From Deltaproteobacteria bacterium (GTDB taxonomy: Bacteria > Myxococcota_A > UBA796 > JAFGLY01), in contig JAFGLY010000041.1 of assembly GCA_016927815.1 (NCBI GenBank), positions 1 through 45,701 on the forward strand: 45,701 bases of DNA, in the 5' to 3' direction. Shown here one piece after another: positions 1-45,701 of the stretch. The notes beneath the pieces are model-generated. The model was not told where the DNA came from, made no database searches, and worked only from the letters and a program-made list of their open reading frames with translations. The translations under genes and the position numbers were made by a program. Within the stretch, counting starts at the first letter, position 1, and the number at the start of each line of letters is the position of its first letter.

Positions 1-278
1 CGGGCGCGGCCCTCACCCGGCGCCTGTCGGCGCCACCCTCTCCCGGGGGGAGAGGGGGCAGGGCACGCAGTGCCCCCCGAGCCCGAGACCGAGCCGACCC
101 GTCGGACCGCAGACGATGCCGCCCGACCCCTGCCCGTCGCACCTTCAGCCGTTTCGCGGCCTGTTCACGTTCCGAAATGGGGCAACGCCTGGAACCCCCG
201 GGAGGGGTCCGGCATCGGGTCGTTGCACGAGACGCCTCCTGGTGGCAGGATGTCACGATCCTGAGAGCGGAGACCCCC
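1..278. other. Upstream non-coding stretch at the window edge
   Basis: No convincing gene is visible in this stretch before the DUF362 gene. Open frames here run through compositionally ordinary GC-rich DNA and encode Arg/Pro-rich, low-complexity peptides typical of shadows. It holds the hairpin described at 36-56 and, just before the first gene, a Shine-Dalgarno-like GGAG at 269-272. The promoter of the first operon probably lies here, but no clear -35/-10 pair was recognised. The gene preceding the window edge cannot be identified. Confidence 0.5.
36..56. repeat. Intergenic CCCTCTCCC/GGGAGAGGG hairpin
   Basis: A perfect 9-bp stem, CCCTCTCCC at 36-44 and GGGAGAGGG at 48-56, closes a GGG loop. 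No T-tract follows, so it is not a classical intrinsic terminator. The left flank (CCCTCACCCGGCG followed by GCGCCACCCTCTCCC) resembles, in reverse orientation, the DNA at about 24204-24225, which suggests a dispersed intergenic repeat family. Confidence 0.5.
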
Positions 279-1190
279 ATGCCCCCCCTCGATCGACGCA
301 GCTTCCTCCGGGATGCGGCCGCCGTCGCGGCTGGCCTCGCCCTCGCGCCCCGCTTCGCCTGGGCCCAGGTCCCCGCACCCACGGGACCCACCCTGCCCTC
401 AATCGTGGTCGTGCACGGCACGGACGTGGCGAGGATGCTGGCCAAGGGGATCGAGCGGATGGGGGGCTGGGGCGCCTTCGTCAATCCGGGGAAGCAGGCC
501 ACTGTCAAGCCCAACGTCGGCTGGGCCAGCCGACCCGAACAGGGCGGCAATACGGATCCGAACCTGGTGGGCGCCATGGTGACCGCCCTGCTCGCCGCGG
601 GCGCGAGCGAGGTCGTGGTGCCCGAGAACCCCTGCAGCCCGGCGAAGCAGTCGTTCCCCATGAGCGGCATCGCGGATGCGGTGGCTCGGGCCGGAGGCCG
701 GATGAAGGCCCTCGAGGACGGCGACTACCGCACCGTGTCGCTGCCCGGGGCCCAGGAGCTCAAGACCGCCGACGTCGCGCTCGACTGCCTCGAGACCGGA
801 TGCCTCGTGAACGTGCCGGTGGCCAAGCAGCACGGGGGAGCGCGCCTGACGCTCTCCTTGAAGAACTGGATGGGATCCGTGAGGGACCGCGGGGTCTGGC
901 ACCGGGGCGATCTCCACCAGTGCATCGCCGACATGAGCACGTTCCTCAAGCCGTCCCTCGTGGTGCTCGACGCCACGCGGATCATGCTGGGCAAGGGCCC
1001 CCGGGGCCCGGGCCCGCTCGCCTGGCCCCACCAGATCGTCCTCGGGCGCGATCCGGTCGCGGTGGACGTCTATGCGGCCAGCCTGTTCGGCATGACGGCC
1101 TCGGATGTTCCCCACCTGCGCATCGCCGAGGCCATGGGGGTCGGGGTGGGCGACCTCGCCCGCGTGGCTGTCGAGCATGTCCACGCCTGA
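279..1190 (+). CDS. DUF362 domain protein with Tat signal
   Basis: 303 aa. The ATG at 279 was chosen because GGAG lies 6 nt upstream and the protein then opens with a twin-arginine leader: DRRSFLRD at residues 5-12, a hydrophobic run, and a likely cleavage after Ala near AWAQ. Export of a folded protein by the Tat route is inferred. The rest matches the DUF362 type: a KPNVGWA segment, two NPG/NPC-like turns, and a C-terminal stretch with ILGRDPVAVD that resembles the family signature about a target the protein 'knows'. DUF362 proteins are often encoded beside ferredoxins, and the biochemical function is unknown. Its stop lies 14 nt inside the next gene, an iron-sulphur polyferredoxin, so the two are translationally coupled and probably cooperate in a redox process at the membrane. 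Confidence 0.85.
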   Translation: MPPLDRRSFLRDAAAVAAGLALAPRFAWAQVPAPTGPTLPSIVVVHGTDVARMLAKGIERMGGWGAFVNPGKQATVKPNVGWASRPEQGGNTDPNLVGAMVTALLAAGASEVVVPENPCSPAKQSFPMSGIADAVARAGGRMKALEDGDYRTVSLPGAQELKTADVALDCLETGCLVNVPVAKQHGGARLTLSLKNWMGSVRDRGVWHRGDLHQCIADMSTFLKPSLVVLDATRIMLGKGPRGPGPLAWPHQIVLGRDPVAVDVYAASLFGMTASDVPHLRIAEAMGVGVGDLARVAVEHVHA

Positions 1191-2454
1191 CGCCGGACGG
1201 CGTCGCTGGCCACGAACGCTGCTCCGCTCAGGGGTGGTGGCTGCCGGGGCCACGGCGGCCGTCACGCACGCTCCCTCATCCATGGCCACGCTGCTCCTGC
1301 CGGCCGCCAGCCCCTTTCTGGCCCTGGGCGGTGCGGTCGCAGCCCGGAGCGTGCACCTCGCGCTGATCCTCGCGATCCCGGTGGCCGTGCTCGCCGTCCT
1401 GCGCGGCCGTTGGCTCTGCCGGAACGTGTGCCCCACCGGGTACCTGCTGGACCAGGCCGCCCGCCTGCGCCCCGCGGCCCGGACGCGGTACCGCACCTTC
1501 CCCAGCCTCGGGCGCTGGCTCGTGCTCGCTACCCTCGGGGGGGCGGCGTTCGGATGGCCGGTCTTCCTCTGGATGGACCCCCTCTCCTTCTTCAACGCCT
1601 TCTTCGGCGGGCCGGTCGCGACCGGCCTGGAGGCTGTGGGCCTGCCCGTCCGCCGGGTCCTGCCGTGGGGGATGGCTGCGGTGGCGGGCGCGCTGTTGCC
1701 CCTTGTGATCCTCCTCTCGGCGTGGCGGCCCCACCTGTGGTGCCAGCGGCTCTGTCCGCTGGGGGCCACCCAGGACCTGCTCGGCGAGGCAGGCCGGGCC
1801 GTGGGACGTCTGCGGCGGCGCCGGGTCCTCGCGGTCCGGTCCCCCGGGATGGACCGTCGCAGCCTCCTCGCCCTCCTGGCCGGTGGAGCCGCCGGCGTCG
1901 TCGTCACGGGTGCCGCTCGGACCGGAGCGTCGCTCCTGGAGCCTCGCAGCGCGCCGATCCGTCCGCCGGGGTCCGTTCTCGAATCCCGCCTGTCCGCGGT
2001 CTGCGCCCGGTGCGGCGCCTGCCTGAGGGCCTGCCCGGAAGGGATCATCCATCCGGCGCTCCTCGAGGCCGGTCCGTTGGGCCTGTGGACGCCGGTGCTC
2101 AGGTTCGGGCCGTCCTACTGCTCCGAGGCGTGCCACGCGTGCAACCAGGTCTGCCCCACGGGTGCCATCGCCACCACGGGGTTGGAGACGAAGCGCCGCA
2201 TCGCCCTGGGGTTCGCCGTGGTGTACGCGGACCTCTGCCTCGCCTTCGCCGAGGGTCGCGAGTGCATGGTGTGCCAGGAGTATTGCCCGTTCCGAGCCAT
2301 CGAGATCGAGACCGTGGACGGCCGTAGGGGTCCCGTGGTGTCCGAGGCTCTCTGCCGGGGGTGCGGGCTGTGCCAGGTGGTCTGCCCGGCCTCGCCGATC
2401 GCCATCGTGGTGGAGGGTCGTCCGCAGCGGATCCTCGACCCCGTGGACCTCTGA
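1177..2454 (+). CDS. NapH/NapG-like polyferredoxin fusion, membrane-bound
   Basis: 425 aa from the ATG at 1177, overlapping the DUF362 gene by 14 nt. The N-terminal half is NapH/MauN-like, with hydrophobic membrane segments around residues 38-77, 115-135 and 165-182 and two CxxxCP motifs (Cys81/85 and Cys189/193). The second half resembles NapG/MauM. It restarts with a twin-arginine-like DRRSLL followed by a hydrophobic run at 226-245, then four cysteine groups beginning near 276, 315, 363 and 393 that fit several [4Fe-4S] clusters. This arrangement equals a NapH protein fused to a NapG protein. Known NapGH homologues pass quinol electrons to periplasmic acceptors. Which acceptor is served here is unknown, since no nitrate reductase is in view. 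With the DUF362 partner, a membrane electron-transfer module is inferred. Confidence 0.85.
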   Translation: MSTPDAGRRRWPRTLLRSGVVAAGATAAVTHAPSSMATLLLPAASPFLALGGAVAARSVHLALILAIPVAVLAVLRGRWLCRNVCPTGYLLDQAARLRPAARTRYRTFPSLGRWLVLATLGGAAFGWPVFLWMDPLSFFNAFFGGPVATGLEAVGLPVRRVLPWGMAAVAGALLPLVILLSAWRPHLWCQRLCPLGATQDLLGEAGRAVGRLRRRRVLAVRSPGMDRRSLLALLAGGAAGVVVTGAARTGASLLEPRSAPIRPPGSVLESRLSAVCARCGACLRACPEGIIHPALLEAGPLGLWTPVLRFGPSYCSEACHACNQVCPTGAIATTGLETKRRIALGFAVVYADLCLAFAEGRECMVCQEYCPFRAIEIETVDGRRGPVVSEALCRGCGLCQVVCPASPIAIVVEGRPQRILDPVDL

Positions 2455-2490
2455 TCCCCCTGGCGGTGTGCCCGGGATAGGTCGAGATTC

Positions 2491-5400
2491 ATGATCACGA
2501 CCCGCTACGAGCCTCGATTCCGTGGCTTCCACGACCTCACCCGCTGGCGGGTGCGCGAGATCCTGCTCGTCTCGACGGTATACGACGCGTTCGTGCTGGA
2601 GGAGGACCGCGCCCTCGGAGAGCGGCTGACGAGCGAGTACCTCGAGCTGGACCTCCGCTCGGTGCCCCGGATCACGCGCGCTTCCACCGGCCGTCGTGCC
2701 CTGGGTTTGCTGGCCCGGTCGTCTCCGGACCGCGGCGAGGACGCCGGCGGTGAGGCCGAGCGCCCGCGGCGCTCCGTTCGTCGCCCCTGCGACCTCGTCC
2801 TGTGCATGTCCCGCCTGCCCGACATGGCGGCCGCCGAGTTCCATACCCGCCTCAGGGCCGCCCACCCGCGCCTGCCGCTCGCCTTCCTGACCTACGGAGC
2901 CCTGGATGCGGGCCTGCTCGACGCCCTGGCCGGGGTGCCGGGCGGCGACCGGGCCTTCTACTGGCATCGAGACGCCAGCCTGCTGCTCGCCATCGTGAAG
3001 CTGGTCGAGGACGCCCGGAACGTGGCCCACGACACGCGGGCCGGGTCGCAGGTCATCCTGCTCGTGGAGGACACGCCCCGGTTCTACTCCCTCCTCCTGC
3101 CGATCCTCTACACGGAGATCTTCACCCAGACGCGGCGCCTGCTGTCCGAGAGCGTGAACGAGATGCACCGCATCCTCCGCATGCGCGCCCGGCCCAAGGT
3201 GCTGCTGGCCACCAACCTCGCACAGGCCCGCCAGATCCTCGACAGGTACGCCTACAACACGATCGGGATCGTCTCCGACGTCCGGTTCCCGCAAGAGCCC
3301 GGGGCCGAACCCGATCCCGAGGCGGGCTTCGTGCTGGCCCGGGAAGCCCGGAGGACGGTGCCCGACATGCCGGTCCTCCTGCAGTCGTCCGAGGAGGGCA
3401 TGGAGGCGCGGGTGCGAGCGCTGGGGCTGCAGTGGGTGGACAAGCAAAGCGGCACGCTGGCCCGGGACATCCGCGCCTGCCTGCTCCAGACCTTCGGGTT
3501 CGGCGACTTCGTGTTCCGGATGCCCGACGGCCGCGAGGTGGGCCGTGCCGGCAACCTCGCCTCCCTAGAGCAGCAGATCCGGCGCGTGCCCGTGGAGTCT
3601 CTCGCCTACCACGGCCGCAGCAACCACTTCTCCACCTGGCTGCGCGCCCGGACCGAGTTCCGCCTCGCCGAGGCGCTGAGGCCCTGGAAGGTCACGGACT
3701 GGCCCGATCCCGAGATGCTCCGGACGGCCATGCTCGACGCCATCCGGGCGTTCACGCACTCGGATCGGGGTGGCATGGTGAGGGAGTACGTGCCGGACCT
3801 GCCCCCGGGTGGCCAGGATCTGCTCCGGATCGGCTCCGGATCCCTCGGAGGCAAGGGCCGGGGCCTGGCGTTCATGAACGCGCTCCTCGCGCGGTCCCCC
3901 GTGGCGGCTGCGCACGAGGACGTGGACATCCGGATCCCGGAGACCTGCATCCTGTGCACCGACGTCTTCGAGTCGTTCCTGGAGCAGAACCGCCTCCAGG
4001 ACGCCGTGGCGTGGGATCTCGACGACGCGGCGGTGGCCCGCCGCTTCCTGGCCGGGGCCATCCCTCCGAGGACCCGCCACCTGTTGAGGACGCTCCTGGA
4101 TCGGTTCCACGACCCCCTCGCGGTACGCTCCTCCTCGCTGCTCGAGGACAACCAGGTCTTTCCGTTCTCCGGGGTCTACAGTACCTATCTGCTGGCGAAC
4201 AACCATCCCGATCCGGAGGTCCGACTCTTCCAGCTGGAGGACGCCATCCGCCTCGTGTGGGCCTCCATGTTCTTCCGAACGCCGCGTGCGTTCGTCCGCA
4301 ACACCGGGTACCGCCTCGACGAGGAGCGCATGGCCGTGCTCGTCCAGGTCGTGGCCGGGTCCCGCCGCGGCGACCTGTGGTACCCCACCTTCTCTGGGGC
4401 GGCGCGGTCCCTCAATGTCTACCCGTTCCCGGGCATCCCACCCGAGGAGGGCGCGGCCGACCTCGCGGTCGGACTCGGAACGGCCCTGGCGAGCGGCGAG
4501 CGCGTGTTCCACTTCTGCCCGGCGCGTCCCCAGGTCGACCCGCCGTACGCCACCGCCGAAGAGTACGCTGCCAACTCCCAGTCCGCGTTCTGGGCCGTGG
4601 ATCTCTCCCAGCCGGCCGCCGAGCTGAACCAGGCAGGGGGCTTCTCGCTCCGGAGGCTGCCCCTCGAACGGGCCGAGGCGGACGGGGTCCTGCCCCTCGT
4701 CGCTTCGACCTTCGTCCCGGAGGACGGGGCGATCCGTGATACCGTCTCGGTCGAGGGGCCCCGCGTGGTGCGCTTCGCCCAGGTGCTCAAGCACCGTTCC
4801 TTCCCGCTGCCCGCGATCCTCCGCGAGTTCCTCCAGGCCGGCCGCCGCTCGTTCGGCTGCGACGTGGAGGTGGAGTTCGCCGTGGATCTCAAGCCCGAGG
4901 CCCGCTCGGTGTTCCACCTCCTCCAGGTGCGTCCCCTGGAGGTGGCGGCCGATCCGGGGCTCGGCGGTGAGGAGGCGTTGTCCGCTCCCGATCTCGTCTG
5001 CGCGTCCACCCATGCCGTGGGGCACGGCCGCTGGAGCGATCTGTACGACGTGCTGGTCCTGGACCCCGAGCGCTTCGACTCCCTGCACACCCGGGACATC
5101 GCCCTCGAGATCGAGTCCCTCAACCGGGGCCTCGCCGCGCAGGACCGGCCGTACCTGCTCATCGGGTTTGGCCGGTGGGGGTCGAGGGACCCCTCCCTGG
5201 GGGTCCCGGTGCGCTGGGAGCAGATCTCCCACGCCCGCGTGCTGGTGGAATCCGATCGCCGCGACCTCTGGGTGGAGCCCTCGCACGGCAGCCACTTCCT
5301 GCAGGACATGCTGGCTTTCCGCCTCGGCTTCCTGTTCGTCCGGGAGGGCAGGGCCCCGAACCGCGTGGACTGGACGTTCCTGGAGTCCGTCCGCCCGCTC

Positions 5401-5514
5401 GAGTCCACGCCTCACGTCCACCACCTGAGGTTCGAGGCCCCGCTCCTGGTGGAGATCGACGGCCGCTCGTCCCGGGGCGTGGTGCGGCGGCCCGGGAAGC
5501 CCCGGAACGCCTAG
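2491..5514 (+). CDS. Receiver-domain / PEP-pyruvate-binding (PPDK_N) protein
   Basis: 1007 aa. Residues 21-175 look like a degenerate receiver (ILLVSTVYD at the first strand). Residues 187-335 form a complete-looking receiver: Glu193-Asp194 acidic pair, Asp263 in SDVRFP as likely phosphoacceptor, Ser299/300, and Lys318. From about 447 the PEP/pyruvate-binding, ATP-grasp-like domain of pyruvate phosphate dikinase/PEP synthase follows, with GSLGGKGRGLAF, AVRSSSLLED and FSGVYST motifs. The phosphohistidine swivel domain and the PEP-binding barrel of true PEP synthase are absent, so classical PEP synthesis is unlikely. Similar receiver plus PPDK_N proteins are annotated widely but their function is unknown. 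It follows the polyferredoxin by 36 nt and may share its transcript. Its TAG overlaps the TAG of the opposing gene within a single CTAG. Confidence 0.85.
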   Translation: MITTRYEPRFRGFHDLTRWRVREILLVSTVYDAFVLEEDRALGERLTSEYLELDLRSVPRITRASTGRRALGLLARSSPDRGEDAGGEAERPRRSVRRPCDLVLCMSRLPDMAAAEFHTRLRAAHPRLPLAFLTYGALDAGLLDALAGVPGGDRAFYWHRDASLLLAIVKLVEDARNVAHDTRAGSQVILLVEDTPRFYSLLLPILYTEIFTQTRRLLSESVNEMHRILRMRARPKVLLATNLAQARQILDRYAYNTIGIVSDVRFPQEPGAEPDPEAGFVLAREARRTVPDMPVLLQSSEEGMEARVRALGLQWVDKQSGTLARDIRACLLQTFGFGDFVFRMPDGREVGRAGNLASLEQQIRRVPVESLAYHGRSNHFSTWLRARTEFRLAEALRPWKVTDWPDPEMLRTAMLDAIRAFTHSDRGGMVREYVPDLPPGGQDLLRIGSGSLGGKGRGLAFMNALLARSPVAAAHEDVDIRIPETCILCTDVFESFLEQNRLQDAVAWDLDDAAVARRFLAGAIPPRTRHLLRTLLDRFHDPLAVRSSSLLEDNQVFPFSGVYSTYLLANNHPDPEVRLFQLEDAIRLVWASMFFRTPRAFVRNTGYRLDEERMAVLVQVVAGSRRGDLWYPTFSGAARSLNVYPFPGIPPEEGAADLAVGLGTALASGERVFHFCPARPQVDPPYATAEEYAANSQSAFWAVDLSQPAAELNQAGGFSLRRLPLERAEADGVLPLVASTFVPEDGAIRDTVSVEGPRVVRFAQVLKHRSFPLPAILREFLQAGRRSFGCDVEVEFAVDLKPEARSVFHLLQVRPLEVAADPGLGGEEALSAPDLVCASTHAVGHGRWSDLYDVLVLDPERFDSLHTRDIALEIESLNRGLAAQDRPYLLIGFGRWGSRDPSLGVPVRWEQISHARVLVESDRRDLWVEPSHGSHFLQDMLAFRLGFLFVREGRAPNRVDWTFLESVRPLESTPHVHHLRFEAPLLVEIDGRSSRGVVRRPGKPRNA

Positions 5515-6335
5515 GGCACGCCGGTGGCGACGATGTTGGCGATGTTCGTGAAGACCATCGTGTAGTCGTACATGTCGTAGGTCACGACCCTCATCCCGTC
5601 GTCGAGGAGGAGGATGGAGGGGTACCCGTAGATGTGCATGTGTGTGGCCATGACCTGCTCGCTGTCAGCCAGGACCGCGATCTCGGGGTGGGGGTAGACC
5701 GAGTACCAGGTGGCGACGGTGGTGGCGTCGGCCGGGTTGCCGCCCTGGTCCTGGTCGAGGATGGTGACCCAGTAGACGGTTCCGTTCGCTACCGCCCCGG
5801 GCACCGCCTCCCATCCCTCCTCCTCTGCGTACTGGTCCCACATCGAGGCCTCTCCGTTGAGCCACCTCGCCACCTCGTGGCAGTAGTAGCACGCCTCCTC
5901 CGAGAGCACGACGGCGATGTACCGGCCGTGGCCGGCGTAGTCGTAGAGATCGACCACCTCGCCGAACTGGTCCACGCCCTTGAACCGGTAGATGACCTCG
6001 CCCGGGTCGAGCGTCTCGGACCAGTCGGGGCCGACGATGTCGTTCTTGTCCCCGTAGTAGGGCCAGCCGCCCTCGTAGATGCCGCTCGAGGCGTCGAGCG
6101 GGTCTGTGCCGACGGCGACCTCGTCGCCGTCGAGGTACCCGTCCCCGTCGGTGTCGGCGACCGTGCCGTCGGTGCCGTGCTCCAGCTCCAGGCCGTCGTC
6201 CAGGCCGTCGCCGTCGGTGTCGGCCTCCTCCGGATCGGTGCCGTTCTGTTTCTCCTCGCGATCGCTCACGCCGTCCCCGTCGGTGTCGGCGCCGCAGGCT
6301 GCAAGGAGGAGGAAACAGGGAATCGCGATGCGCAT
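5511..6335 (-). CDS. Lipoprotein with TSP3 calcium repeats and thioredoxin-like domain
   Basis: 274 aa, from the ATG at 6335 with GGAG six nt upstream. The N-terminus is a lipoprotein signal with lipobox LLAAC and Cys14 as the lipidation site. Residues 17-75 carry three thrombospondin type 3 calcium-binding repeats (DTDGDG at 17, 39 and 61). From about 115 a thioredoxin-like fold follows, with strand IAVVLSEEA and a CYYC redox pair at Cys149/Cys152, then a YGYPSILLLDDG stretch that corresponds to the cis-proline region. A periplasmic or surface-anchored thiol oxidoreductase or AhpC/TSA-like protein is inferred. The calcium repeats probably act as a rigid spacer. It is the last gene of a minus-strand series after glpD. 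Confidence 0.85.
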   Translation of the reverse strand: MRIAIPCFLLLAACGADTDGDGVSDREEKQNGTDPEEADTDGDGLDDGLELEHGTDGTVADTDGDGYLDGDEVAVGTDPLDASSGIYEGGWPYYGDKNDIVGPDWSETLDPGEVIYRFKGVDQFGEVVDLYDYAGHGRYIAVVLSEEACYYCHEVARWLNGEASMWDQYAEEEGWEAVPGAVANGTVYWVTILDQDQGGNPADATTVATWYSVYPHPEIAVLADSEQVMATHMHIYGYPSILLLDDGMRVVTYDMYDYTMVFTNIANIVATGVP

Positions 6336-6388
6336 GGGGAGCTCCGGGAAGGAAGGAGAGCGGCTTCTATCCCCTGAGTCCCGTGGCG

Positions 6389-8077
6389 CTACCCATCGGC
6401 GGGATCCTGCGCCCATCCCTCCCGCCAGGCACGGGAACGTGCCACCTCGGCGCGATACCGGGTCACCTCCTCGGACGTACGCGCCTCGTCCCAGGCGAGC
6501 AGCGCGGCCATCTGCCGGGCCACCGGCTCCGCGGCCCCCAGGCCCTGGTCCTGGTCGCGGAGCAGGAGCGGCAGGCGCCGGGCCAGCACGTCCTCGAGGC
6601 GCGCGGCCAGCTCCCGCGTCACCGCCCACTCCACCTGGGCACGCACCTCCGGCCGGTCGGGCAGAATGCGCTCCGCCAGCTCCGGCCGCCGGCAGGCGAG
6701 CTCCGCGACATCCACCGAGAGCATGCCGTAGGTGTCCGCGAGCAGGAGCGCGGTGTCGTCGTCGAGCCGTCCGCCGGACGCCTCCCGGGCCTGCCGGGCC
6801 ACCCGGGATCGATCGTCGTCCTCGGGCCATCCCACGCCGCCCGGCAGCGGCATCTGGTCCGTGGCCGCCGGGCGTGGGCGTTCCCGTCGCCAGCCCGCGA
6901 GGAGGAGGACATCCACCGCCCGGTCCACGACCTCTGCGGCCATCCGGCGGTAGGTGGTGAGCTTGCCCCCCGCGACCGTGACGAGGCCGTCGGCCTCCAC
7001 CAGCACCTGGTGCTCCCGGCTCACCTGGGACGCCGCACCGGACCCGTCGCCCACGAGCGGGCGCAGGCCCGCCCAGGTGGCGATCACGTCCTGGGCCTGC
7101 AGCCGGGCGTCGGGGAAGAAGACGGCCGCTGCATCCAGCAGGTAGCGGACGTCCGCGGCATCCGCCTGGACCTGCTCGGGATCGCCGGCCCAGTCGGTGT
7201 CCGTTGTGCCCAGGACGGTCCGTTCTCCCCAGGGGATGGCGAAGAGGATGCGCTCGTCTCGCGGGTGCAGGAGCACCACCGCCTGGCGAACCGGGAGTCG
7301 TGACCGATCGACCACGATGTGCACACCGAGGGTCGGCCTCAAGAGGGGCTTCTCCACCCGTCCCAGGGCCAGGGCACGCGTGGTGTCGGTCCACGGGCCG
7401 GTGGCGTTCACCACGGCCCCGGCCTCGATCGACCAGGACGCGCCGCCGAGCCGGTCCCGGACCACGGCACCCACCACGCGGCGCCGATCGTCGTGGACGA
7501 ACCGTTCGAGGCGCGTCCAGGTCCCGATCACCGCGCCCGCCTGGGCCGCGTCGAGGGCCGTCTCCAGGGTGAGGCGCGCGTCGTCGGTGGCGCAGTCGTA
7601 GTACAGCTGGGCAGCGGTCAGGCCCTCCTGGCGGAGGGCCGGCTCCCGGGTGGCCACCTCCCCGCGCTTCAACCGCTGGTGGAGGTGTGGGGATCGGAAG
7701 AGCGACAGGCCGTCGTACAGCCACATCCCGAGGTCCAGCACGGCTGCCGGGCGGCCCTCGCCCCGGTAGGAGGGGAACAGGAAGGGGAGCGGCTGGACGA
7801 GGTGGGGTGCGATGTCCATGAGCACCCGTCGCTCGGTCAGCGACTCGAAGACAAGGGAGAACTGCCCCTGCTCGAGGTAGCGCAGGCCGCCGTGGATCAG
7901 CTTGGAGGATCGGGAGGAGGTGCCGTACGCGAGATCCCCCTGCTCCACCAGGGCCACCTGGAGGCCCCTGTGCGCGGCGTCCCGCGCCACGCCCGCCCCG
8001 GTGATGCCCCCGCCCACGACGAGGATGTCGAACCGACCCGCAGGGAGCCGGGAGAGGTGTGCCTCGCGCTGTCCCAT
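6389..8077 (-). CDS. glpD: FAD-dependent glycerol-3-phosphate dehydrogenase
   Basis: 562 aa, ATG at 8077 with GGGAGG seven nt upstream. The N-terminal dinucleotide-binding motif is VVGGGITGAGVARDA at residues 20-34, followed by the family hallmark GTSSRSSKLIHGG and GLRYLE. A further family segment, ATGPWTD, lies mid-protein, and a C-terminal alpha-helical domain fits the usual GlpD length of 500-570 aa. The enzyme oxidises sn-glycerol 3-phosphate to dihydroxyacetone phosphate at the membrane and reduces quinone. No glpK or glpF is adjacent. The gene lies between the NfnAB-type fusion upstream (78 nt gap) and the TSP3 lipoprotein downstream (53 nt gap). Identification is firm from motifs and length. 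Confidence 0.93.
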   Translation of the reverse strand: MGQREAHLSRLPAGRFDILVVGGGITGAGVARDAAHRGLQVALVEQGDLAYGTSSRSSKLIHGGLRYLEQGQFSLVFESLTERRVLMDIAPHLVQPLPFLFPSYRGEGRPAAVLDLGMWLYDGLSLFRSPHLHQRLKRGEVATREPALRQEGLTAAQLYYDCATDDARLTLETALDAAQAGAVIGTWTRLERFVHDDRRRVVGAVVRDRLGGASWSIEAGAVVNATGPWTDTTRALALGRVEKPLLRPTLGVHIVVDRSRLPVRQAVVLLHPRDERILFAIPWGERTVLGTTDTDWAGDPEQVQADAADVRYLLDAAAVFFPDARLQAQDVIATWAGLRPLVGDGSGAASQVSREHQVLVEADGLVTVAGGKLTTYRRMAAEVVDRAVDVLLLAGWRRERPRPAATDQMPLPGGVGWPEDDDRSRVARQAREASGGRLDDDTALLLADTYGMLSVDVAELACRRPELAERILPDRPEVRAQVEWAVTRELAARLEDVLARRLPLLLRDQDQGLGAAEPVARQMAALLAWDEARTSEEVTRYRAEVARSRAWREGWAQDPADG

Positions 8078-8155
8078 GACCGCCTCCCGGGAGACGGGAT
8101 CCGCTATCCCCCCGGCAGGTCCGTGGCGCCCCGATCCCCGCGCGGGCGAGGCGGG

Positions 8156-10429
8156 CTACCGGTGCCTCTGGCGCAGGTAGTCGGCCATGGCCGAGGCAGC
8201 CCGGCGACCGGCGCCCATGGCCAGGATGACCGTGGCGCCTCCGGTGACGATATCGCCCCCGGCGTACAGGCCGGGAATCGAGGTGGCCTGGGTCTCCGGA
8301 TCCGCGTCGATGTAGCCCCACCGGTTGAGGCGCAGCCCCGGCGTGGTCTGCGCGATGATGGGATTGGACTTGGTGCCGAGCGCATAGATGACCGTGTCGC
8401 ACGCGATGGTGTGGAAGGCGCCCTCGATGGGCACCGGCCGGCGCCGGCCGGAGGCATCGGGCTCGCCGAGCGCGCACTCCTGGACCACGAGGCCGGTGAC
8501 CGTTCCCTCGCCTTCGGTGAGAATCTCGATGGGCGCGTGGAGCCAGAGGAACCGGATGCCCTCCTCCTTGGCGTGGCGGAGTTCCTCGATGCGGGCCGGA
8601 GCCTCGGCCTCGGAGCGGCGGTACACGCAGGTCACCTCATCGGCGCCCACGCGGCGGGACACGCGCAGGCAGTCCATGGCGGTGTTCCCGGCGCCGATGA
8701 CCACCACCTGCCGCCCCGTGGAGAGGGGGGTGTCCTCGTAGGGGAAGCGGTCGCCGCCCATGAGGTTGGCGCGGGTGAGGTACTCGTTGGCGCTGTAGAC
8801 CTGGCCCGCGCTCTCGCCCTTCAGGCCCAGAAAGACGGGGTAGCCCGCTCCGGTGCCCACGAAGACGGCGTGGTACCCCATCTCGCCCAGCAACTGCTGG
8901 ATCGTGAAGGTCTTGCCCACCACCTTGTTGGCCTCGAACCGCACGCCCATGTCCTGCAGGCGGCGGACCTCGCGGCCGATGATGTCGCGCGGGAGCCGGA
9001 AGGAGGGGATGCCGTAGCGCAGGACCCCGCCCACCACGTGGAGCGCCTCGTACACGGTGACGTCGCAGCCCAGGCGTGCGAGGTCGCCCGCACAGGCGAG
9101 CCCAGCCGGGCCGGATCCCACGATGGCCACCCGTCCGAGGGCCGAGGTGCCGGCCGTGCGATCGGGCGTGGAGAGCGGAGCGTTGTCGCCGACGAACCGC
9201 TCGAGGCGTCCGATGGCCACGGGCTGCATCTTCTTGCCGAGGATGCAGTGGGCCTCGCACTGGCTCTCCTGAGGGCAGACGCGGCCGCAGATGGAGGGGA
9301 AGTGGTTGGTCTCGTGGATGACGGAGAGCGCGCCCGAGAGGTCACGGACGAGCAGATGCCGGATGAACCGGGGGATGTCCACGGCCACCGGGCAGCCGGC
9401 CACGCAGCTCGGGCGGCTGCACTGGATGCAGCGCTCGGCCTCCTCGAGCGCCATGGCCAGCGAGTAGCCCAGGTTGACCTCGAGGAAGTTGTGGGACCGT
9501 TCCGTCGCGTCCCGCTCCGGCATGCGCACGGCCTCCGGGGCCACGTCCCGGAACTTCTTGTAGTTGCGCTGCTGCTCCTCGAAGAGCGTCCGCTCGAGGC
9601 GGCAGAGGTGGTCGAACCGCTCCTGGGCGAGCTGCTCGTGCTTCCGGAACCGGTTCTGACGGGCGAGGAGCTCCGGAAAGTCGACCTGGTGAGCGTCGAA
9701 ATCGGGGCCGTCCACGCAGGCGAACTTGATCTGGCCGCCCACGGTGACGCGGCACGACCCGCACATGCCCGTGCCATCGACCATGATCGAGTTGAGCGAG
9801 ACGATGGTGCGAACCCCGTGGGGCCGCGTGACCTCGGCGCAGGCGCGCATCATGGGCAGCGGCCCGATGGCCACCGCGAGATCGGGCGGGGGGTCCATGC
9901 CGACCACGTCCGCCAGGGCCCCGGTGACGAAGCCCGGCCGCCCGTAGGAGCCGTCGTCGGTGCACACGACGAGCTCGTCGCACCAGGGTCGAAACCGGTC
10001 TTCCCAGAAGATGAGCTCCCTCGACCGGAACCCGATGATGGCGGTGGTGCGGTTGCCGGCCTCCTTGAAGGCACGCAGCTGTGGGTAGATCGGCGCGACC
10101 CCGAGCCCTCCGCCCACCAGGACCACGTGGCCGAACCGCTCCACCTCGCTGGGGACTCCGAGCGGGCCGACGAAGTCCTGGAACCAGTCCCCGGCCTTGT
10201 ACTCGGAGAGCATCTGCCGCGTGGTCTTGCCCAGGGCCTGCACGACCACCGTGACGGTGCCCCGCACGGTGTCGAAATCGGCGATCGTGAGAGGGATGCG
10301 CTCACCGCCCTCCCGGAGCCGGAGCATCACGAACTGGCCGGGCCTGGCGGCCCGCGCCACGTCCGGGGCGAGGATGTCCCAGAGGAACGTGACATCGGAG
10401 AACTGCTCGCGGTGCAGGACCTGGTACAT
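8156..10429 (-). CDS. Fused NfnA-NfnB type oxidoreductase (ferredoxin:NAD(P) / GltD-like)
   Basis: 757 aa, ATG at 10429 with GGAG seven nt upstream. Residues 1-280 form an NfnA/PyrK-like ferredoxin-reductase module: RIPLTIAD flavin site at 44-51, GGGLGVAPIYP NAD site at 107-117, and a Cys223/Cys226/Cys238 cluster motif with Asp218 nearby, the Asp plus three Cys set described for NfnA [2Fe-2S]. Residues 310-757 are NfnB/GltD-like: Cys334/337/342/346 and Cys381/385/391/395 for [4Fe-4S] clusters, GSGPAGLACAG for FAD, VIGAGNTAMD for NAD(P), and a C-terminal GLYAGGDIVTGGATV. In many organisms NfnA and NfnB are separate proteins that couple NADH, ferredoxin and NADPH by electron bifurcation, so the fused form probably does the same. 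Databases also call this architecture DHODH subunit/glutamate synthase small subunit. No glutamate synthase large subunit is nearby. Confidence 0.85.
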   Translation of the reverse strand: MYQVLHREQFSDVTFLWDILAPDVARAARPGQFVMLRLREGGERIPLTIADFDTVRGTVTVVVQALGKTTRQMLSEYKAGDWFQDFVGPLGVPSEVERFGHVVLVGGGLGVAPIYPQLRAFKEAGNRTTAIIGFRSRELIFWEDRFRPWCDELVVCTDDGSYGRPGFVTGALADVVGMDPPPDLAVAIGPLPMMRACAEVTRPHGVRTIVSLNSIMVDGTGMCGSCRVTVGGQIKFACVDGPDFDAHQVDFPELLARQNRFRKHEQLAQERFDHLCRLERTLFEEQQRNYKKFRDVAPEAVRMPERDATERSHNFLEVNLGYSLAMALEEAERCIQCSRPSCVAGCPVAVDIPRFIRHLLVRDLSGALSVIHETNHFPSICGRVCPQESQCEAHCILGKKMQPVAIGRLERFVGDNAPLSTPDRTAGTSALGRVAIVGSGPAGLACAGDLARLGCDVTVYEALHVVGGVLRYGIPSFRLPRDIIGREVRRLQDMGVRFEANKVVGKTFTIQQLLGEMGYHAVFVGTGAGYPVFLGLKGESAGQVYSANEYLTRANLMGGDRFPYEDTPLSTGRQVVVIGAGNTAMDCLRVSRRVGADEVTCVYRRSEAEAPARIEELRHAKEEGIRFLWLHAPIEILTEGEGTVTGLVVQECALGEPDASGRRRPVPIEGAFHTIACDTVIYALGTKSNPIIAQTTPGLRLNRWGYIDADPETQATSIPGLYAGGDIVTGGATVILAMGAGRRAASAMADYLRQRHR

Positions 10430-10504
10430 CGCGCGGCTCCGGGATCGACGGGGTGTACGATGACGGCAGACGGTAACCGACCGGGCGTATGTCGGGAGCA
10501 GACT

Positions 10505-13270
10505 TCACGCCCGCATGGTGGGAGAACCGGCCGGGAGACGGCGGAGGAAGCGCACGAACGCGTCGTGCCAGGTCGCGAGCCGCTCGCTCAGCACCACCGC
10601 ATCGCTGCCGTCGTAGTGCTGGAGCACCAGCCCCGTCAGCGCCGCGAGGCTCCCCGCGTCGGCGAACTCCCGGTCCAGGGCCTCCCGCGCTTGACGGATC
10701 TCTTCGATCTTAGCGTCCGGAGCGGCCAGCACCGCTGGGGGAGGGGTCCGGGCCGTGAGGAGCGTGCGCAGGGCCTGGCGGCCACCGGGCCTCAAGGCCC
10801 ACACGAACAGGATGTCGGTCCGAGCCGCGAGTCTGGCGAGCGGATCCCCCTTCAGGAGGGAGCGGAACAGCTCCTGGTACGTGCGCTGGGACAGGCGTCG
10901 CCGCTGGCGGCTCTTGCCCAGTCCTTCCACGACCCCCGCGACCACGTCGGACCAGAACTTGGCCTGGACGATGGCCGGGACAGCCAGCAGGTCGAGCCCG
11001 AAGGACCCGGCCGTGGCGAGAGGCCAGGACATCACGGTGCGGAAGAAGTTGGCGCGGGCCACCGTCCGATCGAACCCACGCAGCCGGTTGTGCGTGTGGA
11101 TGTACAGGCCGTTGGCCAGGGCGATGCAGCAGAACCGACACACGGCCTCCCAGACCCCGCTGCGAACCCCGATGTGAGGCCACCCGGCATCGAACCCGTA
11201 CTGGACCGCAGCCAGGATGGGCACGGAGAAGCCCGTCCAGAACAGCGAGTTGGCCAGGTTGTCCCGATCCACGGCCTTCCAGCGCCACGCCCGCACGGCG
11301 CCGCCAGCGCTGGCCACGAGGTCCACGAGGATGTTGCGGCTGCCCGTGATGGCCAGCCAGAGGAAGCCGTAGGCCGGCCCCAGTACCAGGCTGGCCGTCA
11401 CGAAGCCCACCAGGGCCTTCGCGGCGGACTTGAGCGTGGGATGGAGGTAGCGCCAGGCCCGGATCGGCGGGATGCGGGCCCGATCGTGCTCGTCCCCCAC
11501 GCGGTTGGTCCGTGCCTGGACCGGCGGCGAGAGGGCGCACACACCCGTGAACGTCCCGTCGTCCGGGGGCGCGAAGCGTGCCGCCACCGCATCGGGGAGC
11601 CTGGCGTGGCGGGCGAGGAACCGTGAACGGGCCAGGATCGGATCCCCTCTGTGCACGCGCAGGAATCCCATGCCGGGAACCCGTTCCTTGCGGCCGACGT
11701 AGTCTGTGCCGCACCGCGCGGCGAGCCGGCCGGCATGTGCCCTGCAGGCGGCCTCCAGGCCCTCCGGCAGCGGGAGGCCGGCGTCGGAGAGCAGGCGGGC
11801 GGCCTTCTCCGAACGCCCGGCCTGGAGATGACCGGTGAACGTCGCCAGCAGGCGGAGATCCTCCGGGTCGCGCACGGCGGCATCGGCCATGTTGAAGACC
11901 TCGAGGTCCGTGATCCAGGCGGAGCCCTCGACCAGAACGGACGTGGCCCGCTCCAGCCCCCGCGAGAGGGGGTGGATGAACACGATGCGCCCGCCGCAGC
12001 GGGACAGCGGTTCCAGGACGGTCCCGAGGTCGGGGAACGCAGAGTCGTAGTCGACCTGGTGGCTGGAGGGGAGGTATCGCTCCTGGAGCGAGGACGGCGT
12101 GCAGGTTTCGTACGCCCTGCGGACCGCCTGGTAGCGCTCGCGCAGCCGATCCACCTCCCAGGACGCCCGGCCGTGCCCGGCTACGTCTTCGGCCGCGCGA
12201 AGCTGGTTCTTGTGGTACAGCACGCGCTTGTGGAGGATGGGCAGGATCCGCTCCCAGAGGAGCGCGCCCAGGTGGATCCGGGAGGGCCGGCCGCCCTGCA
12301 GCATCGCCTCGAGATCCGGCCAGCGCAGCAAGGGTACCTGCAGGAAGGGATGATCCGCGTAGGAGGCGTTGAGCTCCCTCAAGCCCGCCTCGTTGAAGCG
12401 GTTCAGGACGTCGTGGATCACGGCCTGCCGCCGCTCGGCGTTGACCTGGAGCCCCGCGTGGAAGGATGCCAGATCCCCGGCGTGGGCGGCCAGGCCGGCC
12501 TCGAGGTCCTCGGCGCGGTCCGCACCGGCCGGGATGTAGAGGAAGTTGACCCGGTCCAGCCTCGGACCGACGCTGAACTCCACCCCCACCTCGGCCCGGA
12601 TGCCCAGGATCTCGGCCGCCTGGAGCACCTCCCGGTGGATCCTCGGATCCTCGAGGTCGTAGTAGACCACGGTGAGCCGGGAGATGCCCCGGATGAAGGC
12701 GTCGAGCACGAGCTGGGATGGGGTCTTGTGGCCCTCGGTGAGGGCGTCGTGCACGTGGTCGTCCCAGCCCAGGTCCATCTCGGCGAGCGTCCGGCCCGTC
12801 TCGGGGACCTCGACCAGGCCGAGCTCTCCGAGGAGGCGGCGGATGACCGGCACGCTGCCATAGGAGGCGAGGGCGAAGTCGGACATCCGCTCCAGTTGCG
12901 CGCGGCGGTCGTCCGCCTGCCCCAGGCAGGTCTTCATCAGGGCCACCTGCACCCGAGCGGTGTTGAGGGGCATGGACAACGTCTTGGCGTGCCAGGCGAG
13001 GAAGACCAGGGTCCGCAGGGCCGCGAGCCGGTCCTGCCACCCCTCCGGGCCGGGTGTGGAGGCCAGGCTCCGGTAGTACTCCGCGATGGTCAGGCGACGG
13101 CTCGCAACCTCTCGCACGAACCCGAACGGGTGGGAGACGAGCCCCGGATCCCGGCGTCGTGGAGCCACCCTCTCCCGCTGGAGGGCCTCCACCAGGCCCC
13201 GGACGTCCTGGCTGAACGAGAGCGCATCCAGGAGGGCGGAGGGGCGACGGGGGGAGCGGGTGGAACGCAT
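10505..13270 (-). CDS. Uncharacterised large membrane protein with PHP-like segment
   Basis: 921 aa, not confidently assigned to a family. Residues 185-250 (GHKTPSQLVLDAF, then HREVLQAAEILGI, EVGVEFS and FLYIPAG) resemble the strand-helix pattern of PHP-type TIM-barrel phosphoesterases, and a FIHPLSRG segment at 431-438 could be another barrel strand, but a full set of PHP metal ligands is not evident. Residues 610-785 contain about four hydrophobic segments (roughly 618-642, 675-695, 705-725, 745-772) and a conserved-looking GSRNILVDLVAS loop. The C-terminal 130 residues are soluble. The protein may therefore be an inner-membrane protein with a large cytoplasmic N-terminus. No strong Shine-Dalgarno precedes the ATG at 13270, so the start could be slightly internal. 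It lies 75 nt upstream of the NfnAB-type gene. Confidence 0.7.
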   Translation of the reverse strand: MRSTRSPRRPSALLDALSFSQDVRGLVEALQRERVAPRRRDPGLVSHPFGFVREVASRRLTIAEYYRSLASTPGPEGWQDRLAALRTLVFLAWHAKTLSMPLNTARVQVALMKTCLGQADDRRAQLERMSDFALASYGSVPVIRRLLGELGLVEVPETGRTLAEMDLGWDDHVHDALTEGHKTPSQLVLDAFIRGISRLTVVYYDLEDPRIHREVLQAAEILGIRAEVGVEFSVGPRLDRVNFLYIPAGADRAEDLEAGLAAHAGDLASFHAGLQVNAERRQAVIHDVLNRFNEAGLRELNASYADHPFLQVPLLRWPDLEAMLQGGRPSRIHLGALLWERILPILHKRVLYHKNQLRAAEDVAGHGRASWEVDRLRERYQAVRRAYETCTPSSLQERYLPSSHQVDYDSAFPDLGTVLEPLSRCGGRIVFIHPLSRGLERATSVLVEGSAWITDLEVFNMADAAVRDPEDLRLLATFTGHLQAGRSEKAARLLSDAGLPLPEGLEAACRAHAGRLAARCGTDYVGRKERVPGMGFLRVHRGDPILARSRFLARHARLPDAVAARFAPPDDGTFTGVCALSPPVQARTNRVGDEHDRARIPPIRAWRYLHPTLKSAAKALVGFVTASLVLGPAYGFLWLAITGSRNILVDLVASAGGAVRAWRWKAVDRDNLANSLFWTGFSVPILAAVQYGFDAGWPHIGVRSGVWEAVCRFCCIALANGLYIHTHNRLRGFDRTVARANFFRTVMSWPLATAGSFGLDLLAVPAIVQAKFWSDVVAGVVEGLGKSRQRRRLSQRTYQELFRSLLKGDPLARLAARTDILFVWALRPGGRQALRTLLTARTPPPAVLAAPDAKIEEIRQAREALDREFADAGSLAALTGLVLQHYDGSDAVVLSERLATWHDAFVRFLRRLPAGSPTMRA

Positions 13271-13337
13271 CGGCCGACGGGGGATAACGCGCCGGGCGAC
13301 TCGTGGGGGCCGCCCGGCGGGGGTCCGGACGTGCGGG

Positions 13338-15353
13338 CTAGGAGCAGGACAGGCGCCCGCCCCTCAGCATGCAGCGGGTCTGGCCGCCCGTGGCGGGCAC
13401 CGTCACCTGGGTGGACAACGGTACGGGGCCCTCCAGGAGCATCCGGCAGGTCCCTGGGGGCACCTGGAACGTGACCACGGACTCGCCCGCGGTCAGGGTC
13501 CGGGCCTGCCGTACGCCCCGGCACTCCAGCACGACCTCCGCGATCGGCATGTCCGTGTCCAGCTTGACCTTGTAGGCCACACCCGCGGGCTCGCGTGGCC
13601 CGGGCAGGGCGATCCGGACCTGGCACCGATCCTCCACCAGCCCGTTCAGGTAGGCGATCTCGGAGTCCTCGCCGAGGCCTTCGAGCCGGTCCCGCCAGGT
13701 ATCCAGCGGCGCCCCGCACCCGGACCTGTCCATCGCGTCGGCCACGAGCATGTCGTCGCTCCAGGCCATGAGCGCGCGGGCCTTCTGGACGTTGTGGGGG
13801 TCGGCCTCGAGCATCCAGCCCACCGTGGTGGCGACCACCTGCTCGCGGGGGCGAGCGTCGAGGGCATCCGTCCAGGTGATCCGGAGCCGGACCCGGTCCC
13901 GAGGTTTCAGGGTGGCCGGGTTCACGCGCACGTCCTGCAGGAAGAGCTGGGTGGTCCCCGCGTAGTAGTGGATGGGCTGGACATCCTCGGCGCGGCGACT
14001 GGACTCCTCGCCGTAGAAGCGGAGCATGGCGAGGCTGTCGGGCAGCTCCAGGGCGAACCGGACGTCGTGCGCGATGGTGCGGGTGAGGGCCTCGAAACCC
14101 AGACCGAACACCCGGTCCACGACGGCCTCGCTGCCCAGGTAGACATAGGCGCCCTTGCCCTTCTCGGTGAGCATGTCGAGCACGGTGTCGTTGAACCGGC
14201 GACCCACGCCGATGCCCGTGAGGCGGATGTCGTGTGCGTCCAGGGCCCGTCCCACCTCGGTGACCACGTCGGGCCTCACGTCCCCGGTGTTGAGCCAGGC
14301 ATCGGTGAGCAGGAGCACCCGCTCGTTGCGCTGGCCCCGGGTGTCCGGCGCGTACCTGTGGGCCAGGGCGTAGCCCTCCTTCAGCCCGAGGTCGAGGTTG
14401 GTGGCGCCTCGAGGACGCAGGTCCGAGATCGCGCGGTCCAACAGCGCCGGGTCGTCCCGTCCCACCACGTAGTCCTCGAGCGGCGTGCAGACCCGGTCGT
14501 CGAAGAGCACGACGTTGACGCGGTCGCCATGGCGGAGGCTCTCGCTCATGACGTCGAGTCCGCGCTTGACGTACGCCATGCGTCCCTCGGCGGACATGGA
14601 TCCCGAACGGTCCACCACCACGGTGAGGTCGAGGGGCTGGCGGGGCGGATTGGCCCCTCGCACCGCGAGCGCGAGGCTCATGGCGTCGGGTCCGGTGCGT
14701 TCGGCACTGGCGAGCACCGAGAACATGCGCCCCTCGGAGACCGGCTCGGTGTCGAAGGAGAAGTAGTTGAGCAACTCGTGCGGCCGGACCTCGGCGACCG
14801 TGTAGGGCTGGTGGTTCTTCACGGCCCACAGGAGGCGCTGAGCCGAGGCCAGGCTCATGGAGTCGTCGTTCGAGAGGTGGATGGTGCCGCCCCACTCGAG
14901 GGCCGGGCCTCCCGGACGCGCCGGAGGAGGCCGGACGGGCTCGACGAAGCGGGCCTCGTCCTTCTCCACGACCCCGCGCTCGGCGGGGGCGGCCGCCTCG
15001 TCGAGGACGGAAGCGTCCCAGGCGGCCTCTGGGATTCGAGCAGCCTCGTTGCCCGCCGCGGATTCCGCCACGGACGTCAGAGGAGCGGGAGACGCAGGGG
15101 CGGCGCTGCCCTTCCGGCTCCGGCCGATCTCGGGGTCGCGGCCATAGCAGTCCCGGACGATGGCCCGGCCGGGGGGAAGGGCCACGCTCGAGGGAGCCGG
15201 GGGCCAGAGCGGAACGGGGGCGGCCGCCTCCTCGAGGACCGAGGCGGCTCGTGTGGCGGGCTTCGCGAGGGCATCGCCGGTGTCCTCGATCCCGTGGAAG
15301 GGTTCCCGGCAACCGAACAGGACCAGGAGGGGCAGGAGAAGCGGACGGAGCAT
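13338..15353 (-). CDS. VWA-domain lipoprotein, YfbK/Ca-activated channel-like
   Basis: 671 aa; GGAGG lies before the ATG at 15353. The signal ends in LVLFGC with lipidation at Cys15, then EDTG at 23-26. Residues 155-205 match the VWA-associated N-terminal region of YfbK-like proteins (TIHLSNDDSMSLAS, HELLNYFSFD). The VWA domain follows from about 240 with an intact MIDAS, DRSGSM at 248-253, and a GATNLDLGL segment carrying the later metal threonine. The remaining C-terminus is beta-rich and ends with Cys residues. An odd internal duplication is ASVLEEAAAPV (37-47) and ASVLDEAAAPA (115-125) in the low-complexity linker. Family members are surface or periplasmic adhesion/complex-assembly proteins of uncertain role. 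It sits downstream of another VWA-type lipoprotein gene on the same strand. Confidence 0.88.
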   Translation of the reverse strand: MLRPLLLPLLVLFGCREPFHGIEDTGDALAKPATRAASVLEEAAAPVPLWPPAPSSVALPPGRAIVRDCYGRDPEIGRSRKGSAAPASPAPLTSVAESAAGNEAARIPEAAWDASVLDEAAAPAERGVVEKDEARFVEPVRPPPARPGGPALEWGGTIHLSNDDSMSLASAQRLLWAVKNHQPYTVAEVRPHELLNYFSFDTEPVSEGRMFSVLASAERTGPDAMSLALAVRGANPPRQPLDLTVVVDRSGSMSAEGRMAYVKRGLDVMSESLRHGDRVNVVLFDDRVCTPLEDYVVGRDDPALLDRAISDLRPRGATNLDLGLKEGYALAHRYAPDTRGQRNERVLLLTDAWLNTGDVRPDVVTEVGRALDAHDIRLTGIGVGRRFNDTVLDMLTEKGKGAYVYLGSEAVVDRVFGLGFEALTRTIAHDVRFALELPDSLAMLRFYGEESSRRAEDVQPIHYYAGTTQLFLQDVRVNPATLKPRDRVRLRITWTDALDARPREQVVATTVGWMLEADPHNVQKARALMAWSDDMLVADAMDRSGCGAPLDTWRDRLEGLGEDSEIAYLNGLVEDRCQVRIALPGPREPAGVAYKVKLDTDMPIAEVVLECRGVRQARTLTAGESVVTFQVPPGTCRMLLEGPVPLSTQVTVPATGGQTRCMLRGGRLSCS

Positions 15354-15453
15354 GACGACCTCCGAGGGGGGTGCGTCGGCGGAACGCGCGGGATGGATTC
15401 GACCTTACAGGAACCGGAGCCCGAAAGGGGCGCCCCCTCTCGATGCCCCGCGG

Positions 15454-15490
15454 CTGCAGCCTACAGCCTACAGCCTACAGCCTACAGCCT
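15454..15490 (-). repeat. GGCTGTA heptad tandem array (4 perfect, 1 degenerate)
   Basis: On the plus strand CTACAGC occurs four times in perfect tandem (15461-15488), preceded by one CTGCAGC (15454-15460) and followed by a partial unit. On the minus strand it reads GGCTGTA repeated, starting inside the last codons of the ASH/VWA lipoprotein gene and running downstream. The same heptad occurs twice more within 3 kb, at 17981 and 18252. Because 7 is not a multiple of 3 and each unit junction contains TAG, three or more units place TAG in all three frames of one strand. Confidence 0.9.
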
Positions 15491-17109
15491 ATTTCGTCGC
15501 AGGGGCCTTCCAGCGCATAGCTGATCGTGACCGTGGAGCCGGGGGTCGGGGCCGAGCCCTCGTGGAAACGGAGCGCGTTCTCGTCCTCCGACCAGCTCCA
15601 GCCCTCCTGGGGGGTGCTCCCGTCCACCTGGACCTGCACCGTGCCCGGGACCGGCGTCTGGGACAACGGCCAGGCGGCCTCGGCCGGATCGCCCGCAGCC
15701 GAGTCGATGATCGCCTCGGCGAGCCCGGCCAGCGATCCGTCCCAGTCGACCGTGCACAGGGAGACGAACCCCCCGCCGGTGGCCTCGGCCGCCGAGTGGA
15801 AGCGCAGGTAGGCCTCCATGTCGGGGCAGGGGTCGTCGGGATCGCTCCCGATCCCGTGGAACGCGACCTGGGAGAGGTCGAACGTGCGGCCCTGGAAGGA
15901 GGAGACCCACCACTCCCACTCGGGGGTGGAGCGCTCCTCGACGTGGCTCACACCGACGAGGTGCATCCCGGCACGGTCCCGGAGGAGCGCTGCGTTGCAG
16001 CCCTCCGGTCCGAGGGCCTCTGTCGAGAGGGCCAGGTCCAGCAGGCGGAAGGCCTGCTGGGCGTACACTCCGGCCCGGACCTCCAGCATCGCCGCCACGC
16101 CGTCTGCTACGGTTTCGGGCTCGGCTCCGGCCGACAGGTAGGGGAGCGCCCCTTCCACGCACCCGTCGTCGTCGGCCACCACGGCCAGCCGCCAGTCGGC
16201 GCCGGCCGCGTCCAGGGCAGCTGTCAGGGTGCCGACATGAGCGACGAGAGCCTCGTTCCAGGCGTCCATCTCGGGCGAGGCGTCCACGGCGGCGATCACG
16301 TCGACCAGGGCGGACGGGAAAGTCCAGGTGTCGAGGCCCTGGCCCCACAGCTCCCCCCGGGCCGACAACGGCAGTGCGACCTCGGGGTTCTGGGGATCGT
16401 TCGTCTCGATGTAGACGAAGCCGTGGTCGGACGAGCTGTCGAGCGGTGCGTAGACGACCCGGCCGAGGGTCATCCCCTCCCCGGGCGCCAGGGACCAGGG
16501 CAGGGGCCCGTTGGAGGCGATGTCCGGCTCCAGGTCCATCTCGGCCGAGGGGGACTCGAGGTACACGGACGTCACCCAAAGCTCACGGTTGCCGCCGTTC
16601 GCGACCCAGACCGGATGATCGGCGGCACACCCCACCTGGACCGTCCCGAGGTCCAGAGCGTCGGGGTCCACGATGAGCCACGGCGCGAGACCCTCGCCCG
16701 TGAGCACGACCGATCGCATGGGGTCGACAGGATCGGTGCTCTCGATCACCAGCTCCTCCCGGGCGAAGCCGCTGATCACCGGGGTGAAGGAGATGTGGAG
16801 ACGGGCTCGCTCGCCGGGTTGGAGGAGGAGGTCGCCCTCGGGTCGGGTGCCAAACGCGGGCGTGGTACCGACCACCTCGGCGGACACGATGGACAGGGAA
16901 CGCCCGCCGGTGTTGTAGAGGATGAGGTCGGCCCGGCTGGACTCGCCTACGGCCACGGGTCCGAAGTCCAGGGCCGTGGCCGAGATCGCGAGCCGGGGAT
17001 CCTCGTGGGTCTCGTCCTCGGCGCACAGGAAGCAGACGCTGTGCACGTCGCAGCCCCCCTGGAGGAGGACCGCGGCAAGGAAGCACTCGACGAGACGCGG
17101 GGCGGGCAT
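15475..17109 (-). CDS. Choice-of-anchor (ASH-like) plus VWA-like lipoprotein, paralogue 1
   Basis: 544 aa from the ATG at 17109. The N-terminus is a short lipoprotein signal with lipidation at Cys20. Two immunoglobulin-like ASH/choice-of-anchor D domains follow at about 42-140 and 146-253 (ALDFGPVAVGES, ALDLGTVQVGCAA, ETNDPQNPEVALPL). A VWA-like domain starts near 268, but its MIDAS is altered to DASPEM (Asp276, Ser278, then Pro-Glu), so metal-dependent ligand binding may be lost. A C-terminal beta domain starts at PVPGTVQVQVDG. The whole plan is shared with the gene at 31267-32847. The last four residues, GCRL, and the stop are encoded by the heptad array, whereas the paralogue stops about where this tail begins. 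A surface lipoprotein is inferred; its ligand is unknown. Confidence 0.85.
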   Translation of the reverse strand: MPAPRLVECFLAAVLLQGGCDVHSVCFLCAEDETHEDPRLAISATALDFGPVAVGESSRADLILYNTGGRSLSIVSAEVVGTTPAFGTRPEGDLLLQPGERARLHISFTPVISGFAREELVIESTDPVDPMRSVVLTGEGLAPWLIVDPDALDLGTVQVGCAADHPVWVANGGNRELWVTSVYLESPSAEMDLEPDIASNGPLPWSLAPGEGMTLGRVVYAPLDSSSDHGFVYIETNDPQNPEVALPLSARGELWGQGLDTWTFPSALVDVIAAVDASPEMDAWNEALVAHVGTLTAALDAAGADWRLAVVADDDGCVEGALPYLSAGAEPETVADGVAAMLEVRAGVYAQQAFRLLDLALSTEALGPEGCNAALLRDRAGMHLVGVSHVEERSTPEWEWWVSSFQGRTFDLSQVAFHGIGSDPDDPCPDMEAYLRFHSAAEATGGGFVSLCTVDWDGSLAGLAEAIIDSAAGDPAEAAWPLSQTPVPGTVQVQVDGSTPQEGWSWSEDENALRFHEGSAPTPGSTVTISYALEGPCDEIGCRL

Positions 17110-17217
17110 GCCCTTCAGTCTACGGCGTCTCGCCTTCGTTCGCCGCCTTCCTCGTCGCACCAGGCGGCCGGGGGGGCGCGCTGGTCGGGCGGAGGCGGCG
17201 CTCCGGGCTCGACCTCG

Positions 17218-17246
17218 TTGCGGGCAGGACGACGGCTCCCTATGCT
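17218..17246 (+). promoter_or_regulatory. Candidate sigma70-type promoter for the 17296 gene
   Basis: TTGCGG at 17218-17223 and TATGCT at 17241-17246 are separated by 17 nt in the divergent gap between the ASH/VWA lipoprotein gene and the membrane-protein gene. Start of transcription would be near 17253. This favours the GTG at 17296 as the start codon, since the in-frame ATG at 17242 lies inside the -10 element. Match by eye only. Confidence 0.4.
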
Positions 17247-17295
17247 GCCGCGGATCCGCCCGGCGACCGCCCGGGCCCGACGCGCGAGACGTTCC

Positions 17296-17988
17296 GTGAG
17301 CCCTCCTTACGAGCCTGCACCCCCGCACCGGGAGATCGGTCCCACCCTCGCACGCTCGTGGGAACTCTTCAAGGAGCACGCCGGGATCCTGCTCGGTGCC
17401 ACCCTCACGATCGGGGTCGCCAGCGGCGTGCTCTCGGGGATCACGCAGATCGTCCAGGCCCTCCTGCAGCCGTCCGGGGAGGACGCGGCCCGGGCCCTGC
17501 CCGGTTTGGTGGGCCTCCTCCTGGCCCTCCTCTCCTGGGTCGTCCAGACCTTCCTCACCCTGGGCTACGTCCGTCTCCTGCTCCACGGGGTACGGGGCGA
17601 GCCGGCTGCGTTCGGGGACCTCTTCACGGCCGCTCCGGTCCTCGTCCCCGGCCTGGTGGCGGGCCTCCTCGTGGGTCTGGCCACGCTCGCCGGGACCTGC
17701 CTCCTCGTCGTTCCCGGGGTCGTGGTGGCCCTGGGCACGCTGTGGGTGAACTGGGTGCTCGTCGATCAGGGCCTCGGACCCATCGAGGCCGTGCGGGAGT
17801 CCTGGCGGCTGGCGAACGGGGAGAAGGGACACCTCTTCCTGTGGGTTCTGGTGGCCTGCGTCGTGGCGATCGTCGGGCTGCTCGCCTGCGGCGTGGGCCT
17901 GCTGGTGGCCCTGCCCGTCCTCGGCCTCGGGACCACGATCCTCTACGACGACCGGGTCCGGTCGAAGCGAAGGGATGGCAGGCTGTAG
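17296..17988 (+). CDS. Multi-pass membrane protein, YciC/DUF975-like
   Basis: 230 aa from the GTG at 17296; an in-frame ATG at 17242 would add 18 Arg-rich residues but overlaps a likely -10 box. After a Pro-rich N-terminus (SPPYEPAPPHREIG) come a REIGPTLARSWELFKEH amphipathic helix and about five hydrophobic segments rich in Leu, Val and Gly. The motif VVPGVVVALGTLWVNWVLVDQG, then GPIEAVRESW, fits the family of small membrane proteins annotated DUF975, YciC or glycerophosphodiester phosphodiesterase membrane domain, whose function is mostly unknown. The last two residues, Arg-Leu, and the TAG stop are encoded by the heptad repeat at 17981, suggesting the native C-terminus was replaced by an insertion. 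Confidence 0.75.
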   Translation: MSPPYEPAPPHREIGPTLARSWELFKEHAGILLGATLTIGVASGVLSGITQIVQALLQPSGEDAARALPGLVGLLLALLSWVVQTFLTLGYVRLLLHGVRGEPAAFGDLFTAAPVLVPGLVAGLLVGLATLAGTCLLVVPGVVVALGTLWVNWVLVDQGLGPIEAVRESWRLANGEKGHLFLWVLVACVVAIVGLLACGVGLLVALPVLGLGTTILYDDRVRSKRRDGRL

Positions 17989-17996
17989 GCTGTAGG
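17981..17996 (+). repeat. Left inverted heptad repeat, GGCTGTA twice
   Basis: The sequence GGCTGTAGGCTGTAGG at 17981-17996 is a perfect inverted match to 18252-18267, and the identity extends by one A (17980) to 17 bp. It overlaps the stop codon of the upstream membrane-protein gene (TAG at 17986-17988). Together the two repeats bound a fragment of a four-helix-bundle gene. Confidence 0.9.
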
Positions 17997-18021
17997 GGCG
18001 AGGCTCTCCCGGTACGGAACC

Positions 18022-18251
18022 GTGCGCGACCCTACGAAGCTACGAGCCTTCGAACGGGCAGACCGCCCAGCTCCCCCGCGGGGCGGTCTCGATCCCCTCG
18101 AACCTCGTCGAAGGGTGCGCCCGCAGCTCCGAAGCGGAATCCCTGCACTTCCTCGACGCCGCCTTCGCCTCGGCCGGGTGCATCGAGACGGGGAAGGCCC
18201 TCGTCGGCCTCCTGCGTACCCTGCGGACGGTGCGGCTCCTTCCTGCTCGAA
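18022..18251 (+). pseudogene. Decayed four-helix-bundle (S23-like) protein gene
   Basis: No intact gene fits this gap, but two short stretches in different frames match the S23/intervening-sequence four-helix-bundle family. The frame at 18037-18066 encodes KLRAFERADR, the typical N-terminal segment. The frame from 18062 encodes TAQLPRGAVSIPSNLVEGCA and then RSSEAESLHFLDAAFASAG, the family core (usual form RRAAVSIPSNIAEG, then a FL..A.GS helix). The roughly 20 residues normally between the two segments are missing, the frame is shifted, and the C-terminal helix is degenerate and runs into the heptad repeat without a stop. It is best read as an internally deleted remnant. In the family, intact proteins are about 115-125 aa, are often linked with mobile or repeated DNA, and have no settled function. 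Confidence 0.72.
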
Positions 18252-18267
18252 CCTACAGCCTACAGCC
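18252..18267 (-). repeat. Right inverted heptad repeat
   Basis: CCTACAGCCTACAGCC at 18252-18267 is the exact reverse complement of 17981-17996. It begins immediately downstream of the TAG stop (18270-18272, minus strand) of the FecR-TPR gene, so both repeats read GGCTGTA outward from the neighbouring gene's 3' end. Confidence 0.9.
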
Positions 18268-18269
18268 TC

Positions 18270-19379
18270 CTACCGGGGCAGGGCGGCGATCCGGTCTCGG
18301 ACGGCGGCCGCATCCGCACCTGAGAGCGTCGAGGCCCGCTCCAGCATCGCACGCGCACGGGGCGTGTCCATTACGGCCAGGCAGTCGGCGAGCTGGACCA
18401 GAAAGAGGGCGTCGTCGGGCGCCTCGATGACGAGGCGCTCCAGGTGCGGGATCGCGGCCGCGCAGCCGCCGGTGGTCCAGGCGAGGTGTGCGGCGAGACG
18501 GCGGATCTCGGTCCTGCGCAAGGGCAGACCGCCCTCGAGATAGCGCTCGGCGTCCGCGAGGGCTTCGGCGTCGCGGCCAAGGGAGGCGAGCGCGAGGATG
18601 CGCCGGGATGCGAACTCTCCGCGCCAGGCCTCCGGGGCCTCCAGGAGGAGGCCGGCGTCCGCGGTGATCAGGAGGTCGCTGGCCGATGCGCCCTCCGCCT
18701 CGAGGGCCGAGAGGCGGAGCAGCAGGCCGCCTGCGGTCGTGGGCAGGCAGGTGCGATGGGTGCCGCCGGAGAGGATCACCTCCTCGCCGCCGAGGCACCT
18801 CAAAGCCACCCGGCCGTGGTCCACCCCGACACGGGTGCCCAGAGCGTCGCGCGTCACGGAGAAGGCCGTGCCTACGACGAGCACCTCGGCCTCACGGGTC
18901 TCCACGACGAGGGCCACGCCCCGGTCCGGATCCACCCGGACGTCGAGGGTGCCGGACTCCCAGAGGATCCTCGGGGACCGCTCGTCGCCGGTGACCCGAC
19001 CGCTGCCCTGGAAGCCCAGCAAGACGGCGGGTGCGGGCTCGGCCAGGATCCACTCGCTCTCGGAGGCGAGGGCGACGGCCAGCGGCTCCGGTGCGTGCGG
19101 GCGGAGGCCGAACACGAGGACGACGGCGGCGGCGGTCGCGACGACGGCGAGGCCCAGTGCGGGGGCCAGGCGGGAGGGGGCGGGTGCGGGAGCGTCCAGG
19201 CGGGCCCGGACACGGGCCTCGGCGCCCTCGGCGGGCTCGGGCAGGGCGCGGAGCAGCGTGCGGACGACGTGCGGATCCGGTTCGGCGTTCGCGAGGCGTC
19301 TTTGGACGCGTCGCACCGCGAACGGAGAAGGCTCGGTCTCGCGCAGGAAGCGGCGGAGGATCTCAAGGAAGGGCTTCAT
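18270..19379 (-). CDS. FecR-like membrane regulator with C-terminal TPR region
   Basis: 369 aa, ATG at 19379, overlapping the sigma factor gene by 17 nt. Residues 1-60 are helical and Arg/Glu-rich and would be cytoplasmic. A transmembrane segment spans about 71-92. Residues 105-215 resemble the FecR beta domain (SGTLDVRVDPDRGVALVVET, VLVVGTAFSV, VDHGRVAL). From about 245 the sequence turns into helical TPR-like repeats (AEALADAERYLEGG, LERLVIEAPDDALFLVQLAD). FecR-type proteins transmit an extracytoplasmic signal to an ECF sigma factor and often act as its anti-sigma factor, which fits the coupling to the sigma gene. The TPR tail would contact a partner in the periplasm. The signal is unknown. 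Confidence 0.82.
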   Translation of the reverse strand: MKPFLEILRRFLRETEPSPFAVRRVQRRLANAEPDPHVVRTLLRALPEPAEGAEARVRARLDAPAPAPSRLAPALGLAVVATAAAVVLVFGLRPHAPEPLAVALASESEWILAEPAPAVLLGFQGSGRVTGDERSPRILWESGTLDVRVDPDRGVALVVETREAEVLVVGTAFSVTRDALGTRVGVDHGRVALRCLGGEEVILSGGTHRTCLPTTAGGLLLRLSALEAEGASASDLLITADAGLLLEAPEAWRGEFASRRILALASLGRDAEALADAERYLEGGLPLRRTEIRRLAAHLAWTTGGCAAAIPHLERLVIEAPDDALFLVQLADCLAVMDTPRARAMLERASTLSGADAAAVRDRIAALPR

Positions 19380-19965
19380 CGCCTCGCTCCTCCGGCGTGC
19401 CGGTCGGCATGCCGTCCAGGAGGGACATCTCCTCGGCCAGGAGGCGGAACCTCCGGCGGCCGAGACGCAGGCGGCTCTTGACCGTGCCGGCGGGGACGTC
19501 GAGGAGCACGGCCACCTCCGCGTCGCTCCGGTCCTCGAGATCGCACAGCACCAGGACCTCTCGCTGGCGGGGCGGGATCCGCTCGAGGATCTCGTGCACG
19601 ATCCGGCTGGTCTCGGAGCGCTCGACCCGGGTCGCCGGGCTCGGCCCCGTCTCGATGGCTACGGGCAGGAACCCCGGCACCCACCGCCTCACCCACGCCT
19701 GGCGCCGATACCGGGCCAGCACCCTGCGCGTGATGCCGAAGAGCCACGACCCGAACCGATCCGGTTCCCGGAGCGAGTCGAGTCGGCCGAGGGCCACGAC
19801 GAAGACGTCGTGAGCCGCGTCTTCGGCGTCCACCCGGGGTCCGCCGAGGCGGATGCACCAGCGCAGCACCTCGGGAAGCCAGCGATCGATGAGCCGATCC
19901 CGGGCACGGGTGTCGCCTGCACACACCGCCATCACCAGGCCCGGGTCGTTCTGGTTCTCGGTCAT
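19363..19965 (-). CDS. ECF-family RNA polymerase sigma factor
   Basis: 200 aa, ATG at 19965 within an ATGA overlap with the preceding gene. Region 2 includes DAEDAAHDVFVVAL and SWLFGITRRVLARYRR. The linker carries VERSETSRIVHEILERIPP, and region 4 has REVLVLCDLEDRSDAEVAVL followed by GTVKSRLRLGRRRFR, the helix-turn-helix that reads the -35 box. Length and order are normal for the group. Its operon contains a secreted protein upstream and an FecR-TPR protein downstream, so it is presumably held at the membrane by the FecR protein and released by an envelope signal. Target promoters cannot be named from this window. Confidence 0.92.
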   Translation of the reverse strand: MTENQNDPGLVMAVCAGDTRARDRLIDRWLPEVLRWCIRLGGPRVDAEDAAHDVFVVALGRLDSLREPDRFGSWLFGITRRVLARYRRQAWVRRWVPGFLPVAIETGPSPATRVERSETSRIVHEILERIPPRQREVLVLCDLEDRSDAEVAVLLDVPAGTVKSRLRLGRRRFRLLAEEMSLLDGMPTGTPEERGDEALP

Positions 19966-21221
19966 CGCCCTTGCTGTGCCGCGAGCGGCCCATCCGGATC
20001 ACCCGGGGCCGGTTCCATCACCACCGAGAGCGTGAAGCCCAGCGACAACGTGGAGAGGTAGGAGCCGTCTCCTTCGCTGCAGGCGGACGGGTCGCTCCCT
20101 TGCCACCGGATGCAGGAGGGTGGCGTGATGCCGGTCGGACCTCGGCCGGGGAGGTCCCCCCTCAAGCGCACTGCCGGGACCAGGACGAGCCCGGGGACGA
20201 GGCGCACCGCGAGACCGGCCTCGAGGGAGGCCACCAGCACCCGTGCCGCGACCCCCGGAGAGCCGTCGTCGTTGGTGACCTCGACGCGGTCGTCGTGGAG
20301 CCAGAACGTCCGCCAGGTGCCACCGGCCTTCAAGCCCACGAGGGGAGCCAGGCTGGCCTGGGGCGCCCACCAGAAGGCCCCGAACAGGTCGGTGTCCTGG
20401 TAGGCGGCACCCTCGATCCTGGCCAGCGTTGCGAGATCGTGACGGGTCCCCGAAGCGGCTCCGATCCCGGCGTGGATCCCGCTGTGAAACCCGACGCCGA
20501 CGAGCACCTCGCCGCCGAGCGAGGTGCCCGTGTCTGCCCGCAGATCCACCGTGCCGCCCGCCGACATCCACGGGTGCGCCAGAGGAGGCGCACCCGTCGC
20601 CGAGCCCGGGCTCGTCAGGGCCGTGGGATCCGTCACGGCGGTCGAGGCCGCCACGGGGAGTGGTTCTGTCTCCGGGGGCCGGAGAATCTCCCCGGATTCC
20701 GCCGGGCCGAGGGGCACCTCCGCGGGCAGGAGGGGTGCCGGGGGCTCGACCGGGGGCTCGGCCGGTGCGAGGGGGACGGCCAAGCGTCGGGCGGGTTCCC
20801 TGGCCGGGACGGGAGGTTCGGGAACGGGACGGGAGGAGATCGGGATGGATCGAGGTTCGAAGGGGCTGCTCACGCTCCGAACGGGATGGAGCAGGCTCGC
20901 GGCGAGGGCCACCACGTCCTCTCGGCCCCGATCGTCGGACGGCCTCTGCACCTCCACCTCGTGCAGCACCCCGGCCGTGTCCCGCACGCGCAGCCGCCAG
21001 GTTTCGAGCCGGGCCGTGTCCTGGATCTCCACCCACGGCCCGGTGGCGGTGCGCACGGCCGCCGGGTCGAGCGTGGCCGCCAGTGCGAGTGCGCCGCGCC
21101 ACTCCGAGGGATCCTCGGAGGACGGCAGGGCGAAGGGCACGCCTGCCCACGAGGGCCCCGCGACCAGGCCGAGCAGGAACGGCAGGCCGGACCACCGTCG
21201 GGCACGCGTGCGGAGGGACAT
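19962..21221 (-). CDS. Secreted Pro-rich protein with outer-membrane-like C-terminal domain
   Basis: 419 aa, ATG at 21221, first gene of the ECF operon. A signal peptide is visible (RTRARRWSGLPFLLGLVAG, likely cut after SWA near residue 26). Residues 45-100 read as a small alpha/beta domain (EIQDTARLETWRLRVRDTAG, HEVEVQRPSDDRGREDVVAL). Residues 115-215 are a Pro/Glu/Ala-rich linker. From about 220 to the end there are alternating Gly/aromatic beta strands (SLGGEVLVGVGFHSGIHAGI, FWWAPQASLAPLVGLKAGG), as in an outer-membrane barrel or adhesin, followed by a Cys pair near 378-390. No family was recognised. As the leader gene of a sigma/FecR operon it may be the sensor or the main target of that system. 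Confidence 0.7.
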   Translation of the reverse strand: MSLRTRARRWSGLPFLLGLVAGPSWAGVPFALPSSEDPSEWRGALALAATLDPAAVRTATGPWVEIQDTARLETWRLRVRDTAGVLHEVEVQRPSDDRGREDVVALAASLLHPVRSVSSPFEPRSIPISSRPVPEPPVPAREPARRLAVPLAPAEPPVEPPAPLLPAEVPLGPAESGEILRPPETEPLPVAASTAVTDPTALTSPGSATGAPPLAHPWMSAGGTVDLRADTGTSLGGEVLVGVGFHSGIHAGIGAASGTRHDLATLARIEGAAYQDTDLFGAFWWAPQASLAPLVGLKAGGTWRTFWLHDDRVEVTNDDGSPGVAARVLVASLEAGLAVRLVPGLVLVPAVRLRGDLPGRGPTGITPPSCIRWQGSDPSACSEGDGSYLSTLSLGFTLSVVMEPAPGDPDGPLAAQQGR

Positions 21222-21313
21222 GGTCCCATCCTATCCGAAGCCAGGGCAGAACCGCGCGGGCGGGCCGAAGGCCGGAGGATCGGCTATCCTCCCGCCGAGA
21301 CGAGGAGGAACCC

Positions 21314-22540
21314 GTGGTGTACGACACCGTCCGTGCCGCCTTCGCTCGCGGCCGAGAGCGTCATGCCCGAGAGATCCTGGACCTGCTCGGACCCCTCGTG
21401 GCGGCCCGTACGGCCAACGCAGGGCGGGAGGGCATGGCCGTCTGTCCAGGCCAGGAGGTGCCCGGCGAGGAAACGCGGGTCGTCGAGATCGTACGACCCG
21501 TGCTCGCGTCCCTCGGCGCCGACTGCCGTGTCCATGCCCTGGACCCGCGCCGCGCCAACCTCGTCGCCACGCTGGGCGACCAGGGCCCCGTCCTCGCGGT
21601 GGGATGCCACGCGGACGTCGTCCCTCCCGGCGATGGGTGGGAGGCCGACCCCTGGACCGTCACCGAGCGGGACGGGTTCCTGGTGGGCCGCGGCGTGCTC
21701 GACGACAAGGGGCCGCTCGCGGCCTCGGTGGTGGCCATGCGGGTGCTGGTCGAGAGCGGGGTGCGCCTTGCGGGCCGCTTTCAGCTCGCGGTCATCGCCT
21801 CCGAGGAGCACCGGGAGGAGGGGGAGCCGGATCCGGGCATCGGGTACCTGCTGGAAACCGGTGCCCTCAAGCCCGACTACGCCATCATTCCCGACGTCGG
21901 CGAGAACATGCGGCGCATCGACGTGGCCGAGAAAGGCCGCGCCGTCTTCCGGATCACGGCCGTCGGGCGCCAGGCGCACGGCTCCACACCGGAACGCGGC
22001 GTGAACGCGGTGACCGCCATGGCCCGGTTCATCTCGCGAATGGAGGCGTCCACGCTCCCGCACGAGGTGCATCCGGTCCTCGGAAGCCCGACGGTGAACC
22101 TCGGGATCATCCAGGGTGGCGCTGCGGCGAACATCGTGCCCGGCGAGTGCACCACCACGTGGGACGTCCGGTACGTGCCCGGCCAGACCCCCGAGGGCGT
22201 GCTCGCCACGTTCCGGGCCGTGGCCTCGGATCTCGGGGGCGAGTGGCGGTTCCACGTGGCGGACGCCTCGCTGCCCCATGCCATCCCAGCGGATCATCCC
22301 CTGGTCTTCGCGGTCCAGCGCTCGACCGAAGCGGTGCTCGGGTTCCAGCCCGAGCCCTTCGGCATGGGCGGCGGCACCTTCGCCAAGGCCTTCAACTTGG
22401 GGGGCATCCCCGCGATCGGCTTCGGACCGGGCGACGAAGACCAGTACCACGTTGCCAACGAGCGCGTGGAGTGGCGGCAGCTCGTGGATTTCGCGGAGGT
22501 CCTGGCCTGCGTGGCGGTGGACCTCCTCGGCGTGCGCTGA
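21314..22540 (+). CDS. M20-family metallopeptidase (ArgE/DapE-like)
   Basis: 408 aa from the GTG at 21314; a second GTG at 21317 is equally plausible after the strong AGGAGG at 21303-21308. The catalytic metal set of M20 zinc peptidases is present: His99 and Asp101 in CHADVV, Asp131 in VLDDKG, Glu164-Glu165 in SEEHREE, the dimerisation-domain His in RQAHGSTP, and a final HVANE motif near the C-terminus. Length is typical. Members remove acyl groups from amino acids or cleave di- and tripeptides; DapE, ArgE and carboxypeptidase types cannot be separated here. It lies 8 nt upstream of nadE, so the two are probably co-transcribed. The enzyme is cytoplasmic, as no signal peptide is seen. Confidence 0.9.
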   Translation: MVYDTVRAAFARGRERHAREILDLLGPLVAARTANAGREGMAVCPGQEVPGEETRVVEIVRPVLASLGADCRVHALDPRRANLVATLGDQGPVLAVGCHADVVPPGDGWEADPWTVTERDGFLVGRGVLDDKGPLAASVVAMRVLVESGVRLAGRFQLAVIASEEHREEGEPDPGIGYLLETGALKPDYAIIPDVGENMRRIDVAEKGRAVFRITAVGRQAHGSTPERGVNAVTAMARFISRMEASTLPHEVHPVLGSPTVNLGIIQGGAAANIVPGECTTTWDVRYVPGQTPEGVLATFRAVASDLGGEWRFHVADASLPHAIPADHPLVFAVQRSTEAVLGFQPEPFGMGGGTFAKAFNLGGIPAIGFGPGDEDQYHVANERVEWRQLVDFAEVLACVAVDLLGVR

Positions 22541-22548
22541 GGCGGGCC

Positions 22549-24177
22549 GTGCGCGCGCTCCTGGCCCAGGTCTCGCCGATCGTCGGGGCTGTCCGAGCCA
22601 ACCTCGGCCTCGTGCTCGACGCGCTGGCCCGGGGACGGACGGCCCACGCCGACCTCGTGGTGCTGCCCGAGCTCGTGCTCTCGGGCTACCCGCCCAGGGA
22701 CCTCCTCGACTACGGGGGGTTCGTGGCCGCGTGTGAGGCCGCTGCGGCCGAGGCGGTGGTGGCCACCGAGGGGGAGGGGCCGGTGCTCGTCTTCGGCGCG
22801 CCCACGCGCGATGCCGAAGGCCTCCGCAACAGCGCCATCGTGGCGCAGGGCGGCCGGATCGTGGCGGTCCGGCACAAGGCCTTGCTGCCTAACTACGACG
22901 TCTTCGACGAGACCCGGTACTTCGTGCCCGAGACCCACGTACGCCCCGTGCGGGTTGCGGGGGTGCGCCTGGGCATCACGCTCTGCGAGGACATCTGGAA
23001 CGCACCCGACCTCTTTCCGCGCCACCGCTACACCCTGGACCCCGTGGCCGATCTCGTTGGCTGCGACGTGCTCCTCAACCTCTCGGCCTCGCCTTTCCAC
23101 GCCGGCAAGGGCATGCTCCGGCGGGCTCTGGTGCGCGGCAAGGCCGTCCGGGCGCGCGCACCGCTTCTGTTCGTCAACCAGGTCGGTGGCAACGACGAAC
23201 TGGTGTTCGACGGCCACAGCCTCGCGGTGGACGCCTACGGCGGCCTGCTCGGCGAGGCGGCGTCCTTTGCGCCCGACCACGTCCTGGTGGACACCCGGGC
23301 GGTGGGCGCCGGGGAGCCCCGCGATCTCCCCTTCGAGGAGGAGGTGGTCGAGGCGCTCACGCTCGGCATCCGCGACTATGCTGTCCGTTGCGGCTTTCAC
23401 AGCGCGGTGCTCGGCCTGTCGGGAGGCGTCGACTCCGCGGTGGTGTGCACCCTCGCCGCCCGAGCGCTCGGCGCCTCCAACGTGCTCGCCGTGGCCATGC
23501 CCGGCCCGTACTCGTCCCCGATCTCGCTCGAGGATGCCCGCGTGCTCGCGGGCCGCCTGGGCACGGGGTTCCTGGTCCTTCCCATCCAGGAGGCGTACGA
23601 CGCCCTCCGGGCAACCCTCGCGGAACGCTTTGCCGGGCGACCCTTCGACGTCGCCGAGGAGAACCTCCAGGCCCGGGTGCGCGGCGCTCTGGTCATGGCG
23701 CTCTCCAACAAGGAGGGTCACCTCGTGCTCACCACCGGAAACAAGAGCGAGGCGGCGGTGGGCTACTGCACCCTCTACGGCGACATGGCCGGGGGCCTCG
23801 CGGTCCTGTCCGACGTGTTCAAGACCGACGTCTACCGGCTCGCCCGCTGGCTCAACCGCGACGAGGAGACCATTCCCTCCCGTATCCTCGATCGCCCGCC
23901 CTCCGCCGAGCTCGCTCCGGACCAGCAGGACGAGCGCTCACTCATGCCCTACGTCGTCCTCGACGCGATCCTCCGTCTCTACCTCGAGGACGAGGTCGAC
24001 CCTGCCGACATCGTGGCCCGGGGACACGATGCCGCGCTCGTGCACCGGGTGGTGCGGTTGGTGGCGAAGAGCGAGTACAAGCGCTGGCAGGCGGCGCCCG
24101 GCCTTCGCGTCACGCCTCGAGCCTTCGGCACCGGTCGTCGCATCCCGCTCGCCCACCAGTGGCGGTGGGGAGGGTAG
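22549..24177 (+). CDS. nadE: Glutamine-dependent NAD+ synthetase
   Basis: 542 aa, GTG at 22549 after GAGGCGGG. The N-terminal nitrilase-type glutaminase domain has the Glu41 (LPELVLSGYPP), Lys110 (HKALLPNY) and Cys146 (LCEDIWN) triad. The C-terminal domain has the ATP-pyrophosphatase loop SGGVDS at 291-296 and the STCH-type NKSEAAVGYCTLYGDM segment of NAD synthetases. The enzyme amidates deamido-NAD+ using ATP and glutamine, the last step of NAD biosynthesis, in the cytoplasm. Length matches the two-domain glutamine-dependent form. It follows an M20 peptidase gene by 8 nt and converges with a GNAT gene 90 nt away, across a GC hairpin. Confidence 0.96.
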   Translation: MRALLAQVSPIVGAVRANLGLVLDALARGRTAHADLVVLPELVLSGYPPRDLLDYGGFVAACEAAAAEAVVATEGEGPVLVFGAPTRDAEGLRNSAIVAQGGRIVAVRHKALLPNYDVFDETRYFVPETHVRPVRVAGVRLGITLCEDIWNAPDLFPRHRYTLDPVADLVGCDVLLNLSASPFHAGKGMLRRALVRGKAVRARAPLLFVNQVGGNDELVFDGHSLAVDAYGGLLGEAASFAPDHVLVDTRAVGAGEPRDLPFEEEVVEALTLGIRDYAVRCGFHSAVLGLSGGVDSAVVCTLAARALGASNVLAVAMPGPYSSPISLEDARVLAGRLGTGFLVLPIQEAYDALRATLAERFAGRPFDVAEENLQARVRGALVMALSNKEGHLVLTTGNKSEAAVGYCTLYGDMAGGLAVLSDVFKTDVYRLARWLNRDEETIPSRILDRPPSAELAPDQQDERSLMPYVVLDAILRLYLEDEVDPADIVARGHDAALVHRVVRLVAKSEYKRWQAAPGLRVTPRAFGTGRRIPLAHQWRWGG

Positions 24178-24187
24178 GGGCCGGCAG

Positions 24188-24206
24188 CCCGCGCAGCCGC
24201 GCTGGG
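24188..24206. terminator. GC hairpin between convergent nadE and GNAT genes
   Basis: CCC-GCGC-AGCC-GCGC-(T)-GGG forms a 7-bp stem with one bulge at 24188-24206. It lies between two convergent genes and could act as a bidirectional terminator. No T-tract is visible. The adjacent GGGAGAGGGTG (24204-24214) is the reverse complement of the hairpin flank at 34-44, so this may also be a copy of the same dispersed repeat. Confidence 0.4.
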
Positions 24207-24267
24207 AGAGGGTGCCCGCCGGGGTTCGTTGGGACGGGACCTTCGAGATGGTGTGGGACCCTTCCCG

Positions 24268-25071
24268 CTACCGCCCGGCCCGTGCCAGGCGCTTCACCCG
24301 TTTCGCCAGGATCCCGTGGATCTTCTCGTAGGAGGGGGGCGGACCCAGCGTGACCTCCCGGCCGTCCACGTAGAGGGCGTCGCCTCTCCGTCCCCACGCG
24401 GCCACGACCGCGGGATCCGTGGTGTCCATCACCCGCACGTCCACGGCGTCGCCGAGTTCGGCGGCCGCGGCGAGCGCCCGCTCGATGCCCATGTTCAGCG
24501 CCATGCACCAGCCGGTGGCGAAGGCCACCACCTGGACCGTGCCCGGCACGGGCTCGGGCAGGCGCAGGGGCGCGCGCGACCAGCGGGGCGGCAGCGCCTC
24601 CGGGGTGAAGGGCTTCCACACCAACACGGCCATCCCCTGGCGGTCCGCCCGGCGGTATCCGTGCTTCCGGTACCAGGACGCCCGCATCCAGATCGGAAGC
24701 CAGAGGCCCCAGGCCGCCATGCCGGTGGCGCCGAGCGAGCGTGCGTCCGCCTCAGCCGCCTCCAACAACGCTCTGCCAAGGCCCCGCTTCCGGCGGTCGC
24801 CGCGGCCCTTCCGGTATCCGTGAACCCAGGTGCACGGCACGAAGTACAGGCCCTCGCCCTCCACCCACGTCCGCTCGATCGGCAGGTACTGGATCATCCC
24901 TCCTACGACGCCGTCGTCGTCCACGGCCAGCTTGGCCCGGAGGCCCTGGTCGGCCATGCGTGCCACCCAGGCGGCACGCCGGGGTGCGCCCTCCTTCGCC
25001 TCGTCGGACCAGTCCTCCAGGCAACAGGCGAACACGTCGTAATGCTCGGGGGCGAGATCGATGACGTCCAT
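24268..25071 (-). CDS. GNAT N-acetyltransferase with YoaP-like C-terminus
   Basis: 267 aa, ATG at 25071. Residues 1-145 carry a GNAT fold: VAVDD-type strand with GMIQYLPIE, then a GDRRKRGLGRALLEAAE acetyl-CoA loop (Gly/Arg-rich) and ATGMAAWGLWLP. The C-terminal 100 residues (PPRWSRAPLRLPEPVPGTVQ, GWCMALNMGIERALA, MDTTDP) match the YoaP-type thioredoxin-like extension seen in some GNAT proteins. The substrate is unknown. No signal peptide is present. The gene starts 16 nt downstream of the small Cys-rich lipoprotein gene on the same strand and could be in an operon with it. Confidence 0.8.
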   Translation of the reverse strand: MDVIDLAPEHYDVFACCLEDWSDEAKEGAPRRAAWVARMADQGLRAKLAVDDDGVVGGMIQYLPIERTWVEGEGLYFVPCTWVHGYRKGRGDRRKRGLGRALLEAAEADARSLGATGMAAWGLWLPIWMRASWYRKHGYRRADRQGMAVLVWKPFTPEALPPRWSRAPLRLPEPVPGTVQVVAFATGWCMALNMGIERALAAAAELGDAVDVRVMDTTDPAVVAAWGRRGDALYVDGREVTLGPPPSYEKIHGILAKRVKRLARAGR

Positions 25072-25087
25072 GGCGAGCCCTCGTGCC

Positions 25088-25408
25088 TCACAGGCACAGG
25101 TCGTAGGTCTGCCCGTAGTCCGTGCCGGGGAAGATCTCGATCTCGGTGCAGGTCAGGTCATCCTCGCACGTGCCGTCCACGCACTGCGGGTGGCAGGCCC
25201 GGTCTCCCTCCGGGGCAGAGCACACCCTGCCGCCTTCGGGGGAGGCCGAGCAGATGTAGGAGAACCAGCAGACGTCGTCGCCGGCGCAGTCGGCGTTGGC
25301 GCAGCACCGGGCCTGGGCGTCCTCCATGCACTCGGCGTAGGGATCGTAGGCCGGGGTGCCACCGTCGTCGCAGGCGGCGAGTCCGAGGGCGAAGAGGGCG
25401 AGACGCAC
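25088..25408 (-). CDS. Small Cys-rich lipoprotein
   Basis: 106 aa from the GTG at 25408, chosen because GGGAGGTG lies six nt upstream and the product then starts directly with a lipoprotein signal (RLALFALGLAAC, lipidated Cys about residue 12). A longer reading from an ATG at 25432 would put charged residues before the signal. The mature part has ten further cysteines in spaced pairs (CCANADC, CWFSYIC, CHPQC, CEDDLTC), suggesting several disulphides in an exported, small folded domain. No family was recognised. It begins with DDGG after the Cys, like other acidic-tailed lipoproteins of this window. Confidence 0.65.
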   Translation of the reverse strand: MRLALFALGLAACDDGGTPAYDPYAECMEDAQARCCANADCAGDDVCWFSYICSASPEGGRVCSAPEGDRACHPQCVDGTCEDDLTCTEIEIFPGTDYGQTYDLCL

Positions 25409-25471
25409 GCGGTCACCTCCCAGCGGGTCCATCCTCCACCATACCCCTGATTCCGGGTCTTCACTGCACGG

Positions 25472-26200
25472 CTAGCGAAACAGGGCCACGCGCAGACCGG
25501 CCTGGAGGCGAACCGCCTCCACGAGCGCGGGATGGGCGCCGTCTGAGCGGTAGTTGTGGGCGGCACGCCGGGTCACAGCGAGGAGATCGGCCACCTCAGG
25601 CAGGCCCAGACGCGGCCAGGCGATGGCCACCACGGCCCGTCGTGCGGCCACCGCGCGTGGGAGGTTGGAGGCCAGATCCGGAAGGCCCACCGCCGCCGCC
25701 GCGCCGTCGGCCAAGAAAGCCGGATCGTCGGAGGGCTGGAGGTCCGGTACGCCCAGGAGGGCGAGCCACGCATCGCGCCCGATCCCCGGGGCGAGGGTGC
25801 CTGCCCGCGCACGTGCGCCGTCGCCCAGGACGCGCAGGCCCACGAGGTCCGGCAGGGCGCTGGCGTCGTGGAACGGATCCCGGTCCCCGGGGTCCGCCAG
25901 GATGGACCGGAGCCGGTCCGGAAGGCCGTCGGACACGGCCTCGAGGCGGGTCCGCCCCAGGCGCGGCAGGCCCAGAGTCCGGCGCAGGGCCACGGCCGTG
26001 GCCTGGGCCAGGCGGCCCGCGTCGGGGCGGCCGCAGGCCGCCAGGATCCTCAGGTTCGACCCAGAGGCTCGAAACCCGAGGATGCCCCAGGAATCGCCCA
26101 CGTCCAGCACGATCGAGGCCAGGGCCCGTCGAGCGGCCAGGGTGGGTGCGAACGGACGGGGCTCCGGGCTGTGGAGGTGGAGGAGGAAGGCGTGGGTCAT
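25472..26200 (-). CDS. Transposase-like (HUH/Y1, RAYT-type) relic with C-terminal HTH
   Basis: 242 aa from the ATG at 26200; an ATG at 26212 would add MQPS. The N-terminal half has the layout of small REP-associated Y1 transposase proteins: PEERR-like RRALASIVLDV, the strand WGILGFRASGSNLRILAACG, then AGRLAQATAVALRRTLG and PFHDASALPDLVGLRVLG. The metal-binding His-x-His expected in the strand is replaced by SNLRI (about 48-52), so catalysis is unlikely. The C-terminal region (PEVADLLAVTRRAAHNYRSD) fits a helix-turn-helix with HPALVEAVRLQAGLRVAL after it. This looks like a domesticated transposase now acting as a DNA-binding protein, but the assignment rests on pattern memory and is tentative. 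It diverges from icmF across 193 nt. Confidence 0.55.
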   Translation of the reverse strand: MTHAFLLHLHSPEPRPFAPTLAARRALASIVLDVGDSWGILGFRASGSNLRILAACGRPDAGRLAQATAVALRRTLGLPRLGRTRLEAVSDGLPDRLRSILADPGDRDPFHDASALPDLVGLRVLGDGARARAGTLAPGIGRDAWLALLGVPDLQPSDDPAFLADGAAAAVGLPDLASNLPRAVAARRAVVAIAWPRLGLPEVADLLAVTRRAAHNYRSDGAHPALVEAVRLQAGLRVALFR

Positions 26201-26231
26201 CGATGGCTGCATGGAACGAGGAGGCTTGGTG

Positions 26232-26282
26232 ATGAACGACAGAGGGGCACACCGAAGGATAATCGAATTCATGAAGGAATGA
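26232..26282 (+). CDS. Possible 16-aa leader peptide upstream of icmF
   Basis: An ATG at 26232 opens 16 codons (MNDRGAHRRIIEFMKE) closed by TGA at 26280-26282. GAGG lies seven nt before the ATG. The DNA here is markedly more AT-rich than its surroundings, so it is promoter-like, and a GATAAT element at 26258-26263 lies within it. The peptide may be chance, and nothing shows translation. Confidence 0.25.
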   Translation: MNDRGAHRRIIEFMKE

Positions 26283-26359
26283 ACCTCCAATGTGAGGATA
26301 TTCGCCTGCCGACGCCTCGTGGGCTCCTGGCGGTGGGCTGGTCGCTTCGATCGGGCTAG

Positions 26360-26380
26360 GTCCGGGCTCCACGCCCGGAC
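26360..26380 (+). promoter_or_regulatory. Hairpin just upstream of the icmF ribosome-binding site
   Basis: GTCCGGGC at 26360-26367 and GCCCGGAC at 26373-26380 form a perfect 8-bp stem with a 5-nt loop. It ends 1 nt before the GAGGTG ribosome-binding site (26382-26387) of icmF, so folding could influence translation initiation. A role is inference; it is not a riboswitch that I recognise. Confidence 0.45.
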
Positions 26381-26393
26381 TGAGGTGAACCCC

Positions 26394-29300
26394 ATGTCCA
26401 CCGAGCAGGCCCCCCGGTACGTCCGGCTGGTCACCGCAGCCAGCCTCTTCGACGGCCACGACGCCTCCATCAACATCATCCGGCGCCTGCTGCAGGCCGA
26501 AGGGGCCGAGGTCATCCACCTCGGGCACAACCGGTCGGTGGCCGAGATCGTGGAGGCCGCGCTCCAGGAGGATGCACACGGGATCTGCGTGTCCTCCTAC
26601 CAGGGCGGGCACATGGAGTTCTTCCGCTACATGCGGGACATGCTGGTCGAGCGCGGCGCAGGTCACGTACGCATCTTCGGGGGCGGAGGCGGGGTCATCG
26701 TGCCCGAGGAGATGCGGGAGCTCCACGAGCACGGCATCACCCGCATTTACAGCCCGGAGGACGGCCGGCGCCTGGGGCTCGTGGGCATCGTGCGCGACCT
26801 CATCGTGCGCTGCGATCAGGACCTCACCGCGGACGCGGGATTCACGGCGGAGCACCTCGAGGCCGGGGACGTGAACGCGTTGGCCCGGGCGTTGACCCTG
26901 GTGGAGGCGGAGATCGATCGGCCCGGCGTCCTGCCGGCCGACCTCGCGGCCATCATTGCGGATGGACCCGGATCGAAGCCCGTGCCCGTGCTGGGCTTCA
27001 CGGGCACGGGCGGCGCGGGAAAGTCCACGCTCGTGGACGAAGTGGTCCGCCGCTACCGGCAGGATCATCCTGAGCACCGGATCGCGGTGCTGGCCGTGGA
27101 TCCCTCGCGGCGCCGCACCGGTGGGGCGCTTCTCGGCGATCGCATCCGCATGAATGCCATCCACGGAGAAGGGTGCTTCTTCCGTTCCTTCGCCACGCGC
27201 GGGTTCAAGGGGGAGCTGGCAGCCGCGGTCCGGCCCGCGCTCACGGTCTGCCAACGGGCGGGGTTCGATCTGGTGCTCCTGGAGACCTCGGGCATCGGGC
27301 AGGGCGACTGCGCCATCACCGAGGTGGCGGACCTCTCGTTCTACGTGATGACCCCGGAGTACGGATCCTCGTCTCAGCTCGAGAAGATCGAGATGCTCGC
27401 CGTGGCGGACGCGGTGGTGCTCAACAAGTACGAGCGTCACGGAGGGGAGGATGCCTTGAGGGACGTGCGCAAGCAGGTGCGGCGCGAGCACAACGACTTC
27501 GCCTGCTCCGACGACGATCTGCCCGTGTTCGCGACCATCGCGAGCCAGTTCCACGACCCCGGCGTGAACGCCTTCTACCGTCACCTGCTCGATCTCGTGG
27601 CCGCCCGGTGGGATCGATCGGCCGAGTCGGGCGTGCCTCGGCCCCAGCATCGCTCCAGCCCTCCCCAACGCACGATCATCCCGCCCGACCGCGAGCGGTA
27701 CCTGGGGGAGATCGCCGACACCGTGCGAGGCTACCGGGCCTGGGTGGAGCGGCAGGTGCGGATCGCCCGCCGGATGGCGGCGCTGAAGGGATCCCTCGCC
27801 GAGGTGGAGGATCCCGCCGCGCGGTCCGCGATCGAGGATCGCCTCGCCTCCGTCACCGCGGAGCTGGACCCCCGAGCGAGGGCCTGGCTCGAGGGCTGGC
27901 CCACCACGCGGGCCCTCTGGTCGGGCGACGCGTACACCTACACGGTGCGCGGCCAAGAGATCCGGCAGCCGCTCAAGGTGGAGAGCCTGGCGCACACCCA
28001 GGTGTCTCGCGTGGCCGTGCCCCGGTACGAGGACGACGGGGACCTCCTGCGCTGGGGCCTCCTCGAGAACTTCCCGGGCCAGTTCCCCTTCACCGCCGGC
28101 GTGTACCCGTTGAAGCGCACCTTCGAGGACCCCAAGCGCATGTTCGCGGGAGAGGGGGGTCCGGCCCGCACCAACGCCCGTTTCCACTACCTGTGCCGCG
28201 GCGAGCAGGCCAAGCGGCTGTCCACGGCGTTCGACTCGGTCACCCTATACGGCCAGGATCCGGACGAGCGGCCCGACATCTGGGGCAAGGTGGGCGAGAG
28301 CGGGGTCTCCGTGCCGCACCTCGACGACATCAAGATCCTCTACTCGGGTTTCGACCTGTGCGACCCGCTCACCAGCGTGTCCATGACCATCAACGGCCCT
28401 GCGCCGGTCCTGCTGGCCATGTTCCTCAACGCGGCCATCGATCAGCAGCGGGACCGACTCTACGAGGAGGAGGGCAGGAAGCCCACGGTCGAGGAGGACG
28501 CCGCGATCCGCGCCCGCACGCTCCGCGGCGTGCGCGGCACGGTGCAGGCCGACATCCTCAAGGAGGATCAGGGCCAGAACACCTGCATCTTCTCCACGGA
28601 CTTCGCGCTGAAGATGATGGGCGACATCCAGGAGTATTTCGTCCAGAACGACGTGAGGAACTACTACTCGGTGTCGATAAGCGGCTACCACATCGCCGAG
28701 GCCGGCGCGAACCCGATCTCCCAGCTCGCGTTCACGCTCGCCAACGGCTTCACGTACGTGGAGTACTACCTGGCACGCGGCATGCCGGTGGACGCGTTCG
28801 CGCCCAACCTGTCCTTCTTCTTCTCGGTGGGCGTGGATCCGGAGTACACGGTCATGGGCCGCGTCGCCCGCCGCATCTGGGCCATCGTGCTCGATCGCAA
28901 GTACGGGGGCGAGGTGCGCAGCCAGATGCTCAAGTACCACATCCAGACGTCGGGCCGGTCGCTGCACGCCCGCGAGATCCAGTTCAACGACATCCGGACC
29001 ACGCTCCAGGCGCTGCTCGCCTTCTACGACAACTGCAACTCGCTCCACACCAACGCCTACGACGAGGCCATCACCACCCCCACCGAGGAGTCGGTGCGCC
29101 GGGCCATGGCCATCCAGTACATCATCTCCAAGGAGTTCGGGCTCACGCGATGCGAGAACCCGCTGCAGGGCGCCTTCATCGTGGACGAACTCACGGATCT
29201 CGTGGAGGAGTCCGTCCTCGAGGAGTTCGAGCGGATCTCGCGGCGCGGCGGCGTGCTCGGCGCCATGGAGACCATGTACCAACGCGGGAAGATCCAGGAG

Positions 29301-29642
29301 GAGTCGCTCTACTACGAGCACAAGAAGCACGACGGCTCGTACCCGATCGTGGGCATCAACACGTTTCTGGACCCGGCCACGCTCTCGGAGGACTGGGAGC
29401 AGCCCCGGGTGGAACTCCGGCGCGCCACGCCCGAGGAGAAGAACGCCCAACTCGAGAGCGTGCGTCGGTTCCAGGCGGCGCACGCTGCCGAGGCGCCGGC
29501 GGCCCTGGCCCGGCTCCAGGAGGTGGCGGTCGCGGGCGGCAACATCTTCGAGGCCCTCATGACCACCGTGCGTGTGGCCACGCTCGGGCAGATCACGCGC
29601 GCGCTCTTCGAGGTGGGCGGCGAGTACCGCCGGAACATGTAG
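26394..29642 (+). CDS. icmF: Fused isobutyryl-CoA mutase IcmF
   Basis: 1082 aa, ATG at 26394 after GAGGTG. The N-terminal cobalamin-binding domain has Asp20-Gly-His22-Asp23 in SLFDGHDASIN (the DxHxxG-type site). The middle GTPase domain, from about 195, has the P-loop GFTGTGGAGKS at 201-211 and the switch region LLETSGIGQGD. Its base-recognition motif reads NKYE rather than NKxD, which should be compared with family members. The C-terminal mutase domain has the recognised IcmF strings NEDP-like FEDPKRMFAGEGG, FDSVTLYGQDP and SVSMTINGPAPVLLAMFLN. IcmF interconverts isobutyryl-CoA and n-butyryl-CoA with adenosylcobalamin, and the fused G-protein domain supports cofactor loading. Length is normal. 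It probably forms a transcript with the two genes downstream. Confidence 0.95.
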   Translation: MSTEQAPRYVRLVTAASLFDGHDASINIIRRLLQAEGAEVIHLGHNRSVAEIVEAALQEDAHGICVSSYQGGHMEFFRYMRDMLVERGAGHVRIFGGGGGVIVPEEMRELHEHGITRIYSPEDGRRLGLVGIVRDLIVRCDQDLTADAGFTAEHLEAGDVNALARALTLVEAEIDRPGVLPADLAAIIADGPGSKPVPVLGFTGTGGAGKSTLVDEVVRRYRQDHPEHRIAVLAVDPSRRRTGGALLGDRIRMNAIHGEGCFFRSFATRGFKGELAAAVRPALTVCQRAGFDLVLLETSGIGQGDCAITEVADLSFYVMTPEYGSSSQLEKIEMLAVADAVVLNKYERHGGEDALRDVRKQVRREHNDFACSDDDLPVFATIASQFHDPGVNAFYRHLLDLVAARWDRSAESGVPRPQHRSSPPQRTIIPPDRERYLGEIADTVRGYRAWVERQVRIARRMAALKGSLAEVEDPAARSAIEDRLASVTAELDPRARAWLEGWPTTRALWSGDAYTYTVRGQEIRQPLKVESLAHTQVSRVAVPRYEDDGDLLRWGLLENFPGQFPFTAGVYPLKRTFEDPKRMFAGEGGPARTNARFHYLCRGEQAKRLSTAFDSVTLYGQDPDERPDIWGKVGESGVSVPHLDDIKILYSGFDLCDPLTSVSMTINGPAPVLLAMFLNAAIDQQRDRLYEEEGRKPTVEEDAAIRARTLRGVRGTVQADILKEDQGQNTCIFSTDFALKMMGDIQEYFVQNDVRNYYSVSISGYHIAEAGANPISQLAFTLANGFTYVEYYLARGMPVDAFAPNLSFFFSVGVDPEYTVMGRVARRIWAIVLDRKYGGEVRSQMLKYHIQTSGRSLHAREIQFNDIRTTLQALLAFYDNCNSLHTNAYDEAITTPTEESVRRAMAIQYIISKEFGLTRCENPLQGAFIVDELTDLVEESVLEEFERISRRGGVLGAMETMYQRGKIQEESLYYEHKKHDGSYPIVGINTFLDPATLSEDWEQPRVELRRATPEEKNAQLESVRRFQAAHAAEAPAALARLQEVAVAGGNIFEALMTTVRVATLGQITRALFEVGGEYRRNM

Positions 29643-29648
29643 CGGAGG

Positions 29649-29894
29649 GTGCCCTTGCCGAGCCTGTACGAGACCCTGCGGCGGAAGGTGGAGGCGGCCC
29701 CGACGCCGTCTCGGAAGGGAGGTGCGAGAGCCGACCTCGGCCTGGTCCTGTTCGATGCCCAAGACGCCCTCCACGCGCTGTGGGTGGCGGCGGATCGATG
29801 CACATGCTCGGATGTCCCCGCGCTCGACGACCTGGCCCGTGCCGTGGAGGCCCTGCGCCCGCTGTTCGGGACCCCCGTCGAGGAGGAGCCCTGA
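29649..29894 (+). CDS. Small conserved-looking protein between icmF and ABC1 kinase
   Basis: 81 aa, GTG at 29649, with CGGAGG two nt before the stop codon region of icmF. It is a soluble helical protein (LYETLRRKVEAA, LGLVLFDAQDALHALWVAAD, LDDLARAVEALRPLF) with no recognised family and two Cys residues in DRCTCSD. The spacing of 6 nt to icmF and the CTGA overlap with the next gene place it inside a tight operon. Function unknown; a role as a small partner of IcmF is possible but unsupported. Confidence 0.6.
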   Translation: MPLPSLYETLRRKVEAAPTPSRKGGARADLGLVLFDAQDALHALWVAADRCTCSDVPALDDLARAVEALRPLFGTPVEEEP

Positions 29895-31207
29895 GCCCTC
29901 CCTCCGTTCCGACCGGTCGCCTGAGGCGCCTGGGGCGGATCGCGAGCCTCGCGCCCCGAGCCGGTCGGGCCTGGGTGTCCGACCACGCGGCGGCCCGCAG
30001 GGGGGAACCGGACGCCGGGGGCGCGCTCGGAGAGGCGGTCTTCTCCACGTTGGGCGACCTGAAGGCCGTGTCCCTCAAGGTCGGCCAGGTCCTTGCACAG
30101 GTGGCCGACAACCTGCCGGATCCCGCCCTGCAGCGGCTCGGCCGCCTGTTCCACGAGGCTCCGGCCCTGCCGGCCGAGGACGTGCTGAAGGTGCTGGAGG
30201 CAGAACTCGGACCCGGGGCGCTCGGGCGGTTCTGCACGTTCGAACGCGAGCCGTTCGCAGCGGCGTCCCTCGGGCAGGTCCACCGGGGAACCCTGTCCGA
30301 CGGCACGCCCCTCGCGGTCAAGGTGCAGTACCCGGGCGTGGCCGAGGCACTGGAGCACGACCTCGATCTCCTGGGAGGCCTCGCGTCCACGGTCGGCGCC
30401 GGCGGGCTCCTGATCGACACGGGCCGGTACTTCCGGGCCCTGCGGGAGGCCACGCTCGCCGAACTCGACTACCGCGCCGAGGCCGAAAACCTGGGGCGCA
30501 TGGCCGCCGCTGTCGCGCGCTGGCCCGACCTGGTGGTGCCCCGCGCACACGCCGCCTTGTCCACGGGCCGCGTGCTCTCGATCGACCTCCTGGATGGGCC
30601 CACGCTGCACGCCGTCCTGGACCGGCCCGCTCCGGCCGAGGCGCGAAACCGCCTGGGGCTGCAGGTGATCCGGGCGGTGCTGGGGCCGCTCTTCGCCGCC
30701 GGACTCGTCAACTCCGACGCGCACCCGGGCAACTTCGTGGTCCTTGGGGGCGATCGCCTGGGTCTGTTGGACCTCGGGGCCCTGGCGGCGATCCCGCCGC
30801 GCCGCGTCCACGGCCTGGCCGGGCTCGTCTCGCTCCTGGCGGAAGGGCCCTTCCGAGAGGGCGACCGTGTGCTCGAGGCGCTCGCCGCAGCCGGGTTCGA
30901 GATCCGGCTCCGTCCGGGCCGGGCCCGCGAGTTCGCCGTGGACTTCGCACGCATCGTGGCCCCGCCGTTCCGCGGCCCCTACGCCTTCGCCGACGATCCG
31001 CTCCTCCTGCGGTTCGCCCGGTTCAAGCAGGAACGGCCGCTGGACTTCGTGCGCCTCCGGTTCGACCCGGCGCTTCTGCCCGTGTTCCGGGCGCTCCTGG
31101 GCCTCCACCACGCACTGCGCCGCCTGGCCGTCCGGGCCGATCTGCGCCCCCTGCTCCGCGAACTCACGACCCTCGGGGGTCGGGTCGAGGCGGCCGAACC
31201 CCCGTAG
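29891..31207 (+). CDS. ABC1/UbiB-family atypical kinase
   Basis: 438 aa if the start is the CTG at 29891, which overlaps the upstream TGA as CTGA and follows AGGAGGAG. There is no in-frame ATG, GTG or TTG near this point; the next GTG (29975) would remove residues that look like a normal UbiB N-terminus (RRLGRIASLAPRAGRAW). The kinase-like core has the family's KVGQ motif (SLKVGQVLAQ), the Ala-rich loop AAASLGQVHRGTL, the catalytic NSDAHPGNFV, and DLG in LLDLGAL. UbiB-type proteins support coenzyme Q or other lipid chemistry and bind ATP at the membrane. The specific substrate here is unknown. Confidence 0.82.
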   Translation: MSPPSVPTGRLRRLGRIASLAPRAGRAWVSDHAAARRGEPDAGGALGEAVFSTLGDLKAVSLKVGQVLAQVADNLPDPALQRLGRLFHEAPALPAEDVLKVLEAELGPGALGRFCTFEREPFAAASLGQVHRGTLSDGTPLAVKVQYPGVAEALEHDLDLLGGLASTVGAGGLLIDTGRYFRALREATLAELDYRAEAENLGRMAAAVARWPDLVVPRAHAALSTGRVLSIDLLDGPTLHAVLDRPAPAEARNRLGLQVIRAVLGPLFAAGLVNSDAHPGNFVVLGGDRLGLLDLGALAAIPPRRVHGLAGLVSLLAEGPFREGDRVLEALAAAGFEIRLRPGRAREFAVDFARIVAPPFRGPYAFADDPLLLRFARFKQERPLDFVRLRFDPALLPVFRALLGLHHALRRLAVRADLRPLLRELTTLGGRVEAAEPP

Positions 31208-31266
31208 GCCACAGGTTTCTGGTCCGAGAAGGTCCGGGGGTGCGCCTCGCGGACAGCGGCGTGGGC

Positions 31267-32847
31267 CTACGCGCAGTCGCCGTACTGAGCGTACGCGATC
31301 TCCACCGTGGCTCCGGTGGCGGGCTCTGCTCCCTTGTCGAAGGAGACGGCGTTCATCGTAGCGTCCCACCACCAGCCGTCGGTCTGCTCCACCCCGTCCA
31401 CGGCGACCGTGATCGTCCCCGGGACAGGTGCGCTGGAGAGCCGGAGCAGCTCCCCGGAGGCCGAGGCGGCGATGTCCGCAGCCCAGGACTCCAGATCCGT
31501 GGACCAGTCCGACGTGCAGATGGAGATGAAGGTGCCCCCGGTCGCCTCGACGGCCTCGTACATGCCGCTGTAGTACTCGGCCGTTGCGCAGCCCGAGGGG
31601 GAGGGGCCGCCGATGGCGTCGAAGATCACGTAGCTCGGGTTGGGCCGCAGGGACTGGAACCAAGCCACGTACTCGCTGTAGGGGGCCTTGGACTGCTCCC
31701 GCTGGTCCGACAGGCCCGCCAGGTGCCAGGTGGCGTCGTCCCGCAGGAGTCCCTCGTTGCAGCCCTTGGGGACGGATGCGTTCACGGTGGCCTGGAGGAG
31801 CGTGAAGGCCTGGTGGTTGCAGACGCCCGAACCGGCCCAGTGGACCATGTCACCGAGAGCCGCACGGGCCTGGGTCGTCGAGTACGTGGTGTCGATCCAG
31901 AGGGGAGGCCCGTTGATGCAGCCGTCGTCCTCCACTGTGACGGAGAAGCGCCAGTCGAGCGCAGCCGCGTCCAGGGCGGACATGAAGGAGGACAAGGCGT
32001 TGTAGAGGTACCAGTACTCGTAGTACATCGAGGAGGACCGGTCGAAGGCGAGGAGGATGTCCACGACCCCGATTCCGCTCCAGACGAACGTGTCGGTGCC
32101 CCAGGACGCCACCGCGGCGGTCGCCCCGACGTTGACCTGGTGGAAGGGGCCATCGACGTGTTGGAGGAAGACCTGGAGCAGGCCGGAGTCGCTGCCCGGG
32201 TCCTCGGGCGTGTAGGCCAGGCCCACCTCGACCGACCCGCCCGGTGCGAGCGTAGGCGGAAGGACCGGCATCTCGGAGATGGCCATCTCCCCCTCGGAGG
32301 GGAGGATTTCGATGGACGCCAGCCTGAGGATCCCACCGCCGGTGTTCGTGAGCGTGACGACGGTCTCGTCGGTGCAGCCGAGCAGCGTGTCCGTGAACAC
32401 GATCGGGTCGGGATTCGCGGTGATCGCGCCCCCGTGGCCGGTGCCCGAGAGGCTCACCTCGGCCACGGGTTCGTCCGGGTCGTCGGAACTCACGGCGATG
32501 GAGGCCGTGTAGTCGGTGCCCTCGAGGGGTGCGAACGAGACCCGCACGGAGGTGGACGTGCCGGGTTCGACCACGAGGTAGGCCGGGGTGGACACCGAGA
32601 ACACGGACCAGGGATCGTCCAGGACCACACTCAGGATGTGCAGCGCCCCGTCGCCGTCGTTCCGGATCCCAAATTCCTGGGTGGGGGGGTCGCCGCCCAC
32701 GAGATCCACCTCACCGAAGGACAGGTCATCGGGAACCAGGACGATGTCGGGTCGGGGGGTGGGGCCGATGGGACCCTCGGGGCCGGTGTCCTCGACGACC
32801 TGGGGGTGGCACGCGGCGAGCAACAGGACCAGGGGCAGGGGGATCAT
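31267..32847 (-). CDS. Choice-of-anchor (ASH-like) plus VWA lipoprotein, paralogue 2
   Basis: 526 aa, ATG at 32847 with GGAGG upstream. The lipobox is LLLAAC with Cys13, followed by EDTG at 19-22. ASH-like domains span about 35-137 and 143-245 (DLSFGEVDLVGGDPP, SDDPDEPVAEVSLSG, VVTLTNTGGGILRL). A VWA domain begins near 262 with an intact MIDAS, DRSSSM at 269-274, unlike the paralogue at 15475-17109. The later segments parallel that paralogue: DWRF followed by EDDGCINGP, KGCNEGLLRDDATWHL against the other gene's EGCNAALLRDRAGMHL, and the C-terminal PVPGTITVAVDGV. It ends at DCA, earlier than the paralogue, whose extra tail comes from the heptad array. The protein is probably at the outer surface. 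Confidence 0.88.
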   Translation of the reverse strand: MIPLPLVLLLAACHPQVVEDTGPEGPIGPTPRPDIVLVPDDLSFGEVDLVGGDPPTQEFGIRNDGDGALHILSVVLDDPWSVFSVSTPAYLVVEPGTSTSVRVSFAPLEGTDYTASIAVSSDDPDEPVAEVSLSGTGHGGAITANPDPIVFTDTLLGCTDETVVTLTNTGGGILRLASIEILPSEGEMAISEMPVLPPTLAPGGSVEVGLAYTPEDPGSDSGLLQVFLQHVDGPFHQVNVGATAAVASWGTDTFVWSGIGVVDILLAFDRSSSMYYEYWYLYNALSSFMSALDAAALDWRFSVTVEDDGCINGPPLWIDTTYSTTQARAALGDMVHWAGSGVCNHQAFTLLQATVNASVPKGCNEGLLRDDATWHLAGLSDQREQSKAPYSEYVAWFQSLRPNPSYVIFDAIGGPSPSGCATAEYYSGMYEAVEATGGTFISICTSDWSTDLESWAADIAASASGELLRLSSAPVPGTITVAVDGVEQTDGWWWDATMNAVSFDKGAEPATGATVEIAYAQYGDCA

Positions 32848-32917
32848 GGCGACCTCCGCACCCCATCGTGCCTCATCTGGGCGAAACGGTCCACCCGTTC
32901 GTGCAGACTTGTGCGGC

Positions 32918-32947
32918 TTGACCCCGGACCCGACGGCGGACGATACT
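32918..32947 (+). promoter_or_regulatory. Candidate sigma70-type promoter for the 32969 lipoprotein
   Basis: TTGACC at 32918-32923 and GATACT at 32942-32947 are 18 nt apart, close to the TTGACA/TATAAT consensus. The expected start near 32954 would leave a short leader before GGAAGG and the ATG at 32969. It lies in the 121-nt divergent gap shared with the ASH/VWA lipoprotein gene. Judged by eye. Confidence 0.5.
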
Positions 32948-32968
32948 TGGGGCCCCGGAAGGCCCGCC

Positions 32969-33526
32969 ATGACCTCCACGCTCCTCCTCCTGATCCTCGG
33001 TTGCGCTCCGGACCCCGATTCGGCCTCCATCGAGAACGGGGACCACGCACCCTGGTTGTTCGAGTCGGCTCGATCCGCCCTGTGGACGGTGGATCCCCTG
33101 ACCGACGGTCGGTTGGGCGAGGCCCTCCTGCTGCTCACGACAGAGGAGACCGACTGCGACGCGCTCACCGAGGCGTTCGGGACCGACTCCCTGGCGGTCT
33201 TCGGACAGGAGACGGGGCTCGCCTTCTTCTTGAGCTACCGGCTGGATCGGGCGTCGTCGTCCGATCCGGACTGGACCGGTTTCTACATGGGACAGGACTA
33301 CGACATCGGTTCGGACGGGGAGGACCAGCGGTACGTGGGGGTGCTGGCGTTCCGCGACGGGGTCGCCTACATCCTCGGTTCGGACGAGGGCGGAGGCGCC
33401 TGGCTGCGCGTCCGGCGGGCCGACGAGGAGGTCGTGGAGGGATCGTTCTACGCCATCCACTGGTGGGGGGACCTCTCGGCCGAGGTGTGCGGACCCTGGG
33501 AGGACCCTTCCACCGGGGAGGAGTAG
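32969..33526 (+). CDS. Small lipoprotein, unknown family
   Basis: 185 aa, ATG at 32969 with GGAAGG six nt upstream. A short signal precedes lipidated Cys12 (TSTLLLLILGC). The mature part is acidic (PDPDSASIENGD) and contains alternating strand-like segments (LAFFLSYRL, YVGVLAFRDGVAYILG, GSFYAIHWWGDL) but no motif I recognise. Cys residues occur at 54 and about 175. It is followed after 65 nt by another small lipoprotein gene on the same strand, and the two may share the promoter at 32918. Function unknown. Confidence 0.7.
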   Translation: MTSTLLLLILGCAPDPDSASIENGDHAPWLFESARSALWTVDPLTDGRLGEALLLLTTEETDCDALTEAFGTDSLAVFGQETGLAFFLSYRLDRASSSDPDWTGFYMGQDYDIGSDGEDQRYVGVLAFRDGVAYILGSDEGGGAWLRVRRADEEVVEGSFYAIHWWGDLSAEVCGPWEDPSTGEE

Positions 33527-33591
33527 ATCCGCTCCCTGTGTGCCGGGATGGCGCTCGGGGCAGCCCGGAGGCCTGCTGGGAGGACGAAGCC

Positions 33592-34167
33592 ATGAAGCGT
33601 GTGTCGGTTGCGATGCTCGGCTGTGGGGTCCTCTCGGCCCTGGCCTCGGGTGCCTGCAAGGAGCAGGAGGACACCGGTACCCAGGATTCGGCCGTCCGGG
33701 ACGACTGCGAGGACGAACGGGGCGACTGGGAGGAGGTGCCGCTCGATCGGAGCTTCGTCAGCGACGACGGACGCTGGGCGATCAACGCCGTTCATCCGTG
33801 GCTGTACGACGGCTGGGTGGACATGGCGGACTTCATCGTGACCCGGTTCTTCGCAGACTGCGAAGGGGACGAATGCAGCAACATGATCCGGATCCTGGAC
33901 CACTCCCCATCGGAAGAGACCTGGACCCGGCTCGACACCCTCCTCCGGGCGGCGGGATTCGACCCCGAGGACACGGTACGGGGGTACACCACCCAAGGGG
34001 TCTGCTACGGTCAGCGGACCTCCGGAACCGAGAAGTGGGTGGTGGTGGAGCGGGAACTGTTGGACGGCCGGGGCGTCCGCTTCCGGCTGGAGCTGTGGCA
34101 GTCCCAGGCGGCGCCCGATCCCGAGTGGCTCGATCTCCTCGATACGTTCCAGGTGGCGTACCGGTAG
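33592..34167 (+). CDS. Small EDTG-type lipoprotein, unknown family
   Basis: 191 aa, ATG at 33592 with GGGAGG about eight nt upstream. The signal is MLGCGVLSALASGAC with Cys22 as the probable lipid site; a Cys at 11 is also present but less favourable. It continues KEQEDTGTQDS with EDTG at 26-29. The mature domain is acidic and alpha/beta-like (FADCEGDECSNMIRILDHS, WTRLDTLLRAAGF, GVRFRLELWQSQ), with Cys pairs near 89/94 suggesting a disulphide. No family was recognised. It converges with the copA gene 28 nt away. Confidence 0.7.
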   Translation: MKRVSVAMLGCGVLSALASGACKEQEDTGTQDSAVRDDCEDERGDWEEVPLDRSFVSDDGRWAINAVHPWLYDGWVDMADFIVTRFFADCEGDECSNMIRILDHSPSEETWTRLDTLLRAAGFDPEDTVRGYTTQGVCYGQRTSGTEKWVVVERELLDGRGVRFRLELWQSQAAPDPEWLDLLDTFQVAYR

Positions 34168-34195
34168 GGTCGGGGCCCGAGCCAGCAGCACCGGG

Positions 34196-36391
34196 TCAGG
34201 TGGGCTCGAAGCGGCGCAGGCGAAGGGCGTTGGCGACCACGGACACGCTGGAGAGGGCCATGGCGGCGGCGGCGAACATGGGGGAGAGCAGCCCCAGGGC
34301 GGCCACCGGGATGCCCACGGCGTTGTAGCCGAACGCCCAGAAGAGGTTCTGCCGGATGATCCGCATGGTGGCATGCGAGAGGTCGATGGCCATGGCCACG
34401 CGTGCCATGTCCTTGTGGACGAGCGTGATCGCGGCGGTCTCCATGGCCACGTGGGTGCCCGTTCCGATGGCGAAGGACACGTCGGCCGCCGCGAGCGCCG
34501 GGGCGTCGTTGATGCCGTCGCCCACCATGCCCACCACGTGGCCTTCGGCCTGCAGGCGTCGCACCAGGTCCACCTTGTCCTCGGGCGTGGCCTCGGCGTG
34601 CACCACATCGATCGCCAGCGCCCTGGCTACGGCGGCCGCGACGGCGGGATGGTCCCCGGTGGCTAAGACGAGCCTCAGTCCCCGGGCACGGAGCCGGCCC
34701 ACGGCTTCGGACGACATGGGATCGAGGGGATCGGCCACGGCCAGGACCGCCACGAGGCGTCCATCCACCGCGGCCAGCACCGCCGTCTGACCCCCGGCCT
34801 CCAGGCGCTCCACATGGGCGTCGAGCGCCCCGAGGTCCAACCCGTGCGCCCCGAGCAGGCGGCGATTGCCCACGAGCACGTCGTGGGACGCGATCCGCGC
34901 CACCACGCCCTGTCCCATGACCGTGGAGGTGGATCCGGCCTCGCGAGGCTGGACACCCTGGTCAGCCGCCCACCGGACGACGGCCTCGCCCAGCGGATGC
35001 TCGCTGTAGCGCTCCGCCGTGGCCAGGAGCGGCAGGTGGCCGGCATCCTCGGGGGACGCCCACACCACTCCGGTCACCTCGGGACGGCCCTGGGTCAGGG
35101 TACCGGTCTTGTCGAACACGAGCGTATCGATGCGCTGGGCCCGTTCCAAGGCCTCGGCGCTGCGCACGAGGATTCCGTGCTCCGCGGCCTTGCCCGTCCC
35201 CACCAGGATGGCCACGGGCGTGGCCAGGCCCAACGCGCACGGGCAGGCGATGACCAGCACGGCCACCGCGGGCAGGAGGGCCCCCACGGGGCCTGCCCCG
35301 ACGAAGGCCCAGGCAGCGCCGGTGATCAGCGCGACGACCAGCACGCCTGGAACGAACCGGGCGGACACGGCGTCCGCGATCCGCTGGATGGGAGCCCGGG
35401 TGCCCTGGGCATCCTCCACCAGGCGGATGATGTGCCCGAGCGCGGTGTCCTCGCCGACGCGGGCAACCTCCAGGACCAGGTGGCCCGACCGAGCGATCGT
35501 CCCGCCGAGGACGAGATCGCCGATGGTACGGACCACCGGGAGACCCTCTCCGGTGATCATGGCCTCGTCCACCGTGCTCCCGCCCTCGAGCACCCGGCCG
35601 TCCACCGGGATCCGCTCCCCGGGCCGTACGACCACGCGGTCCCCGACCCGGACGTCGGCCGTGGGCACCTCCACCTCCATCCCGTCCCGCTCCACGCGGG
35701 CCGTATCGGGTTCGAGGGCCGCCAGGGCCCGGATGGCATCCTGGGCGCGGTGCCGGGCCCGATCCTCCAGGAATCGGCCCAGAAGGAAGAACGTGACGAT
35801 GACGCCCGCGGTCTCGAAGTAAAGGTCCGTCCCCCCGGCGCCCGAGAAGAGCTGGACCGACGACCAGGTGTACGCGACGCCGGATCCCGTGGCGATGAGG
35901 GTGTCCATGTTGGCGGTGCCGCGGCGAGCCAGCCTCCAGGCCGTTCGGAAGACGTCGCGCCCCGCCCAGGCCAGTACGGGCGTGACGAGCGCGAACTGGA
36001 GGACGCCGGATCCCGGGAACGCGAGGTGGGCCATGGAGATCACGACCACGGGCGCGGTGAGGGCCGCCGCGATCGCGAGTCTCCGCACGGGCTCGGCCGT
36101 GTGCGCCGGGGCCTCCTCGGATCGCTCGGCACGAGGGAGCGGCCCGAGGTCGTAGCCGGCCTCCCGGACGGCACGGACGAGGTCCTCCGCACGTGCGACA
36201 CCGTGCACCGTCACGCGACGGTTGGCGAGGTTCACCGTGGCCTTCTCGACGCCGGGCACGCCGGCCAGTGCACGCTCGACGTGGGCCGCGCAGCCGGCGC
36301 AGTGCATGCCTTCCACGCGCCAGGTGTCCGACGCATGCGCCCGCCCCGGAGGGCGGGCGTTCGAGGAGGGGGAACGGTCGATGTCCTTCAT
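34196..36391 (-). CDS. copA: Copper-type P1B ATPase
   Basis: 731 aa, ATG at 36391. One N-terminal heavy-metal domain carries GMHCAGCA (Cys31, Cys34). The ATPase core has the metal-site CPC in [15 protein letters not shown], the actuator loop MITGEGLPV (where TGES or TGEP is more common), the phosphorylation motif DKTGTLTQG, the SEHPLGEAV nucleotide-site HP pair, and [14 protein letters not shown]. The last membrane helices have FGYNAVGIP and MALSSVSVV, the YN and MxxSS signatures of Cu(I)-transporting ATPases. Such pumps export copper to the periplasm, for detoxification or for loading cuproenzymes. No copper regulator or chaperone is visible next to it. The upstream HEAT-repeat gene is 77 nt away on the same strand. 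Confidence 0.95.
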
Positions 36392-36468
36392 GGTGCCACG
36401 GACGGGAGATGAATCGGCCCGGCCGGCTGTTGCACCGGTCTGGAGACGGAGGTGCGCTCGGATCTGCC

Positions 36469-38232
36469 CTACCAGGCCACCGGCGCCCCGCAGTTGGGGC
36501 AGGTGGACCGGCGCAGCTTGTTGAAGCGCGCGCCGCAGTACGAACAGTCGCCCGCCTCGAGCGCGGGAATGGCCGCCGGTAGGGGCGCGGCCTTCACGGC
36601 CTTGAAGAAGTCCACCAGGATCCGCGCCATCTCGAGCACGGCCCCGACCGGATCGTCCATCTCGTAGAAGGACTTCTCGAACGACGCCTTCGCCTCTTCG
36701 CTCTGGAAGTACGCGAACGAGAGATCCAGCCGGGTCATGGCATCGATCACGGGTTCGGTCGCCTCCGGGGGCAGGACACCCCAGGCCGCGGCCATGGCCT
36801 GGGCGTCGTCGCGCCGGCCCTCCACGAAGATGGCCGGGCCCAGGAACAGCCGGACCTCGTCCTTCTCCCCCCAGACGTCGCCGCGGGCCTTCACGGGCTT
36901 CTTGGTCAGGTCCCGGGTCAGGTCGATGTCGGGCAAGGGGCTCTCCCAGCGCATGCTGACGGACAGGCTTCCGAAGGTGGCCCAGATGCCGATCTGGATC
37001 GGGACGTCGTCCAGGCTGCCCCGGACGTAGATCTCCTCCTCGTCCTGGTTGAGCACCACCTGGGACTTGGGGAACCGGGACGACACCTCGCCCGCGAAGG
37101 CCCGGACGACCTTCCAGCGCTGGGGGTCCTCCCAGTCGCGGTAGCGGGCGGCCTTCTCCTTCCAGGGCTGGTTCACGGCCTTCGCTGCGGCCTCGCGCAC
37201 GGCGGGGCTCGCATCCTGGGCCGCGATGGCGGACGCCACGGTGGGGTCGACCACCCGTTCCAGGGCGGCGAGGCGGACCTGCTCGTCGGGATCGGAGCGG
37301 GCGAGCTTCTCCGCACGGCCGGTCTGGTCGGTGTGCCGGACGGCGAGGGTGCGGACCCGAGGGTCGGCGTCGCCAAGGAGGCGCCCCGAGAGGGTCTTCA
37401 CCTCGTCCTCGTCGGCCATCGTGAGGTACCGCTCGAACGCGGCCACCCGGACCTCGGGATCTTTGCCCTTGCGGGCCAGCGTCTCGAGCCCGTCCTCGTA
37501 CCGCATCTGCTGGACCGCCGCGAGGCGCAGGTCGGCCGGGGCGTCGGACTGGGCCACGCGCACGAGGCCGTCGTCGTCGTCCAGGCGCTCCACGGCGGCC
37601 CGCCGCACCGTTTCGTCCACCGGGCTGCTCGCCACCCGTGCGAGGCCGTCGTTGTCGAGGTGTCGGACGGCCATGAGGGCCGTGGCGGCTGGGGCCTTGA
37701 GCGCGATGCGCAGCGCGGTCTCTCGATCGTCGAGCTCCTCGAGCACCGCGCCGCCCACCTGGGGCGAGGGGTCGGAGATGGCCAGGGCCACCATCCCCTT
37801 CTCGTCACCCTTCAGGAGCGGCACGACGGCCGCCCGGACCTCGGGATCGGCCTCCTTGTCCAGGACCTGCCGCACGAGGGCGTGGCACGCCTCCTCGCCC
37901 TTTCCCTGGGCCTGGAGCACCGCGTGGTAGGCCTTGGGCATCTTGGGCCACTGTTCGTCCACCTCGGCGAACATCTCGGGCAGGCCGACCACGTCGGCCA
38001 GCCGGCGCGCGGCCACCTGCCGCACGCCCACGTCGGCGTCGTGGAGGAGCACGTGCGCCATGACCGTAGCGATCATGGTCTCCTCCAGCACGGCCTTGCG
38101 CACGGACGGATCGGGATCGGCCGTGGCCAGGTCCCACACCGGCACGAGGTGGTCGTACATCTTGATCGCCTCGATCCGGACCTTCGGATCGGAGTGCTTC
38201 CACTTCGGACGGAAGAGATCAGCGAACCCCAT
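36469..38232 (-). CDS. HEAT-repeat protein with C-terminal zinc ribbon
   Basis: 587 aa, ATG at 38232 with AGGAGGTG upstream. From residue 10 to about 370 there are serial HEAT-like repeats, each with a DPxxxVRxAA-type core ([50 protein letters not shown]). A distinct alpha/beta domain follows at about 370-540 ([31 protein letters not shown]). The end is a zinc ribbon with Cys563, Cys566, Cys578 and Cys581. HEAT scaffolds bind proteins. Its partner is unknown. No signal peptide is seen, so it is likely cytoplasmic. It lies 54 nt downstream of the GMC oxidoreductase gene. Confidence 0.8.
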
Positions 38233-38286
38233 CGGGCACCTCCTGGGTGAGGAGGCGGAAGCGTACCACAGGTGCCCCCCTCGAGA

Positions 38287-39723
38287 TCAGACCGTCTCGA
38301 GGTAGTGCCGCACGTTCCGCCGGGCCACGGCCAGGAGCGTGGCCTGGGGGTTCACGCCGGTGGTGTCGGGCAGGATGCTGGCGTCGTTGATCCAGGTGTT
38401 GCCGAGCGCGCGCATGCGGCCCCAGGAATCCACGACGCACCGCGACGCATCCTCGCCCATGGGACAGGTGCCGAAGAGGTGGATGGTGGAGACCGCGGTC
38501 TTCCCGTGGGGGATGCGGTCGCCGAGCGTGTTGGCGTCGAGTTTCCTCCTCAAGGGAGGGTGGCCGGCATAGGGGTGGAAGATCTCCCGGGCGCCCGCGG
38601 TGAAGAGCAGGCGGATCAGGCGCTGGAGGGCGAGGGAGAGGCGGCCGCGATCCGTGTCGTTGAGCGGGTAGCGCATGAGGGGCTCGTTCAGGAGCGGCAG
38701 GTTCTGGACCGAGCCCGAGGTGGTGCCCTCCACGAGCACGTAGAAGAGGGCCATGGTCTGCCAGTTCGCGAGCCGCTCCCGGAGCGCCTCACCCTGGCCG
38801 CCGAGCCACATGACCAGGTGGGGCAGCGCAGCCTGGGAGCAGCCGAGCGTCATCTCGGGCTTGAACGCCACCACCTGCTGGACCGGCACGCCGACCGTGG
38901 GGTCGTTGATGGGATCGTCGAAGCAGGCCACCAACCGGATCATGGGGTGCATGCGCAGGTTCTGGCCGATGGGATCCTGGAGGCCCGAACGCCGCAGGAT
39001 CAGGGGGGTCTGAATGGGCCCGCCACACACGAAGAGGTGGCGGAAGCGGACGCGGATCGCCTCCGGCGGTTCCCCGGGCGGCGTGTGGATCGCACGGGCC
39101 TCGCGGGCCTCCCCGCCGCCAAGGACGAGGCGGATCACGCGGGTGTCGGGAAGCAGGCGGCAGCCCGCGGCCAGGGCGCGGGGCACGAGGGTCTCGGTCA
39201 TGGACTGGCGCTGGCCCGGACCATCGCCGGAGTCGGGGTATTGCCAGAAGCGCTGGACCTCCTCGCTGCGCCACCCGAGCGCCTCGGCGCCGGCCTTGAG
39301 GATTGTGGAGGCGCCGTCCAGCGGGCCCCGGAGCGAGGAGACGGTGAGATCCCGCTCGACCTCGGCCCGGAAGGGCTCGAGCGAGCGGTTGGAGAGGTCC
39401 CGGATGCGGAACCGCTCGGACCACCCCTCGAGGGTCTGGTCCATGGGCCAGTGGCAGAGGGCCGCGTTGATCTCGCTCCCCCCACCCACGCAGCGGCCCT
39501 CGATGCAGGTCACCATGGTCCGGCCGAGCGCCACGGTGAGCCCTCCGTTGCGGTACTTCTGGGTGGTCTCCGCGATGGAGTACGGCGGCGCGGAGTCGAG
39601 CCCCAGGTGGGCGCCCTCCTCGAGCAGGATCACGTCTCGGCCCGCCTCGGCGAGCAGGCACGCGGTGGTGGCGCCGCCGGGGCCGGACCCGATGACCAGG
39701 ACGTCACAGTCGTGGGTCTGCAC
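38287..39723 (-). CDS. GMC-family FAD oxidoreductase
   Basis: 478 aa from the GTG at 39723, preceded by GGGAGGGG. The FAD-binding GSGPGG is at residues 12-17, followed by EAG and LLEEG at the end of the first beta-alpha-beta unit. Mid-protein GMC features include CVGGGSEINAALCHWP, and the C-terminal substrate/active-site region has STIHLFGTCPMGED and GVNPQATLLAVARR, where catalytic His and Asn are expected. Family members oxidise alcohols, sugars or sterols. The immediately upstream 138-aa gene (3-nt gap) resembles the small partner found with gluconate/fructose-type dehydrogenases. No signal peptide is visible on the catalytic subunit. The substrate is not known. Confidence 0.9.
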   Translation of the reverse strand: MQTHDCDVLVIGSGPGGATTACLLAEAGRDVILLEEGAHLGLDSAPPYSIAETTQKYRNGGLTVALGRTMVTCIEGRCVGGGSEINAALCHWPMDQTLEGWSERFRIRDLSNRSLEPFRAEVERDLTVSSLRGPLDGASTILKAGAEALGWRSEEVQRFWQYPDSGDGPGQRQSMTETLVPRALAAGCRLLPDTRVIRLVLGGGEAREARAIHTPPGEPPEAIRVRFRHLFVCGGPIQTPLILRRSGLQDPIGQNLRMHPMIRLVACFDDPINDPTVGVPVQQVVAFKPEMTLGCSQAALPHLVMWLGGQGEALRERLANWQTMALFYVLVEGTTSGSVQNLPLLNEPLMRYPLNDTDRGRLSLALQRLIRLLFTAGAREIFHPYAGHPPLRRKLDANTLGDRIPHGKTAVSTIHLFGTCPMGEDASRCVVDSWGRMRALGNTWINDASILPDTTGVNPQATLLAVARRNVRHYLETV

Positions 39724-39726
39724 GTT

Positions 39727-40143
39727 TCACCCCTCCCGACCGGCGGTGGCCTCGGCCGCCTCGTCCTTTTCCGAGAAGTACACGAAAGTGCCCATCTTCT
39801 CGTAGAACTCCACGAACGTGCGGAACACGCCCACCGGTGCGTTCCGCCAGGCCTCGAGCACGCGGGCGCGCGCCTCGGGCGGCAGGAAGCGGAAGGGACG
39901 TCGCCCGAAGGCCACCCCGCTCGCGTCGAAGGCGAGAGTGGCGGCCATCATGGGCAGGCCGATGTACCTCGGCATGGCCTGGATCCGGCCCAGCATGGTG
40001 TGGGACGCTCGGTCGAGGATCTCGGGATCGGCTGGACCTTCGGACTCGGCCACGAGGGTCTCCACCACCGAGGCGACGGTGGGACGCACCACCTCGGCGA
40101 CCGGAGCGAGGCGGCGGCGGACTCGCCAGGCAAGGCTCGGCAT
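39727..40143 (-). CDS. Small partner protein of the GMC oxidoreductase
   Basis: 138 aa, ATG at 40143. It ends 3 nt before the GMC gene start, so translation is coupled. The sequence is helical (RRRLAPVAEVVRPTVASVVE, LDRASHTMLGRIQAMPRYI, ARARVLEAWRNAPVG) with FRTFVEFYEKMGTF near the end. The size and position fit the small, gluconate 2-dehydrogenase subunit 3-like partners of GMC enzymes, but no clear twin-arginine signal is present and the match is by context. It may be needed for folding or attachment of the catalytic subunit. Confidence 0.6.
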   Translation of the reverse strand: MPSLAWRVRRRLAPVAEVVRPTVASVVETLVAESEGPADPEILDRASHTMLGRIQAMPRYIGLPMMAATLAFDASGVAFGRRPFRFLPPEARARVLEAWRNAPVGVFRTFVEFYEKMGTFVYFSEKDEAAEATAGREG

Positions 40144-40262
40144 CGGGCACCGGATCCCGCGAGGGGAGACGCCCGGGGCCCCGCGGGGCAGGCCACCGGG
40201 CCGCACTTGTACCTCGCCGGCGCGGGGGCGACCAATGGAGGGCGCCCCGGGCGTGCAGCGGA

Positions 40263-41510
40263 TCAGCGTGCGCGCCCGCAGGGATCGAGAGCCGTGAGCA
40301 GCCGGTGCCAGGCCTCGAGATCGGGGCCCGCCTCGGTGTCGCTCCACCGTCCGAAGTTGATCCCGAGGCTGGAGCCTCCCAGATAGACGTCTCCCAGCCC
40401 CTGGATGCGCCAGGATGCGCTCCACTCGCCGGCGAGATGGTCCCGCTCCTTCACCACCCCGGGTCCGAGGGTGGCCTCGAGGCAGGCGCGTACGGCCGCC
40501 TGGTCGGCGAACCGGTTGCGGTCCGCCTGCGGGGCCGGACCCAGGGCCACCCGCTCGAGTGGCGCCCGGGCCTGGTTGGGCCAGCGAAACTCGATGTCGT
40601 CGAACCAGGGGTGATCCACCGCGACGGAACAGGTGAGCCCGATGGCCTTCGAGACCACGCTGCCCGGGAAGCGTCGCGGAATCTCGGCGAGCGCCGTGTC
40701 GATGCGGATCGAGGGATCCAGGGAGGCGATTTCGGCCAGCGGCCAGCCCTCCCGCAGCAGCACCCGGCGCACCTGACCGTCGAGCACGACGTCTCGCCCG
40801 GCCACCGACGCGATCGCCACGCGCCAGAGGAGGTCGAGACGATCGCGGCCCAGGGGGTCGTCCTCGGAGGTGTGGGACGAGATGTACTCCGGTGGGCTCG
40901 AGACCAGGAAGAACGTGTCCCCCGTTCGGAGAGAGAGGCGGCCGTCCTCGAGGCGCACGAGGCGACGGCCCAGGACGGCTTGGAGGCGGTCGGCCACGGC
41001 AGGTGCCGCGGGGTCGTCCTCCCCGAGGTTGAGCGTGAACGACTTGGCGTGCCCGGGCTCGTCCCAGGAGAGGGTGGCGTGCTCCAGGGACGGATCGGCC
41101 ACCTTCACGTAGAGGTTCGTTCCGTCGGGGGGATCGAGTCCGAGGCTCGCGGCCAGGGCCGTCGGATCGCCCTCCAGCGTGGCCAGGCCCGCGAGGCGCT
41201 CGAGGGGCACACCCTGGGGGCTCTCAGCCGTGGTGGCCCGGTGGATCAGCGCCGCCACGGCGGCGGTGAGCCCTCCGATGAACCCGGTGAGGGCCACGAG
41301 CGTGATCCAGGTGCCGGTACGGGTCGGTGGCCGGGCCCGTGTGGGGGGGAGGACGCCGGGGGTCCGGACCGGCGGGGGTGGCGCTGCCGGGGCCGCCTCC
41401 TGCCCGTGCTCCACGAGCGTTCCACAGAACGGGCACCGAACCGGTGCATCCGGGCTCGGAGCTTCGGGCAGGGGCGCCCCACAGACCGGGCAGGTGAGGG
41501 CGACAGGCAC
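40263..41510 (-). CDS. Zinc-ribbon, single-span membrane protein
   Basis: 415 aa, GTG at 41510 with GGAGGTCC six nt upstream. A double-cysteine zinc ribbon (Cys7, Cys10, Cys26, Cys29) is followed by a Pro-rich linker and one membrane span at about 68-89 (TLVALTGFIGGLTAAVAALI). The remaining 320 residues are predicted outside the cytoplasm and contain beta strands, two-copy-like segments and Cys residues near 293 and 345. No family was recognised. It is separated by 119 nt from the GMC partner gene. With its zinc ribbon and HEAT neighbour it adds to a run of zinc-ribbon proteins on this strand. Confidence 0.7.
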   Translation of the reverse strand: MPVALTCPVCGAPLPEAPSPDAPVRCPFCGTLVEHGQEAAPAAPPPPVRTPGVLPPTRARPPTRTGTWITLVALTGFIGGLTAAVAALIHRATTAESPQGVPLERLAGLATLEGDPTALAASLGLDPPDGTNLYVKVADPSLEHATLSWDEPGHAKSFTLNLGEDDPAAPAVADRLQAVLGRRLVRLEDGRLSLRTGDTFFLVSSPPEYISSHTSEDDPLGRDRLDLLWRVAIASVAGRDVVLDGQVRRVLLREGWPLAEIASLDPSIRIDTALAEIPRRFPGSVVSKAIGLTCSVAVDHPWFDDIEFRWPNQARAPLERVALGPAPQADRNRFADQAAVRACLEATLGPGVVKERDHLAGEWSASWRIQGLGDVYLGGSSLGINFGRWSDTEAGPDLEAWHRLLTALDPCGRAR

Positions 41511-41622
41511 CAGGACCTCCGACTACCCCTTATCCCGTGACCCCCCGCAGGGTCCGGAGCGGCGGAGGTGGGAGGTGCGAACCCGCTTCGATTAGGGGAG
41601 GTCGCTCCCTGGAGGTCCTCCC

Positions 41623-43770
41623 ATGCGCAAGGGTCTCGACGCCATCCTGCGGCCCCGCTCGGTGGCCATCCTCGGTGCGAGTCGGAAGCCCGGCTCCATC
41701 GGGCGCGAACTCATCCACAACCTCATCGACTTCGGCTTCCAGGGGCCGATCTACCCGGTCAACCCCCAGCGTCCACACATCCACTCCATCCGGGCCTACG
41801 CGGGCGTGGAGGAGATCCCGGATCCCGTGGACCTCGCGGTGGTGGTGGTGCCGCGCGACCACGTGCTCGGCGTGGTGGAGGCCTGCGTCCGCAAGGGCAT
41901 CCCGGGCCTCGTGGTCATCTCGGCCGGGTTCCGGGAGGCGGGCAAGGAGGGCACCCGGCTCGAGGCGAAGATCGCCCGGACCGCCCGGGAGGGCGGCATG
42001 CGCATGCTCGGGCCCAACTGCATGGGCGTGGTGAACACGGACCCGGAGGTGGCCATGAACGCGGCGTTCGGAGCCACGCAGCCGCTGGTGGGCCACGCCG
42101 CGTTCGCCAGCCAGTCCGGCGCACTCGGGGAGGTGGTCATCGCGGCCGCCCGGCGCGTGGGTCTGGGCGTCTCCTCGTTCGTGTCGCTCGGCAACAAGGC
42201 GGACCTCGAGGGCAACGACCTCCTCGAGTGGTGGGAGACCGATCCCAACACCAACGTGATCCTGCTGTACCTGGAGGACTTCGGCGACACCCACCGGTTC
42301 GCCGCGCTGGCCCGCCGCATCACCCGGGAGGCGGGCAAGCCCATCCTCGCGGTCAAGTCCGGCCGTACCCGCCAGGGCGCCGCCGCGGCGGCGTCCCACA
42401 CCGGCGCCCTCGCCGGGGGCGACACGGCGGCGTCCTCGCTGTTCGCCACCTCCGGCGTGATCCGGTGCAACACGGTCCAGGAGCTCTTCGAGCTGGGGCT
42501 CGCCTTCACCAGCCAGCCCCTGCCCAGGGGCCGGCGGGTGGCCGTGCTCACCAACGCCGGCGGGCCCGGCATCATGGCCACCGACGCGCTCGTCAGCGAC
42601 GGGTTCGAGATGGCGGATCTCAAGCCGGAGACCCGCGCCGCGCTCGACCAGATCGCGCCCAAGGCCGCGCCGGTCCAGAACCCGGTGGACCTCATCGCGT
42701 CGGCCGACCCGGACAAGTACCGGGCCGCCACGGAGCTGCTGCTGGCCGATCCCGAGGTGGACGCCTTGCTCCCGCTCTTCGTCAGTCCCGTGGCCTCCGA
42801 TCCCACGGCCGTGGCCCGCGGCATCGTGGCGGGCGTGGCCGCGGGCCTCGCGCGGACCGAGGTGCCCAAGCCCGTGCTCTCCTGCTTCATGGGCCGCGAC
42901 CAGGGTGGCGAGGCTGCCGCCGTGCTCCAGGCCGCGCACATCCCGGTCTACTCCTTCCCGGAGAGCGCGGTCGAGGCCCTGGGCGCCATGGACCGCTTCC
43001 GGGAGTGGCGCTGCCGGCCCGAGGAGCGGATCGTGCGTTTCCAGGTGGACCGCGCCCGAGCTCGGGAGCAGATCTCCACGGCCCGGGCAGCCCACCGGAC
43101 GTGGCTGACGGGCCCTGAGGTCTTCGACCTCCTCATGGCCTACGGCATCCCCACGGTCCCCAGCCGGTCCGTGTCCACCCCGGAGGAGGCCATCGCCTTC
43201 GCCGAGGAGGTGGGGTTCCCGCTCGTGCTCAAGCTGCTGGCCGAGGACGTGGTCCACAAGTCCGACGTGGGTGCCGTGCAGCTCGACCTGAGGTCGGCCC
43301 GCGAGGTGAAGGGCGCGTTCTGGGAGATCACCGAGACCGTGCGGCAGCGGAAGCTCGTGCCGGAGGATCGCCCCCTTGCCTTCCTCGCCCAGAAGATGGT
43401 GAGCGGTGGACGGGAGGTGATCCTGGGCGCGGTCGAGGACCCCGTGGTGGGCCACCTCCTCATGTTCGGGCTCGGCGGGGTGTTCGTGGAACTCATGGAG
43501 GACGTGGTCTTCCGGGTCCTGCCGATCACCGACGTGGACGCCCGGGAGATGGTCCGGAGCGTCAAGGGATTCCCGCTCCTGCAGGGGTACCGGGGCGAGC
43601 CGGCGGCCGACGTCGGGTCCGTGGAGGAGGTCCTCCAGCGGATGAGCCAGCTCGTCGGCGACTTCCCCGAGATCGCCGAGATGGACCTGAATCCGTTCGT
43701 GGTGCTGCCCCAGGGCCGAGGCGGCCTCGCGGTGGACGCCCGCATCCGGCTGGGGCCGAAGCGCTCGTAG
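41623..43770 (+). CDS. ADP-forming acyl-CoA synthetase, fused alpha-beta
   Basis: 715 aa, ATG at 41623 after GGAGGTCC. Residues 8-125 form a CoA-binding Rossmann domain (SVAILGASRKPGSIG). Residues 150-460 are the succinyl-CoA-synthetase-like ligase part with the phosphohistidine site His259 in SHTGALAGGD. Residues 490-715 are an ATP-grasp domain (GFPLVLKLLAEDVVHKSDVG, GVFVELMEDVVFRV, EMDLNPFVV). This order, with both subunits in one chain, is typical of bacterial ADP-forming acetate-CoA ligase homologues. They can make ATP from acyl-CoA, or activate an acid using ATP. Substrate preference, such as acetate, propionate or branched acids, cannot be read here. Near icmF, a short-chain acyl-CoA role is attractive. 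Confidence 0.9.
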   Translation: MRKGLDAILRPRSVAILGASRKPGSIGRELIHNLIDFGFQGPIYPVNPQRPHIHSIRAYAGVEEIPDPVDLAVVVVPRDHVLGVVEACVRKGIPGLVVISAGFREAGKEGTRLEAKIARTAREGGMRMLGPNCMGVVNTDPEVAMNAAFGATQPLVGHAAFASQSGALGEVVIAAARRVGLGVSSFVSLGNKADLEGNDLLEWWETDPNTNVILLYLEDFGDTHRFAALARRITREAGKPILAVKSGRTRQGAAAAASHTGALAGGDTAASSLFATSGVIRCNTVQELFELGLAFTSQPLPRGRRVAVLTNAGGPGIMATDALVSDGFEMADLKPETRAALDQIAPKAAPVQNPVDLIASADPDKYRAATELLLADPEVDALLPLFVSPVASDPTAVARGIVAGVAAGLARTEVPKPVLSCFMGRDQGGEAAAVLQAAHIPVYSFPESAVEALGAMDRFREWRCRPEERIVRFQVDRARAREQISTARAAHRTWLTGPEVFDLLMAYGIPTVPSRSVSTPEEAIAFAEEVGFPLVLKLLAEDVVHKSDVGAVQLDLRSAREVKGAFWEITETVRQRKLVPEDRPLAFLAQKMVSGGREVILGAVEDPVVGHLLMFGLGGVFVELMEDVVFRVLPITDVDAREMVRSVKGFPLLQGYRGEPAADVGSVEEVLQRMSQLVGDFPEIAEMDLNPFVVLPQGRGGLAVDARIRLGPKRS

Positions 43771-43919
43771 AAGGACGCGGTCCGGGCCTGACCCTGTTGC
43801 ATCCTTCGCTTGGCGCGTCGGCGCAGGGGATTGTCTCGCCGACCCCGTGGTGTGGATCATCCCGGGCGGACCATGGCCCCTACCCGCGTTGGGGGAGCGG
43901 TCGGTGGCTGGGGCGCCGT

Positions 43920-43965
43920 GTTGCGATTCGCCGGGTGTGACCGGTCAGGTGGCTCGAATCGCAAC
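43920..43965. repeat. Palindromic repeat, copy 1
   Basis: A 46-bp unit bounded by GTTGCGATTCG (43920-43930) and its perfect inverse CGAATCGCAAC (43955-43965). The centre holds TGACCGGTCA, a perfect 10-bp palindrome. The unit recurs 62 bp downstream with one substitution, so this looks like a REP-like dispersed element. Confidence 0.8.
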
Positions 43966-43981
43966 ACCAGCGGCCAGAAAC

Positions 43982-44027
43982 GTTGCGATTCGCCGGGTGT
44001 GACCGATCAGGTGGCTCGAATCGCAAC
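43982..44027. repeat. Palindromic repeat, copy 2
   Basis: Second 46-bp unit with the same 11-bp terminal inverted repeats (43982-43992 and 44017-44027). The centre reads TGACCGATCA, so the one difference from copy 1 breaks the internal palindrome. The spacing of 62 bp between units and near identity point to recent duplication or selection for the pair. Confidence 0.8.
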
Positions 44028-44093
44028 ACCACCCGGACGGCTGCCGGTTCACGATCGTGCCGACCACCGCGCGCCATGGGCCGCGGCGGGCTG

Positions 44094-45701
44094 CTACCGC
44101 CCCCCCGTCACCTCCAAGGGGGGAAGGGGAGGGGTCCAGCCGTTGCCGTCCGCGTCGGCCAGGATCGCGCTGGCCAGTGCCCACCCGGTGGCGGCCGACA
44201 CCGGCGACATGGGCTTGGAACCCGTGGCCACCACCACGTACGCCGCATCTTCCACGGGCACGACCTCGAAGGTGGCCGCGGACCCGGGGGTGCTCGCCAC
44301 GGGCACGCCGTTCTCGTAGAGGGTGAGGGTGTCCACAGCGATCCAGGAGGGCCCGAGCGCCCGGACCTCGAGCGTGAAGGGTCCGATCACCTCGGAACCG
44401 GGCTCGGGGTCCATGGAGAGGAACGGGCCGTTGGAGGCGATCGTGCGTCTTTGACGGATGGCCTGTGCGATGAGGCCTGCGTCGAGGTCCGCCGGGTCGG
44501 AGGTGCCCGCGCCGATCCAGGTGAAGGAGAGCCCGGCGCCCAGCCAGTCGTGGCTGTCCGAGGTACCGGTGGGAGCGACGAGGATGCCCCGAGAGACGAG
44601 GTCCAGGTAGAAGTCCACGGCCCGTCCGACCACGCCGCCGTTCAACACCTCCACGGCGTCGAAGTCGCTGCTCCAGTGGTCGCCGTCGGCGATTGCGCCC
44701 TCGGACCAGCCGGCGATCGACGCCAGGCCCGACATGGGGTGGTTGGCCTGGAGGACCACGTCGGGGAAGTGTGCCCGGATCCGGTCGAACTGCTCCTGGG
44801 TGGTCTCGGGGACCAGGATCCACCAGGGGTAGGCACCACCGTTCACCGCCTCGGGGTCCTCCTGGATGTTCCAGGCGTTGAGATGGCCCCGGAGCGTCGG
44901 GGTGATCTCCTCGGAGGTGTTGAGGGCGAGCACGGCAGCGAGCCCCAGTGCGTCCCGGAGCGCGCTGTAGTCCACCACGTGGTCGTGATCCGATGCCGAC
45001 CAGACCTGCAGGCCCACCCCGGCCGCCCCCACGAGGCGATCCTCGATGGGGACGAAGGCGTCGGGGCTGGTCGAGGCATGGCCGTGGAAGTCGGCCTGGA
45101 TCCATCCCTCGGGCGTCCACGCCTGGGCCAGGGGGAGGTCCACCGTGACGGAGCCGCCGCTCGTCACCTCGAACGCGGCCGAGGCGGTCTCGTACCGGGG
45201 ACCGCGCCAGGCCGTCACCTGGTACGCGCCCGGCTCGAGGAGGAGGCTCACCTGGCCGTCCCGGGCCCAGGCGAGCGCGCCGTACCCCGAGGGGTAGCCC
45301 CCGACGAGGGCGGGATCCGCCCAGGAGGGCTCCGCGGGCAGCGAGATCCGGGCTTCGAACGGCAGGTCGTCGCCACTACGGAGCGTGACGGTCCCCGGGG
45401 GGGTGAGGCCAAGTTCGGGACCCGATCCTTCGGTCCAGCCCCAGCCCCGGGCGAACGGGACCGGCTCGGCGCCGTCCCGGAGGCTCTCGAGCGCGAGATC
45501 GCGTACGAAGCCGGCGCCGTGGGGCGGGTAGGCCCCGGCACCCTCCGGCAGGTCGGTCCACAGGCCGGTGCCTCGCCCATCCACCACGAAGGACACGCTC
45601 GTGCCCGCCGGGACGTACGCCCGGATCTCCCCTTCCGCGTTCGTGACCGCGAGCGTCGAGAAGGCGCCGTCCGCCAGGACGGCCACGCGGGCGCCCTCTA
45701 C
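44094..45701 (-). CDS. PHP-domain (CehA/McbA-like) hydrolase, 5' end beyond window
   Basis: Partial. The reading frame stays open to the window edge (through GTA-GAG-GGC at 45701-45690), so at least 535 residues are present and the start lies outside. N-terminal beta domains come first. The PHP part follows with DFHGHASTSPDA, ASDHDHVVDY, NHPMSG and GTSDSHDW, the metal-ligand His/Asp sets of the family. Characterised CehA/McbA-like enzymes hydrolyse esters and carbamates, but most members are unassigned. Because the N-terminus is missing, a signal peptide or lipobox could not be checked. It converges with the acyl-CoA synthetase gene. Confidence 0.85.
   Translation of the reverse strand, partial: VEGARVAVLADGAFSTLAVTNAEGEIRAYVPAGTSVSFVVDGRGTGLWTDLPEGAGAYPPHGAGFVRDLALESLRDGAEPVPFARGWGWTEGSGPELGLTPPGTVTLRSGDDLPFEARISLPAEPSWADPALVGGYPSGYGALAWARDGQVSLLLEPGAYQVTAWRGPRYETASAAFEVTSGGSVTVDLPLAQAWTPEGWIQADFHGHASTSPDAFVPIEDRLVGAAGVGLQVWSASDHDHVVDYSALRDALGLAAVLALNTSEEITPTLRGHLNAWNIQEDPEAVNGGAYPWWILVPETTQEQFDRIRAHFPDVVLQANHPMSGLASIAGWSEGAIADGDHWSSDFDAVEVLNGGVVGRAVDFYLDLVSRGILVAPTGTSDSHDWLGAGLSFTWIGAGTSDPADLDAGLIAQAIRQRRTIASNGPFLSMDPEPGSEVIGPFTLEVRALGPSWIAVDTLTLYENGVPVASTPGSAATFEVVPVEDAAYVVVATGSKPMSPVSAATGWALASAILADADGNGWTPPLPPLEVTGGR

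Follow-up and report, generated by a model that had tools for sequence, protein, structure and literature searches.

A heptad array at the end of a lipoprotein gene as the probable solo arm of a small S23-carrying element outside rRNA

The heptad array at positions 15457-15491 of the window (the whole stretch of DNA that was analysed, 45,701 nt) is probably the solo arm of a small selfish element that resembles the intervening sequences (IVS) of 23S rRNA and resides outside rRNA. With a length of about 0.3-0.55 kb, the full element would consist of a heptad array, a gene for a four-helix-bundle protein of the S23/23S_rRNA_IVP family, and the same array in inverted orientation. It would settle directly downstream of a stop codon, so that the protein of the host gene is kept. 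An arm landing on or just before the stop codon would reclose the reading frame within a few codons owing to a unit with TAG in every frame, as in the lipoprotein gene described here. Cores may subsequently decay and vanish, leaving solo arms such as that at 15457-15491.

The heptad array at the end of the lipoprotein gene

The array comprises five perfect copies (TRF: 5.0 copies, 100% match) of a unit that reads CAGCCTA on the plus strand and TAGGCTG, or GGCTGTA in another phase, on the minus strand, which is the strand of the lipoprotein gene. A degenerate copy, GGCTGCA, is located at its far end. Two-unit matches with up to 2 mismatches occur six times in the window, compared to 0.10 expected by chance. 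The lipoprotein gene (15475-17109, minus strand) contains HYDIN/ASH Ig-like domains (PF22544, 1.5e-14) and ends with GAC GAA ATA GGC TGT AGG CTG TAG. Thus, the residues I-G-C-R-L and the stop codon (15475-15492, with TAG at 15475-15477) lie inside or at the edge of the array. This agrees with the original prediction that the codons for GCRL and the TAG are derived from the repeats, and extends the tail by the isoleucine. The array had been placed at 15454-15490 in a gene of ASH/VWA type; its position has to be corrected slightly, and only the ASH assignment stood, since Pfam found no VWA domain in 15475-17109 and the VWA matches fall in the neighboring gene 13338-15353. As also predicted, and as can be read directly from the sequence, the unit offers TAG in all three frames of one strand, and the opposite strand is free of stops. 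An alternative lipoprotein stop at +5, chosen by coding potential instead of that at +12, was rejected since homology favors 15475. No core of an S23 element was detectable beside this array.

The alignment with a paralogue of the lipoprotein gene (31267-32847, minus strand, open frame to 33168) extends to residue 537 of the lipoprotein; the paralogue terminates one residue further on, with ...YAQYGDCA and a stop as compared to ...YALEGPCDEIGCRL and a stop. It therefore ends about where the tail begins, as had been proposed. Homologues of the family were present in 39 out of 39 genomes searched. Their readable ends in relatives are mostly located 1-3 residues past the same conserved Cys (GDCSE, GDCEG, GECSG, GDCSS and GNCSE, each followed by a stop), and one copy of the same family ends differently, in WPEDCSAP. 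At several other loci the alignment overruns the stop and continues as frame noise, and the printed stop symbol served to define the end; L410, a weak alignment with a GCRL-like stretch beyond the family block, was left out of the count. The IGCRL tail was found in no confidently read homologue end among the relatives' loci, and no orthologue with the GCRL tail and without the array was encountered among the ends read. Because paralogue and homologues end without GCRL, the IGCRL tail appears to be private to this gene and array-derived, which supports the view that the array arrived late and supplied the gene end. Annotators should bear in mind a possible repeat origin for unusual C-terminal tails such as GCRL.

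Placement of the arrays behind stop codons

In the genome (4.0 Mb, 216 contigs, 97% complete), 35 arrays of at least 2 exact units were found, and none for a reversed-unit control. Gene ends are model-based; they were called from codon log-odds, for which 188 long ORFs of the same genome served as the training set. According to these calls, in 28 out of 30 testable arrays the start lies no more than 15 nt from the stop codon of a gene in the same sense (random positions: 2.6%), whereas in antisense a convergent stop at the other end of the array was found in 3 out of 30. The expected enrichment at 3'-ends with the TAG pointing outwards was therefore observed, and the orientation relative to genes is not random. 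The stop codon is located at exactly -5 in 15 of the 30 arrays, the boundary reading stop-N-A followed by GGCTGTA in nearly all of these, and at -4 in one; for 12 others, the gene terminates inside the array or at its edge. For one array (L038), a TAG located 54 nt further upstream is an equally possible gene end and has the higher score. Since a sense array closes any frame entering it, stops inside the array cannot by themselves prove a 3'-end position. The 16 out of 28 arrays that stand directly behind a native TAG or TGA (-5 or -4) are free of this bias and establish the placement. A plain TRR target motif was also considered (TAG, TGA or TGG at -5 in 19 out of 32), but it fails to explain that nearly all of the TAG and TGA are true sense stops.

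The TAG-bearing unit had been suggested as the reason why insertions at 3'-ends are tolerated. It does aid tolerance, but it is not the general rule, because a native stop precedes those 16 arrays and many other units are stop-free. The arms GTCAGAG, GGCCAGC and GTTCTTG of related elements, for instance, contain no stop when read inwards.

For nine of the 35 arrays the distance to a contig end is about 110 nt or less (C41, C57, C77, C81, C83, C85, C91, C142 and C207); the assembly was probably interrupted there by longer arrays or by repeated elements. A frame resembling a transposase fragment begins about 130 nt past one solo array (L046, from 6082 onward, contig C106).

Plain slippage of the polymerase at random sites, with purifying selection sparing arrays at gene ends in the harmless orientation, would be a simple origin of such repeats. 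Simple repeats with heptad units occur frequently in bacterial genomes (PMC4692102; see also the literature compiled in PMC4679880), and an in-array TAG would be harmful in the middle of a gene in the sense direction. However, stop-free antisense arrays should then be tolerated within genes, yet nearly all arrays are in sense at a gene end. Furthermore, a single unit family accounts for all heptad arrays in the 461 kb examined, of which the contigs sampled regardless of arrays contained none, and neither the recurrent spacing of exactly -5 nor the inverted pairs with an S23 core described below are explained. We regard slippage as highly improbable.

S23 genes between inverted arrays

The window itself contains a decayed element. 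A membrane-protein-like gene with a presumed GTG start (17296-17988, plus strand, coding score 19.7) ends in ...RRDGRL and a TAG provided by the array (stop at +5 of the array). The left arm (17980-17996, plus strand) consists of 2.4 copies of AGGCTGT detected by TRF and in the sequence. It is followed by a core (17997-18251) with remnants of a plus-strand 23S_rRNA_IVP gene, which matched PF05635 (E 2.8e-8; 35.7 bits, cut-off 33.8) and our own profile (6.8e-15, about 18017-18262). The right, inverted arm (18252-18268, minus strand; TRF) and the left arm form base pairs in the predicted RNA. Beyond the right arm, a gene with weak FecR similarity in Pfam (18270-19379, minus strand) ends with its own TAG (18270-18272), with N-A between this stop (at -5) and the array. 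The two arrays hence face each other across 255 nt, each at the end of another gene. The original prediction missed such inverted pairs around an S23 (23S_rRNA_IVP) gene; what arrives would be an element of which the array is one arm.

The window core shares 82-89% DNA identity, in pieces, with the core of an intact element (L047, contig C115). There, a TAG stop precedes degenerate heptads, and an S23 frame of 129 aa separates these from inverted heptads, which are followed by the stop of a convergent gene. The intact protein belongs to the S23/23S_rRNA_IVP family, with profile matches above cut-off (PF05635 8.2e-31; TIGR02436 107.9 bits, cut-off 24), and matched PDB 2gsc (1.3e-20). Together with two further decayed cores between inverted arms (L034 and L052), four loci of the genome show this architecture, one of them intact. 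GGCTGTA arms are absent at four other S23 fragments of the genome. No S23 core is detectable at 27 out of 35 arrays; such solo arrays, tied to the elements only by unit identity and placement, would descend from whole elements.

Inverted arrays are not restricted to this genome. The GGCTGTA array was not found in 38 order relatives searched; S23 genes of these relatives can have arms of their own, such as GTCAGAG x4 ... TCTGACC x4, GGCCAGC ... GCTGGCC, hexads and octads. Other genomes of the phylum provided 85 non-redundant S23 loci, among which an array was present on the left in 37, on the right in 43, and on both sides in 31, as opposed to 6, 9 and 0 out of 270 control windows of equal size from the same loci. 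Mutual inversion was found in 16 of the phylum pairs (rule: at most 1 mismatch). In other phyla, arrays were detected at 14 out of 28 S23 loci; in 6 of these they occurred on both sides, all 6 inverted and none direct. The corresponding controls gave 2 out of 18 for Y1-transposase genes, one-sided and none on both sides, and 0 out of 174 local windows with arrays on both sides. Array detection used a score of 13 and periods of 6-8 at first look, then a score of 14 and periods of 5-9, which were kept for the set from other phyla. At the threshold used, about 40-50% of the S23 loci outside this genome had no array. S23 loci of one genome are not independent, and the flank tests were mostly run on draft genomes.

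Genomes chosen only for holding (GGCTGTA)3 contained PF05635 genes in 37 out of 40 cases; in the sample of the own phylum, for which a stricter cut-off was applied, 34 out of 189 genomes had S23 genes. For most of 117 GGCTGTA-heptad stretches in other phyla, no S23 gene was located within 700 nt. A long-ORF test on these stretches (47 sense versus 4 antisense) was discarded, as only the sense array has stops. In its replacement, which counted only stops starting before or at most 2 nt from the array edge, a long frame with a stop at the edge was found outside this genome in 15 out of 103 stretches versus 3.6%, and at up to 60% GC in 10 out of 41 versus 2.4%. Outside this genome, stop adjacency is thus moderate, enriched and not universal.

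Several further arrangements were observed. Convergent S23 pairs, tail to tail about 20-130 nt apart and many with outer hexad arrays, occur in genomes G051, G151, G183, G193 and G198 (L276, L279, L282, L304, L306-L309, L311-L317). Inverted heptad arrays that lack an S23 gene and are separated by a short spacer, from a few nt up to about 30 nt (L071, L115, L127, L145, L155, L170), mostly from one Hydrogenedentes genome, look like core-less, hairpin-like derivatives. One relative (G022) has 24 S23 matches, many of them fragments at contig ends, with hexad arms GGGATC. A Histophilus somni record (L079, L117) holds (GGCTGTA)5-11 arrays in a genome without a PF05635 match at 1e-10; therefore, not every GGCTGTA array is tied to S23.

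The heptad arrays could also form an independent family of 3'-end repeats, e.g. sites for an RNA- or DNA-binding protein, between which S23 genes merely gather. Most arrays are solo, and the strict sense orientation and exact stop spacing would suit a 3'-UTR signal. A regulatory role has been proposed by MacGregor for TAACTGA repeats, which are mostly located before start codons (PMC4679880). In other genomes, however, S23 genes are flanked by unrelated units, many pairs being mutually inverted, and this variation from element to element argues against a host signal, which would keep one sequence. The lack of the heptad in the 38 order relatives points in the same direction. We consider this alternative unlikely.

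A site with and without an element was found within one genus of the phylum. The gap between an isochorismatase-like gene and a presumed alanine racemase gene (names assigned by reading the sequence) comprises 28-36 nt in G156 and G189 and is empty, whereas in G124 and G184 it holds an S23 element 0-8 nt past the stop codon. In two more species of the genus the flanks of the site are on different contigs. The site shows presence and absence of the element, gain and loss being indistinguishable without a tree. The S23 proteins of G124 and G184 are 69% identical, and their heptads are unrelated (GCGACGA and GAGCTTT; L262, L283), reflecting either unit turnover or two insertions at one site.

A wider proposition, towards which we lean only slightly, is that S23 genes of many phyla are carried as cargo by small mobile elements of a class not described before, each bounded by two arrays of a 6-8-nt unit in inverted orientation. 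Different elements would have different units, including elements that occupy one site in sister species, with the arms staying complementary, and the elements would target the first few nucleotides after a stop codon. The small, unexplained genes for S23/four-helix-bundle proteins are widely distributed among bacteria and have mostly been described from insertions in 23S rRNA. If carried by such elements, they would gain a concrete genetic unit, and many unexplained heptad repeats a likely origin. This would raise the question of how both repeat arms switch their unit together yet remain complementary.

S23 proteins are under purifying selection, with dN/dS of 0.05-0.18 in six pairs; the G124/G184 pair was saturated. 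In the predicted RNA fold of 17975-18275 (z = -4.5), as in that of the intact element (z -1.9), the arms are paired. RNase III excises known IVS from rRNA. In the 23S IVS of Coxiella, the S23 ORF is immediately preceded on its 5' side by tandem heptamers whose number varies (PMC4990558). On these grounds we favor an IVS-like element, whose insertions would be mild since they are placed behind stop codons. The paired arms would form an RNA hairpin cut by RNase III as in the 23S rRNA IVS, which may render the insertion mild in mRNA, and the S23 protein may bind the RNA of the element or its DNA form and thereby help its mobility.

Mobilization through RNA would be another route, if S23 had the role that Avd, a related protein, plays in diversity-generating retroelements, and if a reverse transcriptase were provided in trans. 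Homology between Avd and PF05635 has been noted (PMC10053308), and S23 matched the NCBIfam Avd model weakly (7.3e-8, 32.7 bits, cut-off 80). Against this, no PF00078 reverse transcriptase was found in this genome (G000, 97% complete) or in the S23-bearing genomes G210, G220, G200, G233, G184 and G025. Reverse transcriptases were present in 11 out of 18 S23-rich genomes versus 6 out of 10 genomes without a strong S23 hit, and without a difference between the two groups the helper is unsupported. A past or distant helper is possible, although we think a retroelement very unlikely.

Comparison with known systems

The IVS of 23S rRNA insert in helix 9, 25 or 45. The elements described here resemble those of Leptospira and Coxiella in their size of about 0.4 kb, the S23/23S_rRNA_IVP ORF, the terminal inverted repeats, and their sporadic presence. 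At four loci the inverted arms enclose an S23 ORF and are paired in predicted folds. In contrast to the 23S rRNA IVS, the elements are located behind stop codons of protein genes and not in rRNA helices, the window element and the intact copy each lying between two protein genes. Furthermore, their arms are short tandem repeats on both sides, which also occur alone. Cyanobacterial STRR heptads are likewise intergenic tandem heptads present in many copies.

TAACTGA heptamer arrays of Beggiatoaceae, Cyanobacteria and Bacteroidetes, mostly found just upstream of start codons (MacGregor 2015, PMC4679880), share with our arrays the genome-wide occurrence of short heptads, stops in all frames of one strand, and a patchy distribution suggesting horizontal spread. 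The unit here is TAGGCTG, located at and just behind stop codons, and the words "four helix", "S23" and "intervening" are absent from that paper. Avd accessory proteins are related four-helix-bundle proteins (PMC10053308); unlike in Avd systems, the search of this genome yielded no reverse transcriptase, and the match to the Avd model stays below its equivalog cut-off. Nothing nearer than the papers cited was found in the open-access literature, either for the repeat unit or for S23 outside rRNA.

Follow-up and report, generated by a model that had tools for sequence, protein, structure and literature searches.

IS200/IS605 insertion sequences occur as near-identical mobile copies with hairpins at their ends, and they often carry TnpB. 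The mechanism by which REP repeats spread is not settled, and the known systems have been gathered through PF01797-type searches and the GT[AG]G foot. In the openly readable parts of the literature, REPs are described as usually exceeding 100 copies per genome (Nunvar 2010, PMC2817692), and in Pseudomonas fluorescens REPINs are already known to form tandem clusters next to RAYT genes (Bertels and Rainey 2011, PMC3116915). The classification of Quentin 2018 (PMC6006769) reports, in the text open to readers, no REPs for subclasses 2.1, 2.3 and 1.2; related literature includes Nunvar 2013 (PMC3686654).

The window, which is the whole 45,701-nt stretch of DNA analyzed here, holds two palindromic units; they lie between convergent ORFs whose 3' ends, at 43770 (+) and 44094 (-), are separated by 323 bp. 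The features discussed below are listed by position; contigs are labeled C, genomes G and loci L (for example, L036 is the locus on C120 and L253 is G044:C90).

25472-26221 (approximate), minus strand: degenerate HUH/Y1-like paralogue, 37% identical to the C120 protein and 17.7 kb from the window array
41623-43770, plus strand: CoA-ligase-like gene with CoA_binding_2, Succ_CoA_lig and ATP-grasp_5 domains; 3' end 149 bp before unit 1
43920-43965, no strand: palindromic unit 1, 46 bp, with 11-bp arms (13 bp counting the flanking GT/AC) and central TGACCGGTCA
43966-43981, no strand: spacer between the units, 16 nt, matching in length the other arrays of this genome
43982-44027, no strand: palindromic unit 2, 46 bp, with one base breaking the central dyad
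44094-45686, minus strand: CehA/McbA family metallohydrolase, convergent, 3' end 66 bp after unit 2; the ORF runs off the window and its start may be further upstream

The first-pass annotation had described twin 46-bp palindromes with a 62-bp period, 11-bp terminal inverted repeats and a central palindrome intact in one copy and broken by one base in the other, and each of these points was confirmed. The two imperfect palindromes start 62 bp apart and are 98% identical over 50 nt. The inverted arms, GTTGCGATTCG/CGAATCGCAAC, are 11 bp long and reach 13 bp in unit 1, and the central dyad reads TGACCGGTCA in unit 1 and TGACCGATCA, one base off, in unit 2. As single-strand DNA, unit 1 folded at -17.2 kcal/mol (z -5.4), with none of 200 shuffles as good, and both units folded better than shuffles; the window units thus share with REPs and REPINs a short palindrome able to form a hairpin. 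In the 3.99-Mb genome there are 15 occurrences of the 11-nt arm and none of its reversed control. This count, together with the fold of unit 1, argues that the palindromes are not due to chance. Neither a terminator-like site with a T run nor a match to an Rfam family was found at the window palindromes.

To be a dispersed repeat, the unit should not be unique in the genome, and it was not. A covariance model built from seven units recovered seven full units in three places with one 62-bp period (two in the window, three on C120, one on C184 and one on C162), and beyond these gave only weak matches (E 2.9 or worse). All arrays of this genome share the 62-bp period and the 16-nt spacer, and the spacers are near-identical repeats rather than unique inserts. 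C184 and C162 may represent one locus, since both contigs end within the array and, by eye, overlap by about 60 identical bases. Half-units or relics were found at C120:3368, C19:5827 and C46:8081. The copies at the window, C120 and C184/C162 are dispersed and extragenic, as in REPs and REPINs; the high abundance of those elements was not observed, with seven full units in a draft assembly that may collapse some. When 57 relatives were searched with the covariance model, weak matches appeared in three and none was better; those in G044, G012 and G043 (E 0.02-0.06) look like chance on inspection. The exact palindrome gave five solitary matches in contigs of other genomes from unrelated taxa, which is about the number estimated for chance. 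The repeat family of the window array is seen in the source genome alone.

Other motifs were noted around these sites. A G+C-rich imperfect palindrome of the type CCCTCACCC...CCCTCTCCC...GAGGGG stands beside repeat relics at L036 (C120) 3385-3435 and L039 (C19) 5720-5770, and GGTGTCGG/CCGACACC motifs lie near three family-gene loci (L036 3690-3730, L085 640-690 and L038 4790-4800). CCTCCGACACC, found near C26, C120 and C162, was rejected as a special motif, its genome-wide enrichment being mild (11 versus 6 in the control).

An unannotated ORF encoding a HUH/Y1-like protein was found on C120 at 3804-4571, beginning 159 bp past the three-unit array. Its product carries D-T-H-I-H and Y-V-L-R-Q, and is likely, judging from sequence, to be the intact array-linked partner in the source genome, a divergent HUH/Y1 protein with a C-terminal HTH-like domain. 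Linkage of the repeat to a cognate Y1 transposase gene, a mark of REP and REPIN systems, was observed at C120 and in relatives. The C120 protein had no Pfam or NCBIfam match, including none to Y1_Tnp, and a PF01797 search of the genome yielded no classical Y1_Tnp. The first-pass annotation had tied the palindromes to a HUH/Y1 relic within the window, which was right in kind; that ORF, however, has altered or lost the HxH and Tyr positions, and the intact partner lies on C120. Structure prediction of the window protein alone gave a pLDDT of 41.5, which left the fold unconfirmed, and the prediction was not used. The C162 array, with its flank, leads straight into the last ~30 codons of a HUH/Y1-like gene, an arrangement that seems to derive by deletion from an array and its gene. 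The best paralogue in the genome is 55% identical, unlike the near-identical copies of IS200/IS605. At L090 (C4), positions 2438-2578 encode a partial match to the C120 protein (residues 29-75, 77% identity); it is, from its sequence, a decayed further gene copy, with no adjoining palindromes. Plasmids had no match to the C120 protein, phages none to the family protein of G001, and viral contigs no relative of the family.

Relatives of the C120 protein were found in 28 of the 93 genomes searched, the source genome counted, with up to 16 matches per genome, and a profile search of the phylum found the family in 31 of 282 genomes. The proteins are about 260 aa long with an extra C-terminal domain, and this HTH-like domain matched HTH_23 in 11 of 25 members. 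REP_Tyr_transpos was matched by five of the 25 (best E 1.9e-4) and Y1_Tnp (PF01797) weakly by three, some family loci being above the cut-off in another search. With hhalign, the family profile matched Y1/RAYT proteins at 97% probability, compared with 0.1% for the reversed profile. The HUH motif and catalytic Tyr are both intact in 61 of 66 genes, that of C120 included, and the window copy lacks both. All 26 array-linked proteins carry Y---[QN]--[HRK]H and not the Y---NP signature of RAYT / TnpAREP (class 2). In the tree, 24 of 25 family rows grouped together (94/89), the nearest Y1 rows were of the Y---Q type (L155-L157), and the RAYT-type rows stood apart from the family (98/99) rather than grouping with it; the placement is tentative because of long branches. 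These comparisons suggest that the family is remote kin of the REP-associated transposases. The earlier description of the palindromes as REP/BIME-like pointed in the right direction, with the qualifications that copy number is low, the GT[AG]G foot is absent and the protein falls outside the RAYT-type rows.

Palindrome arrays were surveyed at 65 loci, 60 from relatives and five from the source genome. Strict arrays were concentrated near the genes, with 17 within 300 bp (45.1 kb surveyed), two at 300-600 bp (33.7 kb), one at 600-1200 bp (63.0 kb), none at 1200-2000 bp (78.9 kb) and two beyond (88.2 kb), or three in 230 kb at more than 600 bp from the gene; a few of the strict arrays, for example at L107, consist of low-complexity words and could have arisen by chance. 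By locus, the strict test placed an array within 600 bp of the gene in 17 of 65, and a looser test detected one in 27 of 65. The held-out set had an array in 12 of 40 new loci, whereas the 53.7 kb lying more than 900 bp from the genes contained no array, and nine further family loci had one strict and two loose arrays. As a control, 24 unrelated loci (69 kb) contained no strict and one loose array; classical Y1 loci also bear arrays (two strict and six loose in 24 loci). The arrays are often on the 3' side of the gene. Of 60 loci, 14 had a contig end no more than 300 bp from the gene (3.3 expected), an excess consistent with collapsed repeats. Loci with and without an array did not differ significantly in how often the catalytic motifs were intact (Fisher p 0.64).

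Three genomes have arrays of one sequence and one period both at a family gene and at gene-free sites: the source genome (62 bp), G063 (73 bp) and G001 (63 bp). In G063, the same 73-bp arrays flank the gene on both sides and recur on C315 and C319, that on C315 lying gene-free between convergent ORFs as in the window. In G001, 63-bp arrays occur at the gene and on C208 and C493; here the regular spacing is informative and the count is not, because the 11-mer used is common in other genomes. No empty site, target duplication or excision was seen. A long array of ~10 units with a 51-bp period lies upstream of a family gene at L253, 1050-1560, and at L145 (G063:C361) the reading frame of the gene overlaps, at its 3' end, the array that lies downstream (from 3864 onward).

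The foot of the arm reads GTTG in all seven units of the source genome, in place of the GT[AG]G of known REPs. Across the family the arms vary with lineage, and [GC]TT[GC] was present in 21 of 28 arms, the 28 including those of the loose, low-complexity arrays of L107 and L150. Random 18-mers of the same loci gave a mean of 9.3 and shuffled arms 8.6, and none of 2000 shuffles reached 21. Among held-out arms, 7 of 13 carried the motif (shuffled mean 3.3; 88 of 5000 shuffles reached 7). Over 26 loci, the more alike the proteins, the more alike the arms (Mantel r 0.19, p 0.004). L107 and L150 were left out of the Mantel and discovery spacing tests; L145, whose exact 9-nt arm falls short of the 10 of the loose test, was found by the strict test and added by hand to the foot, Mantel and spacing sets. 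Linkage and co-variation together suggest that the arrays are recognized by the family protein.

The spacing of the units suggested a further regularity. In the discovery set, with one spacing per locus (L204 added; L121 had no usable spacing), values of about 51, 62, 73, 83, 95, 135, 147 and 157 bp were observed, with a Rayleigh R of 0.83 at 10.5 bp and a best period between 8 and 16 of 10.5-10.6. With discovery and held-out sets pooled into 13 merged spacing classes, outliers kept, R was 0.72 at 10.5; random sets reached this value in 2 of 5000 cases at any period and in none at 10.4-10.6, statistics in which related loci are not independent and the idea arose from the same data. The held-out set alone, tested with automatically chosen words, prefers 12.6 (R 0.88; 0.74 at 10.5), and is no independent confirmation of ~10.5 bp because it is mostly 51 bp; 51 and 102 bp fit multiples of 10.5 imperfectly. 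Ordinary direct repeats away from the family genes followed the codon period and had little signal at 10.5 (R 0.20). The data are thus suggestive of spacing near multiples of 10.5 bp, that is, whole helical turns, and such quantization suggests that a protein also binds the units in duplex form, along a single face of the helix.

We consider it likely that the window pair is a small gene-free REPIN-like array, and that a divergent TnpA-Y1 clade recognizes such arrays and probably also spreads them. The family protein would bind the array arms and cut the folded single strand at the [GC]TT[GC] foot or close to it; acting in trans, it would copy or move units or arrays into intergenic sites, of which the convergent gap of the window is an example. 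Tandem growth would follow insertion, and the units would be bound as duplex on one helix face as well. Cleavage and movement are proposed here by analogy with known families. The window array itself is probably a passive insertion, with a possible effect on the two 3' ends. Counting against this reading, arrays occur at a minority of family loci (17/65 strict, 27/65 loose), the window array has no adjoining family gene, and copy number is low. The absence of a GT[AG]G foot, of any link between arrays and intact motifs, and of an observed empty site, target duplication or excision also weighs against it, as does the unconfirmed fold. A wider claim is that these are a new class of REP system, marked by HTH-bearing HUH proteins, arrays with a [GC]TT[GC] foot, and a unit-to-unit distance close to a whole number of helical turns, in which the repeat is read twice, as duplex in phased binding and as single-strand hairpin in cleavage; this is tentative, and on balance we lean slightly against it.

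The HTH-like domain (HTH_23 in 11/25), the dyad symmetry and the near-helical spacing would also suit operator arrays, in which a domesticated HUH-fold regulator binds the palindromes as duplex sites, both next to the gene that encodes it and at a small number of targets. An operator would fit poorly with arrays often 3' of the gene and, in the window, between convergent 3' ends; the retention of catalytic motifs in 61 of 66 genes and the resemblance of C162 to a deletion derivative of array plus gene also argue against it, and we regard it as unlikely. The paired regulator sites that the first-pass annotation offered as its alternative are likewise less likely at the window. The convergent location, strong hairpins and few copies could also reflect passive tandem repeats or transcript-end hairpins that spread by ordinary duplication with no dedicated enzyme. 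The palindromes lack a terminator-like site with a T run, however, and arrays of different sequences in many lineages are strongly linked to one gene family, which makes this quite improbable. Regular palindromic repeats with short spacers recall a CRISPR-like array of repeat and spacer or the attC-like hairpins of integrons, a reading disfavored because the 16-nt spacers are themselves near-identical repeats rather than unique inserts; with no Rfam match either, we give it almost no credence.

The gene family is a clade mostly missed by PF01797-type and GT[AG]G models. Linking arrays to a gene family can reveal repeat-enzyme pairs that have no known foot motif, and several genomes allow comparison of the gene, its cognate arrays and gene-free arrays. 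Should the spacing pattern hold, it would offer a testable hint that duplex binding is involved in the mechanism. In the openly readable main text of the literature, we found no report of the clade, the [GC]TT[GC] foot or the phasing, and the word 'helical' is absent from the searchable text of PMC3116915 and PMC2817692.

In the openly readable text of the papers compared here, the closest counterpart is found among several systems, each of which shares some features. The REPIN/RAYT system (PMC3116915) likewise has hairpin-forming inverted repeat pairs in ordered tandem clusters adjoining a tyrosine transposase gene, with gene-specific repeat classes and extra copies elsewhere; it has hundreds of copies, compared with seven full units here, and our system differs in having no GT[AG]G foot, a protein of another branch and direct-repeat spacing of about whole helical turns. 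REPtron / TnpAREP class 2 (Quentin 2018, PMC6006769; Corneloup 2021, PMC8266576) also links a HUH and Tyr protein to cognate palindromes, with Y---NP there and Y---[QN]--[HRK]H here, and with GT[AG]G there and [GC]TT[GC] here; the HTH-like C-terminal domain is a feature of the present family. TIRYT / subclass 2.1 (Di Nocera 2013, PMC3733652; Quentin 2018, PMC6006769) resembles it in having a Y1 protein with an HTH-like C-terminal extension and inverted-repeat flanks that are not GTAG REPs, and differs in the GGGGWSAS motif of those flanks and its Y---NP motif; REP-like arrays, present here, are not reported for it in the open text of PMC6006769. TnpA-Y1 subclass 1.2 (PMC6006769) shares the Y---Q--HH signature, whereas its proteins, from Cyanobacteria and Bacteroidetes, are ~148 aa long, compared with ~260 aa and a C-terminal domain in the family described here.
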